A DNA stretch of 64,000 nucleotides from Thermococcus sibiricus MM 739 (GCF_000022545.1 NC_012883.1:1046276-1110275); one strand, 5' to 3'. Positions 1 to 64,000 are shown, numbered from the stretch's first letter. The notes: a model not told the origin generated them from the sequence alone. Numbers and translations: made by a program.

Positions 1-582
1 GAGAACAATTTCAACAGCAACTTTTCCGATTAAAATAACTACAACTACGCTCGCTAAAGCATCACCATACCTGAATCCAAATCTTTGAAGTCCCAATCCT
101 ACTAAAACTGCCACGCTACTCAATGCATCGCTTCTATGATGATAAGCATCGGCTATGAGGATCTGATTATTTAGTCTTCTTCCTACCTTCAAAGAGTATT
201 GAGTCATTGCCTCTTTTGAAAATATTGAAAGGAGTACCACCCCAATCATAATAGCATTTACTTCAATTGTGGAGTCCCCAAAAATTCGTTTTATAGCATC
301 CTTCCCTATCTCATAAGCAACCAAAAAGAGTGCCATTCCGATAAAAAATGCAAAAAAAGATTCAAATCGTGAATGACCGAATGGATGAGTCTGATCTGCA
401 GGTTTTGACGCAATTTTTGCTCCAAAATATCCAAAAATACTGGTTATAACATCCGAAAGAGAATGTACACCATCTGATATTAAAGCTAGACTAGAGTATA
501 GGACTCCTACAGTAATTTTCACAATAGCCAAGACAATATTTCCAAATATGCTCACGATCAAGGGTCTATAAATTATTTCCAT
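1..582 (-). CDS. Cation diffusion facilitator (CDF) transporter, C-terminus outside window
   Basis: An open frame runs from an ATG at 582 to the window edge (194 codons, no stop), so the C-terminal part is missing. The translation has several hydrophobic helices. It carries the CDF-type metal-site motif SDGVHSLSD in the second helix and HHRSDALSS in a later helix; such His/Asp sets bind Zn(II), Fe(II) or similar ions in this family. It probably exports divalent metal from the cytoplasm in exchange for protons. A GGTGAT ribosome binding site lies just upstream of the ATG. Metal specificity cannot be read from the sequence. Confidence 0.9.
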   Translation of the reverse strand, partial: MEIIYRPLIVSIFGNIVLAIVKITVGVLYSSLALISDGVHSLSDVITSIFGYFGAKIASKPADQTHPFGHSRFESFFAFFIGMALFLVAYEIGKDAIKRIFGDSTIEVNAIMIGVVLLSIFSKEAMTQYSLKVGRRLNNQILIADAYHHRSDALSSVAVLVGLGLQRFGFRYGDALASVVVVILIGKVAVEIVL

Positions 583-601
583 GATATCACCACAATTGAA
601 T

Positions 602-657
602 CCCTCAGTCCGTCACTCCTTCATCACAAATCAGGTAAGGCTGAACTCCTCATTGGG
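602..657 (-). ncRNA. C/D box sRNA guiding rRNA 2'-O-methylation
   Basis: On the minus strand the order is: stem CCC (657-655), C box ATGAGGA (653-647), a 12-nt guide, D' box CTGA (634-631), a 3-nt spacer, C' box GTGATGA (627-621), a second 12-nt guide, D box CTGA (608-605), stem GGG. This is the standard archaeal dual-guide layout, and both guides are exactly 12 nt. From memory, the D guide (AGGAGTGACGGA) can pair with the conserved 16S decoding-site segment CCGUCACUCC. The fifth-base rule would then place the methyl on the U equivalent to E. coli U1406. The D' guide can pair with AAGGCUGAA of 16S near position 905. It lies just upstream of the CDF gene on the same strand. Confidence 0.85.
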
Positions 658-739
658 TGTTATAAAATTCTTCACATGTTTTTAAAGGTTTTTTCAAAAG
701 GCTTTTATTATTAGGTCTCCAGTATCTGATGGTGAAAGG

Positions 740-907
740 ATGACAAACAATCCAATATACACTATAAGAGAATGCATGGGGGCAAAAGATGAATATATTG
801 CTCTAAACTTGTGGGAAACCCACACTGATGAACATGGCAATTTTAGACCTGCCAGATTTCTTCTTGAAAACGAGGAAGAAGAAATTCTAGAAAATGTGGA
901 AAAATAG
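740..907 (+). CDS. Small hypothetical protein, 55 aa
   Basis: The ATG at 740 is preceded by GGTGAAAGG, a fair ribosome binding site, and the frame runs 55 codons to TAG at 905-907. The protein is acidic, with an N-terminal IRECMGAKDEYIALN segment and a Glu-rich tail (ENEEEEILENVEK). I do not recognise a family. It sits 28 bases upstream of the radical SAM gene on the same strand and is probably co-transcribed with it. That makes it a candidate partner of the radical SAM protein, but nothing in the sequence shows a function. Confidence 0.6.
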   Translation: MTNNPIYTIRECMGAKDEYIALNLWETHTDEHGNFRPARFLLENEEEEILENVEK

Positions 908-935
908 AAGCAACTGTTAATGAGGAGTGATTCAT

Positions 936-1763
936 GTGAAAAAGCTTAAAATTTATATTCCCGGAATCTCCTTTCCCTCCCTTTCACTTACAGGGAATTA
1001 CTGCACACTAGACTGTGCTCATTGTGGAAAACACTATCTTGAGAGTATGAAAAAAGTCGAAAAATCAAACCTTGTAGATTACTGCAAGAACTTAGAAAAA
1101 GAAGGATATAAAGGGTGTCTCTTAAGTGGGGGAATGGATTCGAGACTAAAAGTACCTTTAGACATATACACTGATGAGATAAAACAAATAAAAAAAGAAA
1201 CAAAGCTCAAGCTCAATGTCCATGTGGGGTTCATCGATGAAAGTGACTTAGAGTGGTTAAAATACGTTGATGTGGTTTCTCTAGACTTTGTTGGTGAAGA
1301 TGATGTCATCAAAAGAGTGTACAAAATCAAGAAACGAGTTGAAGATTATCTTAAAATAATTGAGCTATTGACATCAAATGGAATTAAAGTTGCTCCTCAT
1401 ATAACAGTAGGCCTTGATTTTGGGAAAATTTGGTGGGAGTATAAAGCTATTGAATTACTTGCCCACTATCCAGTTGATGTTCTTGTTCTTGATGTTCTAA
1501 TCCCTACTAGGGGTACTGAAATGGAAAACACAACCTCCCCTTCTGTAGACAAATCCTTAGAGGTTGTCAAATATGCACGAGACACGTTCAATGGAGAGCT
1601 AAGCATTGGATGCATGAGGCCCCCTGGGAAATGGCGTTTAGAATTCGACAAGGGAGCCATATTGATAGGGGTTGACCGAATAACAAATCCACCAAGAAAG
1701 GTTATTGAATGGGCAAAAAAAATAAGAGATGTGGAAATTATTTATGAGTGTTGTGTTATTTGA
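936..1763 (+). CDS. Radical SAM protein, candidate lipoyl synthase subunit LipS1
   Basis: The product is about 275 aa with a CTLDCAHC motif (C23, C27, C30), the CX3CX2C cluster that binds the [4Fe-4S]/SAM centre, near the N-terminus. The GTG at 936 is preferred over the GTG at 927 because GAGGAGTG at 922-929 is then correctly spaced. It resembles the archaeal biotin-synthase-like radical SAM family (COG1856 type). From memory, T. kodakarensis keeps such a gene (TK2109, LipS1, one half of a two-subunit lipoyl synthase) close to deoC, ornithine aminotransferase and thioredoxin reductase. The same neighbours occur here. The substrate assignment is inference. It overlaps the converging antiporter gene by 8 bases. 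Confidence 0.8.
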   Translation: MKKLKIYIPGISFPSLSLTGNYCTLDCAHCGKHYLESMKKVEKSNLVDYCKNLEKEGYKGCLLSGGMDSRLKVPLDIYTDEIKQIKKETKLKLNVHVGFIDESDLEWLKYVDVVSLDFVGEDDVIKRVYKIKKRVEDYLKIIELLTSNGIKVAPHITVGLDFGKIWWEYKAIELLAHYPVDVLVLDVLIPTRGTEMENTTSPSVDKSLEVVKYARDTFNGELSIGCMRPPGKWRLEFDKGAILIGVDRITNPPRKVIEWAKKIRDVEIIYECCVI

Positions 1764-2682
1764 AGTTAGCATAAAGAAAATACCCATAAAGGATCAGAAG
1801 CACGGCACTTGTTTTTCTCCCTACTCTGTTATTCAGCTTTAAGGAGATTGCCAAAACCATCATCACAACCAAAGTTAAGGGTACAGTGAAAGAATAAATT
1901 CCAGAATCTACTTTTATTGGATTTATCAAGGCAGCTATTCCGATTACCATTAAGATATTCAGGATATTGGCTCCAACAATATTTCCCACACTTATATTAG
2001 GTATTTTCTTTAATGTGGCGGTTAAGGAATTTGCAAATTCTGGAAGAGACGTTCCTATTGAAACTAGAGTTAAACCTACCACCACCTCTGGAATCCCTAA
2101 AGCAATGGCTATTTTTACCGCACTATCTACCACCAACCTCGCCCCAACTACTACAATCAGCCCACTTACAAATAGAATAACTACATCTTTCTTAGGATTT
2201 TCCTTTCCTTCCGAAGGTTCCTCCAAAGTTACATGTTTTCTATAGAGGTAATAAAGGAAACCACCATAGATTAAGATTAGAGACCCTCCTTCTATTCTGG
2301 AGATTGTTAAATCCCCCATCAGAAGCCATGCGTAAAGCGTGACAGCAATCATGAAGAGAGAATTTTTCCATGCTATTTCATCAACATCTAAAGGCATTAT
2401 CATGGAGGATACTCCTAAAATCAAGGCAATATTTGCTAAGGCGCTTCCAACAGCGTTTCCAAGCGCTATACCACTAAGCCCTTTATATGAAGCTATTGCA
2501 GAGGTTGTAACCTCTGGAAGCGTTGTGGCTATACTCGCTAAAACCAGAGCAATTATGAATTCGCTAACCCCAAATCCCTTGGCAACTCTCGTGGCTGCCT
2601 CTACAAAAAGATCACTCCCCTTGATTAGTATCACCAGCCCCAAGATAAAAAGACCAAACGTTATAATATATTCTGCTGTCAT
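1756..2682 (-). CDS. Sodium/calcium antiporter, CaCA family (YrbG-like)
   Basis: A membrane protein of 308 aa with about ten hydrophobic helices in two homologous halves. Each half has the CaCA alpha-repeat signature: ATTLPEVTTS followed by GNAVGSALANI in the first, and GTSLPEFANS followed by GNIVGANILNI in the second. The acidic residues in these repeats bind Na+ and Ca2+ in the family. It probably exports Ca2+ using the Na+ gradient. A long hydrophilic loop (EEPSEGKENPKKD) separates the halves, as in related antiporters. Its stop region overlaps the end of the converging radical SAM gene. Confidence 0.92.
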   Translation of the reverse strand: MTAEYIITFGLFILGLVILIKGSDLFVEAATRVAKGFGVSEFIIALVLASIATTLPEVTTSAIASYKGLSGIALGNAVGSALANIALILGVSSMIMPLDVDEIAWKNSLFMIAVTLYAWLLMGDLTISRIEGGSLILIYGGFLYYLYRKHVTLEEPSEGKENPKKDVVILFVSGLIVVVGARLVVDSAVKIAIALGIPEVVVGLTLVSIGTSLPEFANSLTATLKKIPNISVGNIVGANILNILMVIGIAALINPIKVDSGIYSFTVPLTLVVMMVLAISLKLNNRVGRKTSAVLLILYGYFLYANFK

Positions 2683-2777
2683 TTTGCCTCCCGAGAGTAT
2701 TAAAGGGATGAGATTTTAAAATCTTTGGGTAAAAAGCTAAAATATATTGAAAGCAAAAATTTTCCAGAGGTGAAAAA

Positions 2778-3437
2778 ATGAATGTTGCCAAATATATAGA
2801 TCACACAAACCTAAAAGCATATACCAGCAAGGAGGACATAATAAAACTTTGTGAAGAAGCAAAAAAGTACAACTTTTATGCGGTCTGCGTGAATCCATAT
2901 AGAGTAAAACTAGCAAAAGAGCACCTCAAAGGTACAGATATCAAGGTAGCAAGTGTAATAGGGTTCCCTCTCGGAGCTACCCCTACCGAAGTAAAAGTGT
3001 TCGAAGCAAATAAAGCTCTCGAAGATGGAGCAGATGAGCTTGACATGGTGATCAATATTGGAGCATTGAAAGATAAAGACTACGAATATGTCAAGAAGGA
3101 TATAGAGGACGTTACTAAAGTAGCACATGAAAAGGGGGCAATAGTGAAAGTAATTATTGAGACATGCTATTTAACTGAGGAAGAAAAAGAGATAGCATGC
3201 AAACTTGCAATGGAGGCTAGAGCAGACTTTGTTAAAACGTCTACTGGTTTTGGAACTGGAGGGGCAACAATCGAAGATGTAAAGTTAATGCGAAGAGTTG
3301 TAGGGGATAAACTCGGTGTGAAGGCAGCTGGTGGGATAAGAACTTACGAAGATGCATTAGCAATGATAAATGCGGGTGCAAATAGGATTGGAACATCAAG
3401 CGGAGTAAAAATCATTGAAGGGGCAAAAAACGAGTGA
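2778..3437 (+). CDS. deoC: Deoxyribose-phosphate aldolase
   Basis: The product is 219 aa, a full-length archaeal DERA. The Schiff-base lysine is K153 in FVKTSTGFG and the second catalytic lysine is K182 in VKAAGGIR. The ELDMVINIG segment around residues 87-95 carries the catalytic aspartate. It cleaves 2-deoxyribose 5-phosphate to glyceraldehyde 3-phosphate and acetaldehyde in deoxynucleoside breakdown. The start is set by GAGGTGAAAAA before the ATG. It appears to be a single-gene unit between two minus-strand genes. Confidence 0.97.
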
Positions 3438-3477
3438 ACCTTTAAAGCTTTTGAAAACCATCATAAAAGAGATATAA

Positions 3478-3594
3478 GACGACAATTTTTCAACCGAGAG
3501 TCGCTTAAAAAAGGCCTCAAGGAGAATCCCACTTGAAACACTCATAGAAGAGAAGGAATTTCATGGAGAAATAGGAGAAATCAAAAACCTCTAA
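3478..3594 (+). pseudogene. Possible gene remnant with no start codon
   Basis: After an in-frame TAA, one frame stays open for 38 codons to TAA at 3592-3594. It encodes a plausible charged C-terminus (KKASRRIPLETLIEEKEF and onward) but has no ATG, GTG or TTG. It may be the tail of a lost small gene. Chance openness is quite possible because the stretch is short. Confidence 0.25.
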
Positions 3595-4193
3595 ACCCGG
3601 AGTGAAATTAAAACATCTTTTATTCTTCTTTTTATTACGTGTCCTACGCCACCCCCGACTACAATGCCAGTAACTGCTTGGAGAATGTTCCCCGGAACTT
3701 CTGCCACAGCTCCTCCCCATCCATAAACATAAATTTCAATCATAAAGTAGCCAAGAACCATCAACGCTCCTCCAAGGATTGTTGCCAGAAGCACTGTTGT
3801 GAAATCATCTTTTTTAGAGGTAATATATCCTACAACAAACCCTTCTACACCTTTTATTACTAAAGTGAACGGTGCCCAATGAGCGTAACCTGTTATTATA
3901 TCTGCCATTCCAGAGCCAAAACCCCCTGCAAATGCTCCTATTGTCGGGCCAAAGAGCACTGCAACAAGCATTACCATGCTATCCCCTACGTTAATATACC
4001 CACTGGTTAAAGGGGTAGGTATTTGAATTGCCATTGTAACAACTGCCACCAAAGCTGCCATTACTCCTGACAAAGCTACCCCCACTGCGGCCTCAAAAAT
4101 CTTTTTCTTGAGTATGAATAGATAAGCAAAATAAAGTATTGCAACTGCTATTATAATCCATTTAGCATATGGAGCCATCGTTTCTATTGCCAC
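3591..4193 (-). CDS. ECF transporter substrate-binding (S) component, substrate unknown
   Basis: A membrane protein of 200 aa with about six hydrophobic helices. It contains motifs typical of ECF S components: a GYINVGDSMVMLVAVLFGP segment and a Gly-rich GAFAGGFGSGMADI segment around residue 90. S components bind a vitamin or cofactor precursor and dock on a shared EcfT/EcfA energising unit, which is not encoded in this window. The start is GTG at 4193 with GGAGGG seven bases upstream. A perfect 8-bp inverted repeat lies in the promoter (4219-4236), so expression is probably controlled by a repressor. The substrate cannot be assigned from sequence alone. Confidence 0.85.
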   Translation of the reverse strand: MAIETMAPYAKWIIIAVAILYFAYLFILKKKIFEAAVGVALSGVMAALVAVVTMAIQIPTPLTSGYINVGDSMVMLVAVLFGPTIGAFAGGFGSGMADIITGYAHWAPFTLVIKGVEGFVVGYITSKKDDFTTVLLATILGGALMVLGYFMIEIYVYGWGGAVAEVPGNILQAVTGIVVGGGVGHVIKRRIKDVLISLRV

Positions 4194-4218
4194 TATTATC
4201 CCTCCGCTTTATTCATTT

Positions 4219-4236
4219 TTCAAGTTAAAACTTGAA
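4219..4236. promoter_or_regulatory. Palindromic operator candidate at the ECF S-component promoter
   Basis: TTCAAGTT and AACTTGAA are perfect inverted arms separated by AA. The site sits about 26 bases upstream of the GTG and just downstream of a minus-strand TATA-like CTTTTAAACTTT (4241-4252), where it would cover the start of transcription. The core AAGTT-N2-AACTT recurs twice at 9235-9260. Confidence 0.6.
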
Positions 4237-4303
4237 ATTAAAGTTTAAAAGATTTTCTCTCAGAACATAAACTAATGAAGAAAAGATGGTAAAATAAGAG
4301 AAG

Positions 4304-5653
<1,350 letters not shown>

Positions 5654-5803
5654 TCACCAATGTATAAAACATTTTGTCTCTATATAATTTTATGCTCATT
5701 AAAAGCTACTTTTGGTCGAAAAAGTTTCGGAAATAGTAGAAAAGAAAAGATACTTTTGCAAGAAAATTGAGAAAAGAAGTTGCAGAATAAGTCCTAGACA
5801 AAC

Positions 5804-6799
5804 TCATTCCTCATTCATTTGAGATTTCCAATTTTCCAAAATATCCTTTGCTGAATTCGCTGCTATAGCTCCTTGCCCTACAGCTACTGCAATTTGCTTG
5901 AAGACATTCGTTATATCACCAGCTGCAAAAAGGCCCTTTATATTAGTTCTCATGTACATGTCCACAAGTATGTAACCTTGTTCATCCGTAATGCCCAAGT
6001 GTTTGACAAAATCAGTTTTTGGCTCATAACCTATGAAAACAAAGACTCCATCAACCTTCTTTTCAAATATTTCCCCCGTTTTAATATTTCTTAAAAGAAC
6101 ACTTTCAACTTTTTGATTACCTTTAATCTCCACAACCACATTGTTTAATAACACAGGGATTCCCGCTTTTTTGAATCTCTCCTGAAGTATTTTGTCCGCC
6201 CTAAATTCTTCCCTCCTGTGTACGAGTGTTACATTGACTCCGATTTCATTAAGATATAAAGCTTCCTGAAGAGCCGTGTTTCCGCCGCCTACTACTATCA
6301 CGTGCTTGCCCCTAAACAATGGACCGTCGCAAGTTGCACAATAGCTAACCCCTCTTCCGTAGAACTTATCCTCTCCTGGAACCTTGAGTTTCCTTGGTTC
6401 TGCTCCTACAGCAATTATAACGCTCCTAGCTTTGTAAACTTTGCCATTCTTTGTTTTTACTTCAAATTTACACGGACCCTCATAATAAGCACATTCTGCT
6501 GGATCTACCCTTTCCACTTCATCAAAGACTATAGGAACATTAAGCTTCTTTACTTGCTCATGCATTTTATTGGCTAGTTCAGAACCTTTTACTCCTTCTG
6601 GGAATCCAGGATAGTTTTCAATGATATCTGTAAGGGCAACATTTCCCCCAATATCTTTTGATATTATAAGTGTATCAAAGCCGTATCTAGCTGAATATAT
6701 AGCTGCCGTAAAACCCGCTGGGCCTGCTCCAATTATCAAAATATCCCAAGTTTTTGTCTCATCAATGCCACTTTGTGAGAGACTCCCCAAGCTAAACAT
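5804..6799 (-). CDS. trxB: Thioredoxin reductase (FAD/NAD(P)H-dependent)
   Basis: The product is 331 aa. It has an N-terminal FAD-binding GAGPAG (residues 24-29), the redox-active CATC (C154, C157) and a second dinucleotide-binding GGGNTA just after it. The C-terminal AAGDIT motif of the FAD domain is also present. It reduces thioredoxin- or glutaredoxin-like proteins in the cytoplasm. The ATG at 6799 is chosen over an in-frame upstream codon because GGAGGTGA lies six bases before it; the longer frame would add 19 unrelated residues. Confidence 0.95.
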   Translation of the reverse strand: MFSLGSLSQSGIDETKTWDILIIGAGPAGFTAAIYSARYGFDTLIISKDIGGNVALTDIIENYPGFPEGVKGSELANKMHEQVKKLNVPIVFDEVERVDPAECAYYEGPCKFEVKTKNGKVYKARSVIIAVGAEPRKLKVPGEDKFYGRGVSYCATCDGPLFRGKHVIVVGGGNTALQEALYLNEIGVNVTLVHRREEFRADKILQERFKKAGIPVLLNNVVVEIKGNQKVESVLLRNIKTGEIFEKKVDGVFVFIGYEPKTDFVKHLGITDEQGYILVDMYMRTNIKGLFAAGDITNVFKQIAVAVGQGAIAANSAKDILENWKSQMNEE

Positions 6800-6865
6800 T
6801 TCTTTCACCTCCAGTTTACAACTTTTGGTTGAATATTTAAAAACATTATGGAACAATTTTGAGAA

Positions 6866-7399
6866 CTATATCAACTTTACCTCCTTATCCTCTACTAAAT
6901 GAAGGGTATAACCCAAAAAAGCCATAAAAGCTACAAAAAAAGCCTCTTCGAATCTAAAAATAAGTCCATATCTGCATAAAGCAAAAATAGACAATCCATA
7001 AATACTTGCAAACATAAGAGAGTGCACTACTCCTCGATGTTTGGGTATTACAGCACCAAATGCATACCAAGCCCCAACCGCAAAAAGAGCCCCTATTGCC
7101 CATGATACGCTTCCATCCATCCAAGTATCATTTCCAAATGATATGGAATCTCTGATTTTGACAACCACTACACTACCCACCATTACAGAGACTATAGGTT
7201 TTATACCTCTATGAATCAAAGCCTCTGGATGATCCAAATCGGGCAAGTCCGATCCAAGTACATAGACTGCATAACCAAAAATTGTAGCCATCAAACTCAT
7301 TTTAAATGGAATACCTGCATATTGTTTTAAAAAAGAGGCAAATAAAACTGCTAAAGGATAAGTTAAAAGGCCACTAAGCACATGGCCATTATAGTCCAT
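6866..7399 (-). CDS. YdjM/DUF457-like membrane-bound metal-dependent hydrolase
   Basis: A membrane protein of 177 aa with about five helices and conserved polar residues close to the membrane: GHVLSG near the N-terminus, GSDLPDLDHPE near residue 50, HRGVVHSL near 122, and HLVED near the C-terminus. This spread of His/Asp is the hallmark of the YdjM-type (LexA-regulated, inner-membrane) putative hydrolases, whose substrate is unknown. The start ATG overlaps the last base of the upstream AAA ATPase gene, so the two are translationally coupled. Confidence 0.75.
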   Translation of the reverse strand: MDYNGHVLSGLLTYPLAVLFASFLKQYAGIPFKMSLMATIFGYAVYVLGSDLPDLDHPEALIHRGIKPIVSVMVGSVVVVKIRDSISFGNDTWMDGSVSWAIGALFAVGAWYAFGAVIPKHRGVVHSLMFASIYGLSIFALCRYGLIFRFEEAFFVAFMAFLGYTLHLVEDKEVKLI

Positions 7400-8601
7400 T
7401 AAGCCTCCTCCACTTCCTGCTCTTCAAGGAATTTTCTGACATAATCTGGGACTTTGTAGTTTCCTTTTGGATCCCCAACCAAAAACCCCAACCTTATTAA
7501 CTCCTCTAGGTGATCGTAGACTTGAACTCCTGGCTTTTTAACTTCTTTAGCTATCTGAATATAACTTGCAGGGCCACCATTGAACTGGTATACTATAGTT
7601 TCTACTAAATCCCTGTAATCTTTTGGTATTCTCATCAAATATTCTTCCAAGCTCTTGGGTTCCTCCAGTATGGTCGTTACAACATAGTCATCTATTGGGT
7701 CAAACTTATGCTTGCTGGCCTCCCCCAACACGTAGTGGAAAAGCCTCAGAATTTGTCTTGGATTTCCTTTTGCAAGTTGATGAATAAGCCTTACTGCTTC
7801 CTCCGTGAAGGGGTAAATAGGATCGTCTGTATCTCTGATTCTAACTTGATTAAGCCTCTTCTTAACAAGTTCAAAAGTTTCATCAAGACTCATGGGCCTT
7901 AGTTTGAATTCATAATGAAGCCTCATGAAAAATGCAGGGAAAATCTTTGAATATTCCTCATATGCATCAGGTATACATGCAAAACCAACTATACAACCCC
8001 TTGGCATGTTGCTTATAAAATGTCTTAACATTTCAAAAAAGAGTATCTTCTCCTCCTCACTTGCCGTTTGCATATTTTCCAACTCATCAAGAAGTACTGT
8101 AGAGTATGGGTATTTGCTTAATTCCTTCGTTAGCATCTCCGCTATATCCCTTGACTTATACTCCTTAGTTGAAGACAACATCTTCTCAAGACGATCTATA
8201 AAACCGAGTTTTTTTGAGAGATTTTCAAAGAAAATGTTTGTCCTAGTCTTCGGCGGTTTCAGTCCATTAAACATGTCCCTTGTGAGTTTTAAAATGTCAT
8301 TTGTGTCCACTTTAATATAAATCGCTTTACCTCCCTGCTCTGATATTGTCTTATAAATGGTCTTAAGTCTCTGGGTTTTACCCATTCCCAATGGGCCGAC
8401 TAAAGAAAACGCTATTGAACTTTGGTTACCAATTATTTCTGAAATCATCATGGATAATCGCATATCGACCTCTTGGTAAACATGTATACTCTCTACGTCT
8501 TCTATTCCTTCACTTGCCAATTGTTCAAAAGGATTTTTTGCTAGACCATATACTTCATAAGATGGAGGGGAATAAACTTTAAGTGTGCTAGGCCTTTCCA
8601 T
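7399..8601 (-). CDS. AAA+ ATPase with C-terminal winged helix (Orc/Cdc6-like architecture)
   Basis: The product is about 400 aa. It has a Walker A GPLGMGKT, a Walker B TVLLDELEN, and a sensor-type segment followed by a GNPRQILRLF helix typical of the Orc1/Cdc6-STAND lid. A C-terminal winged-helix part (VYDHLEELIRLGFL) follows. It is not a canonical Cdc6 and may be a Thermococcales-specific ATPase of unknown role, perhaps acting on DNA. The ATG at 8601 is preferred over a TTG four codons upstream because GGTGG lies before it. Coupling with a YdjM-like membrane hydrolase is notable. Confidence 0.8.
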   Translation of the reverse strand: MERPSTLKVYSPPSYEVYGLAKNPFEQLASEGIEDVESIHVYQEVDMRLSMMISEIIGNQSSIAFSLVGPLGMGKTQRLKTIYKTISEQGGKAIYIKVDTNDILKLTRDMFNGLKPPKTRTNIFFENLSKKLGFIDRLEKMLSSTKEYKSRDIAEMLTKELSKYPYSTVLLDELENMQTASEEEKILFFEMLRHFISNMPRGCIVGFACIPDAYEEYSKIFPAFFMRLHYEFKLRPMSLDETFELVKKRLNQVRIRDTDDPIYPFTEEAVRLIHQLAKGNPRQILRLFHYVLGEASKHKFDPIDDYVVTTILEEPKSLEEYLMRIPKDYRDLVETIVYQFNGGPASYIQIAKEVKKPGVQVYDHLEELIRLGFLVGDPKGNYKVPDYVRKFLEEQEVEEA

Positions 8602-8665
8602 TTTACCCACCAAGTTTAAATTTTAAGTAGGAGGATATATAAACTTGTCCATAGAGGTGAAGAAA

Positions 8666-9160
8666 ATGACCACACTGCTTGTAACAGTACCCGGTGGAAG
8701 AGAGGGTGATGCTACTCTCGAGCTTGAATGGGCTCTTGGAGATGCAAGAGTTAGACGTGCAAAGTGGAGAGGAGTGTTAATAGTCAAAACACGTCTCGAA
8801 AAGGATGACGCATTGGAAAGGATAAAAGAGTTTGACACTACAGCTATTTTTAAAGTTCTACCTCTAGAGAAACTAGTCATGAGTAAAAAGGAAGTAATAA
8901 TGGAAGAGGGCTTCGCAATGGCTAAAGAACGTATTAAAGAAACCGAGAGTTTTGCAGTTAGGTGTAAAAGAAGAGGTAACTGGATATCTTCCGGGAAAGA
9001 AATAGAAATTGAACTTGGAGCAAAAATAAAGGAGACTATAAACGCCAATGTTGATCTCACTAATCCTGATTGGTACGTTTGGATTGAGGTTCTTGGAAAG
9101 CAAACAGGTATAAGTGTCATTAGGCCAGAAGAAATAATAAAAAAGAGAGTAGAGTTTTAA
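8666..9160 (+). CDS. THUMP-domain RNA-binding protein
   Basis: The product is 164 aa. The first half has the short beta/alpha pattern of a ferredoxin-like domain. The second half fits a THUMP domain, ending with NADVDLTNPDWYVWIEVLGKQ-like residues; the D-LTNPD...V-I motif is diagnostic. Stand-alone THUMP proteins (Tan1/THUMPD1 type) help modify tRNA, for example acetylation of cytidine 12 with a Kre33/TmcA partner. The ATG at 8666 has GAGGTGAAGAAA upstream. It may be read divergently from the AAA ATPase gene through the short 8602-8665 spacer. Confidence 0.85.
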   Translation: MTTLLVTVPGGREGDATLELEWALGDARVRRAKWRGVLIVKTRLEKDDALERIKEFDTTAIFKVLPLEKLVMSKKEVIMEEGFAMAKERIKETESFAVRCKRRGNWISSGKEIEIELGAKIKETINANVDLTNPDWYVWIEVLGKQTGISVIRPEEIIKKRVEF

Positions 9161-9234
9161 AAGCCCCCTGAAGATCTGCTGACCTTCCTTTCACCCTAGG
9201 AGAAAATTTCGGCTAGCAGGATGCTGGACCGTAT

Positions 9235-9260
9235 AAGTTATAACTTACAAGTTACAACTT
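9235..9260. promoter_or_regulatory. Tandem AAGTT-N2-AACTT palindromes between converging genes
   Basis: AAGTTATAACTT (9235-9246) is a perfect 12-bp palindrome. AAGTTACAACTT (9249-9260) follows 14 bp on, so both lie on nearly the same face of the helix. The same core occurs at the ECF S-component promoter (4222-4233). A minus-strand TATA-like AACTTTTAAATTTTC lies at about 9285-9299. This could drive an unannotated transcript across 9161-9234, a stretch with partly self-complementary sequence but no ORF. Confidence 0.5.
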
Positions 9261-9326
9261 TTCATGACACTTTTAGTTTTTAGAAAATTTAAAAGTTAAA
9301 GGAGATCCAAACGTATCGCTAAGCTC

Positions 9327-10046
9327 TTAGATCCTTGGCTGCACTCTATAAACTGTCCTATCCTCTCCTATACTATCAACAAGACCACGATGTCTCCTTA
9401 TACAGCTTTCACATTCCCCACAATGAATCGGTTTTCCATCTTCTGTAAACCCTTTAGGCATATAACAGGAATTGGAATACTCATACTTCGCACCAAATTC
9501 TTTCAGAAGTCTTGCTATTCCTTTTTTGCTCAACCCTATTAATGGCGCAACTACTTTGACATCACTCATTGACCCATATTTTAACATATTGTTCATTTTT
9601 TCAACGAATTCAGGAGTGTTATCTGGAAATGTCATACCCTCTTCCGCGTTGAAGCCCACTATAATATCTCCTCCACCAAGAGCATCCAAAAGTGAGGCGG
9701 CAACACTAATTAGCACAAGGTTCCTTGCCGGCACCCAAACACTCTTTGCAGTTTCCTGGGCTTTCTCCGTGTTTTCTAAATCCTTTGATGTAACCTTTGG
9801 AGTTTCCCCACCAACTAAAGTTGTCCCTCTAAGCTTTGAGAACTCCTCTAAAAAGTCTAGGTGGATTATTTTAAGTGGAATGTTAAGCTCCTTTGAAAAG
9901 AACTCCGCGATTTTGTTTATGACTTTTTCCTCGTTGCTCCCATAGTTTATGGTGAGCATGATAACTTCATCATAATTCTCTTTTGCCCAATAGAGGCAAG
10001 CAGTGCTGTCAAGGCCTCCGCTAAATAATACCACGGCTCTTGTCAT
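9327..10046 (-). CDS. queC: 7-cyano-7-deazaguanine (preQ0) synthase
   Basis: The product is 239 aa with the PP-loop SGGLDST at the N-terminus. A C-terminal zinc site is formed by the Cys of SNSCYMPKG and the CGECESC cluster. It makes preQ0 from 7-carboxy-7-deazaguanine with ATP and ammonia, feeding archaeosine at position 15 of archaeal tRNA. The ATG at 10046 is chosen because GGAGGG then has a six-base spacing; the ATG two codons earlier abuts the ribosome binding site. No other queuosine/archaeosine gene is in this window. Confidence 0.95.
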
Positions 10047-10082
10047 TTTCATCCCTCCAATTCTTTGATGGTCTTTAGTAGG

Positions 10083-10511
10083 TTATGAACTTTTCCAAAG
10101 AGAAAGCAATAGAAGAAGGCCTGGAGGTAAAAGAGCTGCATGGAGAAGGGCAAAGATTGTAAAGATATTGGGTTCAAATTTTCCCGCTAAGACAGTGTCT
10201 CCCAAAGCCAGTAGCGAAAGAGTGCCCCATGCAATAGTTGGAAGGAGCACAAAAACTATCGGAAGTTTGTTGTTTTTAATGTCGGAGTCAGGTAAAGATG
10301 AATACAATAAAATCAACGTCCCCCAGAGTGTCCAGAACATTCCATCATTTCCTCCCACATCGTCCCAATCATATACAAACTCATCGTACTCCCAAGTAAG
10401 CTTCACATAGTAAGCATGGGTTAAATAAGACAACCCGATTAAGGTTTGGAAGACTCCTATAAGAAAGATCAGTTTTTGAACCTTTGACCTTTTAGAGAGA
10501 TTAAACATCAT
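10083..10511 (-). CDS. Hypothetical four-helix membrane protein
   Basis: The product is 142 aa with four predicted membrane helices. An acidic, aromatic loop (YDEFVYDWDDVGGNDG) between helices 1 and 2 probably faces outside. The N-terminal SKRSKVQK stretch is basic and probably cytoplasmic. I do not recognise a family. The gene ends 36 bases before queC on the same strand, so the two may be co-transcribed. Nothing in the sequence links it to deazaguanine chemistry. Confidence 0.6.
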   Translation of the reverse strand: MMFNLSKRSKVQKLIFLIGVFQTLIGLSYLTHAYYVKLTWEYDEFVYDWDDVGGNDGMFWTLWGTLILLYSSLPDSDIKNNKLPIVFVLLPTIAWGTLSLLALGDTVLAGKFEPNIFTIFALLHAALLPPGLLLLLSLWKSS

Positions 10512-10726
10512 GTTCCCCTATGTTGTATTATTCTGTTAGTGAATCTTAAAAACTTTTAGATATTATTAATCGCCACTTAAAGGATAGATTCTAATCATTA
10601 TATTAAAGTTATGAAAATATTTTTAAATTTTGATTACAGTATTCTAGTGGTGGCCTCTAATGAAGAGGTACTCAATGAATTCTAAAAAAAGTTTTTATTA
10701 ATGATAGTTTTTTATTGTCTTTTAGT

Positions 10727-10834
10727 GTGGCGGTTCTAGCATATTATCCAGATCCAACAAGAAAGCCATATAGCCGGTTAGTGGGCCAATTGAATTTGCT
10801 GATACTTATCCTCTCACGGGGTGATTGGATATGA
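10727..10834 (+). CDS. Possible 35-aa leader ORF ahead of the broken surface-protein gene
   Basis: A GTG-initiated frame of 35 codons ends with TGA overlapping the ATG of the next gene (ATGA at 10831-10834). It would be translationally coupled to that gene if real. I see no recognisable motif and no strong ribosome binding site, so it could be chance or a remnant. The rest of 10512-10726 is AT-rich with T-runs and shows no gene. Confidence 0.25.
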   Translation: MAVLAYYPDPTRKPYSRLVGQLNLLILILSRGDWI

Positions 10835-11739
10835 AAAGGTTAATCGCCTTAACTCTTTCCATACTTCTCTTCACAAATGTTGTCCAAGCGTTAACCCTCG
10901 TGGAAAATACCTCTTGCGAACCTTACAATATTGAAGCATATACTGATGGAGAAAAAACCATAGTGCTCTTCCTCTTCAACCCGGACTTTTATAACTTTAC
11001 TTATCGGAACGCGTATGTGGGATTTGAAATAAAATTTGATCGAAAAATACTGAAATGCAGGCGTGACATTGAAAATAAATATGGGCTTTCGTATAGCGTT
11101 GGCACTCCAGAGATAAGGACAGAGAAGATCTTAAAAGTACCAGCAGAAGTCCGGCACCTTAGATTCTCTGCTTGAGATTTATTTAAAAGCAGACCCAACA
11201 GAAATCGATAAAAACGCCTTAATTAACGAAGTTCTGACAAACAGACCCCAACAGAAGATTCTCCTTGTTGTGAATCCTGCAGAGGCAGTGAATATTAACA
11301 CCACATACTACAGCAGAGAACTCATAAAACTGTTCTTTGGAGAAAAGTTCTGGGAAGAGAACATCAAAGAACCCACTGATCTTACTCCCTTAATTGGTGC
11401 AATTGGACATGAGCATATAATCTATGGGTACGTCCCAGTGACGATAAACCTCGAAGAAGCCGAAAAAAGGCCCAAGCTGAAGGAAAAAGCTTAGAAGAGG
11501 TCATAAAAGAAGTTATTGATGCCATTAGGATGGTAATACCCGAGAATGTAACGATTGTTGTTCCCGTTGAAAAACCCGTAACGGCAACGCCCTTAGTTGG
11601 ACTTCCCGAGGAGAAGAATAACCAAGAAACTCTCCCAGAGACTGATAAGGGGACTGAAAATAGTGACCAAAGTACTGCCATCTGTTTACTACCAATAATT
11701 GCTCTTATAGCTTTCATATTACTAATTAAAAAGCGATAA
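10831..11739 (+). pseudogene. Exported membrane-anchored surface protein, frame broken twice
   Basis: The N-terminus is a signal peptide (MKRLIALTLSILLFTNVVQA) in frame 1, open to 11175. A continuing sequence from about 11140 to 11494 is in frame 2. From about 11490 to 11739 the frame returns to 1 and ends with a single membrane helix and KKR. Together they read as one secreted protein of about 300 aa with a C-terminal anchor. The two shifts compensate, so they are either real mutations or two sequencing errors; the second lies close to the A-runs at 11462-11491. A good ribosome binding site (GGGGTGATT) precedes the ATG. The family is unknown to me. Confidence 0.65.
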
Positions 11740-11800
11740 TTCTTTCATTTTTTCTTGTTCCTTTATAGAACAGCACCACAAAGATTACATTTAATTTTTA

Positions 11801-12118
11801 CGGCGGCGGACACGCCCGAGGGTGGGAACCCTCCTCCAGCGGCTTCCACCGAGACTTGCTCGCCCCCGCTACCCCACGAGCGCCGAACGTCCCACCTACC
11901 GCTGCTCCCTTCCGGGCCTTGCGGGGTTCAGCGGACAAAGGGAGTTAGCGGAGCCCTTCAGCTCCGCCTCTCCCACCGTCAGCCCCGTGGGACAGGGGCT
12001 CATGGCTCCTCTCGGCTTCCGCAGCTGGATTTGGGAACCGCCCCTCGGGCTTCGGCCCCCGCATATCGACGGTTTCGGGTTCCAGGGGACGCCGAACCCC
12101 CCAGCCTAGTCCGCCGCC
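11801..12118 (-). ncRNA. Signal recognition particle RNA (7S RNA)
   Basis: A GC-rich block of about 318 nt sits in AT-rich flanks. On the minus strand it begins GGCGGCGGACTAGG and ends GTCCGCCGCC, so the ends pair as helix 1. The conserved helix 8 core is visible as CCCGGAAGGGAGCAG near the middle, with its GNAR-type tetraloop, and this region binds SRP54. Long complementary segments form helix 5. It is the RNA scaffold for SRP19 and SRP54 in co-translational targeting. Several long ORFs on either strand here are artefacts of high GC. Confidence 0.95.
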
Positions 12119-12140
12119 ATTCAATTATACCTATCAATGA

Positions 12141-12150
12141 ATATATAAAG
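12141..12150 (-). promoter_or_regulatory. TATA box of the SRP RNA promoter
   Basis: CTTTATATAT on the minus strand is centred about 27 bases before the SRP RNA 5' end at 12118, the normal archaeal distance. Purine-rich ACCAAA lies upstream in the BRE position. Confidence 0.7.
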
Positions 12151-12213
12151 GTTTGGTATCTTATAATCAGAGAGGATATACCATTTGATTTATCTTCTTA
12201 CCAAAAAAGAGCC

Positions 12214-12801
12214 CTATTCCTTTTTGGATTCCCCACTCATAACTGCAGATGCTATCATATGAGCCAATCTTAAAGGCTCAGGAATTAAAGAACTTTTTTG
12301 AGTTAATCTTATTATCTCTTCGGCTTGATCATAAGAAACTCCAATAGCCTGATAATACAACTTCCCGGGGATTAACTCTTTTATTTTGCCTGCTTTGTGT
12401 AAGAGGCTTATTTTCTCCTCAGCATCTGAGAAATGTTTCTTTAAAGCCTTCTCCATAGCTTGCAAGTCAGGTTTTTTTCTTATCACTATTATTACAGGCA
12501 TTCGCGTCTCTCTGCTCAGCTCTTCAACATCAACTACGTTAAACCCTGCATAAGTTATTCCCTTGAGCATTATAATTCTCAGATCCTTAAAGCGGGAATT
12601 GTGTATGGCCTCGATCATTTTTTCCGTTGCATCTCTTCCATCAACTTCAATCCATCTTGTTACAACTCCAACAACATCTTGAGAACCTTTCATAACAACT
12701 CCAACCAGAATAGTCTTATCCCGCTTGATCTTGGATTTAAAAGAAAAAGTGCCGTCATCAAAGCCAATGACTCTTATTTGGGGTTTTATTTTTCTAATCA
12801 T
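12214..12801 (-). CDS. DUF99 family protein (endonuclease V-like fold)
   Basis: The product is 195 aa and matches the archaeal DUF99 family in length and motifs: an N-terminal [11 protein letters not shown] acidic motif, a central [11 protein letters not shown], and a basic [10 protein letters not shown] segment. The family is related to endonuclease V, and one crenarchaeal member has been described acting on deoxyuridine. A DNA-repair nuclease role is likely but unproven here. The start ATG overlaps the stop of cutA by four bases (ATGA), so the pair is an operon. Confidence 0.85.
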
Positions 12802-13103
12802 TTCGTTACCTCTAACAGCCAGTTTAAGTACTCTTTATTGACGTGATCGACATCTATTCTTATTATAGCAGGAACAGTGTATGGATGAAGCTCTCTCAAA
12901 GCATCTTTAAGCTCACTCCAGAGGTCAACTTTTGTCTTTAATAGTGCTCCAATCTCATTGTCATTTTCAATTTGTCCTTGCCACCAGTAAAAGGCTTTGT
13001 GTTCCCTGAGATTTGCACATGCAATTAATCTCCTCTCTAAAAGCTCTTTTGTGATTCTCTCAGCACTCTCCCAATTAGGAAATGTTGTATAAACAAGTAT
13101 CAT
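12798..13103 (-). CDS. cutA: Divalent-cation tolerance protein CutA1
   Basis: The product is about 101 aa with the family signatures [20 protein letters not shown], and [13 protein letters not shown]. CutA1 forms very stable trimers with a ferredoxin-like fold and binds copper. Its physiological role is unsettled. The start at 13103 matches the usual family N-terminus (MILVYTTFP). An ATG three codons upstream (13112) also has a GGAAGG site, so the exact start is open. It is the first gene of a two-gene unit with the DUF99 gene. Confidence 0.93.
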
Positions 13104-13185
13104 CTCACTCATGTCCTTCCCCCAATGAGGATTAGCGTAAGATAAACTTAAATTTTGTGCTGGTTATTCTTAATGGGGGGAATGA

Positions 13186-13461
13186 ATGGAGATAGTAAGA
13201 GCACATCTAAGAATATATGGGCGGGTCCAAGGAGTCGGGTTTAGGTGGAGTATGCAAAGAGAGGCAAAAAAACTAGGTGTCAATGGATGGGTAAGAAATC
13301 TTCCCAACGGTAGTGTTGAGGCTGTCATCGAGGGAGAAAGAGAAAGGGTAGAAGCCCTCATTGGATGGGCCCATCAAGGCCCTTCATGGGCAAGGGTTAC
13401 GAGAGTTGAAGTCGGCTGGGAAACGCCAAAAGGAGAAAAGGGGTTTAGAGTTGTGGGTTAA
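13186..13461 (+). CDS. acyP: Acylphosphatase
   Basis: The product is 91 aa with the full acylphosphatase signature: [18 protein letters not shown], with the phosphate-binding loop and catalytic Arg, and [17 protein letters not shown], with the catalytic Asn. It hydrolyses acyl phosphates such as carbamoyl or 1,3-bisphosphoglycerate phosphate. A G-rich stretch (GGGGGGAATG) serves as ribosome binding site. The stop shares a TTAA with the stop of the converging regulator gene. Confidence 0.96.
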
Positions 13462-14051
13462 TTTTTCACATTTAACCCTTCAACAGCTACTTTCTTGGGA
13501 CAATACTTTACTTCACAATAGCTACAAACTACTCTTTCCTTGCTTTTCTCAGGAGTGTGAAGAACCAGTTTCTTAAACCCGGGTATATCTTTTATTTTCA
13601 CAAATACGTCCACAGGTAAGATCCCATCTATAATTATATATGCCTTGGCGTCTTCTTGTCTCAAATTTCTACTAAAGATCTCCATAATCGGCACATTACT
13701 CTCGTGAAGATACCTCAAGAGTTCAGAGAGAGCAAATGAGTAATCTGTCTTCTCAAGTTCTATTTCTAGCACTTCCCACCCCATAATCGGTGCCATGGTT
13801 ACTAAACTTGGGAGGGGATTTAATTTTTCAAATATCATCTTTAGTGGGTAGGTTTTTTCTATGTACTCAATAGTGTGGTAGATTATCTTTCTATTAACCC
13901 CAATTACACGAGAAAGTTCACTTATTGGAACTTCCACTTCTCTCAAATATATCTTACCATTTTTTACACTTAAACCAGTCTCAAAAAGGAATTCCGCAAC
14001 CTTCCTTCTTGCTGGAAAATTCTTAAAATAAGAATCTAGTATGAGCATCAT
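13458..14051 (-). CDS. ACT-domain transcriptional regulator (COG2150 type)
   Basis: The product is 197 aa. Residues 1-70 contain a winged or plain helix-turn-helix ([24 protein letters not shown]). Residues 75-165 have the alternating beta/alpha pattern of an ACT-like ligand domain. The C-terminus carries four Cys/His-type ligands in [12 protein letters not shown], possibly a metal or Fe-S site. Proteins of this layout are predicted regulators of amino acid metabolism in archaea; the ligand is unknown. GAGGTGACC precedes ATG ATG, so the start could also be 14048. Confidence 0.8.
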
Positions 14052-14177
14052 CTTTGGTCACCTCTTATACAATATTGTGTACAAGTGAATATTTAAGCTT
14101 TTCTATAACCAAAGTTTGCAACAAGCTTTAAAACCCTTTTTCCAAATATGAAACAGTGCGAAAGTCTCCAAAAGGTG

Positions 14178-16166
14178 ATGCCTATTCTAGTCGTTGGTAT
14201 TGATATAATCAGTGAAGAACCAAAACGTTTTGCCGTGGTTAGTTGGTTTAATGGAAAACTCGTCAAACATGGAGAGTTTACTTTCTATAGACTTATCAGG
14301 TTCATAAGAACCAAAAAACCAGATATAGTTGTCACAGACAATATACACGAGCTTGGAGAGTATTTAAGAAAATTCATACACGCTATTCCACAAGGAACGA
14401 AAATCGTGCAAATAACTGGTAGACCTGGGGAGCAGAAACCCTTATGGGGGCTGGCCAAGGAACATGGAATTAGAGTTGGAGATAAGTTTAATCCTTATGA
14501 AGAAGCAAAAGTATGTGCCCTCCTAGCCGCCAGGGGGATCGGTTATGAGGTCTTGGCCTTCGAAGATGAGGTCATTATTAAAGTTTCAAGAGGGAGAAGT
14601 CAAGGGAAAGGTGGTTGGAGCCAAGATCGTTATAGAAGAAGATTGCATAATTTGATACAAAATAAAGTGAGAGAGATTGAAGAGACCCTAAAAAAAGCCA
14701 ACATTCCCTTTGATATAGAGATCAAAGAAAAAGATCAAGGGTTAGAAAGAGGGGAGTTCCGAGTATATGCATCTAGAGAAGAACTTGCAGGATTAATAAA
14801 ACCCATGCGCGGAGGAGATATTGAAGTCCGAATACGACCTGTTGAGAGAAAAACCTTTGAGTTTGTCCCACTAAAAAGCGAACGTGCAATAAGAGAAAGA
14901 AAAAGTGTTATAGTCGGGCTTGATCCAGGTATAACAGTAGGAATTGCTGCCCTAGACCTCAATGGGCAGGTATTGATGACATATAGTGAGCGAAACATGG
15001 CTATAAGTGATGTGATTAAGTTTATAAGTGAAATCGGACACCCCATAATAATTTCTACTGATGTAAATCCAGCTCCGGGATTAGTAGAAAAAATAGCCCG
15101 ATCCTTCAAGGCCCTCCTTTTTGTACCAAGAGAAAGCCTAAAGGTGGAGGAAAAGAACGAACTTTTAAGAAACCTCGGAGTAACTGTGGAAGATGATCAT
15201 CAAAGAGACGCCCTAACAGCGGCCTATAAGGCATATCTACGTTTAAAACCGAAACTTGACCATGTAGACGCAAAACTTAGAGAATTAGAGATTGAAGGAA
15301 AAGGAGAAGAGATAAAAGCCCTTGTCATACAGGGGTATAACTTGGGAGAGGCCATATTAAAGGTCAAAGAAAAAGAAAAACCAAAAGAAGAAATCAGAGC
15401 AGCAGAAGAGAAAGAGGCCTCTCTAGATCTTGGTCCATATCTCGAGAAAATAAAAGAACTTGAGAAAACCATCGAATTTCTAGAGAAAGAAAACCAAGAA
15501 CTAAGAGCCATGATTGAAGAACAACGAAAAATCATTGAAAATTTAGAAACTAAAATTGCTACATACGATGAGAAAATTAGAGAAAAAATACTCAGAACCA
15601 AAGAGATAGAAACAAAAGAAAAGAGAATAGCATATCTCGAAAAAGAATTAAGAGAAGCAAAATCAATCATAGAAAAACTAAGCAAAGATCTAGTTCTAAC
15701 AAAGAGGATGCATCTTCTCGAGCTTAAAGGAAGCGCTGTGCCAATTAAGGTCATTGAAAACTTAACTTGGAAAGAATTAGAAGAGTTAGAACGCTCTACT
15801 AGTATCAAAAGAGACGATGTCCTTTACATTATTAATCCCGCCGGTGCTGGCAGAAGCATAGGAGAGTATATATCAGAAAAAAGAGTAAAAGCTATAATAA
15901 GTGCAAAACCTCTACCTAATGTTATTTATGAAGTATTAAAAGAGAATAAAATTCCAGTTCTCTATGAAAGTGAAATTGAAGTAAAAAGAGTGGATGAATT
16001 CGCCATAGTAGATAGAAAAGAGCTTGAAAAAGTTATAGAAGAAAAACTAAATCAATGGAAAGAAGAAGAGAAACAAAAAGAAGTTCAAGAGTTCCTAAGA
16101 CTTATTGAAGAATACAGGTTGAAAAGAATTAAAGAGCTTAAGAAAAAGGCTGATGAGGAACATTAG
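14178..16166 (+). CDS. DUF460 protein: RNase H-fold domains plus long coiled coil
   Basis: The product is about 662 aa and matches the archaeal COG2433/DUF460 family. The N-terminus (VVGIDIISEEPKRFAVVSW) and a second segment near residue 260 (VIVGLDPGITVGIAALDL) look like RNase H/RuvC-fold strands with conserved Asp. Residues about 400-530 are a heptad-rich coiled coil, and a C-terminal region is again mixed alpha/beta. The family is uncharacterised, and the nuclease fold hints at nucleic-acid metabolism. The ATG at 14178 has AAGGTG directly upstream and fits the family start better than 14148. Confidence 0.85.
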   Translation: MPILVVGIDIISEEPKRFAVVSWFNGKLVKHGEFTFYRLIRFIRTKKPDIVVTDNIHELGEYLRKFIHAIPQGTKIVQITGRPGEQKPLWGLAKEHGIRVGDKFNPYEEAKVCALLAARGIGYEVLAFEDEVIIKVSRGRSQGKGGWSQDRYRRRLHNLIQNKVREIEETLKKANIPFDIEIKEKDQGLERGEFRVYASREELAGLIKPMRGGDIEVRIRPVERKTFEFVPLKSERAIRERKSVIVGLDPGITVGIAALDLNGQVLMTYSERNMAISDVIKFISEIGHPIIISTDVNPAPGLVEKIARSFKALLFVPRESLKVEEKNELLRNLGVTVEDDHQRDALTAAYKAYLRLKPKLDHVDAKLRELEIEGKGEEIKALVIQGYNLGEAILKVKEKEKPKEEIRAAEEKEASLDLGPYLEKIKELEKTIEFLEKENQELRAMIEEQRKIIENLETKIATYDEKIREKILRTKEIETKEKRIAYLEKELREAKSIIEKLSKDLVLTKRMHLLELKGSAVPIKVIENLTWKELEELERSTSIKRDDVLYIINPAGAGRSIGEYISEKRVKAIISAKPLPNVIYEVLKENKIPVLYESEIEVKRVDEFAIVDRKELEKVIEEKLNQWKEEEKQKEVQEFLRLIEEYRLKRIKELKKKADEEH

Positions 16167-16225
16167 AGTCCATTTAGAAGCTCTTGAAGCAATCTAAAAT
16201 AATTTCCATTACTGCAAACAAATCC

Positions 16226-16378
16226 TTAAATAAAACTGAGTTCCGGGAAGGGGTAAAACATTATAGGCAATCTAATGGGATTTCCAAGCATATGGTCTTT
16301 TACGAGTTCTTTTATCCACTTGGAGAGGTCCTCATCCGTAAGGGTGGGATAGTTCACAATCTTTGAATAATATATCAC
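16226..16378 (-). CDS. Possible small protein, 50 aa, or remnant
   Basis: A GTG at 16378 opens 50 codons to TAA. The translation is protein-like: YYSKIVNYPTLTDEDLSKW, then a helix KELVKDHM, then a hydrophobic Pro-rich end. No start-spaced ribosome binding site is present; the GTG itself lies in a GAGGTGA. It could be a small gene, or a fragment of a larger one whose N-terminus is lost. The remaining bases of 16167-16446 hold nothing else I can identify. Confidence 0.35.
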   Translation of the reverse strand: MIYYSKIVNYPTLTDEDLSKWIKELVKDHMLGNPIRLPIMFYPFPELSFI

Positions 16379-16446
16379 CTCTATAACATGATATTTCTCC
16401 GAATTTCAGAGAAAACCTTAAGCTGATTAAACTCAAAAACTCCTCG

Positions 16447-17460
16447 ATGAGATTTGAAAACCTTTGTGAAAAATACAATGAGACTATTAAGTGTCTCGTT
16501 TGTGAGAGAAGATGCTCGATAAAAGAGGGCAAAAAGGGAATATGCAGGAACTACATTAATTTAGAGGGAAAGCTAGTGCATATAGGATATGGAAAGATAA
16601 GTACAGTTGAAAGCAGGCCAATTGAAATAAAGCCCTTCTTCCACTACTACCCAAATTCAACTGCATTAACTTTTTCTGGCTTTGGGTGTAATTTTTACTG
16701 CCCATGGTGCCAGAATTATCATTTAAGCTTCTCCAAGCTGCCGGAGAATACTAGAGAAACCCCTCCAGAGGAACTTGTAGACTTGGCTCTAAGAAGCAGG
16801 AATGATGGCCTTTGTGCGAGTTTTAATGAGCCCACTACCCTTTATACTTATCTCCTTGATACCTTTGAGTTAGCAGGGAGGAGAGGCCTCTACAGTTGCC
16901 TAGTAACGAATGGTTATTTTACCACTAAAGCCCTAAGAAGACTTATAGAAAGCGGGGCTTCTGGTTTCAGCATAGATATCAAGGGCTGTCCCAAAATGAA
17001 GGTTTTAAGTACTGTAGATCACAGAAAGGTCTTTAGAAATGCAAAAGAGGCCTTAAACTTAGGTGCCCACGTTGAAATGGTTTACCTCACGATTACAAGT
17101 ACCAATAATTTCGAAGAATGCTACCATTGGATATTCAACATGCATTCAAAAATTCTTGGAGAAGACGTTCCCCTTCATATAAACCGTTATTATCCAATGA
17201 ATTACTGGAAAGAACCACCTACAGCTGTAAAAAAATTGTTAAAGTTAAAAGAAATCGCACAGAAGGAATACAACTTAAACTATGTGTATGTTGGGAATAT
17301 CGGTTCAGTTAAGCACGAAACCACATATTGCCCTACATGTGGTGAAAAGTTGGTAATACGCTCAGAATATAGAGTGCTAAAATGGAATTTAGAAAAAGAC
17401 AATAGATGCCCAAGATGCAGTCAAAAAATTCCAATTTATGGGAATATCACTCGGTTCTAA
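16447..17460 (+). CDS. AmmeMemoRadiSam-type radical SAM enzyme (PFL-activase-like)
   Basis: The product is 337 aa. It has an N-terminal Cys cluster (CLVCERRC), the radical SAM motif CNFYCPWCQ near residue 80 (CX3CX2C), and C-terminal zinc-ribbon-like CPTCGEK and CPRCSQK pairs. It belongs to the COG1180/COG1313 group, related to pyruvate formate-lyase activases. The usual AMMECR1 and Memo partners are not adjacent here. The substrate is unknown. It overlaps the converging ttuA gene by 14 bases. Confidence 0.85.
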   Translation: MRFENLCEKYNETIKCLVCERRCSIKEGKKGICRNYINLEGKLVHIGYGKISTVESRPIEIKPFFHYYPNSTALTFSGFGCNFYCPWCQNYHLSFSKLPENTRETPPEELVDLALRSRNDGLCASFNEPTTLYTYLLDTFELAGRRGLYSCLVTNGYFTTKALRRLIESGASGFSIDIKGCPKMKVLSTVDHRKVFRNAKEALNLGAHVEMVYLTITSTNNFEECYHWIFNMHSKILGEDVPLHINRYYPMNYWKEPPTAVKKLLKLKEIAQKEYNLNYVYVGNIGSVKHETTYCPTCGEKLVIRSEYRVLKWNLEKDNRCPRCSQKIPIYGNITRF

Positions 17461-18412
17461 AGCTAATCCCCCTTTCCTTTGCCGTACTTTGGACCTGAAG
17501 CTTAAAATTGCAGGCCTTGCATACTTCCCCTGTTGTAGGTTGGTCACAGATTTTGCATCGATTAAGGTCTCTGTTGGCATAGGCCTTAGCTAGTAATGGG
17601 AACATTTTATCATAACTCCTCAAGATCTGATACTTGGTGCCCGGATGCTTCTCTTCCATTTCATTTATCCAATCCCTGATCTCAGCTCTAAATGCCTCCA
17701 CTGCGTAAGGACACTCGCTGAAATCTACTTCGATGTTATTTAAAATAGCATAAAGCACTATCTCCTTTTCTGGCACTTCTCTAAGAGGCTTTATCCTCGG
17801 CACAAGGCCTTCATGAATAACCTCATAATAGGGGCCAGTTCTTCCCAGCCTAGCCACATCCCCACGCATTACGTTCATAAGGAACATCTGCACTTCATCA
17901 TCTAGATTGTGCCCAACAGCTAGTTTGTCGGCTTCTAAATCTTGAGCTGCATAGTTTATAAGCCATCTCCTCCATACCCCACAATAAGAACAGGCCCCCA
18001 CACGCTCTCGCTTTTCAAAGCTCCCCATTATGCTAACAGTTTCATCCAGAGAGAAGCCAATGTATTCTTTAAATGAATAGATTTTATGCTCAATTCCAAG
18101 TTTCTTTGCATTCCTCTTTGCTATCTCAACACTCTCAGGCCTGTACCCTTCTATTCCCTCATCTATGGTTATTGCGATTATCTCAAAAGGAAACTTCTGG
18201 CTGAGCTTGTGAAGGATGTGGAGAAGAACAACACTATCCTTTCCACCGCTCACTCCTACCGCTATTCTATCTCCTCTCTTGATTAGCCCGTATTTTCTCA
18301 CAGTCTGCTTTACTTTGCTCTCAACCATTTCATTGAAATGTTTATGACAATAAAACTTACCTTCATATCTCGCATGATATACTGCCTCTCTTCCACACTT
18401 CGTGCATTTCAT
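17447..18412 (-). CDS. ttuA: tRNA 2-thiouridine synthetase TtuA/NcsA
   Basis: The product is 321 aa. It has an N-terminal zinc finger (CTKC...C..H), the PP-loop SGGKDS, a middle GACSYCGVWRR whose cysteines help bind the catalytic [4Fe-4S] cluster, and a C-terminal zinc finger (CKICDQPTTGEVCKAC). It adenylates and thiolates U54 (or U34) of tRNA using a ubiquitin-like sulfur carrier, which stabilises tRNA at high temperature. The ATG at 18412 is preferred over 18442 because GAGGCGAGG lies just upstream and homologues begin MKCTKCG. Confidence 0.93.
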   Translation of the reverse strand: MKCTKCGREAVYHARYEGKFYCHKHFNEMVESKVKQTVRKYGLIKRGDRIAVGVSGGKDSVVLLHILHKLSQKFPFEIIAITIDEGIEGYRPESVEIAKRNAKKLGIEHKIYSFKEYIGFSLDETVSIMGSFEKRERVGACSYCGVWRRWLINYAAQDLEADKLAVGHNLDDEVQMFLMNVMRGDVARLGRTGPYYEVIHEGLVPRIKPLREVPEKEIVLYAILNNIEVDFSECPYAVEAFRAEIRDWINEMEEKHPGTKYQILRSYDKMFPLLAKAYANRDLNRCKICDQPTTGEVCKACNFKLQVQSTAKERGISFRTE

Positions 18413-18581
18413 TTTCCTCGCCTCAGTGAAGGGAAAGAACATCCCTTAAAAAGCCTTTCCTTTGAATTCTCTTATCTCTTTTCTGAGAGGCTTGTCGCGA
18501 CCCCATTATAATGGTTCCGATAATAATTTACCTGATCGTGAACACGAACAATAATGAAAAAGAGTTAAAGCTGTTGAAGGG

Positions 18582-18770
18582 TTAAATCTCCTCCAGCTTT
18601 TTCTTTACCTCTTCTGTGTTTTTCCGCGTTTCTTCCAGAGCGTTCTTGAGTCTCTCAATCTCAACCTTGAACTCATTTAGAGTTTTGTTCAGCTGATAGA
18701 AAGCAAACACCAAAACAACGAGGATTATTAAGCCAAGGATTATGCTTATCCATCCGCTTGGAGTTGACAT
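18582..18770 (-). CDS. Small membrane protein with C-terminal coiled coil
   Basis: The product is 62 aa from the ATG at 18770, which has GGGGAGGAG upstream. Upstream ATGs at 18791 and 18797 are also possible, and 18797 overlaps the regulator stop as ATGA. One hydrophobic helix (ISIILGLIILVVLVFAFY) is followed by a heptad-rich charged helix to the end. It is the last gene of the DUF2202 module. The topology suggests a membrane adaptor, but no family is recognised. Confidence 0.7.
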   Translation of the reverse strand: MSTPSGWISIILGLIILVVLVFAFYQLNKTLNEFKVEIERLKNALEETRKNTEEVKKKLEEI

Positions 18771-18793
18771 ATACACTCCTCCCCAGGGCATTT

Positions 18794-19087
18794 TCATCCC
18801 TCCAGATTTACAATCACATCGTTGTCTATAACAAGTCTGAACTGCCTTGCACGGTAGTATTTCTTGGCCCTCGGATCATCCGGCTCAAGCCTAAGTTCAC
18901 TCTCGACGAGGCCGGCATTTTCAAGCTTTTTGAGATGGAGATAAAGGAGCTGTCTTGATATTTCAAGTTCTTTGGCAAGCTCGTAAACGTACCACTCTTT
19001 TTGGCAAAGTAACTTAAGTATCTTAATCCTAACTGGATTAGAAAGTGCCTCGCATATCTTTGCAAGTTCCTCGATGCTCTGAACCAT
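18794..19087 (-). CDS. ArsR-family winged-helix regulator
   Basis: The product is 97 aa. Residues 10-70 form the classic ArsR fold (ALSNPVRIKILKLLCQKEW, then LEISRQLLYLHLKKLENAGLV as recognition helix and turn). There is no Cys-based metal or redox site apart from scattered Cys residues near the N-terminus. A minus-strand CTTTTATCTC upstream may be its own TATA box, so it may be transcribed separately from the DUF2202 genes. It is the obvious candidate to bind the inverted repeat at 21433-21458, which is inference from position only. Confidence 0.85.
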   Translation of the reverse strand: MVQSIEELAKICEALSNPVRIKILKLLCQKEWYVYELAKELEISRQLLYLHLKKLENAGLVESELRLEPDDPRAKKYYRARQFRLVIDNDVIVNLEG

Positions 19088-19147
19088 GATCAACACCGCT
19101 GATTGGGCCTGAAGAAAGTAGGAAAAGGAGAGATAAAAGCTTTCCGG

Positions 19148-19822
19148 TCAGTCCACTATACTTTCGTATTCCTCTTCACTCAATACCTGCGGCGTATAAA
19201 CAACACCATAGTTCTCTCGGAGCAGTCTTGTGAATGCCCGCAGGTGGTTTTCACTCCCCATCCTCAGACTCCCAAATACCGCTTTTATGTCCTCATTATC
19301 TGTTCTTTTGAGCCACTCGTCAAGGTCTTTGATGTCAATTTCTTCTATAAGCGCTCCCACCTTAAGGGCCTCTACTTCGCCTTCGCTCCCTTGGGCAACA
19401 AGCCTTTCATAGAGCTCCTGCATCTCTGTGCTGTTAAACTCCCCGATTCCCATCCCCTCAAGGGGGTCGGTCAGGTTGTACTTCTCTATAAGGCCAAGCA
19501 CCGCATCCATGTGAGTCTGTTCACTCTTCGCTATGTTGTTGAATATCGAAAGGCCGGTCTTGTTGTAGAGTACGAGGTATACGTCCCTTGCGAGCTTCTC
19601 TTCTTCCCTCATGTAGAGGATTGCTTCAATCTCGTCCGGGCTCAGTTCCTGAACGGGGTACGTGGAGACGTCTACACTCGCTCCCTCGCCATAACCTCCA
19701 TCTTCGGGAGGGCCTCTTGTGCTGGAGCCCTCTGTGGTGCTCTCATCAGTACTCGTTATACATCCTGCTCCAACTGTTGCCAGGAGTACCAAGACAACGA
19801 GCAGAAAACTTATCTTTTTCAT
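19148..19822 (-). CDS. DUF2202 ferritin-like lipoprotein
   Basis: The product is 224 aa. The N-terminus is a signal peptide with a lipobox (ATVGAGC), followed by a low-complexity Ser/Thr/Gly/Pro linker to about residue 55. Residues 60-220 form a DUF2202 four-helix domain with the ferritin-like ligand pattern REEEKLARD, EQTHMDAV and ENHLRAF. The family is expected to bind a dinuclear metal site, but its role is unknown. It is probably anchored outside the membrane. Its start overlaps the stop of the DUF4405-like gene by ATGA. GC content is well above neighbouring regions. Confidence 0.88.
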   Translation of the reverse strand: MKKISFLLVVLVLLATVGAGCITSTDESTTEGSSTRGPPEDGGYGEGASVDVSTYPVQELSPDEIEAILYMREEEKLARDVYLVLYNKTGLSIFNNIAKSEQTHMDAVLGLIEKYNLTDPLEGMGIGEFNSTEMQELYERLVAQGSEGEVEALKVGALIEEIDIKDLDEWLKRTDNEDIKAVFGSLRMGSENHLRAFTRLLRENYGVVYTPQVLSEEEYESIVD

Positions 19823-20448
19823 TCACTTTCACCCCGTAGTTCGGTTATAATTTCCTCCAACATGGCCTTGAACTCTTCATGGTCCAGGCCATAATTGTAC
19901 TCAATCTCGGCCAGGGTATCATCGGGAGAGGCTTCTATTCCGTTTTTGCTGAGCTTCTCAATAAGGTCCGTTACTTCCACGTTGAACTCATCGGCGAGCT
20001 GCCGGACGATGTAGTACTTCATCATGGTGCCGGTGATGTAAACGTCCCCCGTGATCTCGGAAGTGTACTCAACGTCGACGGTGGATGTGTCCTCCTCTCC
20101 GCCGTACCACGCGAAAACCGGGTAACCTGCGACGAGGAGGAGTAAAGGGACAAAAACCGCAGCCACAGTCCTGAGTTTGGACTTCCTAAATCCAGATTTT
20201 AGCATTACCAGCATGCTATTGAACCCAATGACAAGGTGAACCATAACCAGCCCTGCCATCGCAAAGCCGAAGTACGTGTGTATCAAATCGAGAGTATCCT
20301 TATCAAATCCCAGAAACGTCCAGCCTATGGTCTCGGCTATTCTCCCGCTAGGTGCGAGGTAGAGGCCGATGCCCGTGAAGAGCTCTGCTACGAAAGTCAC
20401 CACTAGTAGAAGGTCTATAACACCCCTTACGAGAGCCGAAACTTTCAT
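19819..20448 (-). CDS. DUF4405-like membrane cytochrome b domain with external tail
   Basis: The product is 209 aa. It has three membrane helices (about residues 10-31, 55-76, 95-118), then a hydrophilic domain of about 90 residues. H57 and H71 lie in one helix 14 residues apart, as in bis-His heme-b helices, although a full pair of ligands would also need a partner helix. The C-terminal domain (YYIVRQLADEFNVEVTDL) probably faces outside. The ATG at 20448 has AAGGTGAT upstream. It may pass electrons to, or receive them from, the two exported DUF2202 proteins. Confidence 0.7.
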   Translation of the reverse strand: MKVSALVRGVIDLLLVVTFVAELFTGIGLYLAPSGRIAETIGWTFLGFDKDTLDLIHTYFGFAMAGLVMVHLVIGFNSMLVMLKSGFRKSKLRTVAAVFVPLLLLVAGYPVFAWYGGEEDTSTVDVEYTSEITGDVYITGTMMKYYIVRQLADEFNVEVTDLIEKLSKNGIEASPDDTLAEIEYNYGLDHEEFKAMLEEIITELRGESE

Positions 20449-20544
20449 GTGATCACCTTCGGTAGACATTTAACTCTCCAGTCTATCTCCGTATAAAAGT
20501 TCCGCTCCATATAAATCGCCTCCTCATCAAGAAGAAAAGGGAGA

Positions 20545-21417
20545 TCATGGAGACACTCCGACTCCCCTAGTCCCTTTGCCGGAGCCCTTCATCTGGCCCC
20601 AGGCGTGTTTGAAGGCTTGGGCGAGCCCGTCTCCATCAGCGGTTCTGCCCTGTGATCCTGCGTTTCCGCTGCAGTCGCCTGTCCTGCTCCTCATGCCATG
20701 TCCGTTGTCAGCTCTCTCTGTGGCTCTTCCCATGCCACCCATCCCGCGGGTCGGGGCTGAGCTTAGTATCTCATCAACCTGCTCCTGGGGGAGCACCTGG
20801 GCAGTGTAGTCCACACCAAGCCTTTCTAGCTGGCCGACAAAGGCCCTGAGGTGGTTCTCCGAGCCAGCCATGAGGTTGGTGTACACGGTCTTGATGTCCT
20901 CGTTGTCGGTCTGGACTATCCAGTCCTCGAGGTCTTTTATGTCGGTCTCTTCTATCAGTGCACCGACCTTAAGCGCCTCCTCCAGGCTTGCACTTCCCAT
21001 CTCAACAAGCTGGTCGTAAAGGGCCTGAAGCTCCTCGTTCTGGAAGACTCCGACCTGGTCGAGCGTGTCCGGAGCGGTCAGGTTGTACTTCTCTATAAGG
21101 CTAAGCACTGCGTTCATGTGCGTCCCCTCGCTCTCCGCTATGTTGCCGAACACCGGAAGGCTCCACTGCTCGTAGAGCGTCAGATAGACATCCCTTGCGA
21201 GCTTCTCCTCCTCAACCATGTAGAGCAGGCCGTCTATCTCTTCCTGGCTGAGTTCCGCGTAATATGTCGCTAAAGTGCCGTTGAGCATGGGTGCTACAGA
21301 GTTTTGGTCTGCATATGGGCTCTTTCCAGGAGTTCCTTGCCATGCTACTACACTTCCCAGGGTGAACCCTAAGGCAGCCAACATCAATAGGGCGATACCC
21401 CAAATTTTTTTCCTCAT
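20545..21417 (-). CDS. Exported DUF2202 ferritin-like protein with Gly/Arg-rich tail
   Basis: The product is 290 aa. A signal peptide (IWGIALLMLAALGFTLGSVV) is followed by a DUF2202 domain at about 45-215. The domain carries the metal-ligand motifs VEEEKLARD, ESEGTHMNAV and ENHLRAF. The tail (about 220-290) is rich in Gly, Arg, Met and Asp and is likely disordered. It is the first gene of the module. GAGAGGTGATTT precedes the ATG, and the promoter carries a perfect inverted repeat. It is a paralogue of the gene at 19148-19822. GC content is high relative to the window. Confidence 0.88.
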   Translation of the reverse strand: MRKKIWGIALLMLAALGFTLGSVVAWQGTPGKSPYADQNSVAPMLNGTLATYYAELSQEEIDGLLYMVEEEKLARDVYLTLYEQWSLPVFGNIAESEGTHMNAVLSLIEKYNLTAPDTLDQVGVFQNEELQALYDQLVEMGSASLEEALKVGALIEETDIKDLEDWIVQTDNEDIKTVYTNLMAGSENHLRAFVGQLERLGVDYTAQVLPQEQVDEILSSAPTRGMGGMGRATERADNGHGMRSRTGDCSGNAGSQGRTADGDGLAQAFKHAWGQMKGSGKGTRGVGVSP

Positions 21418-21432
21418 GTTAAATCACCTCTC

Positions 21433-21458
21433 CATATGTAATTCTAATATTACATATG
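21433..21458 (-). promoter_or_regulatory. Perfect inverted repeat at the DUF2202 promoter
   Basis: Arms CATATGTAAT (21433-21442) and ATTACATATG (21449-21458) are separated by six bases. On the minus strand a TATA box CTTTATAAACTT lies just upstream at about 21463-21474, so the repeat covers the expected transcription start. This is the usual position for an archaeal repressor. Confidence 0.7.
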
Positions 21459-21504
21459 TATGTAAAGTTTATAAAGTTTTTGGTCAGGCAATTCATGGTA
21501 CTAA

Positions 21505-21669
21505 AATAATAGAGACATCGTTTCCAGAAGCCATTCAACTACATCGGCAGATGATTTACCAAAACCAAGAATTTTGGTGGGCAAAATAGCGGTATTCTCT
21601 CATGAAGATACTTGGAAAAAGTATAAAATCAAATCCTATGAACGCAAGCTTCATTTCCCAAAACATTAA
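21505..21669 (+). pseudogene. Open frame without ATG upstream of the KaiC-like gene; possible remnant
   Basis: The frame is open for 54 codons after a TAA and encodes a protein-like end (KIAVFSHEDTWKKYK, then SYERKLHFPKH). Only TTG or GTG near 21574-21577 could start it. It may be the tail of a deleted gene. The rest of the 21484-21826 spacer is AT-rich, with a likely promoter (TTAAATAAATAAA) near 21784 for the next gene. Confidence 0.3.
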
Positions 21670-21826
21670 CATAACGAATGAACCTTACAATACTCATTTC
21701 TCGTTAAATATCATCATCAAAATCCTAAACCTAACCTTCTACTACTCATTCCCCTTACAGTATAAACTGAAAAATGAAAAAAGCTTAAATAAATAAATCC
21801 ATATTGTTATTTGTATGGTGGTTATC

Positions 21827-22561
21827 ATGGAACTCATAAAAACTAAGATTCCACAACTTGATGAAGCCCTTGGAGGGGGTATCCTAGAAGATAGTATTGT
21901 TTTAATAACATATGACACTTATTCGCAAGGTTGGACACTTGCTTTCGAGATTCTACGAAATCGAATAGAAGATGGAGACTTTGGAGTAATAATAAATTCA
22001 GTTGTTCCTATATCCATGCTCAACTTAGAATTGAAGAGGATTAACTTTGATCTCAATGAAAAAGGAGAAAATGGAGATCTGGGAATTATAGACATTTTTG
22101 CATCATTTTATGGGATAGAATACGAGCAACCATACATTTATTATGAAAATATGGATCAGGAGACTTATCTTCCAAAATTTATGGCTCTTTACAGGCAGAT
22201 GCTAAAAGAGAAAATAAAAGATAGAAGACCCATAGGAATACAGGTAACCGCAGATGGGTTTGCATTTTTATTAGGAGAAGAAAGAGAGCTTAGAACTTTC
22301 CAAAAGAACCTGGCTGAAAAGGAAAATGCCTTAATTCGCGAAAAAAGGAAAAGACCAATAAATATAACCCTCCTCAATAGACACAGAGTATCTCAAAGGT
22401 ACCTATCGTGGCTTTCCCTCTACAGCCAGTACCAAATAGATTTTAACTCACAAGAAAGCCAAATGGAGGAGAAAATGCTCATTAGAAAATCTCCCCTACC
22501 CAGCTTCAAACCAACCAAATTAAATTTCAAGATAGAAAACGGAAAAGTACTCATCACTTAG
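21827..22561 (+). CDS. Degenerate KaiC/RecA-fold protein (DUF257-like)
   Basis: The product is 244 aa. The N-terminus IPQLDEALGGGI is typical of KaiC/RadA-like ATPases, but the P-loop position reads ITYDTYSQGWTLA, without the GKT that binds nucleotide. The C-terminus (KLNFKIENGKVLIT) resembles the end of other Thermococcales KaiC-like proteins, including the DUF257 group. ATP hydrolysis is therefore unlikely, and a structural or regulatory role is more plausible. The ATG at 21827 has GGTGGT upstream. It overlaps the converging gene by 8 bases. Confidence 0.75.
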   Translation: MELIKTKIPQLDEALGGGILEDSIVLITYDTYSQGWTLAFEILRNRIEDGDFGVIINSVVPISMLNLELKRINFDLNEKGENGDLGIIDIFASFYGIEYEQPYIYYENMDQETYLPKFMALYRQMLKEKIKDRRPIGIQVTADGFAFLLGEERELRTFQKNLAEKENALIREKRKRPINITLLNRHRVSQRYLSWLSLYSQYQIDFNSQESQMEEKMLIRKSPLPSFKPTKLNFKIENGKVLIT

Positions 22562-23066
22562 CGAGTTCTAATGCAAGTTTAGCTGCTTCTTTCCCACTTT
22601 TGGTGAAATGGACTTGTACCAGCTTTTTATGATCAAAATACCCATTTGAAGCTAAAAGTTCAAGGCGGTCACTTGGATAGCCCGTATCCGTAACAACAAC
22701 AAGTACCTTTGAGTAATCATAGGCCATAAGGGCCTCTACCATGGTACCAATTCCACCCCCAAGAACAACCAAGACATCAGCAGAGTTAATCATGATTGCA
22801 CTTCTCTCGGCAAAGTCCATACCTGTTTTTATCCTGATTGTATTGAACTCATTTCCTTTTTGTCTTTCTGGGAGTATTCCTACCACTAACCCCCCAAACC
22901 TTGCAAATTCCCTACTTGCTATTTCCATAATACCTCCTCTACCCCCAGTAAGGAGAACCACGGTATCCTTATATTTTGCCAATTCTTTGATAAATTCCTT
23001 TGTCTTTTCTACAGCTTTAGGAAGGGGCTCAGTATCGCTGGAACCAGCAATAGCTATTTGAATCAT
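22554..23066 (-). CDS. LOG-like Rossmann-fold protein (TIGR00725 type)
   Basis: The product is 170 aa. It carries the LOG/lysine-decarboxylase-fold motifs LLTGGRGGIMEIASREF and VVLGGGIGTMVEALMA, close to the PGGxGTxxE nucleotide-binding pattern. Relatives act as phosphoribohydrolases on nucleotide monophosphates or bind nucleotides without known activity. The motif here is GGGIGTMVE, so catalysis is uncertain. It is four bases downstream of the site-2 protease gene on the same strand, so the two form an operon. Confidence 0.88.
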   Translation of the reverse strand: MIQIAIAGSSDTEPLPKAVEKTKEFIKELAKYKDTVVLLTGGRGGIMEIASREFARFGGLVVGILPERQKGNEFNTIRIKTGMDFAERSAIMINSADVLVVLGGGIGTMVEALMAYDYSKVLVVVTDTGYPSDRLELLASNGYFDHKKLVQVHFTKSGKEAAKLALELAK

Positions 23067-23070
23067 GCAA

Positions 23071-24204
23071 TCACCCCAAAAGTCCTTTTAAGGCCGGAAA
23101 GAGATTAACGGCAAGCAGAAAGATGCCTATCCCAATGAAAAGATATGTAATTGACTTTGCAACTCTAGATGGAAGGAAAGCCTTTAAGCTATCATCCAGC
23201 ATCTTCCCTCCATCTAAAGGAACTATTGGGAAGAGATTCATCAAACCTATGCCTAAATTAAGCATGTATATCCAGTAGAGAGAGAAAGATACTGGAAGGA
23301 CAATGTTGTCAAAACCCACCTTTGAAATTATGTGCTGAGCTGGATAAACCCCTAAATACCCCTTTTCAGGGTTATCAGGATGTGAACCCAAGGGGATGGT
23401 AAATTTCAATTTATTACCATTTCTAAGAAGTTCAACTTCTATAATTTGCCCTGCAATCGTCTTGTTCATTATATCAAAGAATTCTTCAACAGTTTTGATT
23501 TCATGTCCATTTATTCCAATTATAATATCACCCTTTTGCAGGTAATCTCTAGCAGGCCCACTTTCAGCTAAATTTGAAACTTCAACCCCAGCAGGCTGTA
23601 TAATAGGTGTCAAGACAAAACTTAACAGTAAAAGTGCTACAATTGCAGTTACAATATTCCCCATTGACCCCGCAGCATAGACCCTCAAACGACTTAACAA
23701 TGGCGCCTTATTTAATGCTTCCTCATCAGGCTCAACAAACGCTCCGGGAATTACAAAAAAGAGTACAAGACCTACAGACTTTAAAGGTAAGTTTTCAGCT
23801 CTCGCAACAAAACCATGACTGAGTTCATGAACAAACATAACCACGATCAGACCAATTAATCCATACCACAAAGGAATTGTAACCCCGGGAATCACTAATT
23901 GGACTCCAGGAGTTGCCACTTTTGTTCTGAGATTTTGTAATGCGAGACTAAACAATGTGTAAAACACATATGCCATTCCTACGAAACCCAACCCTATGGC
24001 CAGTGTAGAATAGCCCTTCCAAAAAGTTCTAAATCTTGTACCCACTCTATCTATAAAATCAACAAACCGTTTGGTTCTCCATAAAGCAACGAAAAAATCA
24101 ATCTGAAGGCCTTCTTCTTTCTCTTCCCTATATGCCCCCCCAATAAGGTAAAGTATGCCCCAAAAACCAACAATCACTGCTAGTACTGTAATCAAGTTCA
24201 CCAT
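23071..24204 (-). CDS. Site-2 protease-like membrane metalloprotease with PDZ domain
   Basis: The product is about 377 aa with several membrane helices. The HELSHG motif (HExxH) lies in one helix at about residue 125. A PDZ-type domain occupies about residues 205-285 (GDIIIGINGHEIKTVEEFF). The third zinc ligand is in VPLDGGKML near residue 335, an NxDG-like motif. S2P/RseP proteases cut membrane-anchored regulators or stress proteins; the target here is unknown. The ATG at 24204 has AGGTGA upstream, while the longer GTG start would lie inside that site. Confidence 0.92.
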   Translation of the reverse strand: MVNLITVLAVIVGFWGILYLIGGAYREEKEEGLQIDFFVALWRTKRFVDFIDRVGTRFRTFWKGYSTLAIGLGFVGMAYVFYTLFSLALQNLRTKVATPGVQLVIPGVTIPLWYGLIGLIVVMFVHELSHGFVARAENLPLKSVGLVLFFVIPGAFVEPDEEALNKAPLLSRLRVYAAGSMGNIVTAIVALLLLSFVLTPIIQPAGVEVSNLAESGPARDYLQKGDIIIGINGHEIKTVEEFFDIMNKTIAGQIIEVELLRNGNKLKFTIPLGSHPDNPEKGYLGVYPAQHIISKVGFDNIVLPVSFSLYWIYMLNLGIGLMNLFPIVPLDGGKMLDDSLKAFLPSRVAKSITYLFIGIGIFLLAVNLFPALKGLLG

Positions 24205-24284
24205 TCTTCTCACCTGATTTCACTTCTAAAAGGACTTTAAAAAGATAGTGCATACTCTTAAAAAGAAATGATTCCAATATGAAA

Positions 24285-24344
24285 ATGCGATGATGATTGA
24301 TGGGCGAACCGAAAGATGAGGAAGGAAAGGTGATCGCTGAGCAT
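24285..24344 (+). ncRNA. C/D box sRNA
   Basis: The order is terminal stem ATGC (24285-24288), C box ATGATGA (24290-24296), guide, D'-like CCGA (24309-24312), C'-like AGATGAG (24314-24320), guide, D box CTGA (24337-24340) and stem GCAT (24341-24344). From memory, the first guide TTGATGGGCGAA can pair with the conserved 23S segment UUCGCCCAUCAA next to the peptidyl-transferase A loop. Fibrillarin, Nop5 and L7Ae would methylate the target. The RNA ends in the stop codon of the converging lipoate ligase gene. Confidence 0.78.
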
Positions 24345-25093
24345 CATCTTTGGAAATTCCATTCTTCTCTACCATACTTCTCTTCTAATAATTCCTCTGC
24401 AAGTTCAAGTTCATAATCAGTTAGCTTCCCTTCCTCAAGAGGGAATTTTTCAAAAAATTTGTCTCTTAAAATGTTATAAACTTCGTCTCTAGAGAGTTTT
24501 ATTCCTTCACGTTCCAGTGTCGTGACTCGTTCCCATATGCTCCTCACTCCTTTATCCTGGAGCTTCTTTTGGGAAACCTTAAGAACTGAGGCAAGAATAT
24601 CAACCCGAGTAGCGTACATAAATGTACCATGCTGTAAAATAACCCCTTTTCTCCTTGTCTGTGCAGAACCACTTATTTTCTTTCCATTGGCTATTATGTC
24701 ATTTAAGCCGGAGAATCCTCCATTTAAGCCAACTTCTCTTAAAGCCTCTACAAGTGGACTTGCAATGGTTCTATAACTTTCCTCCACATTTTTCAAGCCT
24801 TTATAAGAATCTTCCCCTATAACAGCACTATAAGTGATCTCTCCATATTGATCATGGAAAACGCTACCCCCTCCAGTTATTCTCCGTACAACTGGAATTC
24901 CAAGTTTTTTACACTTTTCTAAGTCCACATCATATTCAACACTCTGAAATCTACCTATTGTAATGGAGCTTGGCTTGAAAACATAAAGCCTAACTGTATC
25001 TTCAACTTTTTCTTCTATCCTAGCTATCATTACAGCTTCATCTATGGCCATTTGAACTTCTGGCCTTGCAACAATTAATGGTATGAATCTCAT
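24344..25093 (-). CDS. Lipoate-protein ligase A family protein
   Basis: The product is 249 aa and contains the LplA core: FKPSSITIGRFQ, VVRRITGGGSVFHD, and NDIIANGKKISGSAQ, where the lysine binds the acyl adenylate. HGTFMY follows. It attaches lipoate (or octanoate) to carrier proteins such as GcvH. The C-terminal accessory domain of bacterial LplA is absent or very short, as in archaeal split enzymes. The ATG at 25093 follows GGTGGTGG. It may work together with the radical SAM protein at 936-1763 if that is LipS1. Confidence 0.9.
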   Translation of the reverse strand: MRFIPLIVARPEVQMAIDEAVMIARIEEKVEDTVRLYVFKPSSITIGRFQSVEYDVDLEKCKKLGIPVVRRITGGGSVFHDQYGEITYSAVIGEDSYKGLKNVEESYRTIASPLVEALREVGLNGGFSGLNDIIANGKKISGSAQTRRKGVILQHGTFMYATRVDILASVLKVSQKKLQDKGVRSIWERVTTLEREGIKLSRDEVYNILRDKFFEKFPLEEGKLTDYELELAEELLEEKYGREEWNFQR

Positions 25094-25130
25094 TTCCACC
25101 ACCTACTTAAACTACAACGTTAAGCGTTGC

Positions 25131-25643
25131 TCATCCCAAACCAAGTCTTTCCCTAATTACCAACGGAGGATATCCTATTTTAGGGAACACTAACAAAGCT
25201 TTTGATTCAATGGCCTCCTCCGGAATACATGGAAGCACATCCCCTTCCGCTAGAGGGAGGTAAGTTTTCAAATATGGAAATTCCTTCAGATCAAGAGGAT
25301 AAAAATCATGTATCCAGTTATTATCCCCCTGTATAACAAAACACCGTTTTCCATTGTATTCCATAACGTTTTTTACCCTGTGAATTATCGGATATCTTGT
25401 ATACGGCCGTCTATATACCACAACATTTCCGGGCTTTATTTCATCGGGTAGAACTCCCTTAAGAAGTACTACATCACCTCTATAGAAAGTAGGTTCCATG
25501 GAGCCACTTATCACAATAACAAGGGGGGACTCTGTGTGAAGTGCAATCTTTAATCCAGTATGAACTACAAAAACCACTATTAAACTAATGATCAAAAATA
25601 CAATGTCTCCCTTCCATCCTTTTAACAACTTTTCTTTGGCCAT
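25131..25643 (-). CDS. Signal peptidase I (archaeal/SipW type)
   Basis: The product is 170 aa with one N-terminal membrane helix (about 12-33). The catalytic serine lies in ISGSMEPTF, and a histidine in PIIHRVKNV replaces the bacterial lysine, as in archaeal and ER-type enzymes. A distal FVIQGDNNWIHDFYPL box supplies the acidic residue. It removes signal peptides outside the membrane. The start ATG has TGGAGG upstream and lies inside the end of the preceding gene, with a 22-base overlap. Confidence 0.95.
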   Translation of the reverse strand: MAKEKLLKGWKGDIVFLIISLIVVFVVHTGLKIALHTESPLVIVISGSMEPTFYRGDVVLLKGVLPDEIKPGNVVVYRRPYTRYPIIHRVKNVMEYNGKRCFVIQGDNNWIHDFYPLDLKEFPYLKTYLPLAEGDVLPCIPEEAIESKALLVFPKIGYPPLVIRERLGLG

Positions 25644-26173
25644 TTTAATGCCTCCATAAGTGTTCTAATTTTTGTTGGTATCGAACCAATCGCAGTACAC
25701 GTCTCCAAGCTGATCCTCTTCCCGTCAGTTATATCCAAATGGTATTTAGCCAACTTAAATATTTCCTTTGGCAAACCGTGCCTCCCAAGACCAACTACCA
25801 ACATAAAGCTTTCCCCTCTAAGGGCCCTTTCCGCAAGTTGAAGTGAGGATATGTTCTTATTCTCGTCTGGTTTTCTTGTGGTTGCAACTATCTGCCCAAA
25901 TTGTGGAGGAAAGCCAAGTTTTGGAAAATCAAGAAGATGAAACTTGTTAGTCTTCGCCAATTCTAAAAGGTATTTCCCGCTCTCTCCTATAGTAGTGCTT
26001 TTAGATATCTCACTACCAATTTCAAGAGGTTTCTTAGTTTCAAATGGGAATCCCACAAGTGCAAGATGAAAATCAAATGCATAACAAATAGGTGCAGCCC
26101 TTGCAATCGCCCTCAAGTGGGCTTCATGTAGCTTCTTTGGATCATACGAATTATATAACGATAAAGTAAGCAT
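25622..26173 (-). CDS. DUF531-like protein with SPOUT-methylase features
   Basis: The product is 183 aa. A central GQIVATTRKPDENKN segment and the VVGLGRHGLPKEIFKLAKYHLD region resemble the cofactor-binding knot of SPOUT RNA methyltransferases. The length and motifs agree with the archaeal DUF531 family as I remember it. A role in RNA methylation is an inference. The ATG at 26173 follows AGGGATG. It overlaps the signal peptidase gene, so the two are co-translated. Confidence 0.65.
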   Translation of the reverse strand: MLTLSLYNSYDPKKLHEAHLRAIARAAPICYAFDFHLALVGFPFETKKPLEIGSEISKSTTIGESGKYLLELAKTNKFHLLDFPKLGFPPQFGQIVATTRKPDENKNISSLQLAERALRGESFMLVVGLGRHGLPKEIFKLAKYHLDITDGKRISLETCTAIGSIPTKIRTLMEALKWPKKSC

Positions 26174-26246
26174 TTTTGCATCCCTACCAAATAAAAACTT
26201 AAGCAATGTTTATTAAGTTGTTTGTCCAACATAATTTTTGGTAATT

Positions 26247-27317
26247 ATGGTTGAAATTGAAGACTTAATATACCTAGCAAGAAACAAGAGGTATGAAGAA
26301 GCTTTAGAGTTAGTCCACCAGTTAGAGGGAAACCTAGAGAAAGCTCTAACTCTAGGAGCTATGGCCAAAGAAGTCTTCCACATAGATGAGACAATAGCGT
26401 ACAGCCTACTAGAAGACGCTGAGTATTTTTCTGAAAAAATAAAGAACAAAAAAGAGAAAGCAATTGCTCTTGCAAATGTAGCATCAGTATATGTCCTGAT
26501 GAGAGACGTTGACTATGGTATGGCACTCTTTGAAAAGGCTCTGAAGGAAACAGAAAAAATAAAAAATGCAAAGGAAAAAATAAAACCTCTGATAGAGATA
26601 GCATATTATATGGGTATTTCTGGGTTAGTGGAATTTTCTTTCGACCTGTTTGAAAAAATCTTTGATATAATCATCAACCTTAAAGTCAACTACGTGAAAA
26701 AGACAGAGTATTTGCTTGATTTAGGGGATATGATGGAGAAAGTAGGGGATGAGTTGGTTTCTCCAGAGGCCTTGACATTTTATAAACGAGCCCACGATTT
26801 ATTTGAAAAACTCCATGTGCCTGCAAAAGTTGCCACACTTGAGAAAAAAATCGACTTAGCGAAAACACTAAACACCGTGGGTATTCCGGAAATTAGAAAT
26901 GCAGTAAAAGAAGGCAAGTATATTTATGCTACAAAACTTCTCATTAGATCTTTCGACGAGGAAAAAATGATAATTGGCCTCCTAGAAATAGCCCTTTGGA
27001 TGAAAAAGAATGCCACTCTTGGTTATAATCAGATTGTAAACACTGCTCTTAAATATCTCAAAAATATCCAATTATCCCCCGACTCAATAGAGTACGTTAT
27101 TAGGCTCTTAATAGAATTAGAGCGCTTTAAGACAGCTTTGGCACTTTCTATGAAAATAGAAGATGTATACTTACGTTCAGAATTTATGGGGGAAATTGCT
27201 ATAGGAATGATAAAAAGTGGAGAAATTGACGGAGCTATGAAATTGGCCGAGAGAATTCCAGATGAGCACGTTCGCCTTAGCACCTTAATCGAGTTGAGAA
27301 AAATAGTTAAATACTAA
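26247..27317 (+). CDS. TPR-like helical repeat protein
   Basis: The product is 356 aa and almost entirely alpha-helical, with repeated helix pairs of 34-40 residues (RNKRYEEALELVHQLEG, DVDYGMALFEKALKE, SGLVEFSFDLFEKI). It has no signal peptide or membrane helix, so it is a cytoplasmic scaffold. Partners are unknown. The ATG at 26247 is the better start, since the longer frame begins with TTG. It is followed after 15 bases by the dipeptidase gene, probably in one transcript. Confidence 0.75.
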   Translation: MVEIEDLIYLARNKRYEEALELVHQLEGNLEKALTLGAMAKEVFHIDETIAYSLLEDAEYFSEKIKNKKEKAIALANVASVYVLMRDVDYGMALFEKALKETEKIKNAKEKIKPLIEIAYYMGISGLVEFSFDLFEKIFDIIINLKVNYVKKTEYLLDLGDMMEKVGDELVSPEALTFYKRAHDLFEKLHVPAKVATLEKKIDLAKTLNTVGIPEIRNAVKEGKYIYATKLLIRSFDEEKMIIGLLEIALWMKKNATLGYNQIVNTALKYLKNIQLSPDSIEYVIRLLIELERFKTALALSMKIEDVYLRSEFMGEIAIGMIKSGEIDGAMKLAERIPDEHVRLSTLIELRKIVKY

Positions 27318-27332
27318 AATGGAGGAATAAAA

Positions 27333-28268
27333 ATGATTTTTGATGCTCACTGTGACTTGCCTACATATATTTATGAAAAACGAAAAGAGGGTAAAAATGC
27401 AGTTTTAGAAAATGAATTCGCCAAGTTTTTTGGCAAATACATAACTTCCAGAGTGATGGCCGTATGGAGCAGACCAGAAAAGAGGGCCACAGCTCTGAGG
27501 TATGCTCTGGAAGTGGTGAACACTCTTCACAAAGATATCATTGAGAGTCCAAGTTTCGCTTTCGTAACAACCACTGATGAAATGCGAAATGCTGTTAAGA
27601 ATGGTAAAGTGGCTCTCTGGTTAGGATTAGAGGGCGGGGAACCGATAGAAGACAGCTTGGATTTACTTGAAATCTTTTATAAACTTGGAGTTAGAGTCCT
27701 AACACTAACTTGGAATTTAAGAAATGCTATTGGCGATGGAACCTTTGAACGGACAAAGGGAGGTCTAACAAACTTTGGTGTAGAGGTTTTGGGAAAGGCA
27801 GAAGAACTTGGAATACTCATAGACGTTAGTCATTTAAATGAGCAAGGCTTTTGGAATGTAATTGAAACAACTGCATTCCCGATAATTGCATCCCATTCAA
27901 ATGCGTATTCCATTTGCGAACATGTAAGAAATTTAAAAGATGATCAAATAAAAGCGATATCAGAGAGAAAGGGAGTTATCGGAGTTAGCAGCATCCCAGC
28001 ATTTGTTGACAAGGAAGCTCCCACCCTTGAAAAAATGGTCAACCACATAGAGTATATAGCGGATTTAGTTGGCTACAAATATGTTGGCTTTGGCTTTGAT
28101 TTTGTTTATTATCTAAGCTGGTGGAAAGGGGAAAGTGTAAAGGGGTTTGAAAATGAAGAAAGAATTCCGGCCTTATTGGCCAAACTGGATGACTTATTTA
28201 GTAAAAAAGAGATTGAAGCAATAACCTTTGGAAATTTTGAAAGAGTTTTCGAAAGAGTTATTGGGTAA
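27333..28268 (+). CDS. Renal-type membrane dipeptidase family protein (peptidase M19)
   Basis: The product is 311 aa. The metal-binding HxD is in FDAHCDLP at the N-terminus, the bridging Glu in LGLEGGEP, and His residues follow in ASHSNAY and CEHVRN. GFDF near the C-terminus is also typical. It probably hydrolyses dipeptides, including ones with D-residues, using two zinc ions. There is no signal peptide, so it acts in the cytoplasm. GGAGGAATAAAA precedes the ATG. Confidence 0.93.
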   Translation: MIFDAHCDLPTYIYEKRKEGKNAVLENEFAKFFGKYITSRVMAVWSRPEKRATALRYALEVVNTLHKDIIESPSFAFVTTTDEMRNAVKNGKVALWLGLEGGEPIEDSLDLLEIFYKLGVRVLTLTWNLRNAIGDGTFERTKGGLTNFGVEVLGKAEELGILIDVSHLNEQGFWNVIETTAFPIIASHSNAYSICEHVRNLKDDQIKAISERKGVIGVSSIPAFVDKEAPTLEKMVNHIEYIADLVGYKYVGFGFDFVYYLSWWKGESVKGFENEERIPALLAKLDDLFSKKEIEAITFGNFERVFERVIG

Positions 28269-28315
28269 CTAAAAACTTTTTAAGCCCTTTTTCTTTTCTC
28301 TACGTTGTGAGAATT

Positions 28316-29155
28316 ATGAACGAAGTTTACTTTCTAACCTTCAGAGAGGCCAGGATGATGCTACTCCGCAATGGAGAAGTGAGGTTAAATTTAGATTTGA
28401 GAAAGACAAACAGAATTCATAAAGTGATAGTTAAAGAAGATAAAGTGGTTTTTCCCGACGAAAGTGAGATTGAGAAGGATATTCTCAAAAAGATAGCCAA
28501 AGATGAGAATACTGTGTATTTCTTAAAAGATTCCCACATCTATAAAGCCGCAATAGCCCACGGAGGATTCTATAAACTTGTACCTACAATTCCACCAACA
28601 ATCGAGATAAACGGCATCAGAATGCACCGAACTAAAGACACAAATCCACTAAAAGACACACGAAGCAAAGTGGATACTGTAAATCCACGAGAGAGTGAAT
28701 TTGTCTTAGATACATGCATGGGGCTAGGGTACACTGCAATAGAAAGTGCTAAGCGTGGTGCTTATGTAATGACAATTGAGAAAGACCCTAATGTCATCGA
28801 ACTCGCCCGTCTAAATCCATGGAGCTGGGAAGTCTTCAATTCTCAAAATATTCAGGTTATTCAAGGTGATGCCTCCGAAATTATCAAAAAATTCAACGAT
28901 GAAACTTTTAATGTGATCATTCACGACCCTCCAAGATTTTCTCTCGCTGGACACCTCTATAGCGAGGCTTTCTACAAAGAGCTGTTTAGAGTTTTAAAAC
29001 CCAAGGGTAGACTTTTCCACTATGTAGGTAACCCAGGGGCCAAATACAGAAAGAAAGATCTACAAAAGGGGGTTATAGAACGATTAAGAAATGCTGGATT
29101 CACAAAAGTCAGGAAAGTTGAAGAAGCTCTTGGAGTTGTAGCAACAAAACCTTAA
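28316..29155 (+). CDS. SAM-dependent methyltransferase (COG2521 type)
   Basis: The product is 279 aa. The first 120 residues form a mixed alpha/beta domain. A Rossmann methyltransferase follows, with motif I VLDTCMGLGYTAI and motif II MTIEKDP. The IIHDPPRF catalytic motif is typical of enzymes that methylate exocyclic amines of bases in RNA or DNA. The substrate is unknown. The ATG at 28316 is preferred to the GTG at 28307. The gene follows the dipeptidase gene by 47 bases. Confidence 0.85.
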   Translation: MNEVYFLTFREARMMLLRNGEVRLNLDLRKTNRIHKVIVKEDKVVFPDESEIEKDILKKIAKDENTVYFLKDSHIYKAAIAHGGFYKLVPTIPPTIEINGIRMHRTKDTNPLKDTRSKVDTVNPRESEFVLDTCMGLGYTAIESAKRGAYVMTIEKDPNVIELARLNPWSWEVFNSQNIQVIQGDASEIIKKFNDETFNVIIHDPPRFSLAGHLYSEAFYKELFRVLKPKGRLFHYVGNPGAKYRKKDLQKGVIERLRNAGFTKVRKVEEALGVVATKP

Positions 29156-29282
29156 ATTTTTAAGCCTCCAAAGAAATCTTTCCTCATGCTTTCAATGATC
29201 CTAGATCATACCAAAAAGAGTGATAATACTCTATAAAAAACAGCAAACAATATTGGTGAGAATTTCAAATGGGGGGTTGCTG

Positions 29283-30269
29283 ATGCTACCATTTGGAAAA
29301 ATTCGGAGTGAGGTTTTAAATAATATAATTTTAAAAAACATAAGTGTTAATGATCCCAAAATCGTTTTTGGGCCCAAAGAAGGGTTTGATGCTGCTGTCC
29401 TTGAATATGATGAGAAAAATTATTTAGTAATTGCAACTGATCCGATTTTAGGTGTTCCAAAAGAACATTTTGGGTTTTTCACATATCACTTTGCCTCAAG
29501 TGACGTGGCAGTTTTTGGGGCCATACCTAAATGGTTGATAGTTAACCTTCTCCTCCCTAATGGAACAACAGAAGAAGACCTCAATTCTGTTATGAGAGAA
29601 CTTAATGAAGAATGCAAAAAGTATGGAACCTCAATTATTGGTGGACATACGGGGGTTTATTCTACCACAAGAAGCTTTACTGCCACAACAACAGCTATAG
29701 GCCTCGTAAAAAAGGACGAACTGAAGCTTCCTCTTGCAAAACCCGGCGATGATATAATAATAACTAAGGGAATTGCAATAGAGTTTGCAGTTGGTGCTGC
29801 ATGGTTCAGAACAGAAGAACTCAAGAAAATTCTCTCTCCCTCTCAAATTTCCTCCCTTCGAGAGATGTACACGCTTGAGACCGTCGTTAAAGATGCATTA
29901 TTGGCAAAAAAATTTGCACGGGGGATGCACGATGTAACAGAAGGAGGATTAACAACACTACATGAAATCGCTGACAATTCAGAGGTTGGATTTGAAGTTT
30001 ATTATGAAAAATTGCACATGCCTCCTCTGGTAAAGAAAGTCGTGAAATTTTATGGAGTAAACCCGCTAACGGTCTCTTCAACGGGGACCTTGATAATAAT
30101 CTCTCCTCAAGAAAATACAAGCAAGCTGATCAAAGCCCTTCATTCACATGGAATAAATGCTTCCACAGTTGGAAAATTCACCGAAGAAAAAGAGAGGGCC
30201 CTAATAAAAAAAGGCAGAAAAGAAGAGTTCCCAAAGTTTGAGAAAGATGCATATGCAGAAATGTATTGA
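29283..30269 (+). CDS. AIR synthase-related protein (HypE/PurM superfamily)
   Basis: The product is 328 aa with the two-domain PurM/HypE/SelD/ThiL pattern: FDAAVLEYDEKNYLVIATDPI for the dimer domain and a Gly/Asp-rich GIIGGHTGVYS-like nucleotide-binding stretch. MHDVTEGGL follows in the C-terminal domain. Members use ATP to activate an amide, carbamoyl or phosphate group. This subgroup is common in archaea and uncharacterised. The ATG at 29283 has a GGGGGGTTG ribosome binding site; an upstream ORF extension looks non-coding. Confidence 0.85.
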   Translation: MLPFGKIRSEVLNNIILKNISVNDPKIVFGPKEGFDAAVLEYDEKNYLVIATDPILGVPKEHFGFFTYHFASSDVAVFGAIPKWLIVNLLLPNGTTEEDLNSVMRELNEECKKYGTSIIGGHTGVYSTTRSFTATTTAIGLVKKDELKLPLAKPGDDIIITKGIAIEFAVGAAWFRTEELKKILSPSQISSLREMYTLETVVKDALLAKKFARGMHDVTEGGLTTLHEIADNSEVGFEVYYEKLHMPPLVKKVVKFYGVNPLTVSSTGTLIIISPQENTSKLIKALHSHGINASTVGKFTEEKERALIKKGRKEEFPKFEKDAYAEMY

Positions 30270-31340
30270 TTATTTTATTTTATACCTTAAGAGTGCAGCT
30301 ATTCCTCCCAAAGCTTTAAGCTTCTCTCCTCCTTCATGTTCTGAACTAACTATCAAAACTTCTCCGCGTGTTCCTCTAACAAACTCCATTATCTGCTCTA
30401 TTTTATCTTTGTACTCCCCTTTCATGAGTTCATCTATAACCAAAAGTGTTTCTATAGCTCCATAACTTGCGGCCTCTTCAACTTCTTTTAATCCATATAC
30501 AACCAATTTCCCTCTTGATATCTCCTCAATAACTTTCTCCACAAGCTGTACTTCCTTGGCAACTCTGTTCTCGTGGTAGACCTTATCAACTGTCCCTCTT
30601 CTGATAACCTCGTATATGCCAGTACTGCCTGTAACACTCGTATCCTCTATAACAACCTTCTTTGCCAGATCAGGGTAATTTTCACTCAAAAACTTGTAAA
30701 AGTTTTCCTTTGTAAATCCCGGACCTGCCACAATAGCCTTGTCCACCCTTTCTCTCTCCATTATTTCAAGCATTGTCTTTGAGAGATCGTGGAAGAATTT
30801 CTTCTCCTCACTCTCCCTATCAGCATTGTATCTCTTCCCTCCAAGGTTGTGGGTTATATTTGCAATGTGTTCGACCCCATACTCTCTTACTACGGCAATA
30901 TCCGCTTCTCCTTCATCAATCACAGTTATCATGACCCTAGCTCTTTGGGAGGCTTTTACTGCTTCCTCTAAACGTTCTATATGGTGTCGTTTCCACTTTT
31001 CCTTCTGGATCGTGATTGTATTATTCTCCTCAATAGCCAGGGTATGATATTTGCCAATAGGGACTTCTTCCCTTGAACTGGAAACTATAGGGCCGGTTAT
31101 TCTAAGGGAATTTGCGAATTTGTGAAAATTAACCTTTTCAACCTTTATCCCCAGAAATACGGGAATTGTCTGAACTTTTTCTGGCCTTAGAGAATCACTT
31201 CTCTGACTTTGTTTTCTAAAGGTTTTGGCATAAACAATATCCCCCTCTTCAATAACATGATAAAGATGCCAGAGGTCATCAAGAGTTTCTACCTTTACCT
31301 TGATTTTACCCTCTTTAGGGTCCTGATGAATTATCTTCAC
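30270..31340 (-). CDS. pelA: Pelota (Dom34) mRNA surveillance factor
   Basis: The product is about 356 aa. It has the three eRF1-like domains: an N-terminal Sm-like domain (KIIHQDPKEGKIKVKVETLDDLW), a central domain, and a C-terminal L30e-like domain (GLKEVEEAASYGAIETLLV). It releases ribosomes stalled on mRNA together with aEF1A and ABCE1. I prefer the GTG at 31340, because GGTGGTGA lies upstream and homologues begin with M-x-I-I-H-x-D-P-K-E-G. An in-frame ATG at 31364 would add eight residues. Confidence 0.95.
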   Translation of the reverse strand: MKIIHQDPKEGKIKVKVETLDDLWHLYHVIEEGDIVYAKTFRKQSQRSDSLRPEKVQTIPVFLGIKVEKVNFHKFANSLRITGPIVSSSREEVPIGKYHTLAIEENNTITIQKEKWKRHHIERLEEAVKASQRARVMITVIDEGEADIAVVREYGVEHIANITHNLGGKRYNADRESEEKKFFHDLSKTMLEIMERERVDKAIVAGPGFTKENFYKFLSENYPDLAKKVVIEDTSVTGSTGIYEVIRRGTVDKVYHENRVAKEVQLVEKVIEEISRGKLVVYGLKEVEEAASYGAIETLLVIDELMKGEYKDKIEQIMEFVRGTRGEVLIVSSEHEGGEKLKALGGIAALLRYKIK

Positions 31341-31390
31341 TCTCACCACCAACTTGAAATTCATCACTCACTTTTTAAATATACAGCGCA

Positions 31391-31400
31391 ACTTTTAAAA
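31391..31400 (+). promoter_or_regulatory. TATA box of the L15e gene
   Basis: ACTTTTAAAA fits an archaeal TATA box. Transcription would begin about 25 bases on, near 31421, which implies an unusually long 5' leader of about 75 nt before the ATG at 31496. Confidence 0.5.
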
Positions 31401-31421
31401 AGCAACCTTGTTTATTCACCT

Positions 31422-31470
31422 TGACTAGGCGGTGAAAACCGCGGGATGTTCCGCTCTACGGAGAACCATA
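31422..31470 (+). promoter_or_regulatory. Structured 5' leader of the L15e mRNA
   Basis: Two hairpins can be read directly. GCGGT (31429-31433) pairs with ACCGC (31438-31442) across a GAAA tetraloop. A second stem joins ATGTTCCG (31446-31453) to CGGAGAACCAT (31459-31469) with small bulges. This fits an L15e autoregulatory site or a small RNA fused to the mRNA; neither is proven. Confidence 0.5.
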
Positions 31471-31495
31471 AACAGTGAAAGACGAGGTGAAAAAA

Positions 31496-32080
31496 ATGGG
31501 AATGTACAAATACATTAGGGAAGCTTGGAAGAATCCAAAAAAGACATATGTAGGAGACCTATTAAAACAGAGGATGATTAAGTGGAGAAGGGAACCGGGC
31601 ATTGTGAGAATTGAAAGACCCACCAGACTTGACAGGGCTAGAAACCTGGGATACCAAGCTAAACAAGGTTATGTTCTTGTAAGAGTTAGAGTGAGAAAAG
31701 GTGGAAGGAAGAGACCAAGATGGAAGGGTGGAAGAAAGCCCTCTAAGATGGGTCAGGTTAAGTATTCACCCAAGAAGAGCCTCCAATGGATTGCCGAGGA
31801 AAAGGCAGCTAGAAAGTTCCCCAACCTTGAGGTTCTTAACTCCTACTGGGTTGGGGAGGATGGTATGTATAGATGGTTTGAGGTCATACTTGTTGATCCA
31901 CATCACCCAGTTATAAAGAGCGATTCAAAAATAGCGTGGATTGCCGGAAAGGCCCACAAAGGTAGGGTCTTTAGAGGACTCACAAGCGCTGGAAAGAAGA
32001 GCCGTGGCTTGAGGAACAAGGGTAAAGGTGCGGAGAAAGTTAGACCAAGCATCAGAGCCCACAGAGGAAGGGGTAAGTGA
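31496..32080 (+). CDS. rpl15e: Ribosomal protein eL15 (L15e)
   Basis: The product is 194 aa and matches archaeal L15e throughout: [11 protein letters not shown] start, [26 protein letters not shown], and a basic C-terminus. It is a very basic 50S subunit protein that binds 23S rRNA. The ATG at 31496 follows GAGGTGAAAAAA. An upstream GTG would add seven residues inside the leader and is rejected. The gene seems to be a single-cistron unit with a structured leader. Confidence 0.97.
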
Positions 32081-32120
32081 AAACTTTTAGCTTTCTTCTT
32101 GTTCCCTTTCTGTTAGATTT
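32081..32120 (+). terminator. Pyrimidine-rich terminator region after L15e
   Basis: Runs of T (CTTTTAGCTTTCTTCTTG, then CCCTTTCTG) follow the stop codon, the usual intrinsic stop signal for archaeal RNA polymerase. The rest of 32121-32283 is AT-rich with no gene. Confidence 0.4.
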
Positions 32121-32283
32121 TATGCGTTTGATTCTAATTTCTAATCATCAATTCATTTTGTGACTTTTAAGTGGTTAAGCTAAACCTGAATAACGAAGTA
32201 AAATTTCATTAATACTAATAAGAGTGTTAAAAGTCGAAAAACTTAAAAAAACATCATGAATAACTACTAATTGAGGCAATACC

Positions 32284-33222
32284 GTGGTGTTGGGGATACC
32301 TTACTCTAAAAAGTGTTATGTGATAGTGGAAACTCCTCAAAATCCATATAACACAGAGGATCCAGTAAGTGTTAGGGAGACTCTCCAGAGTTGGGATGTT
32401 GATGGAGCATTTTTAAGTTATAACCAAGGATTTGGAGAAAGAGACAGATTTTATGAATATTACTCAGCTTTGGAAGACTATATAGAAAATTTGGGATTTA
32501 TTGTAAATACATTTGGACGATATTTCTCTGATTATACAACAACAGCCTGCACTACTGGAGAGGATATTAGTGGGTGGATCAATCCTTATTTGATCTACAA
32601 AAATGGGATAAACTTCGACAGTCAATATAAAAATATGCTAGATAACCTAATAGAATATCTAAATAGATATCCTTTGGGAGAAGGAATGGTTTTGTTTGAT
32701 CACGTAAGATATCCGCAGGGAAATAGTTATTGTCCAAATTGCTCTGTACAAACATGGCAAAATAGAATTTATAATATAACTCAAGCCACAAGTATCGTGA
32801 AAAGTTATATTTCAAACAATGCTAATATTAGTACACAAAGCTTTGGAGGAGTTTTGCATCCGCAAAGAAATCCAACAAATAACACTTGTTGCCAAGCTTG
32901 GAATGTTGGACAAGCATATGATGATACAAAGGGTATCACAAGGTACCTTGGTTTTGTAGCTGTAATGTTGTATACCATTCTAAGGGAAGATTACATTCAA
33001 TGGATGTTCAACCTTGCAAAAAATGGTGACAGTTATTCTGGCTATTCCACAACGGGAACGAATAAAGAATTGTTAATTTTGCTTTCTACGTATCCAACAA
33101 CTTACAACTACTATGATGATCTTCAAATAGTTATAAATGACGCACTGAATTATTTTGAAGGGGTTGTCTTTTGGGAATACCAATCATTGAAGAACAACTT
33201 TGGAGGTATAGAGAGGTATTAA
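32284..33222 (+). CDS. Putative TIM-barrel glycosidase-like protein, no signal peptide seen
   Basis: The product is 312 aa. The segment GMVLFDHVRYPQG resembles the beta-strand with catalytic Asp in GHL10/DUF4015-type putative glycosidases, which have FDYVRYP. Cysteines occur in clusters (CPNCS, TCCQAW), as in extracellular proteins, yet the GTG start at 32284 gives no signal peptide. The N-terminus may therefore be truncated, or export may be non-classical. GAGG lies eight bases upstream. Asn, Tyr and Thr content is high and the gene is AT-rich. It is immediately followed by the exported toroid gene. Confidence 0.5.
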   Translation: MVLGIPYSKKCYVIVETPQNPYNTEDPVSVRETLQSWDVDGAFLSYNQGFGERDRFYEYYSALEDYIENLGFIVNTFGRYFSDYTTTACTTGEDISGWINPYLIYKNGINFDSQYKNMLDNLIEYLNRYPLGEGMVLFDHVRYPQGNSYCPNCSVQTWQNRIYNITQATSIVKSYISNNANISTQSFGGVLHPQRNPTNNTCCQAWNVGQAYDDTKGITRYLGFVAVMLYTILREDYIQWMFNLAKNGDSYSGYSTTGTNKELLILLSTYPTTYNYYDDLQIVINDALNYFEGVVFWEYQSLKNNFGGIERY

Positions 33223-33224
33223 AG

Positions 33225-34739
33225 ATGAAGTTGGAGTCCAGGATGAAAATCTTTGTAGTTGTAGTTCTTGTGCTTTTACTTTCTCTTCCTTTTTCATTAG
33301 CCCAAAGTGTCTCTGTGGAAAAAGATTACCAAATGAGAACACTCCACTCTTACGCTAAAAATTATGGAATCTCAAGCTACAGTTTTGTTAAAGAGAGTGA
33401 TGAGTTATATTTATCGTGCCTTAAAGTTATAGCCCTAGCAAGAAGCAGCTTTCCAAAGGATTCTCCAGACTTTCAGAGGCTGGTAGAGGAGATAAAATCA
33501 AAGCAATTAAAGGACGGCTCGTTTCCACCGATAATAACTGACGATTATCCAAAAGAAGAAGGAGAGTGGTTTTACTGGGAAAAATCTAAAGCCGCTGGAA
33601 CTGCTCTTGCCTTGCTTGCTCTTCTTGAAGCTGGGGAAAGCCCAAACTCCGAAGTTGTAACCAAGGGAATTAAATTTCTCTTGGCCAACAAAACAGAGGA
33701 TTATTGGACGTCTACAGTTTACATGGACTGGGAAAAGACAGGCATTAAAAGAATTGGAGAGTTTTCAAGCTTAGTGGCAACAGCTTATGCTACTGCACTA
33801 TTGCATAAACTTGGCTACAATGTTACTGATTCTTGGGAGTGGGTTAGGGTTAACTTGAATGCAAAGAACTTAACTAGAAACTATAGCTTTGGTAACTTTT
33901 TTACGGGTTTTCTCTTTCCACAGCCGTATAGGGATTTTAGAATGCCCTATGAAAGTTTAACTTTACCTTTACTCTATCTAACGGAGGAGGGCTTTAAAGT
34001 TGATAATGAACCTTTAGAATTTCTTATTTCACTCTTTAAGCAATCTCAGTACTCAGAGAATGCAACACTACTCTTCACTTTTTATGAGAATTACACCACT
34101 AACTATGAACTTAAAATCCTCCGTTTTTCATTGACAAAAGGAGGAACATGGGAAAAGGAGAGGATGGTTCAAGGGGTTACTGATGATAAAATTAAACTCC
34201 CGATAAATCAGAAAGAAGGCATTGTGGTTTTAAAGGTGGAAGGTTTACGGAAGATAAACTTCCAAAAATCGGGTGTTTTCTTGGATTTGCAAATAATTAA
34301 GAGAGGAATGAAAATCTACGCTGAACTGCCCGTAAATTACATCGATTTTCGTTCTTATGTTAATTCTCAAATAGTTCAGTTCTCCGAAAGTAATGAGACA
34401 TATTACATAATCTTTCTTCCTGAACTGGATGGTTCATGGAATCACGATGTATATTCGACTTCAATAGCACTAATTTGGTTATATTTAGCAGGTGAAACCG
34501 ATTATAATGGATTTAAGAAGGGAATTGAATTTTTGCTCCGTAATGATAGGAGTTTGGACTTTGACGGTTATGCTTATGCTTTGATTGCTTTAAGCTTGTA
34601 TGGTGGAGAGTGGGAGAAGAGCAAGCCAGAGATTAATGCCATTGTTTCTAATGAGGAAGAGAGTATTAAATACTCAGCTTACATTCTCGCGATAATTATG
34701 ATATTTTCAATAGGTTACTTTTGGAGAAAGCGTAAATAA
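33225..34739 (+). CDS. Exported alpha-alpha toroid repeat protein with C-terminal membrane anchor
   Basis: The product is 504 aa. A signal peptide (VVVVLVLLLSLPFSLAQ) is present, and the last 25 residues are one membrane helix followed by WRKRK. Two blocks (about 65-235 and 390-470) carry helix pairs with LKDGSFPP and LDGSWNHDVYSTSIALIWL, the QxxDGSW-type pattern of terpene cyclase or alpha-2-macroglobulin toroids. Starts at 33225 or 33243 are both possible. Many N-glycosylation sites (NxT/S) occur. It likely sits on the outer face of the membrane beside the protein encoded by the preceding gene. Confidence 0.65.
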   Translation: MKLESRMKIFVVVVLVLLLSLPFSLAQSVSVEKDYQMRTLHSYAKNYGISSYSFVKESDELYLSCLKVIALARSSFPKDSPDFQRLVEEIKSKQLKDGSFPPIITDDYPKEEGEWFYWEKSKAAGTALALLALLEAGESPNSEVVTKGIKFLLANKTEDYWTSTVYMDWEKTGIKRIGEFSSLVATAYATALLHKLGYNVTDSWEWVRVNLNAKNLTRNYSFGNFFTGFLFPQPYRDFRMPYESLTLPLLYLTEEGFKVDNEPLEFLISLFKQSQYSENATLLFTFYENYTTNYELKILRFSLTKGGTWEKERMVQGVTDDKIKLPINQKEGIVVLKVEGLRKINFQKSGVFLDLQIIKRGMKIYAELPVNYIDFRSYVNSQIVQFSESNETYYIIFLPELDGSWNHDVYSTSIALIWLYLAGETDYNGFKKGIEFLLRNDRSLDFDGYAYALIALSLYGGEWEKSKPEINAIVSNEEESIKYSAYILAIIMIFSIGYFWRKRK

Positions 34740-34823
34740 GATAATTTACGTTAAGTGAGAAGTCAACAAAACAACTTCAGACAGTTTAACGGAGTAAAAT
34801 GTTGTTTATACTTTGTAAAGTAG

Positions 34824-35573
34824 ATACTGTCAGGATAACTGGGGCATCAACTCCTGAAACCATTCAGCAACATCACCTTAGCATTAAACCGAGAATGAAC
34901 CCGAACAAAATTATACCAGAAAGCAAACAGAAAAACAAACCCCTGAACTTTCCTCCAATCCCTACTCCTAAAATTATTCCAGAAATCTTCATCCTCCTTA
35001 ACAGTCCTAAACCAACGCTCAACACTATTCCTCAACCCGAAAGTCACACGAACAAAATCCAACCCCAAACTCTTAAAAGCAGACTCATACCACCTTACCC
35101 CAGCAACCAGAAAAACAGGTTGATCTTCACTGGATTCTAAGACAACCAACAGGAAATTCCGAACAATTAACCAGTTCCTAGTTGTTGTAATCCAGACTGC
35201 AAGAACTTTCCTGCTCTCAACATCAATGGCAGCCCATAGAAATCTCCTCTCCCCATTGATTTTATCACAGTCTCGTCAACTGGGATGAGGTTCTTCTGTT
35301 TTTGACTGCGAGGAGTTTTGGCTGGTAATGAGTTGTCTCCCAGACCGTTGTCTGGGTGATTCCTAGGATTTCTGCGACTTGTTTGTAGCTGAGGCCTTTC
35401 AGGTATAGTTTTGCTGCTTTGATTTTCTTTTCTGGTGAGATCTTGTTCCGACGAAAAGGTTTAAGGCTAAACAAGCAGTATATAATGTTTTCAGCCTTCA
35501 TGTTTTCCCTTTCTTTTCTGAAGTGTTGTCAGTAACTTAAGTCTGATGCCTACTCCTTATCCCGACAGTATCT
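34824..35573 (-). mobile_element. Decayed IS6-family insertion element
   Basis: The ends are inverted repeats of 17 bp with one mismatch: AGATACTGTCAGGATAA at 34824-34840 and TTATCCCGACAGTATCT at 35557-35573. The 8-bp flanks (TGTAAAGT left, GATAGTCA right) do not match, so no target duplication remains. The inner sequence is a broken transposase on the minus strand. The length of 750 bp is close to a full Thermococcales IS6-type element. Confidence 0.85.
34847..35501 (-). pseudogene. IS6-family transposase, frameshifted
   Basis: The N-terminal piece (35501-35265) begins MKAENIIYCLFSLKPFRR and contains a helix-turn-helix (GLSYKQVAEILGITQTTVW). The C-terminal piece (35149-34847) has the end of the DDE domain with GLRNSVERWFRTVKE and FVFLFAFWYNFVR. 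The middle, including the first catalytic Asp region, is spread over several frames with stops. The element cannot make active transposase. The wording of both pieces matches the Pyrococcus IS6-type transposases I remember. Confidence 0.88.
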
Positions 35574-35705
35574 GATAGTCATTAGACTTATGGCACTTAT
35601 TGTAGTGATATTACTAAAGATTTGCAGTGAGGTTTAACTTCTCCAGATATTTTTGGCCGTTAAAGCTTTTAAACCATCTTCTAAAACTTCAACAGGGTGA
35701 AAAAT

Positions 35706-36161
35706 ATGGCAAAGCTTCAGGCTCATCATATAAGGGTATCAACCTTTGGTCATGCAACAGAAGATCCAGAAAAAGTCCTCGAAGCCATGGGGACTTTTTT
35801 TCCCGAGGACATTCCGTCAGAAGACATAGAGTTTGAGATAATCGAAACCGAGGGATATTTTGGAAACCCAATAAAAGTGATAAACGCCGAAGTGAAGAGG
35901 AGCAGAAGCGTAAAAAAGATGCTGGAACACATTAAAAACCTCCTGAGTGAAGAAGATAAAGAATATCTCCTGGAAAACTTGGAAGAGAAAGTTGATGAGG
36001 CCGGGACTTTCTTTATCCGCTTCAGCAAGCAGAGGGCGTACTTAGGAGAGGCAGTAATAGGGGAAGGAGAAGACGTTATCCAGGTCAAGATAAAAGTTAA
36101 AGCCTTCCCAATGAGAAAGGAAACAGTTGTAAAGTCAATTAAGGAGTGGCTGAGCGAATGA
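35706..36161 (+). CDS. RNA-binding exosome-associated protein (COG1325)
   Basis: The product is 151 aa, a compact alpha/beta RNA-binding protein. It begins MAKLQAHHIRVSTFGHATEDPEKVLEAM and ends with a conserved KIKVKAFPMRKETVVK segment. Homologues are grouped as exosome-related RNA-binding proteins next to RNase P subunit genes in Thermococcales. The ATG at 35706 follows AGGGTGAAAA. Its stop overlaps the rnp3 start by ATGA, so the two proteins are made together, consistent with a shared role in RNA processing. Confidence 0.85.
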   Translation: MAKLQAHHIRVSTFGHATEDPEKVLEAMGTFFPEDIPSEDIEFEIIETEGYFGNPIKVINAEVKRSRSVKKMLEHIKNLLSEEDKEYLLENLEEKVDEAGTFFIRFSKQRAYLGEAVIGEGEDVIQVKIKVKAFPMRKETVVKSIKEWLSE

Positions 36162-36802
36162 AGTGGATTGAAATGGACGTTAGAAGTGAGGAAGCTTACA
36201 ATCAAGCTAAAGAATGGTATGATGAAGTAGTTTTTACAAAGAAGGTATACCTAAGAGATTCCCCAAATTTTGGGGAGCTCAAAAGTGATGTTAAAGGTCT
36301 TAAGGAAAAATACGGAAAAATTGCTTTGCTGCTCATCACAGAAAAGCCTTCTCTGATAAGGGAAGTAAAGAAAAGGATTCCAAATGCACTCATTTACGTG
36401 CAGGGAGGCAATCTAAGGGTTGTTAGATTTGCGATAGAGAACAAGGTCGATGCAATAATCTCTCCAGAATATGGGAGAAAAGATTCCGGCCTTGATCACG
36501 TCCTTGCGAGACTGGCAGCAAGCAACGATGTTGCGATAGGCTTTTCTCTTTCCCCCCTTCTAAGAGCAAACTCCTACGAGAGAGCCAATATTCTGAAGTT
36601 TATGATGAGAAACTGGAGGCTTGTTGATAAGTACAAGGTGCCAAGGTTTTTGACTTCCTCCGCTGAGTCCAAATGGGAAGTCCGATCTCCAAAAGATTTA
36701 ATGAGCCTTGGGATAAACATTGGTATGGAAATTCCGCAGGCAAAATCCTCCTTAAGCTTTTACCCGGAAAGAATTTTAAAAAAGAAAAACTGTGAAGTGT
36801 AG
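36158..36802 (+). CDS. rnp3: Ribonuclease P protein component 3 (Rpp30)
   Basis: The product is 214 aa with the TIM-barrel-like Rpp30 fold: LLITEKPSLIREVKKR, a conserved VDAIISPEYGRKDSGLDHVLARLAA block, and GFSLSPLLRA. It stabilises the catalytic RNA of RNase P for 5' processing of tRNA, pairing with Pop5. The ATG is translationally coupled to the preceding gene. It converges on the DUF835 gene with a two-base gap. Confidence 0.95.
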   Translation: MKWIEMDVRSEEAYNQAKEWYDEVVFTKKVYLRDSPNFGELKSDVKGLKEKYGKIALLLITEKPSLIREVKKRIPNALIYVQGGNLRVVRFAIENKVDAIISPEYGRKDSGLDHVLARLAASNDVAIGFSLSPLLRANSYERANILKFMMRNWRLVDKYKVPRFLTSSAESKWEVRSPKDLMSLGINIGMEIPQAKSSLSFYPERILKKKNCEV

Positions 36803-36804
36803 CG

Positions 36805-37926
36805 TTATTGTGCCTTTTCAAGCAAACGCATTAGGAGAGCCCATTGTTGATCCTCAAAGGCCTCTTTTTCCACAACGATTATAAGAGTCCCCTTATAATG
36901 CATGACAAAATCCTTAATTTTATTTAGAAACTTCATTACACTACTGAAATCATTATACATTAACAAGTACTCCACACAATCAAGAACAATAACTCCTCTA
37001 CTTCCTTTTTCCTCCATCATTCTCAGATATCTATACGAAAGCTCTGTAATTCTCTCTAAATTGGTTGGCGAGATAAAGTTATCCTTGCCTTCTTTAGTGA
37101 TTGTGGTTATGAAATAGCGTTCCCAAACATCAGACGCTTCTTTTAGATCTCTAACAAATGCCAATACTGGAATATCTTTTAATTTTTCTTTTAGAATAGC
37201 ATATCTTTTCTTGTCTACTATTAAAACTCCAGGTTCTATCCTAATTTGAGGAATTTCTAATGTTTTCAGCCTACTGAATTCATCAGAATACATTAGTTTT
37301 ATTGTGAGAGCCGTTAAAAAGACAATCAATACTGCTGATGTTGCATATCCAATTATTGGATACACCTCTTGAACACGTGAAGGGAGGCCATAAATTATTG
37401 GAATCGGAAAGAGGTGAAGTCCAAAAAGCACCAGCCCAACGAAAAGATATCTCGCCTTTCTGCTATATATTTCCTCAATGCTCTTAATAGAAAATCCTGC
37501 CAACAGGAAAAACACTCCAGCAGTTGCATGAGTTCCTGCCATTATAATGAACCCACTTGTTATGTTAATCATTCCTATTTTTGCTAGAATTCCCAAGCCA
37601 ATAAAGTATAAAGCAAGCAATGGTGCCATTAAAGGAATTGGGAATATTTTCAACAGTGCTACGGCTCTATCTTCTTCTTTGCATAATTCTAAAACACCAT
37701 AAAACATCAACATAGAGACCATGCTCAAGAAAAATCCAACCGCATATGGGTTTAACCCAGTATAACTGATTACTGTTAAAAAGTCAAAAAACCAGGCCAA
37801 TGAAATAAACATTGCAGATCTACGTTTGGTCTTTTGATAGACACGCAGAATAAGAGCAAACGCCAAGAGATCTGCTATTATCACAATCATCCCTTGAATA
37901 GTGGAGAACATTGAATAGTCTATCAT
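36805..37926 (-). CDS. Membrane protein with C-terminal DUF835 domain
   Basis: The product is 373 aa. Six or seven membrane helices fill residues 10-220. The cytoplasmic part from about 230 matches DUF835 (PGVLIVDKKRYAILKEKL, then SRGVIVLDCVEYLLMYNDF), a RecA-like domain without a P-loop that is widespread in Thermococcales. Such proteins are thought to sense or signal at the membrane, but their role is unknown. It directly follows the AMP-binding-like gene (37927-38985) without a gap, so the two form an operon. Confidence 0.8.
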   Translation of the reverse strand: MIDYSMFSTIQGMIVIIADLLAFALILRVYQKTKRRSAMFISLAWFFDFLTVISYTGLNPYAVGFFLSMVSMLMFYGVLELCKEEDRAVALLKIFPIPLMAPLLALYFIGLGILAKIGMINITSGFIIMAGTHATAGVFFLLAGFSIKSIEEIYSRKARYLFVGLVLFGLHLFPIPIIYGLPSRVQEVYPIIGYATSAVLIVFLTALTIKLMYSDEFSRLKTLEIPQIRIEPGVLIVDKKRYAILKEKLKDIPVLAFVRDLKEASDVWERYFITTITKEGKDNFISPTNLERITELSYRYLRMMEEKGSRGVIVLDCVEYLLMYNDFSSVMKFLNKIKDFVMHYKGTLIIVVEKEAFEDQQWALLMRLLEKAQ

Positions 37927-38985
37927 TCAAACCACCTTCTTGCCACGTCTTGGGTTTCCAAATCCATCCCACTCAAATGGGGGCATTGGAGGAACTCTAC
38001 TCATGTTCTCATCTTCTATCTTCACTATAAGGAGTTCAGGTCTTGCTATTATTAATCCCATTTTCCCTCTTTCTCCATATTTGACTATTTTGTATTGGCC
38101 CTCTTCTTGAACTAATGGAAATATTATTGTAAAGGGATAATTTGGGTAGTATACAACCTCATTATTTTTAAGCATTCCTATTATATCTCCAAACGCATAA
38201 TACCCGTAGAGGGGGATGATAGTCGAATTTGTAAAAGTTTTTTGAATTTCTTTGAGAGAGTTAACAGTGATGCCGAGCCCACTCAAAATTATGGTCTCTA
38301 TGTTTTCCGTCTCTGGAACAAGAGCAAGCATCTGCGGGCCGGTTCTAATCGTGTTGATTCTATCTTTTTCAAAAATCCTTTTAGTATATCTTGCCAATGG
38401 ACCTAATCTTCCTTCCAATACCTCTTCTAATCTTTTTTCCTTAAGTTCTTGTTTTATTCCGTCAGTCTCCACCCCAATAAAGTATAGCAAACCACCATAA
38501 GACCATACCAGTTCACTTATCTCTTCCTGATACCACCCATATGGGCCATGGACTATTGCTCTCATCTTGTGATCTTCATTGTATTTTTTATCCAATCCAT
38601 AAATCTCATCAAAGGAAACTCTTAGATATTTCACAAGAAGCTTTAAATACTCATAGCTCCAATGACCAATTGCTCTTTCTCTGGTTGTACCTGATGATTG
38701 GTAGAACCGAATCCTACCATTATAGTTTTCTGGGACAAAATCCAGCCAGTTATTCCGCAAATAATCCTCATCAACCGCCAACTTAGCGTTAAATATCTTC
38801 TCAAAAATCTCATTCAACGTTCCTTCAAAAATCTCGTTTAAATCTATTTTCCCTTTCATTTTTCTCCAATAGGGGGTGCTGTCAAAGTGATGTTCAAAAA
38901 CTCTTTGAAGATACTCTACTGTCTCTCTTTCACTGATATTTAATGGATTCCCATACTCCTCGATTATATCCTTATATCTTAACAT
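37927..38985 (-). CDS. PaaK-like AMP-binding superfamily protein (short)
   Basis: The product is 352 aa. The YQSSGTTRERAIGHWS segment near residue 95 matches the P-loop of adenylate-forming (ANL) enzymes of the phenylacetate-CoA ligase/F390-synthetase type. IILSGLGITV and PLYGYYAFGD lie where the A5 motif and acyl pocket would be. The C-terminal domain is short, ending about where the swivel domain should begin, so it may lack full thioesterification. It diverges from a second family member at 39116. The substrate is unknown. Confidence 0.7.
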   Translation of the reverse strand: MLRYKDIIEEYGNPLNISERETVEYLQRVFEHHFDSTPYWRKMKGKIDLNEIFEGTLNEIFEKIFNAKLAVDEDYLRNNWLDFVPENYNGRIRFYQSSGTTRERAIGHWSYEYLKLLVKYLRVSFDEIYGLDKKYNEDHKMRAIVHGPYGWYQEEISELVWSYGGLLYFIGVETDGIKQELKEKRLEEVLEGRLGPLARYTKRIFEKDRINTIRTGPQMLALVPETENIETIILSGLGITVNSLKEIQKTFTNSTIIPLYGYYAFGDIIGMLKNNEVVYYPNYPFTIIFPLVQEEGQYKIVKYGERGKMGLIIARPELLIVKIEDENMSRVPPMPPFEWDGFGNPRRGKKVV

Positions 38986-39115
38986 TTACAATCCTCCTAA
39001 CAACTTTCGAAAATATAATATGTAAAGTTATACAAGAAGGTTATTAATTTTTTCCTTATGCCCCAAAAACTAAATGGTTAAATAGTAGAACTGTATTATT
39101 GAAAAAGGTGGTCTC

Positions 39116-40387
39116 ATGACAGGGATGGTACTTGGGAATATTGACACCAACGATTTGAGATATACAGCCGAGAAAGCACTTGAAACAACGGAATTCTGGA
39201 AAGAAAAATTCATGGAAACAAATATTGATGAATTAACTCCCAACAGCTTGCTTTCAGCTACTGACAAAGTTTTCATAACTCCTCACGATTTGTATGATAT
39301 AGATAAACTGTGGCCCACGTATATAAAAAATTTAGAAATCTTCCACGGGGTGATGAGAACAAGTGGAACTACTGGGGATCCAAAAAGAGTAGCCTTTACA
39401 CATGATGACAAAAAAAGATATCGTCGTCAAGCTCGTTCTTGGGCCCTAGAATACCTAGAAGGCTCTATTATGGCCTCGTTTACTGCTCCATTACCATCTT
39501 CATCTGGAATTCTTGCGATTGAAGGATTTTCAGATGCAAATATTAGGTATCATCAAATTCCCATCCAATATCTACGAATGAGAGACGCACTAATAAAGGA
39601 ACTACGGGGGATAAAGGCCACAGGAATATTTGGGTTAACTGCTGCAATATACAATCTTAGCCTGACTCTTCCAGAGGATATAAGAAATGATATTCAGCTC
39701 ATAATTATGGGTGGAGAAACACTAACAAAAGAGTTAGCAAAAGTAGTTCTTGATAACTTTCCAAATGCAGTAATTTTTGATGTATTTGGAAACACAGAGG
39801 ATGGGCTAACCGGCTATAGATTAATCACAAAGAAAAAAGTAACTCCATTTACCTTTTCAGACTCTCTAATAGTCCTTAAACAGACCAAAGACGAAGGGTA
39901 CAAAGAATATCATGAAATTTATATAACAAAAGTTATGAAAGAAGGAGAACTTACAGGGTTGCCACTGTTTAACTACAAGATCGGAGATTTGGCAAAAGTC
40001 GTTGATGACAGAGTCGTGAACATAATCAGGGTAAAAGACGTTATAAGCTTATCTGGAGCAAAACTCCACATAGACCAGGTTATGGACATAGTTCATAGAT
40101 ATCCCTCCCTAATAGACTTCGTGATAATCTATCACCCGCTCTCCCCAGAAAATCCAAAACCAAAAGCTACAATAAGGGTAGGATATATAGGAGAAAAACC
40201 AGTGGGCGTAGAAGATGAGATAAGAGAGTTGATATATGAGGCAAATAATCCAGTTAGATATGAGGTAGAAGAAGCTAAATCATCAGAGCTTATAATAGAG
40301 GCTGTTCCAGCGGAAGAGGTTAGAAAGAACTTACCTCAAAAACCAGGAAAAACTAAAAGAATTTTCATTGTTGGAAGAGATATCTGA
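39116..40387 (+). CDS. PaaK-like AMP-binding superfamily protein
   Basis: The product is 423 aa. MRTSGTTGDPKRVAFTHDD near residue 80 is a clear ANL P-loop, and DVFGNTEDGLTG near 225 is the A5 motif. YKIGDLAKVVDDRVVNIIRVKDVI gives the hinge Asp and the start of the C-terminal domain. KPGKTKRI near the end supplies the A10 lysine region. It is a plausible adenylate-forming ligase with a carboxylate substrate. Although similar proteins were once called coenzyme F390 synthetase, Thermococcales do not use F420 methanogenesis. AAGGTGGTC precedes the ATG. Confidence 0.75.
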   Translation: MTGMVLGNIDTNDLRYTAEKALETTEFWKEKFMETNIDELTPNSLLSATDKVFITPHDLYDIDKLWPTYIKNLEIFHGVMRTSGTTGDPKRVAFTHDDKKRYRRQARSWALEYLEGSIMASFTAPLPSSSGILAIEGFSDANIRYHQIPIQYLRMRDALIKELRGIKATGIFGLTAAIYNLSLTLPEDIRNDIQLIIMGGETLTKELAKVVLDNFPNAVIFDVFGNTEDGLTGYRLITKKKVTPFTFSDSLIVLKQTKDEGYKEYHEIYITKVMKEGELTGLPLFNYKIGDLAKVVDDRVVNIIRVKDVISLSGAKLHIDQVMDIVHRYPSLIDFVIIYHPLSPENPKPKATIRVGYIGEKPVGVEDEIRELIYEANNPVRYEVEEAKSSELIIEAVPAEEVRKNLPQKPGKTKRIFIVGRDI

Positions 40388-40413
40388 CTTTTCTATTTCT
40401 ATCTTTTTGTTGC

Positions 40414-40580
40414 TTGCAGAACTCCTTCCGACAGGAAAGGAATGTTGGACGGCTCTTAAGGGCTGGTGTGCAAAGTAGCCCCGAATCCATAAGGATAGGA
40501 AGTATTGGAGGTGTGGCCCGGCCTGTGAGAGTGAAGCAATGATGAACTCTCATGAAGCCCACCCACAAGGGCAGGGTAGG
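40414..40580 (+). mobile_element. IS605-type tnpB C-terminal remnant and right end
   Basis: A frame with no start runs from 40414 to TGA at 40540-40542. It reads like a TnpB tail (RNVGRLLRAGVQSSPESIR, ending ARPVRVKQ). It is followed by TGAACTCTCATGAAGCCC and a GC-rich hairpin near 40555-40580, the usual right end of IS200/IS605 elements and the place where the reRNA/omega RNA arises. Everything upstream is lost. GC content is raised across this block. Confidence 0.6.
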
Positions 40581-40620
40581 CCATTCCTTCTAATACCTAT
40601 TCTATGTTATATATTCCCTA

Positions 40621-40662
40621 GTGAACTACCCCGCCCTTTCGGAAGAGGACTTCCCGCCCGAT
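40621..40662 (-). mobile_element. Second IS605-type right-end fragment, opposite orientation
   Basis: On the minus strand, CTTCCGAAAGGGCGGGGTAG followed by TTCAC resembles the terminal hairpin of IS200/IS605-type right ends. It faces the TnpB remnant 80 bases away. No coding sequence remains. The call rests on memory of these ends, not on a search. Confidence 0.35.
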
Positions 40663-40742
40663 GAGTTAAAAGGACAAGTTTTCAAATAAAAAATGCAAAA
40701 TTATTTAACTTCTTTTCCTAATTTCCAGTACAGGTGAAGAAA

Positions 40743-41993
40743 ATGAAACCAAAGATAATTCATGATCCCATACATGGGAGTATGAAAATAAGTGGACTAA
40801 TTTTAGATCTCATCAAAACCCCAGAATTTCAAAGATTGAGGAATATAAAACAACTTGGATTAGCATATCTCGTTTATCCAGGTGCAAATCATTCACGATT
40901 CGAGCACTCTTTAGGTACTTACAACATTGCAAAAAGACTTGGTCAAGAACTAGAATTAAGTGAGGAAGAACGGACAATCTTAGAAGCAGGAGCACTCTTG
41001 CATGATATCGGTCATGGCCCATTTTCTCATACTTTTGAACAAATATACGAGCATTATGTAAGAGAATACGACCATATGCATCTGGGACAAAATATAATCC
41101 TTGGAAAAATCGATATAATAGAGGGAGAAATAGAAGAAAGACAATTCATCCCGGAGATATTGGACTTTTATGGCTACAAACCAAAAGAGGTTGCTGACCT
41201 TGTTTTAGGCAAATATCAGAAAAGATACCTTGGACAGGCCCTCCATGGGGATGTAGATGTGGATCAGATAGATTACCTCATCAGAGACGCTCATTATACT
41301 GGCGTGGCACATGGAATAATTGATCTCGAAAGACTTCTTAAAATACTTAGAATACATAACAATGAACTAGTAGTGGACGAGAAAGGAGTAGAAGCTGTTG
41401 AGGGAATGATGGTTGCTAGATCTCTGATGTACTCAAGAGTCTATTTCCACCATACCGTAAAAATAGCTGAAAGTATGCTTACACGAGCCCTCGAGTTTGC
41501 CCTTGAGGATGGCTATTTATGGGAATTCTGGAAAATGACAGACTGTAGGGTTCTTGTTGAACTTGAAGACCTAGAAGGATATCCAGCAGAAATTGTAAAA
41601 CGTGTTAAATACCGTGACCTGTTTAAGGCTGCTCTACTTCTGAACGCTGATGAGTTGACTACTGAGGAAAAGAGAGAACTATTGAACGTATATAAAGACA
41701 TCAAAAAAAGACAAGAGCTTGAAAGAATACTAGCAAACGCTGTTGGTGCAAGAGAGGGAGAGGTCCTCATAGAATTCTCCACAGCAGATTTAATGTTAAC
41801 TGAACCCCGTTTGAAATCAACAGAAATTGGAGTATTAATGCATAATGGAGAGATAAGATCACTTACTAAAGTCACCCCCCTTGCAAATGCTCTAAAAAGA
41901 AGACAAACACCAAGATGGGCTATTCTAATTGCAGCACCAGCCAAGTATGTAAAGAAAATAAGAGACGTCTGGAGGAAAGTTATCTTCAGCTGA
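40743..41993 (+). CDS. HD-domain phosphohydrolase (dGTPase-like)
   Basis: The product is 416 aa. The metal-binding histidines and Asp of the HD fold are visible: NHSRFEHSLGT, then LLHDIGHGPFSHTFE, with further ligands in GDVDVDQIDYLIRDA. This matches the archaeal and bacterial family related to dNTP triphosphohydrolases and to SAMHD1. The C-terminal region (about 280-416) is a separate alpha/beta part. It is probably a nucleotide hydrolase; its exact substrate is unknown. The ATG at 40743 follows CAGGTGAAG. Confidence 0.9.
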   Translation: MKPKIIHDPIHGSMKISGLILDLIKTPEFQRLRNIKQLGLAYLVYPGANHSRFEHSLGTYNIAKRLGQELELSEEERTILEAGALLHDIGHGPFSHTFEQIYEHYVREYDHMHLGQNIILGKIDIIEGEIEERQFIPEILDFYGYKPKEVADLVLGKYQKRYLGQALHGDVDVDQIDYLIRDAHYTGVAHGIIDLERLLKILRIHNNELVVDEKGVEAVEGMMVARSLMYSRVYFHHTVKIAESMLTRALEFALEDGYLWEFWKMTDCRVLVELEDLEGYPAEIVKRVKYRDLFKAALLLNADELTTEEKRELLNVYKDIKKRQELERILANAVGAREGEVLIEFSTADLMLTEPRLKSTEIGVLMHNGEIRSLTKVTPLANALKRRQTPRWAILIAAPAKYVKKIRDVWRKVIFS

Positions 41994-42945
41994 ATATCTT
42001 CCTCTTTATCTCTTTTTTAAGCTCTTCAATCATTTCCATTAACTCATCTGCATCTTTGATTTCATCAAGCTTGTTCTTTGGAATTAATGGTATCTCTCCA
42101 ACCACTTCAGTTTTTGTTTTTTTGAGGATAAAAAGACCATCGCTATGAATGATCTTACTCACTTCATTTACCATTTGAGCTCTTTTGAGTGTTGAAGTTG
42201 TTCTTCTCTCACTTATACCAGTAAGAATCTTTAATCCTTCTTCTCTGGAAATTGCATCAAACGGAGCTTTTTTAATCTTAACAACTCTCATTCCAAATGT
42301 CTCCAAGCGATTAAAAATCTCCTTCTCCAATTCAGTCTCCGGTTCCACATTCATTTTTGCTTCTACTTTTGAGTTAAGAATATCAATAGGTTTCGCTACA
42401 GGAGCATCAAAAAGTTCCTCTAACCTAAGAGCAATTTCAAGACTCATAGCCTGCTCTCCTTTTTCATAGTTTTGAAGACTTTTTCTCGAGACTCCCAGCA
42501 ATTCGGCCAGTTCTCCAACACTATATCCATGACTCTCTCTAAGCTCTCGTAGGTATTTTCCATTAACCTTAACATAAAATCCTCCTCTTTCAGCGAAAAT
42601 TGCTGGGAGTTCATTCTCTACAAGAGCATTATAAAGTGTTTGAGGGTTTAAAGCATGAATACCATGCCTTTCATATACAACCCCTTCCTCAAGTTCCTCA
42701 TTTTTTGACCTAAAGCCTACAATTAGGGGAGAGGCCTCGAACAGCTTTGCCAATCTCTTTAAATCTTCCGCCTGTTCTTCAGTGAGAGAATCAATATTCT
42801 GAAGAATCTTCACAAACAAGAGCAGAAAAAGCCTACTAGCGGCTAAATCAAAGCATGACCCTCTAAATTCCATTCTAGCAACTTTAAATCCAGTGCCTTT
42901 GAAGATACCTTCAACAATCCGCAATAATCTTTCTTTTTCCATCAT
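41986..42945 (-). CDS. HTH-type transcriptional regulator (COG1395 archaeal family)
   Basis: The product is 319 aa. The first 110 residues form an alpha/beta domain of the type seen in the archaeal COG1395 regulators. Residues 130-190 are an Xre-like helix-turn-helix (LRESHGYSVGELAELLGVSRK, then LQNYEKGEQAMSLEIALRL), and the rest is a mixed C-terminal domain. Its target is unknown. Two successive ATGs (42945, 42942) leave the start open by one codon. Its end overlaps the HD gene in TCAGCTGA, which contains both stops. Confidence 0.85.
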   Translation of the reverse strand: MMEKERLLRIVEGIFKGTGFKVARMEFRGSCFDLAASRLFLLLFVKILQNIDSLTEEQAEDLKRLAKLFEASPLIVGFRSKNEELEEGVVYERHGIHALNPQTLYNALVENELPAIFAERGGFYVKVNGKYLRELRESHGYSVGELAELLGVSRKSLQNYEKGEQAMSLEIALRLEELFDAPVAKPIDILNSKVEAKMNVEPETELEKEIFNRLETFGMRVVKIKKAPFDAISREEGLKILTGISERRTTSTLKRAQMVNEVSKIIHSDGLFILKKTKTEVVGEIPLIPKNKLDEIKDADELMEMIEELKKEIKRKIFS

Positions 42946-43131
42946 CTCATTTATGATTAATATAAAGGAGTTTAAAAGTTTTTATAGTCTCAAATATGCT
43001 GGCAAGTCTAACTTCCCTCCTCCCAAGGAATGTGATGTGAAAAAGTATCACCTCTTGAGAATTACGACACTTCCATTCATAAAAATTTAAAACCTAGAGG
43101 TCTCACCCTTTAAGGTGGGAAGGAGGCCAAG

Positions 43132-44421
43132 ATGGTGAAACTCCACATAGGCATCGACGATACAGACTCTCCAAAGGGCATGTGCACCACATATTTGGGA
43201 GCTTTATTATATAGAGAGATCTCCAAGATAGCGGAGCCTTTAGACCTACCAAAATTGATCAGGTTAAATCCCAATGTGCCCTATAAAACCCGTGGGAACG
43301 GGGCTGTTGCAATGAGTTTTGATGCCAGGGAGGAAGATATACTCAAAATAAAAAATCTCGTGTTGGAAATGGTAAAAAAACTTTCAGAATTTTCTCATCA
43401 AAACACTAACCCAGGTGTCGTTTTTATTGAAGGTGACATTCCTGAAAAGCTAGAAAGATTTGCATATAAGGCTATTTGGGAACATCTAAATATAACGGAC
43501 GCTGAAAATATTGCAGAAGAGCTAAATGCTGAAATTCATAAATTTAGATTAGGAAGGGGGATAATAGGAGCATTAGCAGCCATCGGCCATCCACTCAAAG
43601 TTTTTACTTATGAACTCCTTGCTTATCGGACAAGAGAGTTTTGGGGAACTGCTAGAAAAGTGAATAAAGAAAGTGTCTTCGCGGTAGATCATCTTACTTA
43701 TCCATTTACCTATGACAACGTTGACTTATCCAAAGGCAGTGTCTTAATAACCCCCCATGGTAAAGACCCCGTGCTGGTTGGAATTAGAGGAATAGATAAA
43801 AACAAAGTCATTTGGGCCTTTGAAAATATTACTTTTGAAGAACCCATTGACTTCTTCCAGATTTACAAAACTAACCAGAACACAGATGATCATCTAAGAT
43901 TCAAAAAAATTGCGGAGTTAAAACCCTTAGATAGTGCTATAGTGAGAGGAAAAGTGATAAAAAAATACTGGGAAAAAGGACGCCATGTATTTTTTGAGAT
44001 AAGTGATGACACTGGAAAGTTGAGAGTAGCAGCCTTTGAGCCTACGAAAGGATTTAGAAAGTACGTAAGAATGCTCATTGAGGGAGATGAAATAATCGCT
44101 GCTGGTGGAGTAAAAGAATTCAACGGTGTGTTAACCCTCAACCTCGAAAAGTTTTACCCTATAAAGCTAACTGAAAAAATAACATATGAAAAACCAAAAT
44201 GTCCAAAATGCAAAGGAACTATGAAGAGTAAAGGGGAGTATCTAAAGTGCAAAAAGTGCGGATACAAAATGAAAAAAGTCTTAATCCCCAAAAGAATTCC
44301 ACGAGACCTTAAAAGAAAGATCTATGAGGTACCTCCAGATGCTCGAAAGCATCTCTCTCGACCATTGGTCCTCCCAATGGCAGAGAACAAGATCTTAGAT
44401 GTGTTAAAATTAAAAAGGTAG
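43132..44421 (+). CDS. tiaS: tRNA(Ile2) 2-agmatinylcytidine synthetase TiaS
   Basis: The product is 429 aa. The N-terminus [19 protein letters not shown] is the TiaS kinase-like start, an OB-fold domain covers about 275-350, and a C-terminal zinc ribbon follows ([20 protein letters not shown]). TiaS couples ATP hydrolysis to attachment of agmatine at C34 of tRNA(Ile2), letting it read AUA codons. The length matches characterised archaeal enzymes. AAGGAGGCC precedes the ATG. Confidence 0.96.
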
Positions 44422-44422
44422 T

Positions 44423-45778
44423 TTAGGACTCTTCAGTTTTCTCTTTTTCTTCTACGTAAGCTATGACATTGTCAACTATCCGAGGAGCCATGCCAATATA
44501 GTTTTCAGGCTTTAACGATGCTAAGTCATCGTCTGTTAAATATTCTCTTGCTTCTTTACTTTCAGATAACACTTCCAATAGGTCCCTATTTTCCTTAAAA
44601 GCCTTCATTGCAAGCCTCCTTACGAGTTCATGAGCCTCCTGCCTTCCCATACCTTTCTCAGTAAGCTTTAACATCAATGGTTCAGCCATTATTAAGTTCT
44701 TTGTAAGGTAAAGGTTCTTTTTTATGTTCTCTGGGAAAAATTCCAGGCCCAAAAGCACTTTTTTCATGTTTTTGAGCATCTCGTCTAGAAGTACAAATGT
44801 TTCTGGAAGTATTACTCTTTCGACGGAAGAATTTGTAAGATCCCGCTCATGCCATAGTGAATTATTCAAGAGTGCTGGAATAACATTTGAATAGATAACT
44901 CTCGCGAGCCCACTAATTTTCTCACTTCTTATTGGATTCCTCTTATGAGGCATTGTGGAAGAACCTACCTGTTTTTTTCCAAACGGCTCACTAATCTCTA
45001 AAATTTCAGTTCTCTGAAGATTCCTTATTTCAAGGGCAATTTTATCAAGAGTAGATGCTATAATGGCCAAAATACTCATAAGTTCTGCATACACATCCCT
45101 CTGAATTATTTGATTACTTATTAGAGCAGATTTTAGACCAAGATCTTCCATCACTAATTCCTGGATTTTTAAGCCCATTTCGCCAAAAGACGCCATTGTA
45201 CCCACAGCACCACTCATTTGTCCAACCAAAATTCTCTTTTTTGCTTCTTCAATTCTCTCTATGTGTCTTTGTGTTTCATCAAGCCATATTGCAAATTTCA
45301 TTCCATATGTCGTTGGAACTGCATGCTGGCCGTGAGTTCTTCCTATGCACACGGTATACTTATGTTCTTTCGCAAGACTCTTCAAAATCGTTCTCAACTC
45401 TTTTAAATCCTTTAGGACAATCTCCAAAGACTCTTTAATTAAGAGGGCATTTGCAGTATCTATTATGTCATTGGAAGTCGCCCCGAGATGTATGTATTTC
45501 CCATGTTCTCCACAAACTTCACTTAAAGCCTTAACGACTGCCATTATGTCATGATGTATTTCCTCCTCAATTTCGTTGACCCTTTCGACTTTTACCCAGT
45601 TAGTATTGGCCCTTTCACTGATTATTTTTGCACTTTCTTCAGGGATATTACCTAGTTGTGCGTGAGCCCTAGCTAAAGCAGCTTCAACATCAAGGAGTTT
45701 CTGAAGCTTATTTTCCTCATCCCAAATACGTTTCATTTCCTCACTACCATACCTATAATCGATTGGGTGAATGGCCAT
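44423..45778 (-). CDS. purB: Adenylosuccinate lyase
   Basis: The product is 451 aa and has the fumarase/aspartase superfamily signature SSTMPHKRNP (loop with the catalytic Ser) near residue 280. TSNDIIDTANAL and GRTHGQHAVPTTYG carry other active-site residues. It acts twice in purine synthesis: cleavage of SAICAR, and of adenylosuccinate to AMP plus fumarate. It ends one base after tiaS, which converges on it. TTGGTGATATT precedes the ATG. Confidence 0.97.
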   Translation of the reverse strand: MAIHPIDYRYGSEEMKRIWDEENKLQKLLDVEAALARAHAQLGNIPEESAKIISERANTNWVKVERVNEIEEEIHHDIMAVVKALSEVCGEHGKYIHLGATSNDIIDTANALLIKESLEIVLKDLKELRTILKSLAKEHKYTVCIGRTHGQHAVPTTYGMKFAIWLDETQRHIERIEEAKKRILVGQMSGAVGTMASFGEMGLKIQELVMEDLGLKSALISNQIIQRDVYAELMSILAIIASTLDKIALEIRNLQRTEILEISEPFGKKQVGSSTMPHKRNPIRSEKISGLARVIYSNVIPALLNNSLWHERDLTNSSVERVILPETFVLLDEMLKNMKKVLLGLEFFPENIKKNLYLTKNLIMAEPLMLKLTEKGMGRQEAHELVRRLAMKAFKENRDLLEVLSESKEAREYLTDDDLASLKPENYIGMAPRIVDNVIAYVEEKEKTEES

Positions 45779-45906
45779 AATATCACCAATTTCTTGTTAT
45801 AATCTGGCTTAAAAAAGTTTTCTAATCAACACAAACATGTTAAAATCAAAACCCAACTTTTTGAGTTTTTAGAGAGTATTTGGAAACTTTGCTATTTAAC
45901 CGAAAA

Positions 45907-45916
45907 GTATTTAACC
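45907..45916 (+). promoter_or_regulatory. TATA box of the Alba gene
   Basis: GTATTTAACC preceded by purine-rich CGAAAA (BRE-like) lies 48 bases upstream of the ATG, predicting a start of transcription near 45935. The strength fits a highly expressed chromatin protein. Confidence 0.45.
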
Positions 45917-45963
45917 ATATACCCAAAGTTTGCTATTGACAAAATTTTCGGAGGGTGTCAAAA

Positions 45964-46239
45964 ATGGCAGAGGAACATGTTGTCTTCATAGGAAAGAAGC
46001 CTGTTATGAACTATGTTTTGGCCGTAATAACCCAATTCAACGAGGGTGCTAAGGAAGTTAGTGTCAGAGCAAGAGGTAGAGCCATCAGCAGAGCTGTTGA
46101 TGTTGCAGAGATCGTCAGAAACAGATTCCTTCCAGAGGTTAGGGTTAAGGAGATAAAGATCGGCACAGAGGAACTCCCAACAGCTGACGGAAGAACTGCA
46201 AATACTTCAACAATTGAGATCATCCTTGAGAAGCCATGA
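45964..46239 (+). CDS. albA: DNA/RNA-binding chromatin protein Alba
   Basis: The product is 91 aa with the full Alba pattern: [21 protein letters not shown], with the lysines that contact nucleic acid, then [21 protein letters not shown], and [23 protein letters not shown]. It dimerises, coats DNA and also binds RNA. The ATG at 45964 follows GGAGGGTGTC; the upstream GTG at 45955 overlaps this site and is rejected. It has its own promoter. Confidence 0.97.
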
Positions 46240-46275
46240 ATTTAGCTTTTCTTTCCTTTTCATAACTTTAACAAA
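46240..46275 (+). terminator. T-rich terminator after Alba
   Basis: TTTAGCTTTTCTTTCCTTTT directly after the stop is the kind of T-run at which archaeal RNA polymerase stops. Confidence 0.4.
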
Positions 46276-46351
46276 TTTTTGGTTTCAATTCCTTTTGAAG
46301 TAAAAACAAAGGTTTTAATATCAATATCTCCAAGTTTTCTTGGTGTGATAA

Positions 46352-46951
46352 GTGGAATTTGAAACTATTGATATCAGAGATGAAAAGGCCCGAGAGCTTG
46401 CCCAGATCTTAGCCAATGATACAGCTCTTTCTATATTAAGTCTTCTTCAAGAAAAAACTCTCTCAATGTCGGAAATAGCCAAAGAACTTGATATTCCGAT
46501 TTCTACGGTTTCATATCACCTGGACAAAATGATTCGTGTAGGATTTATTGAAATTGCAGGAAAAAAATATGGAAAAAGATTACAAGAAGTCAAATTATAC
46601 CGGGCCTCTTCAAAACCGATAGTGCTTCTTCCAAGAAGAATGCCTGTTAAAAAGCGCCTATTAAGAGTTTTTGAAAAAGTACAGATAATAAGTTTGGGCA
46701 TAGCGGGATTGTTGGCATCTGGTACTTATTTAGTTTTGGAAAAACTTGTAAGTGAAAGAAGTATACTTGGATTGGAAAACGCCACAAGACTCACCAAAGA
46801 AAGTCAAACCCCCCTTGTAATTGAATCAGTGAACAAAACTGTTATGCAAGGGCCTAGTGAAGGATCTCTTATCCCCTATGTTTCTGCAATTTTGATATTT
46901 ATAGTTGCATTTCTGATTCTCTCCCATTATCTCACAAACAAAAATATCTAA
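46352..46951 (+). CDS. Membrane-anchored ArsR-type regulator
   Basis: The product is 199 aa from GTG at 46352, with GGTGTGAT just upstream. Residues 20-90 are a winged helix (LANDTALSILSLLQEKTLSMSEI, then DIPISTVSYHLDKMIRVGFI). A membrane helix follows (about 112-130), then a short external loop with NxT sites, and a second helix (about 172-192). So the DNA-binding domain is tethered to the inner face of the membrane. This one-component layout occurs in archaea; its signal and targets are unknown. Confidence 0.85.
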   Translation: MEFETIDIRDEKARELAQILANDTALSILSLLQEKTLSMSEIAKELDIPISTVSYHLDKMIRVGFIEIAGKKYGKRLQEVKLYRASSKPIVLLPRRMPVKKRLLRVFEKVQIISLGIAGLLASGTYLVLEKLVSERSILGLENATRLTKESQTPLVIESVNKTVMQGPSEGSLIPYVSAILIFIVAFLILSHYLTNKNI

Positions 46952-47008
46952 CCCCAAAACATTTTTAAGCCCCTTCCCATAATTCATTACGAACTAGGAG
47001 GGATGACA

Positions 47009-47545
47009 ATGATGCCAAAAATAACTGTGGAGCAGATAGTTAAAAGAAAAGCAATTGTTATTAAACCAACAGAAACAGTGGAAAGAGTCGCAAAAATCCT
47101 TGCAAAAAATAAAGTTAGCAGTGCAGTTGTGATGGAGAAAGACGAGATTATAGGCATTGTTACAGACAGAGATATACTTAACAAAGTAGTTGCTAAAGGG
47201 AATGATCCCAAAGAAGTCAAAGTTAGCAGTATAATGACAAAAACCCCAATCACTATAGAATACGATTATGACATTCAAGACGCTATTGAACTAATGATGG
47301 GAAAAGGCGTTAGAAGACTTCTTGTCACAAGATTAGGAATGCCAATGGGCTTTGTTACAGCTGCGGATTTACTTGCTGCTTTAAACACATACAATCAGGA
47401 AGAAGAAGAGGAATCAATAGAGGAAGCTGGAGAAGTCTACGGAATCTGCGAAGTCTGTGGACAATACGCTCAGTTGCACAGAGTTATTCGTGAAGGTTAT
47501 GAACGCTGGGTTTGCGAGAGCTGCAAAGACATGCTCGAAAGTTGA
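47009..47545 (+). CDS. CBS-domain protein with C-terminal zinc ribbon
   Basis: The product is 178 aa. Two tandem CBS motifs (about 5-60 and 70-125) form a Bateman module that usually binds adenine nucleotides. An acidic linker (EEEEESIEE) leads to a C-terminal CEVCG...CESC zinc ribbon. Similar CBS plus zinc-ribbon proteins are common in Thermococcales; the regulated partner is unknown. The ATG at 47009 is six bases from GGAGGG; 47003 is also possible. Confidence 0.88.
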   Translation: MMPKITVEQIVKRKAIVIKPTETVERVAKILAKNKVSSAVVMEKDEIIGIVTDRDILNKVVAKGNDPKEVKVSSIMTKTPITIEYDYDIQDAIELMMGKGVRRLLVTRLGMPMGFVTAADLLAALNTYNQEEEEESIEEAGEVYGICEVCGQYAQLHRVIREGYERWVCESCKDMLES

Positions 47546-47641
47546 AAATATCTTCGCTTGTTTTTAAATCTGTTTAACCTAGTGTACATTCCCAAAGGTT
47601 TAAAACTTTTCTACAGAATACAACTCTAGAGGTGAGAGAAT

Positions 47642-48241
47642 ATGGAAAAGAAAACTGGAACAACTACAGTTGGAATCAAATTAAAGGACGGAGTAGTGTT
47701 GGCTGCAGATACTCAAGCTTCTCTTGATCATATGGTGGAAACCCTTAATATAAAGAAAATCCTGCCCATAACTGATAGAATAGCTATAACAACAGCCGGT
47801 AGTGTTGGAGACTTACAAGCTTTGGCAAGGATGCTTGAGGCTGAAGCAAAATATTATCAGTTCACATGGGGGAAACCCATGACAGCTAAGGCTATGGCAA
47901 ACTTACTCAGTAACATACTAAATGAAAGTAAATGGTTCCCCTACATGGTACAAATAATAATCGGAGGCTATGTCGAGGAACCAACGCTAGCAAGTCTTGA
48001 TCCCTTGGGAGGCCTGATTTTTGACAACTATACCACAACTGGCTCAGGAAGTCCCTTCGCTATAGCAATCCTCGAAGACGGATATAAAGAGGATATGAGT
48101 ATTGAAGATGCCCGAGAACTCGCTATAAAGGCAGTAAGGACAGCAGGTAAGAGAGACGTATACACTGGAGAAAGAAAAATTCAAGTAATCACAATAACAA
48201 AAGAGGGTATGAAAGAGGAATTCGTTGAGTTTAAAGAATGA
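47642..48241 (+). CDS. psmB: Proteasome beta subunit
   Basis: The product is 199 aa. The short propeptide MEKKTG is followed by [21 protein letters not shown], so the catalytic nucleophile is Thr7 after self-processing. Lys and Ser residues of the active site (ITTAGSVGD) are present. It forms the inner rings of the 20S proteasome with the alpha subunit, which is not in this window. Thermococcales often have two beta genes, and which one this is cannot be told here. GAGGTGAGAGAAT precedes the ATG. Confidence 0.96.
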
Positions 48242-48270
48242 TTCTTCCATTTTCCCTTTCGGTGGCTCTA

Positions 48271-49362
48271 ATGAAAAATAAGCGCCTTTTCGGGATTTTG
48301 GTAATAGTTTTTTTCATTGTTGCATTCTTTTATCACAATTACTCTTATCCAAGTGAAGACGAGCAAAAAGTTCTTGAAATTTCCCTCAACATTTCCAAGG
48401 AAGTAGAAGATATTAGAAACCTCCATTTTAAAGAGAAACCAAAAATAGAAGTTCTTACCCGAGAAGAAGCCTTAAAAAAATGGAGTCCAAGTAAAAAAGG
48501 TTATAATGAGATCAAAAAATGGGAACTCATCTATAAAATGACGCTCCTGGTGTCTTTGGATTATAACCTAACAAAAACCGAAACTCAAGAGATAGCTTCT
48601 TGGATAGCTGCAACCTCAGGAGATAAAGTTTACATTATCTCAGAAAATTTCTTCAAAACGGGAAAAACCTCTCAAAGAGTCTTAGCACATGAATTCACTC
48701 ATGTTCTTCAAAAACAATATTTCGATCCAGAATATCCAGAAACCCTTGATGGAAACTTAGCAGTTAGGGCCCTAGTAGAGGGGGATGCAGATTTAACTGC
48801 TGATATTTACTGTAAAACCCACAATATTAAAATAGAGAAAATAACATCCCTTTACCTAACGAACCCTCCATTAAACTTTGGATACTTCCCCTACGTGTTC
48901 GGCGACCGTTTTGTTGAATACCTCTATTCCATAGGCGGATGGGATGCCGTTAATAATGCTTACGTGAACCCTCCTAAAACAACCCAACAAGTAATGCATC
49001 CTGAGTTATATTTAAACAAAACACTCCCTAAGGATCTTACCTTCAGTATTGACGGGAACTACAGGATAATCCATAGGGACACGTTAGGAGAGTTCTACTT
49101 TTATCTTCTTATGCTCATAAACAACGTCCCCTCAGAAAAAGCCATAAAACTCACAAGTGCTTGGAATGGAGATGCTCTTATCCTAGCAGAGAACTCTACC
49201 CACTATATTCTTGTCTGGAAAAGTTCTTGGAAGAAAAAAGAGAACTTAAATTCACTCTACAAATTATTTCTCAATAAATCTAAAAACCTCAATGGCCCAA
49301 AAATCCAGATCAGCATGTACAAAGATGAGCTAACATTTAAAAGTGTGCTTCCAAAACAATAA
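48271..49362 (+). CDS. Exported membrane-anchored zinc metalloprotease-like protein
   Basis: The product is 363 aa. A basic N-terminus (MKNKR) and one hydrophobic segment make a signal anchor, with the remainder outside. VLAHEFTHVLQ gives HExxH, and ALVEGDADLTAD about 30 residues later gives the third ligand, a gluzincin layout. Its substrate is unknown. The ATG at 48271 with CGGTGGC upstream is preferred; the longer frame starting at 48238 only overlaps the psmB stop. Confidence 0.85.
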   Translation: MKNKRLFGILVIVFFIVAFFYHNYSYPSEDEQKVLEISLNISKEVEDIRNLHFKEKPKIEVLTREEALKKWSPSKKGYNEIKKWELIYKMTLLVSLDYNLTKTETQEIASWIAATSGDKVYIISENFFKTGKTSQRVLAHEFTHVLQKQYFDPEYPETLDGNLAVRALVEGDADLTADIYCKTHNIKIEKITSLYLTNPPLNFGYFPYVFGDRFVEYLYSIGGWDAVNNAYVNPPKTTQQVMHPELYLNKTLPKDLTFSIDGNYRIIHRDTLGEFYFYLLMLINNVPSEKAIKLTSAWNGDALILAENSTHYILVWKSSWKKKENLNSLYKLFLNKSKNLNGPKIQISMYKDELTFKSVLPKQ

Positions 49363-49529
49363 GTGGAGACTTATGTCTAGTTTTGTTATGCCCTTACCGA
49401 AATTTCTTTTCAATACTTAAATTCAAGGTGAAGATTTTTGGTCGAAAAATTTCATTAAGCAACAAAAATAGTTATAAATGCCAATATCCAAACATTGATT
49501 GCAAAGTTAAGACATTTGAGGTGATAAAA

Positions 49530-50873
49530 ATGGCCGAAAAGAAAAGGAAGAGGGTAGTCATTCTCGGAGCAGCCGGAAGAGACTTCCATAACTTCAACAC
49601 CTTCTTTAGAAACAACCCTGAATATGAGGTAGTAGCATTTACTGCCACCCAAATCCCAGATATTGAGGGTAGGATTTATCCTCCAGAACTTGCCGGTGAG
49701 CTTTACCCCAATGGCATTCCAATATGGAGTGAGGACGATCTCGAGAAGATTATCAAAGAGCACGACATTGACATTGTTGTTTTCGCTTATTCTGATGTTT
49801 CACATGAGCATGTAATGCACCTAGCTTCAAGAGCACACTCAGCAGGTGCAGATTTCTGGCTTTTAGGGCCAAAAAGTACTATGATAAAGAGTACCAAACC
49901 AGTTGTGGCTGTTACCGCAGTTAGAACAGGATCCGGAAAGAGTCAAACCTCAAGAAAGGTGGCCCAACTCCTTCAAGAAATGGGCTACAAGGTGGTCGCT
50001 ATCAGGCACCCCATGCCCTACGGTGACTTAAGGAAACAAATTGTCCAAAGATTTGCAACTTACGAAGATCTCGACAAGCATGAATGTACCATTGAAGAGA
50101 GAGAAGAATACGAGCCATACATAGATAGAGGAATGGTCGTTTATGCGGGTGTTGATTACGAAAAGATCCTCCGTGAAGCAGAGAAAGAAGCGGATATAAT
50201 CCTTTGGGATGGAGGAAACAATGACTTCCCATTCTACATTCCCGATCTTTGGATAGTTGTGGCCGATCCACACAGACCAGGTCATGAACTCAAGTACCAC
50301 CCAGGTGAAACAAACTTCAGAGCAGCTGATGTCATAATCATCAACAAAATTGACACTGCCAACAGGGAAGATGTTCAAAAAGTTAGAGAAAGCATTGAAA
50401 AAATAAACCCGAAGGCTATTGTAATTGACGGGGCTTCACCACTCTATGTTGACAAGCCCGAGCTCATTAAGGGCAAACGCGTTCTTGTTGTTGAAGATGG
50501 CCCCACACTTACCCACGGGGGTATGAAGTACGGTGCAGGTTACGTTGCAGCTAAGAAGTTTGGAGCAAGGGAAATAATTGATCCAAGGCCCTATGCTGTA
50601 GGTTCAATCATTGATACATACAAGAAGTACAACCACCTCGATGTAATTCTTCCAGCCATGGGTTATGGCGCCAAACAAATCAAAGAACTTGAAGAAACCA
50701 TTAACAGAGCTGATGCTGACTTAGTTGTAATAGGAACCCCAATCGATCTCAGACGCGTTATGAAACTCAACAAACCTGCTGTCAGAGTCAGGTACGAACT
50801 TGAAGAAATTGGCGAACCAAAACTCAAAGATATTCTCAAGGAATTTGTCGAGAAGCATGTCAAAAAAGAGTGA
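49530..50873 (+). CDS. cpgS: Cyclic 2,3-diphosphoglycerate synthetase
   Basis: The product is 447 aa. The N-terminal domain (RVVILGAAGRDFHNFNTFFR) is Rossmann-like. A P-loop AVRTGSGKSQTSRKV lies near residue 130, and a GTPase-like NKID follows near residue 265. This domain order matches the archaeal cyclic 2,3-diphosphoglycerate synthetase/GTPase-like family. If active, it would make the thermoprotectant cyclic 2,3-DPG, though many Thermococcales do not accumulate it, so another role is possible. The ATG at 49530 follows GAGGTGAT; a longer frame upstream is not used. Confidence 0.8.
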   Translation: MAEKKRKRVVILGAAGRDFHNFNTFFRNNPEYEVVAFTATQIPDIEGRIYPPELAGELYPNGIPIWSEDDLEKIIKEHDIDIVVFAYSDVSHEHVMHLASRAHSAGADFWLLGPKSTMIKSTKPVVAVTAVRTGSGKSQTSRKVAQLLQEMGYKVVAIRHPMPYGDLRKQIVQRFATYEDLDKHECTIEEREEYEPYIDRGMVVYAGVDYEKILREAEKEADIILWDGGNNDFPFYIPDLWIVVADPHRPGHELKYHPGETNFRAADVIIINKIDTANREDVQKVRESIEKINPKAIVIDGASPLYVDKPELIKGKRVLVVEDGPTLTHGGMKYGAGYVAAKKFGAREIIDPRPYAVGSIIDTYKKYNHLDVILPAMGYGAKQIKELEETINRADADLVVIGTPIDLRRVMKLNKPAVRVRYELEEIGEPKLKDILKEFVEKHVKKE

Positions 50874-50893
50874 ACTCTTTCTCTTCTTTTATC
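50874..50893 (+). terminator. Pyrimidine-rich terminator after cpgS
   Basis: CTCTTTCTCTTCTTTT directly follows the stop codon and would end the transcript before the MFS promoter region. Confidence 0.35.
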
Positions 50894-50975
50894 TTCCGAA
50901 AACCTTATCCTTAAGGGTGAGGTAGGTCATATATCTCTCAAAGAGAACCACTATGCATTTTTCTTGATATACACA

Positions 50976-51008
50976 TGGTCACTACTGACCACAAACATAA
51001 TTGCAATT
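50976..51008. promoter_or_regulatory. Inverted repeats upstream of the MFS gene
   Basis: TGGTCA (50976-50981) and TGACCA (50986-50991) are perfect arms around CTAC. AATTGCAATT (50999-51008) is a second perfect palindrome, and another TGACCA follows at once. They lie 35-67 bases before the start codon, near the promoter (TTATAAAT at about 51022). They are plausible repressor or activator sites for the efflux-type transporter. Confidence 0.5.
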
Positions 51009-51042
51009 GACCATTGTTTATTATAAATCGGGGTATATAAGA

Positions 51043-52272
51043 ATGTTCAACAAAAACTTCTGGCTCTATGCAGTTGGCAGATGGATATCTCAAGCAGGGT
51101 GGGTGATTCAAGACATAGCAGTCCCTCTCTATGTCCTAGACAAAACCGGTAGTGGAACAATAATGAGCATTTTTATAATAGCCGAACTGATTCCAAGACT
51201 TCTAGTAAACCCAATAGCTGGTGTAATTGGTGATCGTTATAATCGAAAAAATCTAATGGTATGGCTTGATATAGCGAGAGGAGTGCTTCTTTTTGGAGTT
51301 ATCGCCTTTAATCTCTTAGATATCCAAAGCTTGCTTGCAGTCCAAGTTGTGATGAGTATTATGGGAGCATTTTTCTCAGCAGGGATCTCAGGAATGTTTC
51401 CCGATCTTGTAAAAAGAGAAGAACTTGCTCAGGCCAATTCCCCACTTCAGAGCGGTGGTCAAATAATAAGAATCGCCGGGCCTATATTGGGGGGAGTAAT
51501 CTACGCATTTGGTGGACTTAAACTTGCAATCCTAATAAATGCGGTGAGTTTCTTTGGTTCTGGGCTCTTTGAGATGTTAATAGAGTACAAGTGGGAAAGC
51601 CGGAAAATTTCAAGTCTCAACGAAGTATGGGAGGACATGCTCGAAGGCTTTAAATTTATAAAAGATTCAAAGAGTTTACTCGTTCTTGTTAGCCTAGCAA
51701 TAGCCCTAAACACTCTTCTAAACCCGATTTTTGCGGTTATCCTACCCTATCTGTCACGGGTCATTTTAGGATTTTCCTCCGTTCAATTCGGGAGTATCCA
51801 AACCGCCACCACAATTGGAGCCTTGGCAGGAAACGTCCTCATAGCGGGGAAACTCAAAGAATCCTCTGAGAATTTACTATTTAAAGCTCTTTTTGCCCAG
51901 CTTATATGCTTGCTTCTGCTCTCAGTGATTGTACATCCTCTAATTAGGCCTGTGGCTTATCCAGCACTACTCGGGATTTTTATGATGGGTGGCTTCTTCA
52001 ACATTCTTGTTAATGTCCCCCTCATTACTAAGCTTCAAAAGAGTGTCCCCAACGAAGTCCGTGCCAGATTTTTCTCGGCATTCGAGACAGCCATAATGGC
52101 TACAACTCCACTTGGGATGGCAGTTGTCGGACCTCTTTTGGACATCATCGAGGTTTCAACCCTTGTGATTACCTTAGTTACTCTCAGTCTCCTTGCATCA
52201 ATATACTACTACATCAACTTTAAGGAGACTATCATGAATATTGGTGCTGAAGTAGGGGAAATGATTGGGTAA
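51043..52272 (+). CDS. MFS transporter, multidrug-efflux type (DHA3-like)
   Basis: The product is 409 aa with twelve predicted membrane helices. The loop after helix 2 reads GVIGDRYNRKNLMVW, the family signature (GxxxDRxxRR-like). A PDLVKREELAQANS segment after helix 4 is typical of the MefA/macrolide-efflux branch. It probably exports hydrophobic compounds with protons. The ATG at 51043 follows GGGGTA; a longer frame from 51001 would start within the palindromes. It seems to be a single-gene unit. Confidence 0.9.
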   Translation: MFNKNFWLYAVGRWISQAGWVIQDIAVPLYVLDKTGSGTIMSIFIIAELIPRLLVNPIAGVIGDRYNRKNLMVWLDIARGVLLFGVIAFNLLDIQSLLAVQVVMSIMGAFFSAGISGMFPDLVKREELAQANSPLQSGGQIIRIAGPILGGVIYAFGGLKLAILINAVSFFGSGLFEMLIEYKWESRKISSLNEVWEDMLEGFKFIKDSKSLLVLVSLAIALNTLLNPIFAVILPYLSRVILGFSSVQFGSIQTATTIGALAGNVLIAGKLKESSENLLFKALFAQLICLLLLSVIVHPLIRPVAYPALLGIFMMGGFFNILVNVPLITKLQKSVPNEVRARFFSAFETAIMATTPLGMAVVGPLLDIIEVSTLVITLVTLSLLASIYYYINFKETIMNIGAEVGEMIG

Positions 52273-52315
52273 CCTATGAAAACTCAAATTCAGGGATAGG
52301 CGTTGTTTTTTTAGA

Positions 52316-52429
52316 TTATTCTCTATTTTTTAATCCCACTAAGAGCAAATAGTGAGGAAGGCACTCTAAATTGGCAATTTCAAAGTCTTCTCTGTCCTCT
52401 CTATCTTCATGAAGTGCTATAAACTCAAT
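52316..52429 (-). pseudogene. C-terminal gene remnant
   Basis: A 38-codon frame ends in TAA at 52316-52318 and reads IEFIALHEDREDREDFEI, then LECLPHYLLLVG. An ATG ATG pair in another frame 40 bases upstream (MMEFNFWGIK) suggests the head of the same small gene displaced by one frameshift. The family is unknown. The rest of the 52273-52636 spacer has no gene; a likely promoter (TTTTTATATTG) for the next gene lies near 52583. Confidence 0.35.
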
Positions 52430-52636
52430 TCCTTAATGCCCCAAAAGTTGAACTCCATCATGAGCTCAGTGCTGCTATGGTTTATCTTCCTCTTTGAACC
52501 GGGCTCGGTTAGAGTAACATCCTAACCCCTACAACTTGAAATTCAACATGAAAAAGCCAACAAGCCTCTGGTGAGCAAAGGTTTTTATATTGCCAAGAAC
52601 AATTTGAGTTTACTCAAACGCAATGAGGGAACCTAG

Positions 52637-53380
52637 ATGCAGACATCTCTTCAAATGGCACTTGGTGCCTTCGGAACAATCCTCTTTGTATTCCTTGCGC
52701 ATAAAAAGATTGAAGGTTATCCTTCCCCCCTGCCAAAAAGCGAAACTCCAACAATGGAGCTTTTTGAAACTGTTACCATCTGGTTGATTAACTTTGTATC
52801 AATCACATACATCGTGCTTTTTGGCTCTGAGTCCTATCCAAGTGTAGCAATAGGTGGAATTAGATTTTCCGCACACTTCTTCCTCGCCCTTCTACTCCCC
52901 TTCCTAGTTGAGGTTGTGATCCACAAGAGAGGCGCAAGAGAGCTTGGCTTTAGAACTCCCATAGCATGGAAGCCCGCAGCTGCATTGGTAGGGTTTGGCA
53001 TGTTTTTTGGCTTTTTTGCGTTCCTCTTTGAGGGTTCTGTATCTAAAGGTGTGGATAAGCTGATAATTGGATTCCTCTCTCCATCCTTCAAAGAGGAGTG
53101 GTTTTACCGTGCCACACTTCAATCAAAGCTTGAGAGAGCATTGGGGCAAAACAAAGCCTGGTTCTTTGGAGGATTGCTTTTTGGATTAGCACATATCCCG
53201 ACAAACTTTTTTGGACCTTTGTGGGAAGCTTCAGGATACAGCATGGCTGCAGCTTTATTTAGGCTCCTTGGGCAGTGTGCATTTGGCTGGCTCTGGGGGA
53301 TCCTCTATATGAAAAACCGCAGCATCTTCCCGGCAGTGATTGCCCATTATTTCGCCGATTTTCTCCCGGGGTTAGTGTAA
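52637..53380 (+). CDS. CPBP-family intramembrane metalloprotease (Abi-like)
   Basis: The product is 247 aa with six to eight helices. The three CPBP motifs are present: EEWFYR (EExxxR), FGLAHIP (FxxxH), and AHYFADF (HxxxD/N). They form the metal site of glutamic-type membrane proteases related to Rce1. The start is the ATG at 52637, but no strong ribosome binding site is seen. Its target is unknown. Confidence 0.9.
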   Translation: MQTSLQMALGAFGTILFVFLAHKKIEGYPSPLPKSETPTMELFETVTIWLINFVSITYIVLFGSESYPSVAIGGIRFSAHFFLALLLPFLVEVVIHKRGARELGFRTPIAWKPAAALVGFGMFFGFFAFLFEGSVSKGVDKLIIGFLSPSFKEEWFYRATLQSKLERALGQNKAWFFGGLLFGLAHIPTNFFGPLWEASGYSMAAALFRLLGQCAFGWLWGILYMKNRSIFPAVIAHYFADFLPGLV

Positions 53381-53514
53381 CATCACCTTTTTGATGAAAA
53401 TATTTGGGAGGCCTTTATAACGCTAAAGAAATACAAAAGACTCCAAAATTGTCCAGTTTTGACCATTAAAATATTGTAATTTGAGCATTTTAAGAGATAG
53501 TGAGGTGGTCTAAA

Positions 53515-53625
53515 GTGTTCGACTTTGAGAGTTTGAGGTTTTTGAGGAGAGTGAGCAAAGAGGAGAGCAAAGTCGTGAAAGAATGGGCTGTTAAAGAGGC
53601 ATGGGGATTCAGGAACATGATGTGA
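53515..53625 (+). pseudogene. 36-aa ORF, probably an N-terminal remnant
   Basis: A GTG at 53515, preceded by GAGGTGGTC, opens 36 codons (FDFESLRFLRRVSKEESK, then KEWAVKEAWGFRNMM). The sequence is helix-forming and charged and looks like the head of a longer protein cut off by TGA. No family is recognised. Confidence 0.35.
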
Positions 53626-53708
53626 TGTAAAAGACTATGATAGAACAGAAGAGAGTAAAGAGAAAACAAACTACGCCAGAAACCATCTTTCTCTGGCACA
53701 TATTATGT

Positions 53709-53831
53709 TTAAAACATCAATTCCCAAACATTGCTCCTGAAAATTTCTTCGATTAGGACTCTGTAAGCGCGTTTGTAAACTCCGTTAAAAGTGTAAGTGT
53801 GGTAGTATCGCGTGTTATGTGTAGAGGCTGA
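53709..53831 (-). pseudogene. C-terminal remnant of an unrecognised gene
   Basis: A start-less frame ends at TAA (53709-53711) and reads YYHTYTFNGVYKRAYRVL, then EEIFRSNVWELMF. A neighbouring frame just upstream on the minus strand (about 53832-53925) continues with NPHREVISLYT, as if one frameshift separated them. The stretch 53381-53999 holds these fragments, AT-rich DNA, and the likely promoter of the next reading frame. Confidence 0.35.
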
Positions 53832-53999
53832 TTACTTCCCTGTGGGGGTTTTTCAGGTAGTGTTTGGTGATTATTGAGTAAATTTCGGATTTTATTATCA
53901 GGATTTTACAACCACAAATCAACCAAAAAACTTAAGTGCTTATAACTCTAATACCCTAAAGGGAAGTAGAGTTTAATCATAAAGAGTGGAGGGAATTTA

Positions 54000-54278
54000 G
54001 TGAATAAAGAGCATTATAAAAGTGAATACGAAGGCTTTTTCGCTGAGTTTTATGATATTTTGCAGCCTACTGTACATGATGCACCTGCATATGTCAAGTT
54101 CGCAAAAGAATTTGGGGATCCAATACTCGAACTCGGTTGCGGAACTGGCAGATTACTCATTCCAATTGCCAAGAAAGGCTTTAAAATAACAGGAATAGAT
54201 TCATCAAGGGAGATGTTAGCGATTTGTCGAAGTAAAATCCTAATCAAGGCTGCTTTAGATGTTTTAATATCGATTTAG
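54000..54278 (+). pseudogene. Truncated class I SAM methyltransferase
   Basis: The frame starts at GTG 54000 with GGAGGGAA upstream and gives 92 aa. Motif I is intact (ILELGCGTGRLLIPIA) and motif II follows (ITGIDSSREMLAI). The sequence then runs into a short unrelated tail (KAALDVLISI) and stops; a complete enzyme would need about 150 more residues. The remainder has been deleted, and the aldo/keto reductase gene begins 19 bases later. It is probably non-functional. Confidence 0.8.
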
Positions 54279-54296
54279 CTTATGGAGGTATTATTC

Positions 54297-55466
54297 ATGA
54301 AATACCGAAAGCATAAAGGTTTGAAAATTTCTGAAATTGGTATCGGGACCTATGCTCTGAGCGGTGCATACGGAAGAAAAGATTTAGAAGAGTTCAAAAG
54401 AATGATTAACCGTGCTTATGAGCTTGGAGTCAACTTCTTTGACACTGCAGAAGCCTATGGAAATGCTGAACAGATTTTGGGAGAGATTATAAAATCCTTC
54501 CGTGAGGATGTTTATATAGCTACAAAAGTTGGGGTTAAGGAGGGTATAAAACCAAATCTCTCCAAAGAGTACATCAAAAAAGCCTGTGAAGAGAGTCTCA
54601 AGAAACTCCAGACTGATTATATCGACCTCTACCAAGTCCACTTTCATGACCCAACCACACCAATAGAAGAGACCATTGAAGCGCTGGATGAGCTCGTTGA
54701 GGAGGGGAAGATCCGATATTATGGAGTTGGCCATTTACCTTTAGATGTCACGGAGGAATACTGCAGGCTTGGAAAGCCTTTCTCGATCCTTGCAGAGTTT
54801 AGTGCAGTTGCAAGAGAATCCTATGAAAAGCTTTTGCCGCTTTACAGAAAATACAATTTGGGAATTATTGCTTTCAGCACAACGGGAAGAGGTCTGCTCA
54901 CAGGGAAGTTTAAAGAAAATCAAAAGTTTGAACCCGGAGATATACGCTATTTAGACCCACTTTTCCAGAGGGAACGCTTTCAATACGGCTTGAGAATAGC
55001 CAAAAAGTTTGCAGAGCTGGGAGAGAAATATGGTAAAACTCCAGTGCAGGTTGCCATCGCTTGGGTTCTTGCCCATGAGGGGGTAATATGCGCCCTAACC
55101 GGACCTTCAACAGTAAAGCATTTAGAAGAGAACGTTGAAGCGAGCGGATGGGAGATCCCCAGAGAAGATTTAAGAGAGCTGGAGGAGTTTTTTAAGAGAG
55201 AAGATGAGTGGCTAAGGCAGAAGCAGAAAGAATCCATAAAACAAATTCTCACTGAACCCCTTCAAGAACCTCACAGAGCTTTCGTTGATTTAATATATGC
55301 CATTGAAACTGCAGTTTCTCTCGGTATTATCGAGGAAAAGGAGATACTGCCAGTTTTCTATGAAGTCTATGGTTTGAGAAAGGAGCTGGATAAAGAAGAT
55401 GTTAACAAAAAACTAAAGGACATCCAAGCCCAGCTGAAAAAAGTAATCCTACTAGATGCTCTTTGA
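54297..55466 (+). CDS. Aldo/keto reductase with extended C-terminus
   Basis: The product is 389 aa. The AKR barrel occupies about residues 1-305, with the catalytic set Asp (FFDTAEAYG), Tyr (same motif) and His (YQVHFHDP), and an NADP-binding loop near GPSTVKHLEENV. The last 80 residues are helical and charged and are not part of the core; they may aid oligomerisation. The substrate is an unknown carbonyl compound. The ATG at 54297 follows ATGGAGGTATT. Confidence 0.9.
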   Translation: MKYRKHKGLKISEIGIGTYALSGAYGRKDLEEFKRMINRAYELGVNFFDTAEAYGNAEQILGEIIKSFREDVYIATKVGVKEGIKPNLSKEYIKKACEESLKKLQTDYIDLYQVHFHDPTTPIEETIEALDELVEEGKIRYYGVGHLPLDVTEEYCRLGKPFSILAEFSAVARESYEKLLPLYRKYNLGIIAFSTTGRGLLTGKFKENQKFEPGDIRYLDPLFQRERFQYGLRIAKKFAELGEKYGKTPVQVAIAWVLAHEGVICALTGPSTVKHLEENVEASGWEIPREDLRELEEFFKREDEWLRQKQKESIKQILTEPLQEPHRAFVDLIYAIETAVSLGIIEEKEILPVFYEVYGLRKELDKEDVNKKLKDIQAQLKKVILLDAL

Positions 55467-55504
55467 CCTCTTTTTCAAATTTTTCCATGTTTATCCCTTA
55501 GTTT

Positions 55505-56284
55505 TTAAGTTTTCAGTGCATTCTTAAGTTCTTCCTTAAACTTCTCCTTTTCTATAGGGAGTGATTTTATTGGAATGCCGTTCACTAACATCCAATTCCG
55601 TCCTCTGGACACAAACTCTTCCGGATGCTCCCACCCATTCAACATTCTTGTCTCCAGTTCCGGAGCAATTTCCTTCACTATTTCTTTAGCTCTGTATGCC
55701 CAGAGATAGGAAAAAGGACATACTGGCTCGTAGAATGTCATGATTCTGCCGATATCTTCATCACTCCTCCTATATTCTTCTCCCTCTTTCCAAAAACCAG
55801 AATAAGATTCTTTAAGCTCCCTTCCGCTAAACGAGTAGTAAAGGTCTTCTTTAGTCATCTCTCTGAAGCCTGACCTCTTAAAGAACTCTGCCTGTGACAA
55901 AAACTCTCTTGTATCAAATGCATGAGTGAGCAAAAATTCATATTTTCCCCTTACCTTTTCAATGAGTTTCTCGACCATACTCCTTGCTATTCCCTTTCCT
56001 TGGGCTTCTACAAGAGGATTGTATATGCAGTTGACAACTAAAACATTTTCTCGCTTCAGACTTGTCGGGTCTGCTTTTTCAGGATATGTTAATAGCTGAG
56101 CGGCGGGTTTTCCATTAAAATACGCAACAAGGCCGACATCCCCATACGTTCTCAGCATCTCGAGAAGCCAAATCCTCTTGATCTCGACGCCTTTCTTGTA
56201 CGCCTCACTTATGATAGGGGGATCGCACACCGAAATCATGTCATCTATATTAGTTTCATCAACTTCTCTAATCTCAATCATCAC
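55505..56284 (-). CDS. GNAT-family acetyltransferase-like protein
   Basis: The product is 259 aa. Residues 1-150 form a GNAT domain with an acetyl-CoA loop VEAQGKGIARSMVEKLIE (Q-x-x-G-x-A type) and a substrate strand before it (VLVVNCIYNPLV). The C-terminal 100 residues hold a conserved CPFSYLWAYRAKEIVKEI segment of unknown role. It probably acetylates a small molecule. Its start overlaps the stop of the preceding membrane-protein gene by ATGA, so the two form an operon. Confidence 0.82.
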   Translation of the reverse strand: MMIEIREVDETNIDDMISVCDPPIISEAYKKGVEIKRIWLLEMLRTYGDVGLVAYFNGKPAAQLLTYPEKADPTSLKRENVLVVNCIYNPLVEAQGKGIARSMVEKLIEKVRGKYEFLLTHAFDTREFLSQAEFFKRSGFREMTKEDLYYSFSGRELKESYSGFWKEGEEYRRSDEDIGRIMTFYEPVCPFSYLWAYRAKEIVKEIAPELETRMLNGWEHPEEFVSRGRNWMLVNGIPIKSLPIEKEKFKEELKNALKT

Positions 56285-57105
56285 CTCTCATACCTCCAGT
56301 GAAGTATAGTCACAACAAACCAACCAAATAAGAAGTTCGATAAAAGAACCTCCACAAAGTGCGCTCTTCTTATGACGTCGGGCATATATGGATTGGGAAG
56401 TAAGAGGAGACCAGCCATGAGTACTGAGTAGAGCAGAGCCACAGCCAAGCGGGCTTTCTTCCATTCATCAATCATCTTGACTATTGGGATTGCCAAAAGG
56501 CCCCATACTATCCCCCTTAAGATTTGAAATGGAAGTATCCATGCTGGCATCTGCAGGTTAGCGTAGTATTCATCAAAGGCTTTCCCTGCTAAGGGTTTGA
56601 AGACCAAGGCCCCAAAAACAGTGTAAATAACCATGTAAGCAATTCCGATTAAAAGCAATTTCCAAATCCAAGTCTTTAGAGGGAGAGAAAATTCTTTGGC
56701 AGGTCCTTGAGGAGTTTCTTCCATTTTATTGTGAAGTGCCACTGCTATCGGAGAGAAAACCGCTGCGACAATAAATCCTTCTACAAAAAGCTTTGGAATC
56801 ATCTCAGTAGGAATTATCTCTTCAAAGTAGGTTAGAAATACAACGGTCTCTATCTGGGTCAGAAACGTCGTTATCCCATAGAACACTGCAAAAGTTGCTA
56901 AAACAAGCTTCCAACCGCCCCACTTGGAATTAACTATCATGTAGCTCAACACTAATACATCAAGGAACGCAACTAAGAACCAGTACATTAAGTTCCCAGC
57001 CTCTGACGATGCTCTTATCCCCGGAATAGGGAGCCAATACAGAAGAGCTAGAATTAGTGTTAAAGAAATAACCTTCAACAAGAAATTTTGCAAATTCATT
57101 TCCAT
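56281..57105 (-). CDS. Hypothetical polytopic membrane protein
   Basis: The product is about 275 aa with seven or eight membrane helices and only short loops. It has no recognised catalytic motif. An MEETPQGPAKEFSLP loop lies in the middle and a short basic tail (HWRYER) at the end. Two ATGs (57105, 57099) are candidates, with AAGGAG upstream. The ATGA overlap with the GNAT gene ties the two functions together, but nothing shows what they do. Confidence 0.6.
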   Translation of the reverse strand: MEMNLQNFLLKVISLTLILALLYWLPIPGIRASSEAGNLMYWFLVAFLDVLVLSYMIVNSKWGGWKLVLATFAVFYGITTFLTQIETVVFLTYFEEIIPTEMIPKLFVEGFIVAAVFSPIAVALHNKMEETPQGPAKEFSLPLKTWIWKLLLIGIAYMVIYTVFGALVFKPLAGKAFDEYYANLQMPAWILPFQILRGIVWGLLAIPIVKMIDEWKKARLAVALLYSVLMAGLLLLPNPYMPDVIRRAHFVEVLLSNFLFGWFVVTILHWRYER

Positions 57106-57298
57106 CAACTCCTTAAAGTTTTTTTATGAAGTTTTTTCTATATTTTTAAATCTAAATACGCAATAGGTGGGAGTATTTAAAAAAATTTCTAAAATAATTA
57201 AACTCCCGTGTATGTAAGGAGAATACTACACCATTATTACTATATATTATTGAAAAAATTTATAAAGGCTTATAGTAAGCAAGTTATGAGGTGAAATC

Positions 57299-57484
57299 AT
57301 GGCATGGACATGGTGGACAATGAGTTTAGTTGTGGGGCTCTTAAGTCTCTTGTGGGTGGTTTATGATATTATCAAAAACCAAAAAGACATGAGTACAGCT
57401 AGAAAGGGCTTTTGGATAGTTTTAACACTCCTATTCAGCCTGATAGGAGCAGGTGCATATTACGTTGTAGAGAAGAGGAGTTAA
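57299..57484 (+). CDS. Small two-helix membrane protein (PLDc_N-like)
   Basis: The product is 61 aa. Two membrane helices flank a short cytoplasmic loop (DIIKNQKDMSTARKG), and the second helix ends with YYVVEKRS. The W-x-x-Y-D-I and K-G-F-W-I-V pattern resembles the PLDc_N domain, often found alone in small membrane proteins. GAGGTGAAATC precedes the ATG. It shares the TTAA stop overlap with the XPD gene. Confidence 0.75.
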   Translation: MAWTWWTMSLVVGLLSLLWVVYDIIKNQKDMSTARKGFWIVLTLLFSLIGAGAYYVVEKRS

Positions 57485-59412
57485 TCTTTTTCCACTTTAA
57501 TTTTTTCTCCTCTATAAAAATCTATAAGATGCCGCTTCATTGAAGCCAAAGTCACAGGTTTTATTGTCTCTTTCATCCAATCTGGTAAATCTTTTCTAAC
57601 GTTGCTCCACAATAAACGGTAATCCAACACTACAACTGCACCCTTCTCTTCCTCACTTCTATGAACTCTACCTGCGGCCTGAACGAGTTTCTTGTGAGCT
57701 GGTAAAACATATCCATAATACCTTCCCTTTCTGGGGAATTTGTTTTCAAAGTACCTTATCTGGGCCTGAACTTTTGGAGTTGGCCTTGCATATGGAATAC
57801 CAACTAAAATTACACCATTCATCTCATCGCCACTGTAATCCTGGCCCTCACTGTTTCTCCCGCCCATGACTCCAAGAAGAACAGCCCCATCCCTCTTAGC
57901 CTCTTCCTTAAATGCCATCACAAGAAGATCGTTTTCTTTGGAAGAAGCGCCTCTCTTCTCTATGAATACTTTCTTTCCACTAACCTCCTGAATCTGAATA
58001 TCCACATTTGCAGACAAAAGACCCTCAAGAACCTCATAAGACGCCGTAAAAACCCCAACATTCTTTGGGATGAGCTTTACAGCTTCCACAATATATTTAG
58101 CCATTTTTTTATAGAGCTCCAAACTTCTTTCATCACCCCGTGTAGAAACATCTTTAGCAACAAGAACAATGGCATTCTCTTTTTTTACAATTCTTGGGAA
58201 CTTCTTCAGCTTCCCCTCTATGCCCATAATATCAGCAAAAGCCTCCAATGGCGTCATGGTTCCAGACATGAAAATCGCTGATTGAACGTTCTTAACAAAA
58301 CTCAAGGCCTTTGAAGGATCAAGAGCTACAAGTTCCAGGGAAAATCCTTTTTCTCGACTCATCAAGAACAGATAATCCTCCTTACCAATGAGTGCAAACC
58401 ACAACAATAAGAACTCTCCAACCCTACCAACATAGCTCCTCGGAGGAAGGCTTCTCTCAATTTTGTCTTCTCTTATTGCATCACCCGCCTTCACCATTTG
58501 ATCCAAAATCCTAATCAATTGTTTTTCATTTATTTTTAAAACATCAAAAACATGGTAAAATATACTCTCTGGAATTATTGGGACTTCATCAATTTTAAGA
58601 TCTCTCAATTTTTCTTGATACAGATTTTCCAGCCCTTTTAAGAATATACTAAGGAAGTTGGCAATTTCATGTTCTTTATACTCATCGGCTTCTTTTATAG
58701 CCCTGTTAATACTATAAACACTTAATCTATCACTTAAAGCATTTATGGCCTGATTAGGCAAATTATGGGCCTCATCAAATATTACAATGAGATCAGAATA
58801 GTCAAAGTCAAAATATGCCATAAAGTTTTCTCTAATAGCTGGATCAATCATGTAAAGGTAACTAGCTACGATTACGTCGGAATTAAAGGCTATTTTTCTA
58901 GTAAGCTCATACGGACAGAAGTCAAGCATTTTTGAATGGGTTAATATCATCATAGGTTCAGCAGGTTTTTGTACGAAATACTGAGCAAGTTCATCAAATT
59001 CTTCCTTCTTTTTCTTCAGGTTTTCAAAAAACTCACATTTTCCAAGTTTTTTAAGGTTTTTACAAACAATCATTGCATTATATGCATCCGGAGCAAAGTT
59101 CTGGACGTATTGGTGGAGACAGAGCTCTTTCCTACTTCTAAACTCAACACCACTTACCTGAGTTTTGTTACTTATGGCTTTAAGTTCCTCAATTACCCGG
59201 TCCATTTGCTTGTGTGTCCTTGCGAGATAGATAATCTTGTACCCCATCTCTTTGGCATACGGCAATGCTCCTGCCAGCACACTTATTGTCTTTCCAAAGC
59301 CAGTGGGGGCCTCAATAACCAGGTTTTCTCCATTTCTAACGACAGTATCCACCAACTTAATGAAATCCTCTTGATTGGGCCTCAAGGATTGATATGGGAA
59401 ATATTCGCTCAT
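57481..59412 (-). CDS. xpd: XPD/Rad3-like superfamily 2 DNA helicase
   Basis: The product is 643 aa. Walker A APTGFGKT lies at about residue 40, and DEAHN near 220. The four iron-sulfur cysteines occur between them, in ELCLHQYV, IVCKNL, GKCEFF and DFCPYEL. Later motifs (GRVHRSEEEKG) complete the helicase core. It unwinds DNA 5' to 3' in repair or transcription-linked processes. The ATG at 59412 fits homologues that start MSEYFPYQ. Confidence 0.95.
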   Translation of the reverse strand: MSEYFPYQSLRPNQEDFIKLVDTVVRNGENLVIEAPTGFGKTISVLAGALPYAKEMGYKIIYLARTHKQMDRVIEELKAISNKTQVSGVEFRSRKELCLHQYVQNFAPDAYNAMIVCKNLKKLGKCEFFENLKKKKEEFDELAQYFVQKPAEPMMILTHSKMLDFCPYELTRKIAFNSDVIVASYLYMIDPAIRENFMAYFDFDYSDLIVIFDEAHNLPNQAINALSDRLSVYSINRAIKEADEYKEHEIANFLSIFLKGLENLYQEKLRDLKIDEVPIIPESIFYHVFDVLKINEKQLIRILDQMVKAGDAIREDKIERSLPPRSYVGRVGEFLLLWFALIGKEDYLFLMSREKGFSLELVALDPSKALSFVKNVQSAIFMSGTMTPLEAFADIMGIEGKLKKFPRIVKKENAIVLVAKDVSTRGDERSLELYKKMAKYIVEAVKLIPKNVGVFTASYEVLEGLLSANVDIQIQEVSGKKVFIEKRGASSKENDLLVMAFKEEAKRDGAVLLGVMGGRNSEGQDYSGDEMNGVILVGIPYARPTPKVQAQIRYFENKFPRKGRYYGYVLPAHKKLVQAAGRVHRSEEEKGAVVVLDYRLLWSNVRKDLPDWMKETIKPVTLASMKRHLIDFYRGEKIKVEKD

Positions 59413-59480
59413 GTTCACTCATCAAAAAGGTTATTAATGAGGGTTTTTAACTTTTCCTAAAGCATCAGTGAGGGTCTAAA

Positions 59481-59744
59481 ATGGAAGAATATCAAAAAAA
59501 GTTATTGGAGAGTGGAATTGAAGGGTTTATAATCATGATACTTGCATACTTCTTTTACTATCAGAATTACCTTCTATACAAATGGCACTGTGGCCTGCCC
59601 CTACCCTCAAAGACACCATTCCTAATTGCAGGTATTTTAACGGGGACCGCATATATTCTTTACAAAGCCTACAAAATATACCCTGAGATTCAAAAACATA
59701 AAATCGCCAATGTTTTAAGAGAAGAAAAATTGGAAGAAATTTGA
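59481..59744 (+). CDS. Hypothetical two-helix membrane protein
   Basis: The product is 87 aa. Two membrane helices (about 15-33 and 46-66) are joined by a short loop rich in Pro, with CGLPLPSK. A charged C-terminal helix (EIQKHKIANVLREEKLEE) follows. GAGGGTCTAAA precedes the ATG. No family is recognised. It ends three bases before the converging TET aminopeptidase gene. Confidence 0.6.
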   Translation: MEEYQKKLLESGIEGFIIMILAYFFYYQNYLLYKWHCGLPLPSKTPFLIAGILTGTAYILYKAYKIYPEIQKHKIANVLREEKLEEI

Positions 59745-59747
59745 AAA

Positions 59748-60821
<1,074 letters not shown>

Positions 60822-60881
60822 TTAATGTAGGATGAATAATATTTAAGGTTTTAGGTCGAAATTTACCCGGGAGGAATCAAA

Positions 60882-61574
60882 ATGCTGCTAAAGCTTCCAA
60901 TAATCGAGTGCACTTTTATAAAAAGGCTAAACAGATTTTTAGGAGTAATAGAAGTCAACGGGGAGCTTAAAAAGGCATTGATAACAAACACCGGCAGATT
61001 GGAGGAGTTTATGATCAGAGGGAGAAAGGCGTTTTGCATTCCCAAGCAAGAAGGGAAGACGAACTTCGTCCTAATCGGATTTCTGGAAAATGAAGGAAAA
61101 GGAGCGATTATAGACACAAGAACACAAGCAAAGGCCTTTGAGAGGGCAATAGAGTTGGGTCTAATTGAGTGGCTTAAAGGGTGCAAAATCAAAAAAAGAG
61201 AAGTTAAGGTTGGTAATTCGAGGCTTGATTACCTCTTGGACTGCAATGGCGAGGAAGTGTTTGTGGAAATGAAGAGTGCTGTTCTGAGAGAGGGAGATTA
61301 TGCAATGTATCCCGACTGTCCGAGTTTGAGGGGACAAAAGCATATAAAAGAACTCATACGCCTGAGGGAAAATGGCAAAAGAGCAATGATAGTCTTTATA
61401 GGCGCTCTGCCCGGTGTTAGGAAGTTCAAATCCTATACACAGGGAGATCCTGAGATAGCGAGGCTTCTTAGAGAAGCGGACAAAGTAGGCGTTGAAATCC
61501 ACGCACTGGGCATTTCACTCCTGCCCGATGGGAAGGTCGTCCTTGAGAAGCCGAGCCTTGAAGTTGAACTCTAA
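60882..61574 (+). CDS. sfsA: SfsA family protein
   Basis: The product is 230 aa. The family pattern is visible: FIKRLNRFLGVIEVNGE at the N-terminus (OB-like), then FVEMKSAVLREGDYAMYPDCPSLRG, with the nuclease-like Glu and Lys, and ALGISLLPDGKVVLEKPS. SfsA has a PD-(D/E)XK-like nuclease fold and was first linked to sugar fermentation in E. coli; its archaeal role is open. GGGAGGAATC precedes the ATG. Confidence 0.93.
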   Translation: MLLKLPIIECTFIKRLNRFLGVIEVNGELKKALITNTGRLEEFMIRGRKAFCIPKQEGKTNFVLIGFLENEGKGAIIDTRTQAKAFERAIELGLIEWLKGCKIKKREVKVGNSRLDYLLDCNGEEVFVEMKSAVLREGDYAMYPDCPSLRGQKHIKELIRLRENGKRAMIVFIGALPGVRKFKSYTQGDPEIARLLREADKVGVEIHALGISLLPDGKVVLEKPSLEVEL

Positions 61575-62821
61575 ACCGCCGTCCTGGGGGTCTTGTACCA
61601 AACTTTCTTGGCCCTTCTGGCCTCCCACAGGCCGGCCAGCGAGATAAGTATCCATATCTGGGAGTACGTGTGGTACATGAGCAGCGCGAGGAGCCAACAA
61701 CCGGGGCTCTTTATCTTCCCGTCGTAGAGGCCGGCGAATATCTCCAACAGGAAGGCTAAGTAAACGAAGCCCAAAACAGACCACGTAAACCACGTTACGC
61801 TTCCAGAGGTTAATAAGAGTGCTACAAAGGCCACATCTGCCACTATCACAGCCATTGCCAGGAGATAGTACACCATCAGCGTGAGGAACAGGTCAAAGCG
61901 CAGGCCCCAGCTGGGAATTTCCTTGAAGCGTTTTACGTACTCTTTCACGGTGTGGACGTTTCCTGCCGCCCAGCGCGTCCGCTGTCTGAACCAAACGCGC
62001 AGGCTCTCGGGCTCCTGCTCCCAGGTGACGGCGAGCGGGGTGTAGGCTATCTTTTTGCCCGTTAAGATTATCCTGAATGACAGCTCCAAGTCCTCGGCAA
62101 GGGCCTCTTCGTCCCATCCACCGAGCTCTTCGAGCAGTTCTTTCCTGATAACAAAGTTCGTCCCGGGAAGTATGGCAGTTTTGTAGAATTTGCTCTTTCC
62201 GGCCTGGCCGGCCAGCTGGAAGTAAAGGTATTCCATGCATATGAATCTCGTGAGGATGTTCCTGTTCCAGTTCATAGTCTTGACTTTTCCGGTTACAGCT
62301 GGCGTCTCGTCACTCAGCATCGCCACCAGATCCTTGAGCGCCCCGGGCTCGGGCCTGTTGTCGGCGTCGTATACCGCTATGACCTCACCCTTCGCCAGCT
62401 TTAGGCCGTAGTTCAGGACGTAGCTCTTTCCACTACCCCCGCCCTCAACGCGGATCACTTTGATAAACGGATAGTCCTTAGAGACTTCCTCAGCTATCTT
62501 CGCCGTGTCGTCGGTTGAACCATCGTCTAGAAGGAGAACTTCCAGTTTATCCTTTGGATAGTCAAGGTTTGCCATTGCCCTGAGGGTGTCCCTTATCACC
62601 AGTCCCTCATTTCGGGCCGGGATGAGGATGGTGACGGAAGGAAGCTCCTCCGGAATCTCGGGCCTCTTGAATCGCGAGTTGTACCTGAGCCCAGCTATGG
62701 TCAGGACTATGTAGTAAACGAAAATTGGGTATATCACCGCAGCCGAAAACAGCCAGATATAGCGGAGGACGGATAATATGATATCTACGGCACCGGTTAA
62801 CGATTCCATGCTCCAGCCCAT
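61571..62821 (-). CDS. Processive family 2 glycosyltransferase, membrane-bound
   Basis: The product is 416 aa. The N-terminal helix (about 20-42) is followed by a GT-A domain with DDGSTDDTAK, AVYDADNRPE, LAEDLELSFR and RQRTRWAAG (QxxRW). Three or four helices then follow (about 300-385), as in hyaluronan or cellulose synthase-like enzymes. It adds sugars to a surface polysaccharide or lipid-linked glycan. GC content is much higher than around it. The start could be 62821 or 62809; no clear ribosome binding site is seen. Confidence 0.9.
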   Translation of the reverse strand: MGWSMESLTGAVDIILSVLRYIWLFSAAVIYPIFVYYIVLTIAGLRYNSRFKRPEIPEELPSVTILIPARNEGLVIRDTLRAMANLDYPKDKLEVLLLDDGSTDDTAKIAEEVSKDYPFIKVIRVEGGGSGKSYVLNYGLKLAKGEVIAVYDADNRPEPGALKDLVAMLSDETPAVTGKVKTMNWNRNILTRFICMEYLYFQLAGQAGKSKFYKTAILPGTNFVIRKELLEELGGWDEEALAEDLELSFRIILTGKKIAYTPLAVTWEQEPESLRVWFRQRTRWAAGNVHTVKEYVKRFKEIPSWGLRFDLFLTLMVYYLLAMAVIVADVAFVALLLTSGSVTWFTWSVLGFVYLAFLLEIFAGLYDGKIKSPGCWLLALLMYHTYSQIWILISLAGLWEARRAKKVWYKTPRTAV

Positions 62822-62940
62822 AATTATTACGTTTCGTTTCTTATAAGTCTATCCCCAACGAAGATGTCGTCTTAGAAAATGATGAGCTTGTAATTGAAGT
62901 TTAGCCCAAAGGCTTTTATAACGCTCACCCAATAAAAACT

Positions 62941-62967
62941 CGGGGGTAACACCCCCGTGGAGGTGTT
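62941..62967 (+). promoter_or_regulatory. Hairpin pair at the 5' end of the Toprim-protein mRNA
   Basis: CGGGGGT (62941-62947) and ACCCCCG (62951-62957) can pair with a three-base loop. Alternatively AACACC (62948-62953) can pair with GGTGTT (62962-62967), which would bury the GGAGGTG ribosome binding site. The two structures are mutually exclusive. A TATA box (TTTTATAACG) near 62913 puts the transcript start near 62940. Confidence 0.5.
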
Positions 62968-62971
62968 GGGA

Positions 62972-63817
62972 ATGACTATTGTAGATGTTAGGATTCTGGT
63001 AGAAGGAGCAAGTGATGTAGAAGTTGTAAGTAAAGCCCTTCAAGGCTTAGCTCTTGGTAGTGAGTACAACATAACGATCTCCGCAATAATTCCAACAACG
63101 AACTTAGAAATAGCTAAAAGCGCTGCAGCTGGGGCAGATCTGCTAATAATAGCCACCGACGCGGACAGAGTTGGCAGAGAGTTGGCAGAAAGAATGTTTA
63201 GGGAACTCGGGGAGTTAGTAGGTCAAGTGGAAAGAATGAAAATCCCAATGGGACATGACCTAGAGCATATAGATGTGGAGCTGGTTAGAAAAGAGCTTAA
63301 AAATACCCTAGTAAGGGCGGGACTAAAAAGTCTCCAAGTTCTTCCGGAGTATATGGCACTAAGAAATCAATTATTTGACTTGAAAGGAAAACATGAAATG
63401 TTAATGCAAGAAAATGAAGAGCTCAAGAAGAATTATCAAGAGCTTGAACAGAAATACGGAGAACTCTTAGAGGAATACAGCCAAGTGCTAGAAGAAAACA
63501 ATAGACTCAAAGAATCATTGAAGAAGAGGGCCAATGTATTCAAGTTAACAGATATCTGGAAAGAGTTATTTGGTGAAACTACACCTCCTGATGAAAGGTA
63601 TATTGCAGAAGCTGTGGAAAAGCTAAACCTTGGAGGGAAAATAATAGTTGGACAAGGCCATATATACTCTGAAGATGAGGATCTCATAGTTGAGCTTCTC
63701 AGAATCGTTCATTTAAGCCTAAGTATGGCCAAAACACAAAAGGAAGAACCTCAAGTAGAAGAAGAAAAAACCCCCGAAGAAATCGAAGAACCAGAGATAA
63801 GATTTGAAGACTTTTAA
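62972..63817 (+). CDS. Toprim-domain protein with coiled coil
   Basis: The product is 281 aa. The first 110 residues are a Toprim domain: ILVEGASDVEVVSKAL holds the conserved Glu, and LIIATDADRVGREL holds the DxD. Residues about 135-190 form a long coiled coil, and a smaller domain and acidic tail follow. The family is archaeal and may act with DNA in cleavage, joining or repair. The ATG at 62972 follows GGAGGTG. The xerA gene starts 28 bases later on the same strand. Confidence 0.85.
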   Translation: MTIVDVRILVEGASDVEVVSKALQGLALGSEYNITISAIIPTTNLEIAKSAAAGADLLIIATDADRVGRELAERMFRELGELVGQVERMKIPMGHDLEHIDVELVRKELKNTLVRAGLKSLQVLPEYMALRNQLFDLKGKHEMLMQENEELKKNYQELEQKYGELLEEYSQVLEENNRLKESLKKRANVFKLTDIWKELFGETTPPDERYIAEAVEKLNLGGKIIVGQGHIYSEDEDLIVELLRIVHLSLSMAKTQKEEPQVEEEKTPEEIEEPEIRFEDF

Positions 63818-63845
63818 TCTTTTATAATTTATTTTCGTGATCCTT

Positions 63846-64000
63846 ATGAACGATGGAATAGAAGAGTTTAAAACCTATCTTGAACTCGAGGGGAAAAGCC
63901 CTCAAACAGTTAGAATGTACACCTACTACGTAGAGAGGTTTTTAAAAGATGTTGAAAATCCCAATTATCGTTCTGCACTTCGTTTTCTTGCCAAATTAAA
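63846..64000 (+). CDS. xerA: Tyrosine recombinase XerA, N-terminal part (window edge)
   Basis: The reading frame starts at ATG 63846 and runs to the window end (51 full codons). The visible part is the SAM-like core-binding domain: [20 protein letters not shown], followed by [16 protein letters not shown]. The catalytic C-terminal domain lies outside. XerA resolves chromosome dimers at dif in archaea. The call rests on the N-terminal domain alone, so a phage-type integrase is possible but less likely. Confidence 0.75.

Follow-up and report, generated by a model that had tools for sequence, protein, structure and literature searches.

A five-gene cassette in the genome of Thermococcus sibiricus MM 739 has moved between species very recently, and we read it, with slightly less than even confidence, as a horizontally acquired, repressor-controlled module for electron transfer at the cell surface, in which a FezC-like dimer of a membrane protein (M) would work together with two extracytoplasmic di-metal proteins (D1 and D2). 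The cassette lies within a stretch of 64,000 nucleotides (NC_012883.1:1046276-1110275; hereafter, the window). The initial annotation of this DNA had proposed a set comprising two exported DUF2202 proteins, a membrane protein, an ArsR regulator and a coiled-coil protein, and an ORF listing combined with Pfam searches recovered exactly these five genes, all on the minus strand. The features are as follows, in window coordinates.

20545–21417, minus strand: D1, a secreted DUF2202 ferritin-like protein of 290 aa with a signal peptide and a C-terminal Gly/Met/His/Arg-rich tail (PF09968, 2.5e-60)
19819–20469, minus strand: M, a DUF4405 half-cytochrome-b561-like membrane protein (PF14358, 4.2e-14)
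19148–19822, minus strand: D2, a DUF2202 lipoprotein of 224 aa with the lipobox VGAGC (PF09968, 4.9e-57)
18794–19096, minus strand: ArsR-type winged-helix regulator of 100 aa with a GTG start, an ATG at 19087 being possible (HTH_5, 2.6e-14)
18582–18797, minus strand: CC, a 71-aa protein with a single transmembrane segment and a charged helix/coiled coil (ORF and sequence)
21433–21458, no strand: palindromic 26-bp operator CATATGTAA-N8-TTACATATG, the predicted ArsR binding site (motif scan)
21466–21484, minus strand: BRE/TATA element ACCAAAAACTTTATAAACT of the D1-M-D2 operon, adjoining the operator on its upstream side (sequence; conserved when D1 upstream regions are aligned)
19130–19147, minus strand: second BRE/TATA-like element CCGGAAAGCTTTTATCTC, before ArsR-CC (sequence; a similar element stands upstream of orthologous ArsR genes)
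18462–21809, no strand: inserted cassette, approximate extent judged against the sister species, whose ncsA/KaiC-like site is empty (flank alignments)

The genes were said to overlap or lie close together, and M with D2 and CC with ArsR indeed overlap by 4 bp each. The description of the set as GC-rich holds for D1, M and D2 (56.5, 50.2 and 49.8%), which stand far above the 39.7% of the whole window, and hardly for ArsR and CC (43 and 41%). A second high-GC stretch of about 50% occurs at 61000–63000. The T. sibiricus genome (a single contig of 1,845,800 bases) contains two DUF2202 genes and one DUF4405 gene, all inside the cassette, and no flavoprotein, FeS donor or quinone enzyme is encoded within the five genes.

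How did the cassette come to lie here? In the sister species, ncsA has the KaiC-like gene as its immediate neighbour, and the alignments of the flanks end at 18460–18481 and resume at 21777–21817, marking the cassette as an insertion of about 3.3 kb. In two other species (genomes G077 and G081) the cassette DNA is 99.3–100% identical to that of T. sibiricus, whereas the flanking genes are mostly 73–87% identical (82–84% for ncsA and 73% for the M50 gene); the cassette has therefore moved between species very recently. Besides these two genomes, the closest cassette proteins belong to another genus. The tract of identity extends from 18416 to 22114 in G081, and in G077 from before 18300 to 22683, taking in the KaiC-like gene. 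Because it continues beyond the insertion into the neighbouring DNA, transfer by homologous recombination fits better than site-specific insertion, and we rejected the idea that identical copies inserted independently in three species. In G077, an IS-like element of about 870 bp with TAAACACGCCC ends (L081:8257-9126) separates the cassette from the KaiC-like gene. The movement of the module between species as a unit suggests that it confers a selectable trait.

Among 94 Thermococcaceae genomes, DUF2202 is found in 60, matches to M (some of them weak or fragmentary) in 60 and the cassette ArsR in 61. We compared layouts over 60 loci. The module, as first proposed, presupposed that the five genes occur together, and the order D1-M-D2-ArsR-CC is intact in 12 genomes (T. 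sibiricus, G045, G017, G040, G033, G044, G025, G020, G038, G056, G081 and G077), with variants in many more; the order is conserved between genera. This conservation, together with the empty site in the sister species, excludes chance co-location of the genes. A second layout reads M-CC74-CWB2-like protein-DUF2202-...-ArsR-CC, in which the protein between M and DUF2202 is secreted, is about 395 aa long and matches CWB2 (cell wall binding 2; L093:7075-8259). ArsR-CC is the most constant pair, CC directly following ArsR in nearly all loci. Some genomes hold decaying copies, in which M or DUF2202 is interrupted by in-frame stops, and three (G012, G073 and G004) have DUF2202 and ArsR-CC with no recognisable M at the locus, so M is not always needed. 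Outside the Thermococcales, half-length DUF4405 proteins are found in several lineages of archaea and also in Caldisericum bacteria, where DUF2202 is directly upstream of the half-DUF4405 gene at two loci (L135 and L142). Aldehyde ferredoxin oxidoreductase and aldo-keto reductase genes flank many Thermococcus copies and are absent from the transferred cassette; we treated them as chromosomal neighbours.

The element CATATGTAA-N8-TTACATATG is present in nearly all D1 upstream regions, just after the BRE/TATA element and close to the start codon. Over 48 distinct loci, information content reaches 1.96 and 1.88 bits per position in its two arms, compared with 0.16 in the upstream stretch from -45 to -30, a contrast with the flanks that is partly built in, as the 48 sites were picked by fit to the pattern (at most three mismatches), while the genome-wide counts are independent of that choice. 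The site at 21433–21458 is the only one in the window with up to three mismatches (0.03 expected) and the only one in the whole T. sibiricus genome with up to two. At the latter threshold the motif was found in 62 of the 94 genomes, and a reversed control pattern in one. Motif and cassette ArsR are both present in 59 genomes and both missing in 30, with 5 discordant (Fisher's test, 7.6e-19, relatedness ignored). Since three genomes (G015, G031 and G093) retain ArsR and the operator without DUF2202, the motif goes with the regulator and not with the ferritin-like gene. In genomes with the second layout, a copy of the operator accompanies both the M operon and the DUF2202 gene.

The 75 sites listed point to a putative regulon: 42 precede DUF2202, five precede M operons and most of the others precede two conserved genes, neither of which has a Pfam match. 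One, which bears the operator in many Thermococcus genomes, encodes a protein of about 100–105 aa beside a gcvPB-like gene (L148:3363-3662, with equivalents in L144-L153 and L163-L166). The other encodes a secreted protein of about 150 aa with the N-terminus AYQGVPGPNP and a Met/His-rich stretch (L157:3385-3831, L154:3625-4083, L160 and others), and accompanies the ArsR orthologue in G031, which lacks DUF2202. The putative binder of the operator, ArsR, has a recognition helix, SRQLLYLHL, that is invariant in 41 of 41 orthologues; it passes the HTH_5 cut-off and just misses that of HTH_metalloreg (53.5 versus 55 bits). It contains no CxC metal-thiolate motif, which rules out a classic metal-thiolate ArsR sensor, and it has one near-invariant Cys (37 of 41 orthologues). 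The operator offers a concrete handle on the system, in the form of a defined sequence of 26 bp, one candidate repressor and a limited set of target genes.

D1 and D2 share 50% identity and score 203 and 193 bits against a curated PF09968 cut-off of 22. Both match the solved protein MJ0754 in the PDB, D1 at 2e-58, and the predicted structure of D1, in which the tail is mostly of low confidence, superposes on MJ0754 (3q4r, the Zn2+ form, and 3q4n) with a Foldseek E of 5e-13 and a TMt of 0.95. The four-helix domain of MJ0754 (PDB 3q4n/3q4o/3q4q/3q4r) is 54–58% identical, with acidic and His residues common to both; MJ0754 is annotated as hypothetical, whereas D1 and D2 are exported. The initial annotation had described one lipoprotein and one Gly/Arg-rich tail, which correspond to the lipobox of D2 and to the tail of D1; in 31 D1 tails, G, M and H make up 26, 9.3 and 6.8% against 4.6, 3.0 and 1.4% in the domain, and Arg is also abundant. 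The supposed ferritin-like ligands proved to be conserved, as E60, E69, E71, E97, H100, E156, E157, D162 and H189 are kept in 79 of 79 DUF2202 sequences, and they look like a di-metal carboxylate/His site rather than a heme site. The four-helix di-metal fold is common to D1/D2 and the rubrerythrin/bacterioferritin/Dps superfamily, although fold similarity of D1 to the latter is weak (Foldseek E > 0.04) and D1 and D2 are exported; the next-best fold matches of D1 after MJ0754 include enzymes as well as storage proteins. We rejected rubrerythrin proper, because D1 and D2 lack the CxxC pair and thus a rubredoxin-like FeS4 site, and PF02915 gave an E of 0.066 for D2 only. Variants of the domain include tandem DUF2202 domains in single ORFs of about 470–490 aa (L120:4969-6411, with an operator-like site upstream, and L024), and a divergent paralogue (L132:11510-12232) that, lacking the equivalents of Glu97 and Glu156, is possibly without a complete metal site. 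We found no paper naming DUF2202 or MJ0754 in the open-access literature, and the ferritin-like genes mentioned in stress and iron papers on T. kodakarensis are others only.

M scores 53 bits against a PF14358 cut-off of 26.7, and its C-terminus has an IF2_N-like match (7e-7). Its model (pLDDT 84.5) contains three predicted transmembrane helices, within 12–38, 57–96 and 98–123, and a helical C-terminal domain at 147–215; a structure search with this model returned no significant match, the best being a hydrogenase cytochrome b (E 1.6). His64 and His78, numbered from the first Met, lie 14 residues apart on one helix (TM2). The pair is invariant in 35 of 35 homologues and is present in all 14 rows of a distant alignment of bacteria and other archaea. 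Upstream sequences point to the second Met (20448) as the likely true start, and from there the residues become His57 and His71, the heme-ligand-like pair singled out at the outset. As Lys/Arg precede TM1 and stand between TM2 and TM3, the N-terminus would be inside and the C-terminal domain external; His64 would then lie towards the outer face of the membrane and His78 towards the inner one.

These features recall the DUF4405/FezC proteins of flavinylated systems and ferrosomes (PMC11334425), which share an H-x13-H helix with M, the likeness of FezC to M being one of description, and which also associate with iron-type proteins. Full-length DUF4405 has six transmembrane helices and four central His, whereas M has three helices, two His and an extra C-terminal domain. 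FezC is likewise half-size and was modelled as a homodimer whose heme sites are formed by dimerisation, and binding of heme b in vitro was shown for recombinant DUF4405 and FezC proteins (PMC11334425). By analogy with them, we infer that dimeric M is able to hold heme b. The cassette differs from those systems in that it has no ApbE or flavoprotein; the FezB transporter that marks ferrosomes is absent from the five genes, and the partners of M are exported ferritin-like proteins in a host without heme synthesis.

Where would such heme come from? HemB (PF00490) was found in 0 of 94 Thermococcaceae genomes, T. sibiricus included, and in 11 of 14 well-known genomes searched as a control, Methanocaldococcus among them; for seven Thermococcales, again including T. 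sibiricus, the listing in PMC3004389 contains neither hem nor ahb genes. The label "heme-b-like" thus stood for the family to which M belongs, but did not extend to M carrying heme in this organism. A cytochrome b5 domain occurs in 19 of the 94 genomes, all lacking HemB and overlapping only partly with the genomes bearing the cassette; T. sibiricus itself has no cytochrome b5 gene. In the three b5 proteins examined (L173/G002, L178/G045 and L182/G028), the axial-His region (HPGG in two, HSGG in one) is carried on a transmembrane protein with an H-x13-H helix, and a fusion of such a type is recorded for T. barophilus in PMC5898192. Because M and the cytochrome b5 fusion persist although HemB is absent throughout, any heme in these archaea must, we infer, be scavenged.

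We propose the following model. M would be a FezC-like half cytochrome b whose protomers each contribute His64 as outer and His78 as inner ligand, so that a homodimer could hold two scavenged b hemes stacked across the membrane and pass electrons between a cytoplasmic donor and D1/D2. The latter would serve as ferritin-like di-metal partners, D2 anchored by its lipid and D1 soluble with a tail of metal-binding type. ArsR, bound to the palindrome that separates the TATA box from the start, would repress the D1-M-D2 operon until a signal relieved repression. Electron exchange between the exported di-metal proteins and cytochrome-like M best explains why their genes are linked in one archaeal operon, stand side by side in Bacteria and come under one operator when split. 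Against the model count the absence of HemB, the lack of a significant structural match for M, the lack of a flavoprotein, FeS or quinone partner in the cassette, and the genomes in which M or DUF2202 is broken or no M is recognisable at the locus. The most likely use would be external reduction of O2 or peroxide, with iron oxidation or release as a close alternative; we place the former slightly ahead, as a judgement rather than on evidence, because a di-iron reductase depends on a source of electrons and ArsR is no regulator of the Fur/DtxR type.

The same genes might instead buffer metal or iron at the surface, D1 and D2 binding or mineralising metal, the tail capturing it, ArsR sensing it and electrons from M only releasing iron, as suggested for FezC in ferrosomes. 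The H, M and G enrichment of the D1 tail, the structure of MJ0754 solved with Zn2+, the relation of DUF4405/FezC to ferrosome iron stores (PMC11334425) and the frequent metal responsiveness of the ArsR family are consistent with this, as is the cadmium induction of three ArsR genes in T. gammatolerans (PMC3407056), none of which has been tied to the cassette orthologue. The regulator's single near-invariant Cys, its lack of CxC and its score below the HTH_metalloreg cut-off argue against it, as do the enzymes among the D1 fold matches, and we regard this explanation as possible but rather unlikely.

Two further explanations turn on the missing tetrapyrrole pathway. M could be free of heme in the Thermococcales, its histidines serving a non-heme metal or packing and the protein acting as an anchor for the ferritin-like proteins; yet archaea and bacteria alike keep the two histidines without exception at the spacing of heme ligands, homologues have been shown to bind heme b in vitro and D2 has a lipid anchor of its own, which makes this improbable. 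Less probable still, and quite unlikely in our estimation, is that M and the exported proteins serve to capture heme and keep it in store, with no part in electron transfer. The persistence of heme-protein genes in a host without HemB and the Met/His-rich tail of D1 would accord with such capture, but the conserved DUF2202 residues are of the di-metal type, the cassette contains no transporter and the b5-bearing and cassette-bearing genomes coincide only in part.

As a gene cluster, the cassette is not new. The arCOG04002 neighbourhood of Thermococci described in 2015 by Makarova et al. (PMC5898192), in the portion devoted to it, comprises DUF4405, two ferritin-like arCOG03957 proteins, ArsR arCOG01679 and the coiled-coil arCOG08354, to which we assign CC by its position in that neighbourhood, and carries the guess "iron-dependent electron transfer". 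It also lists AOR and NADP-dependent oxidoreductase genes, which are not obligatory parts because the transferred cassette lacks both. The operator, the regulon, the family-wide absence of HemB, the insertion and the recent transfer do not figure in that portion of the paper. Our additions are the operator with its putative regulon, a count of HemB in every genome of the family that we searched, a comparison with FezC-type cytochromes, a parallel in bacteria, and the finding that the cassette is a recently transferred insertion; the operator, the insertion and the transfer were also absent from the first reading of the sequence.

More tentatively than the electron-transfer reading of the cassette itself, we suggest that heme-auxotrophic hyperthermophilic archaea possess a transferable, ArsR-controlled redox system in which a cytochrome dimer loaded with scavenged heme would feed exported di-iron proteins, and that its regulon, with other proteins, some of them exported, may constitute a distinct extracytoplasmic stress or iron response. 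Because M, with its heme-type ligands, and some cytochrome b5 domains have been kept without recognisable heme synthesis, this one operon makes the question of whether the Thermococcales use heme, and from where they obtain it, directly testable.
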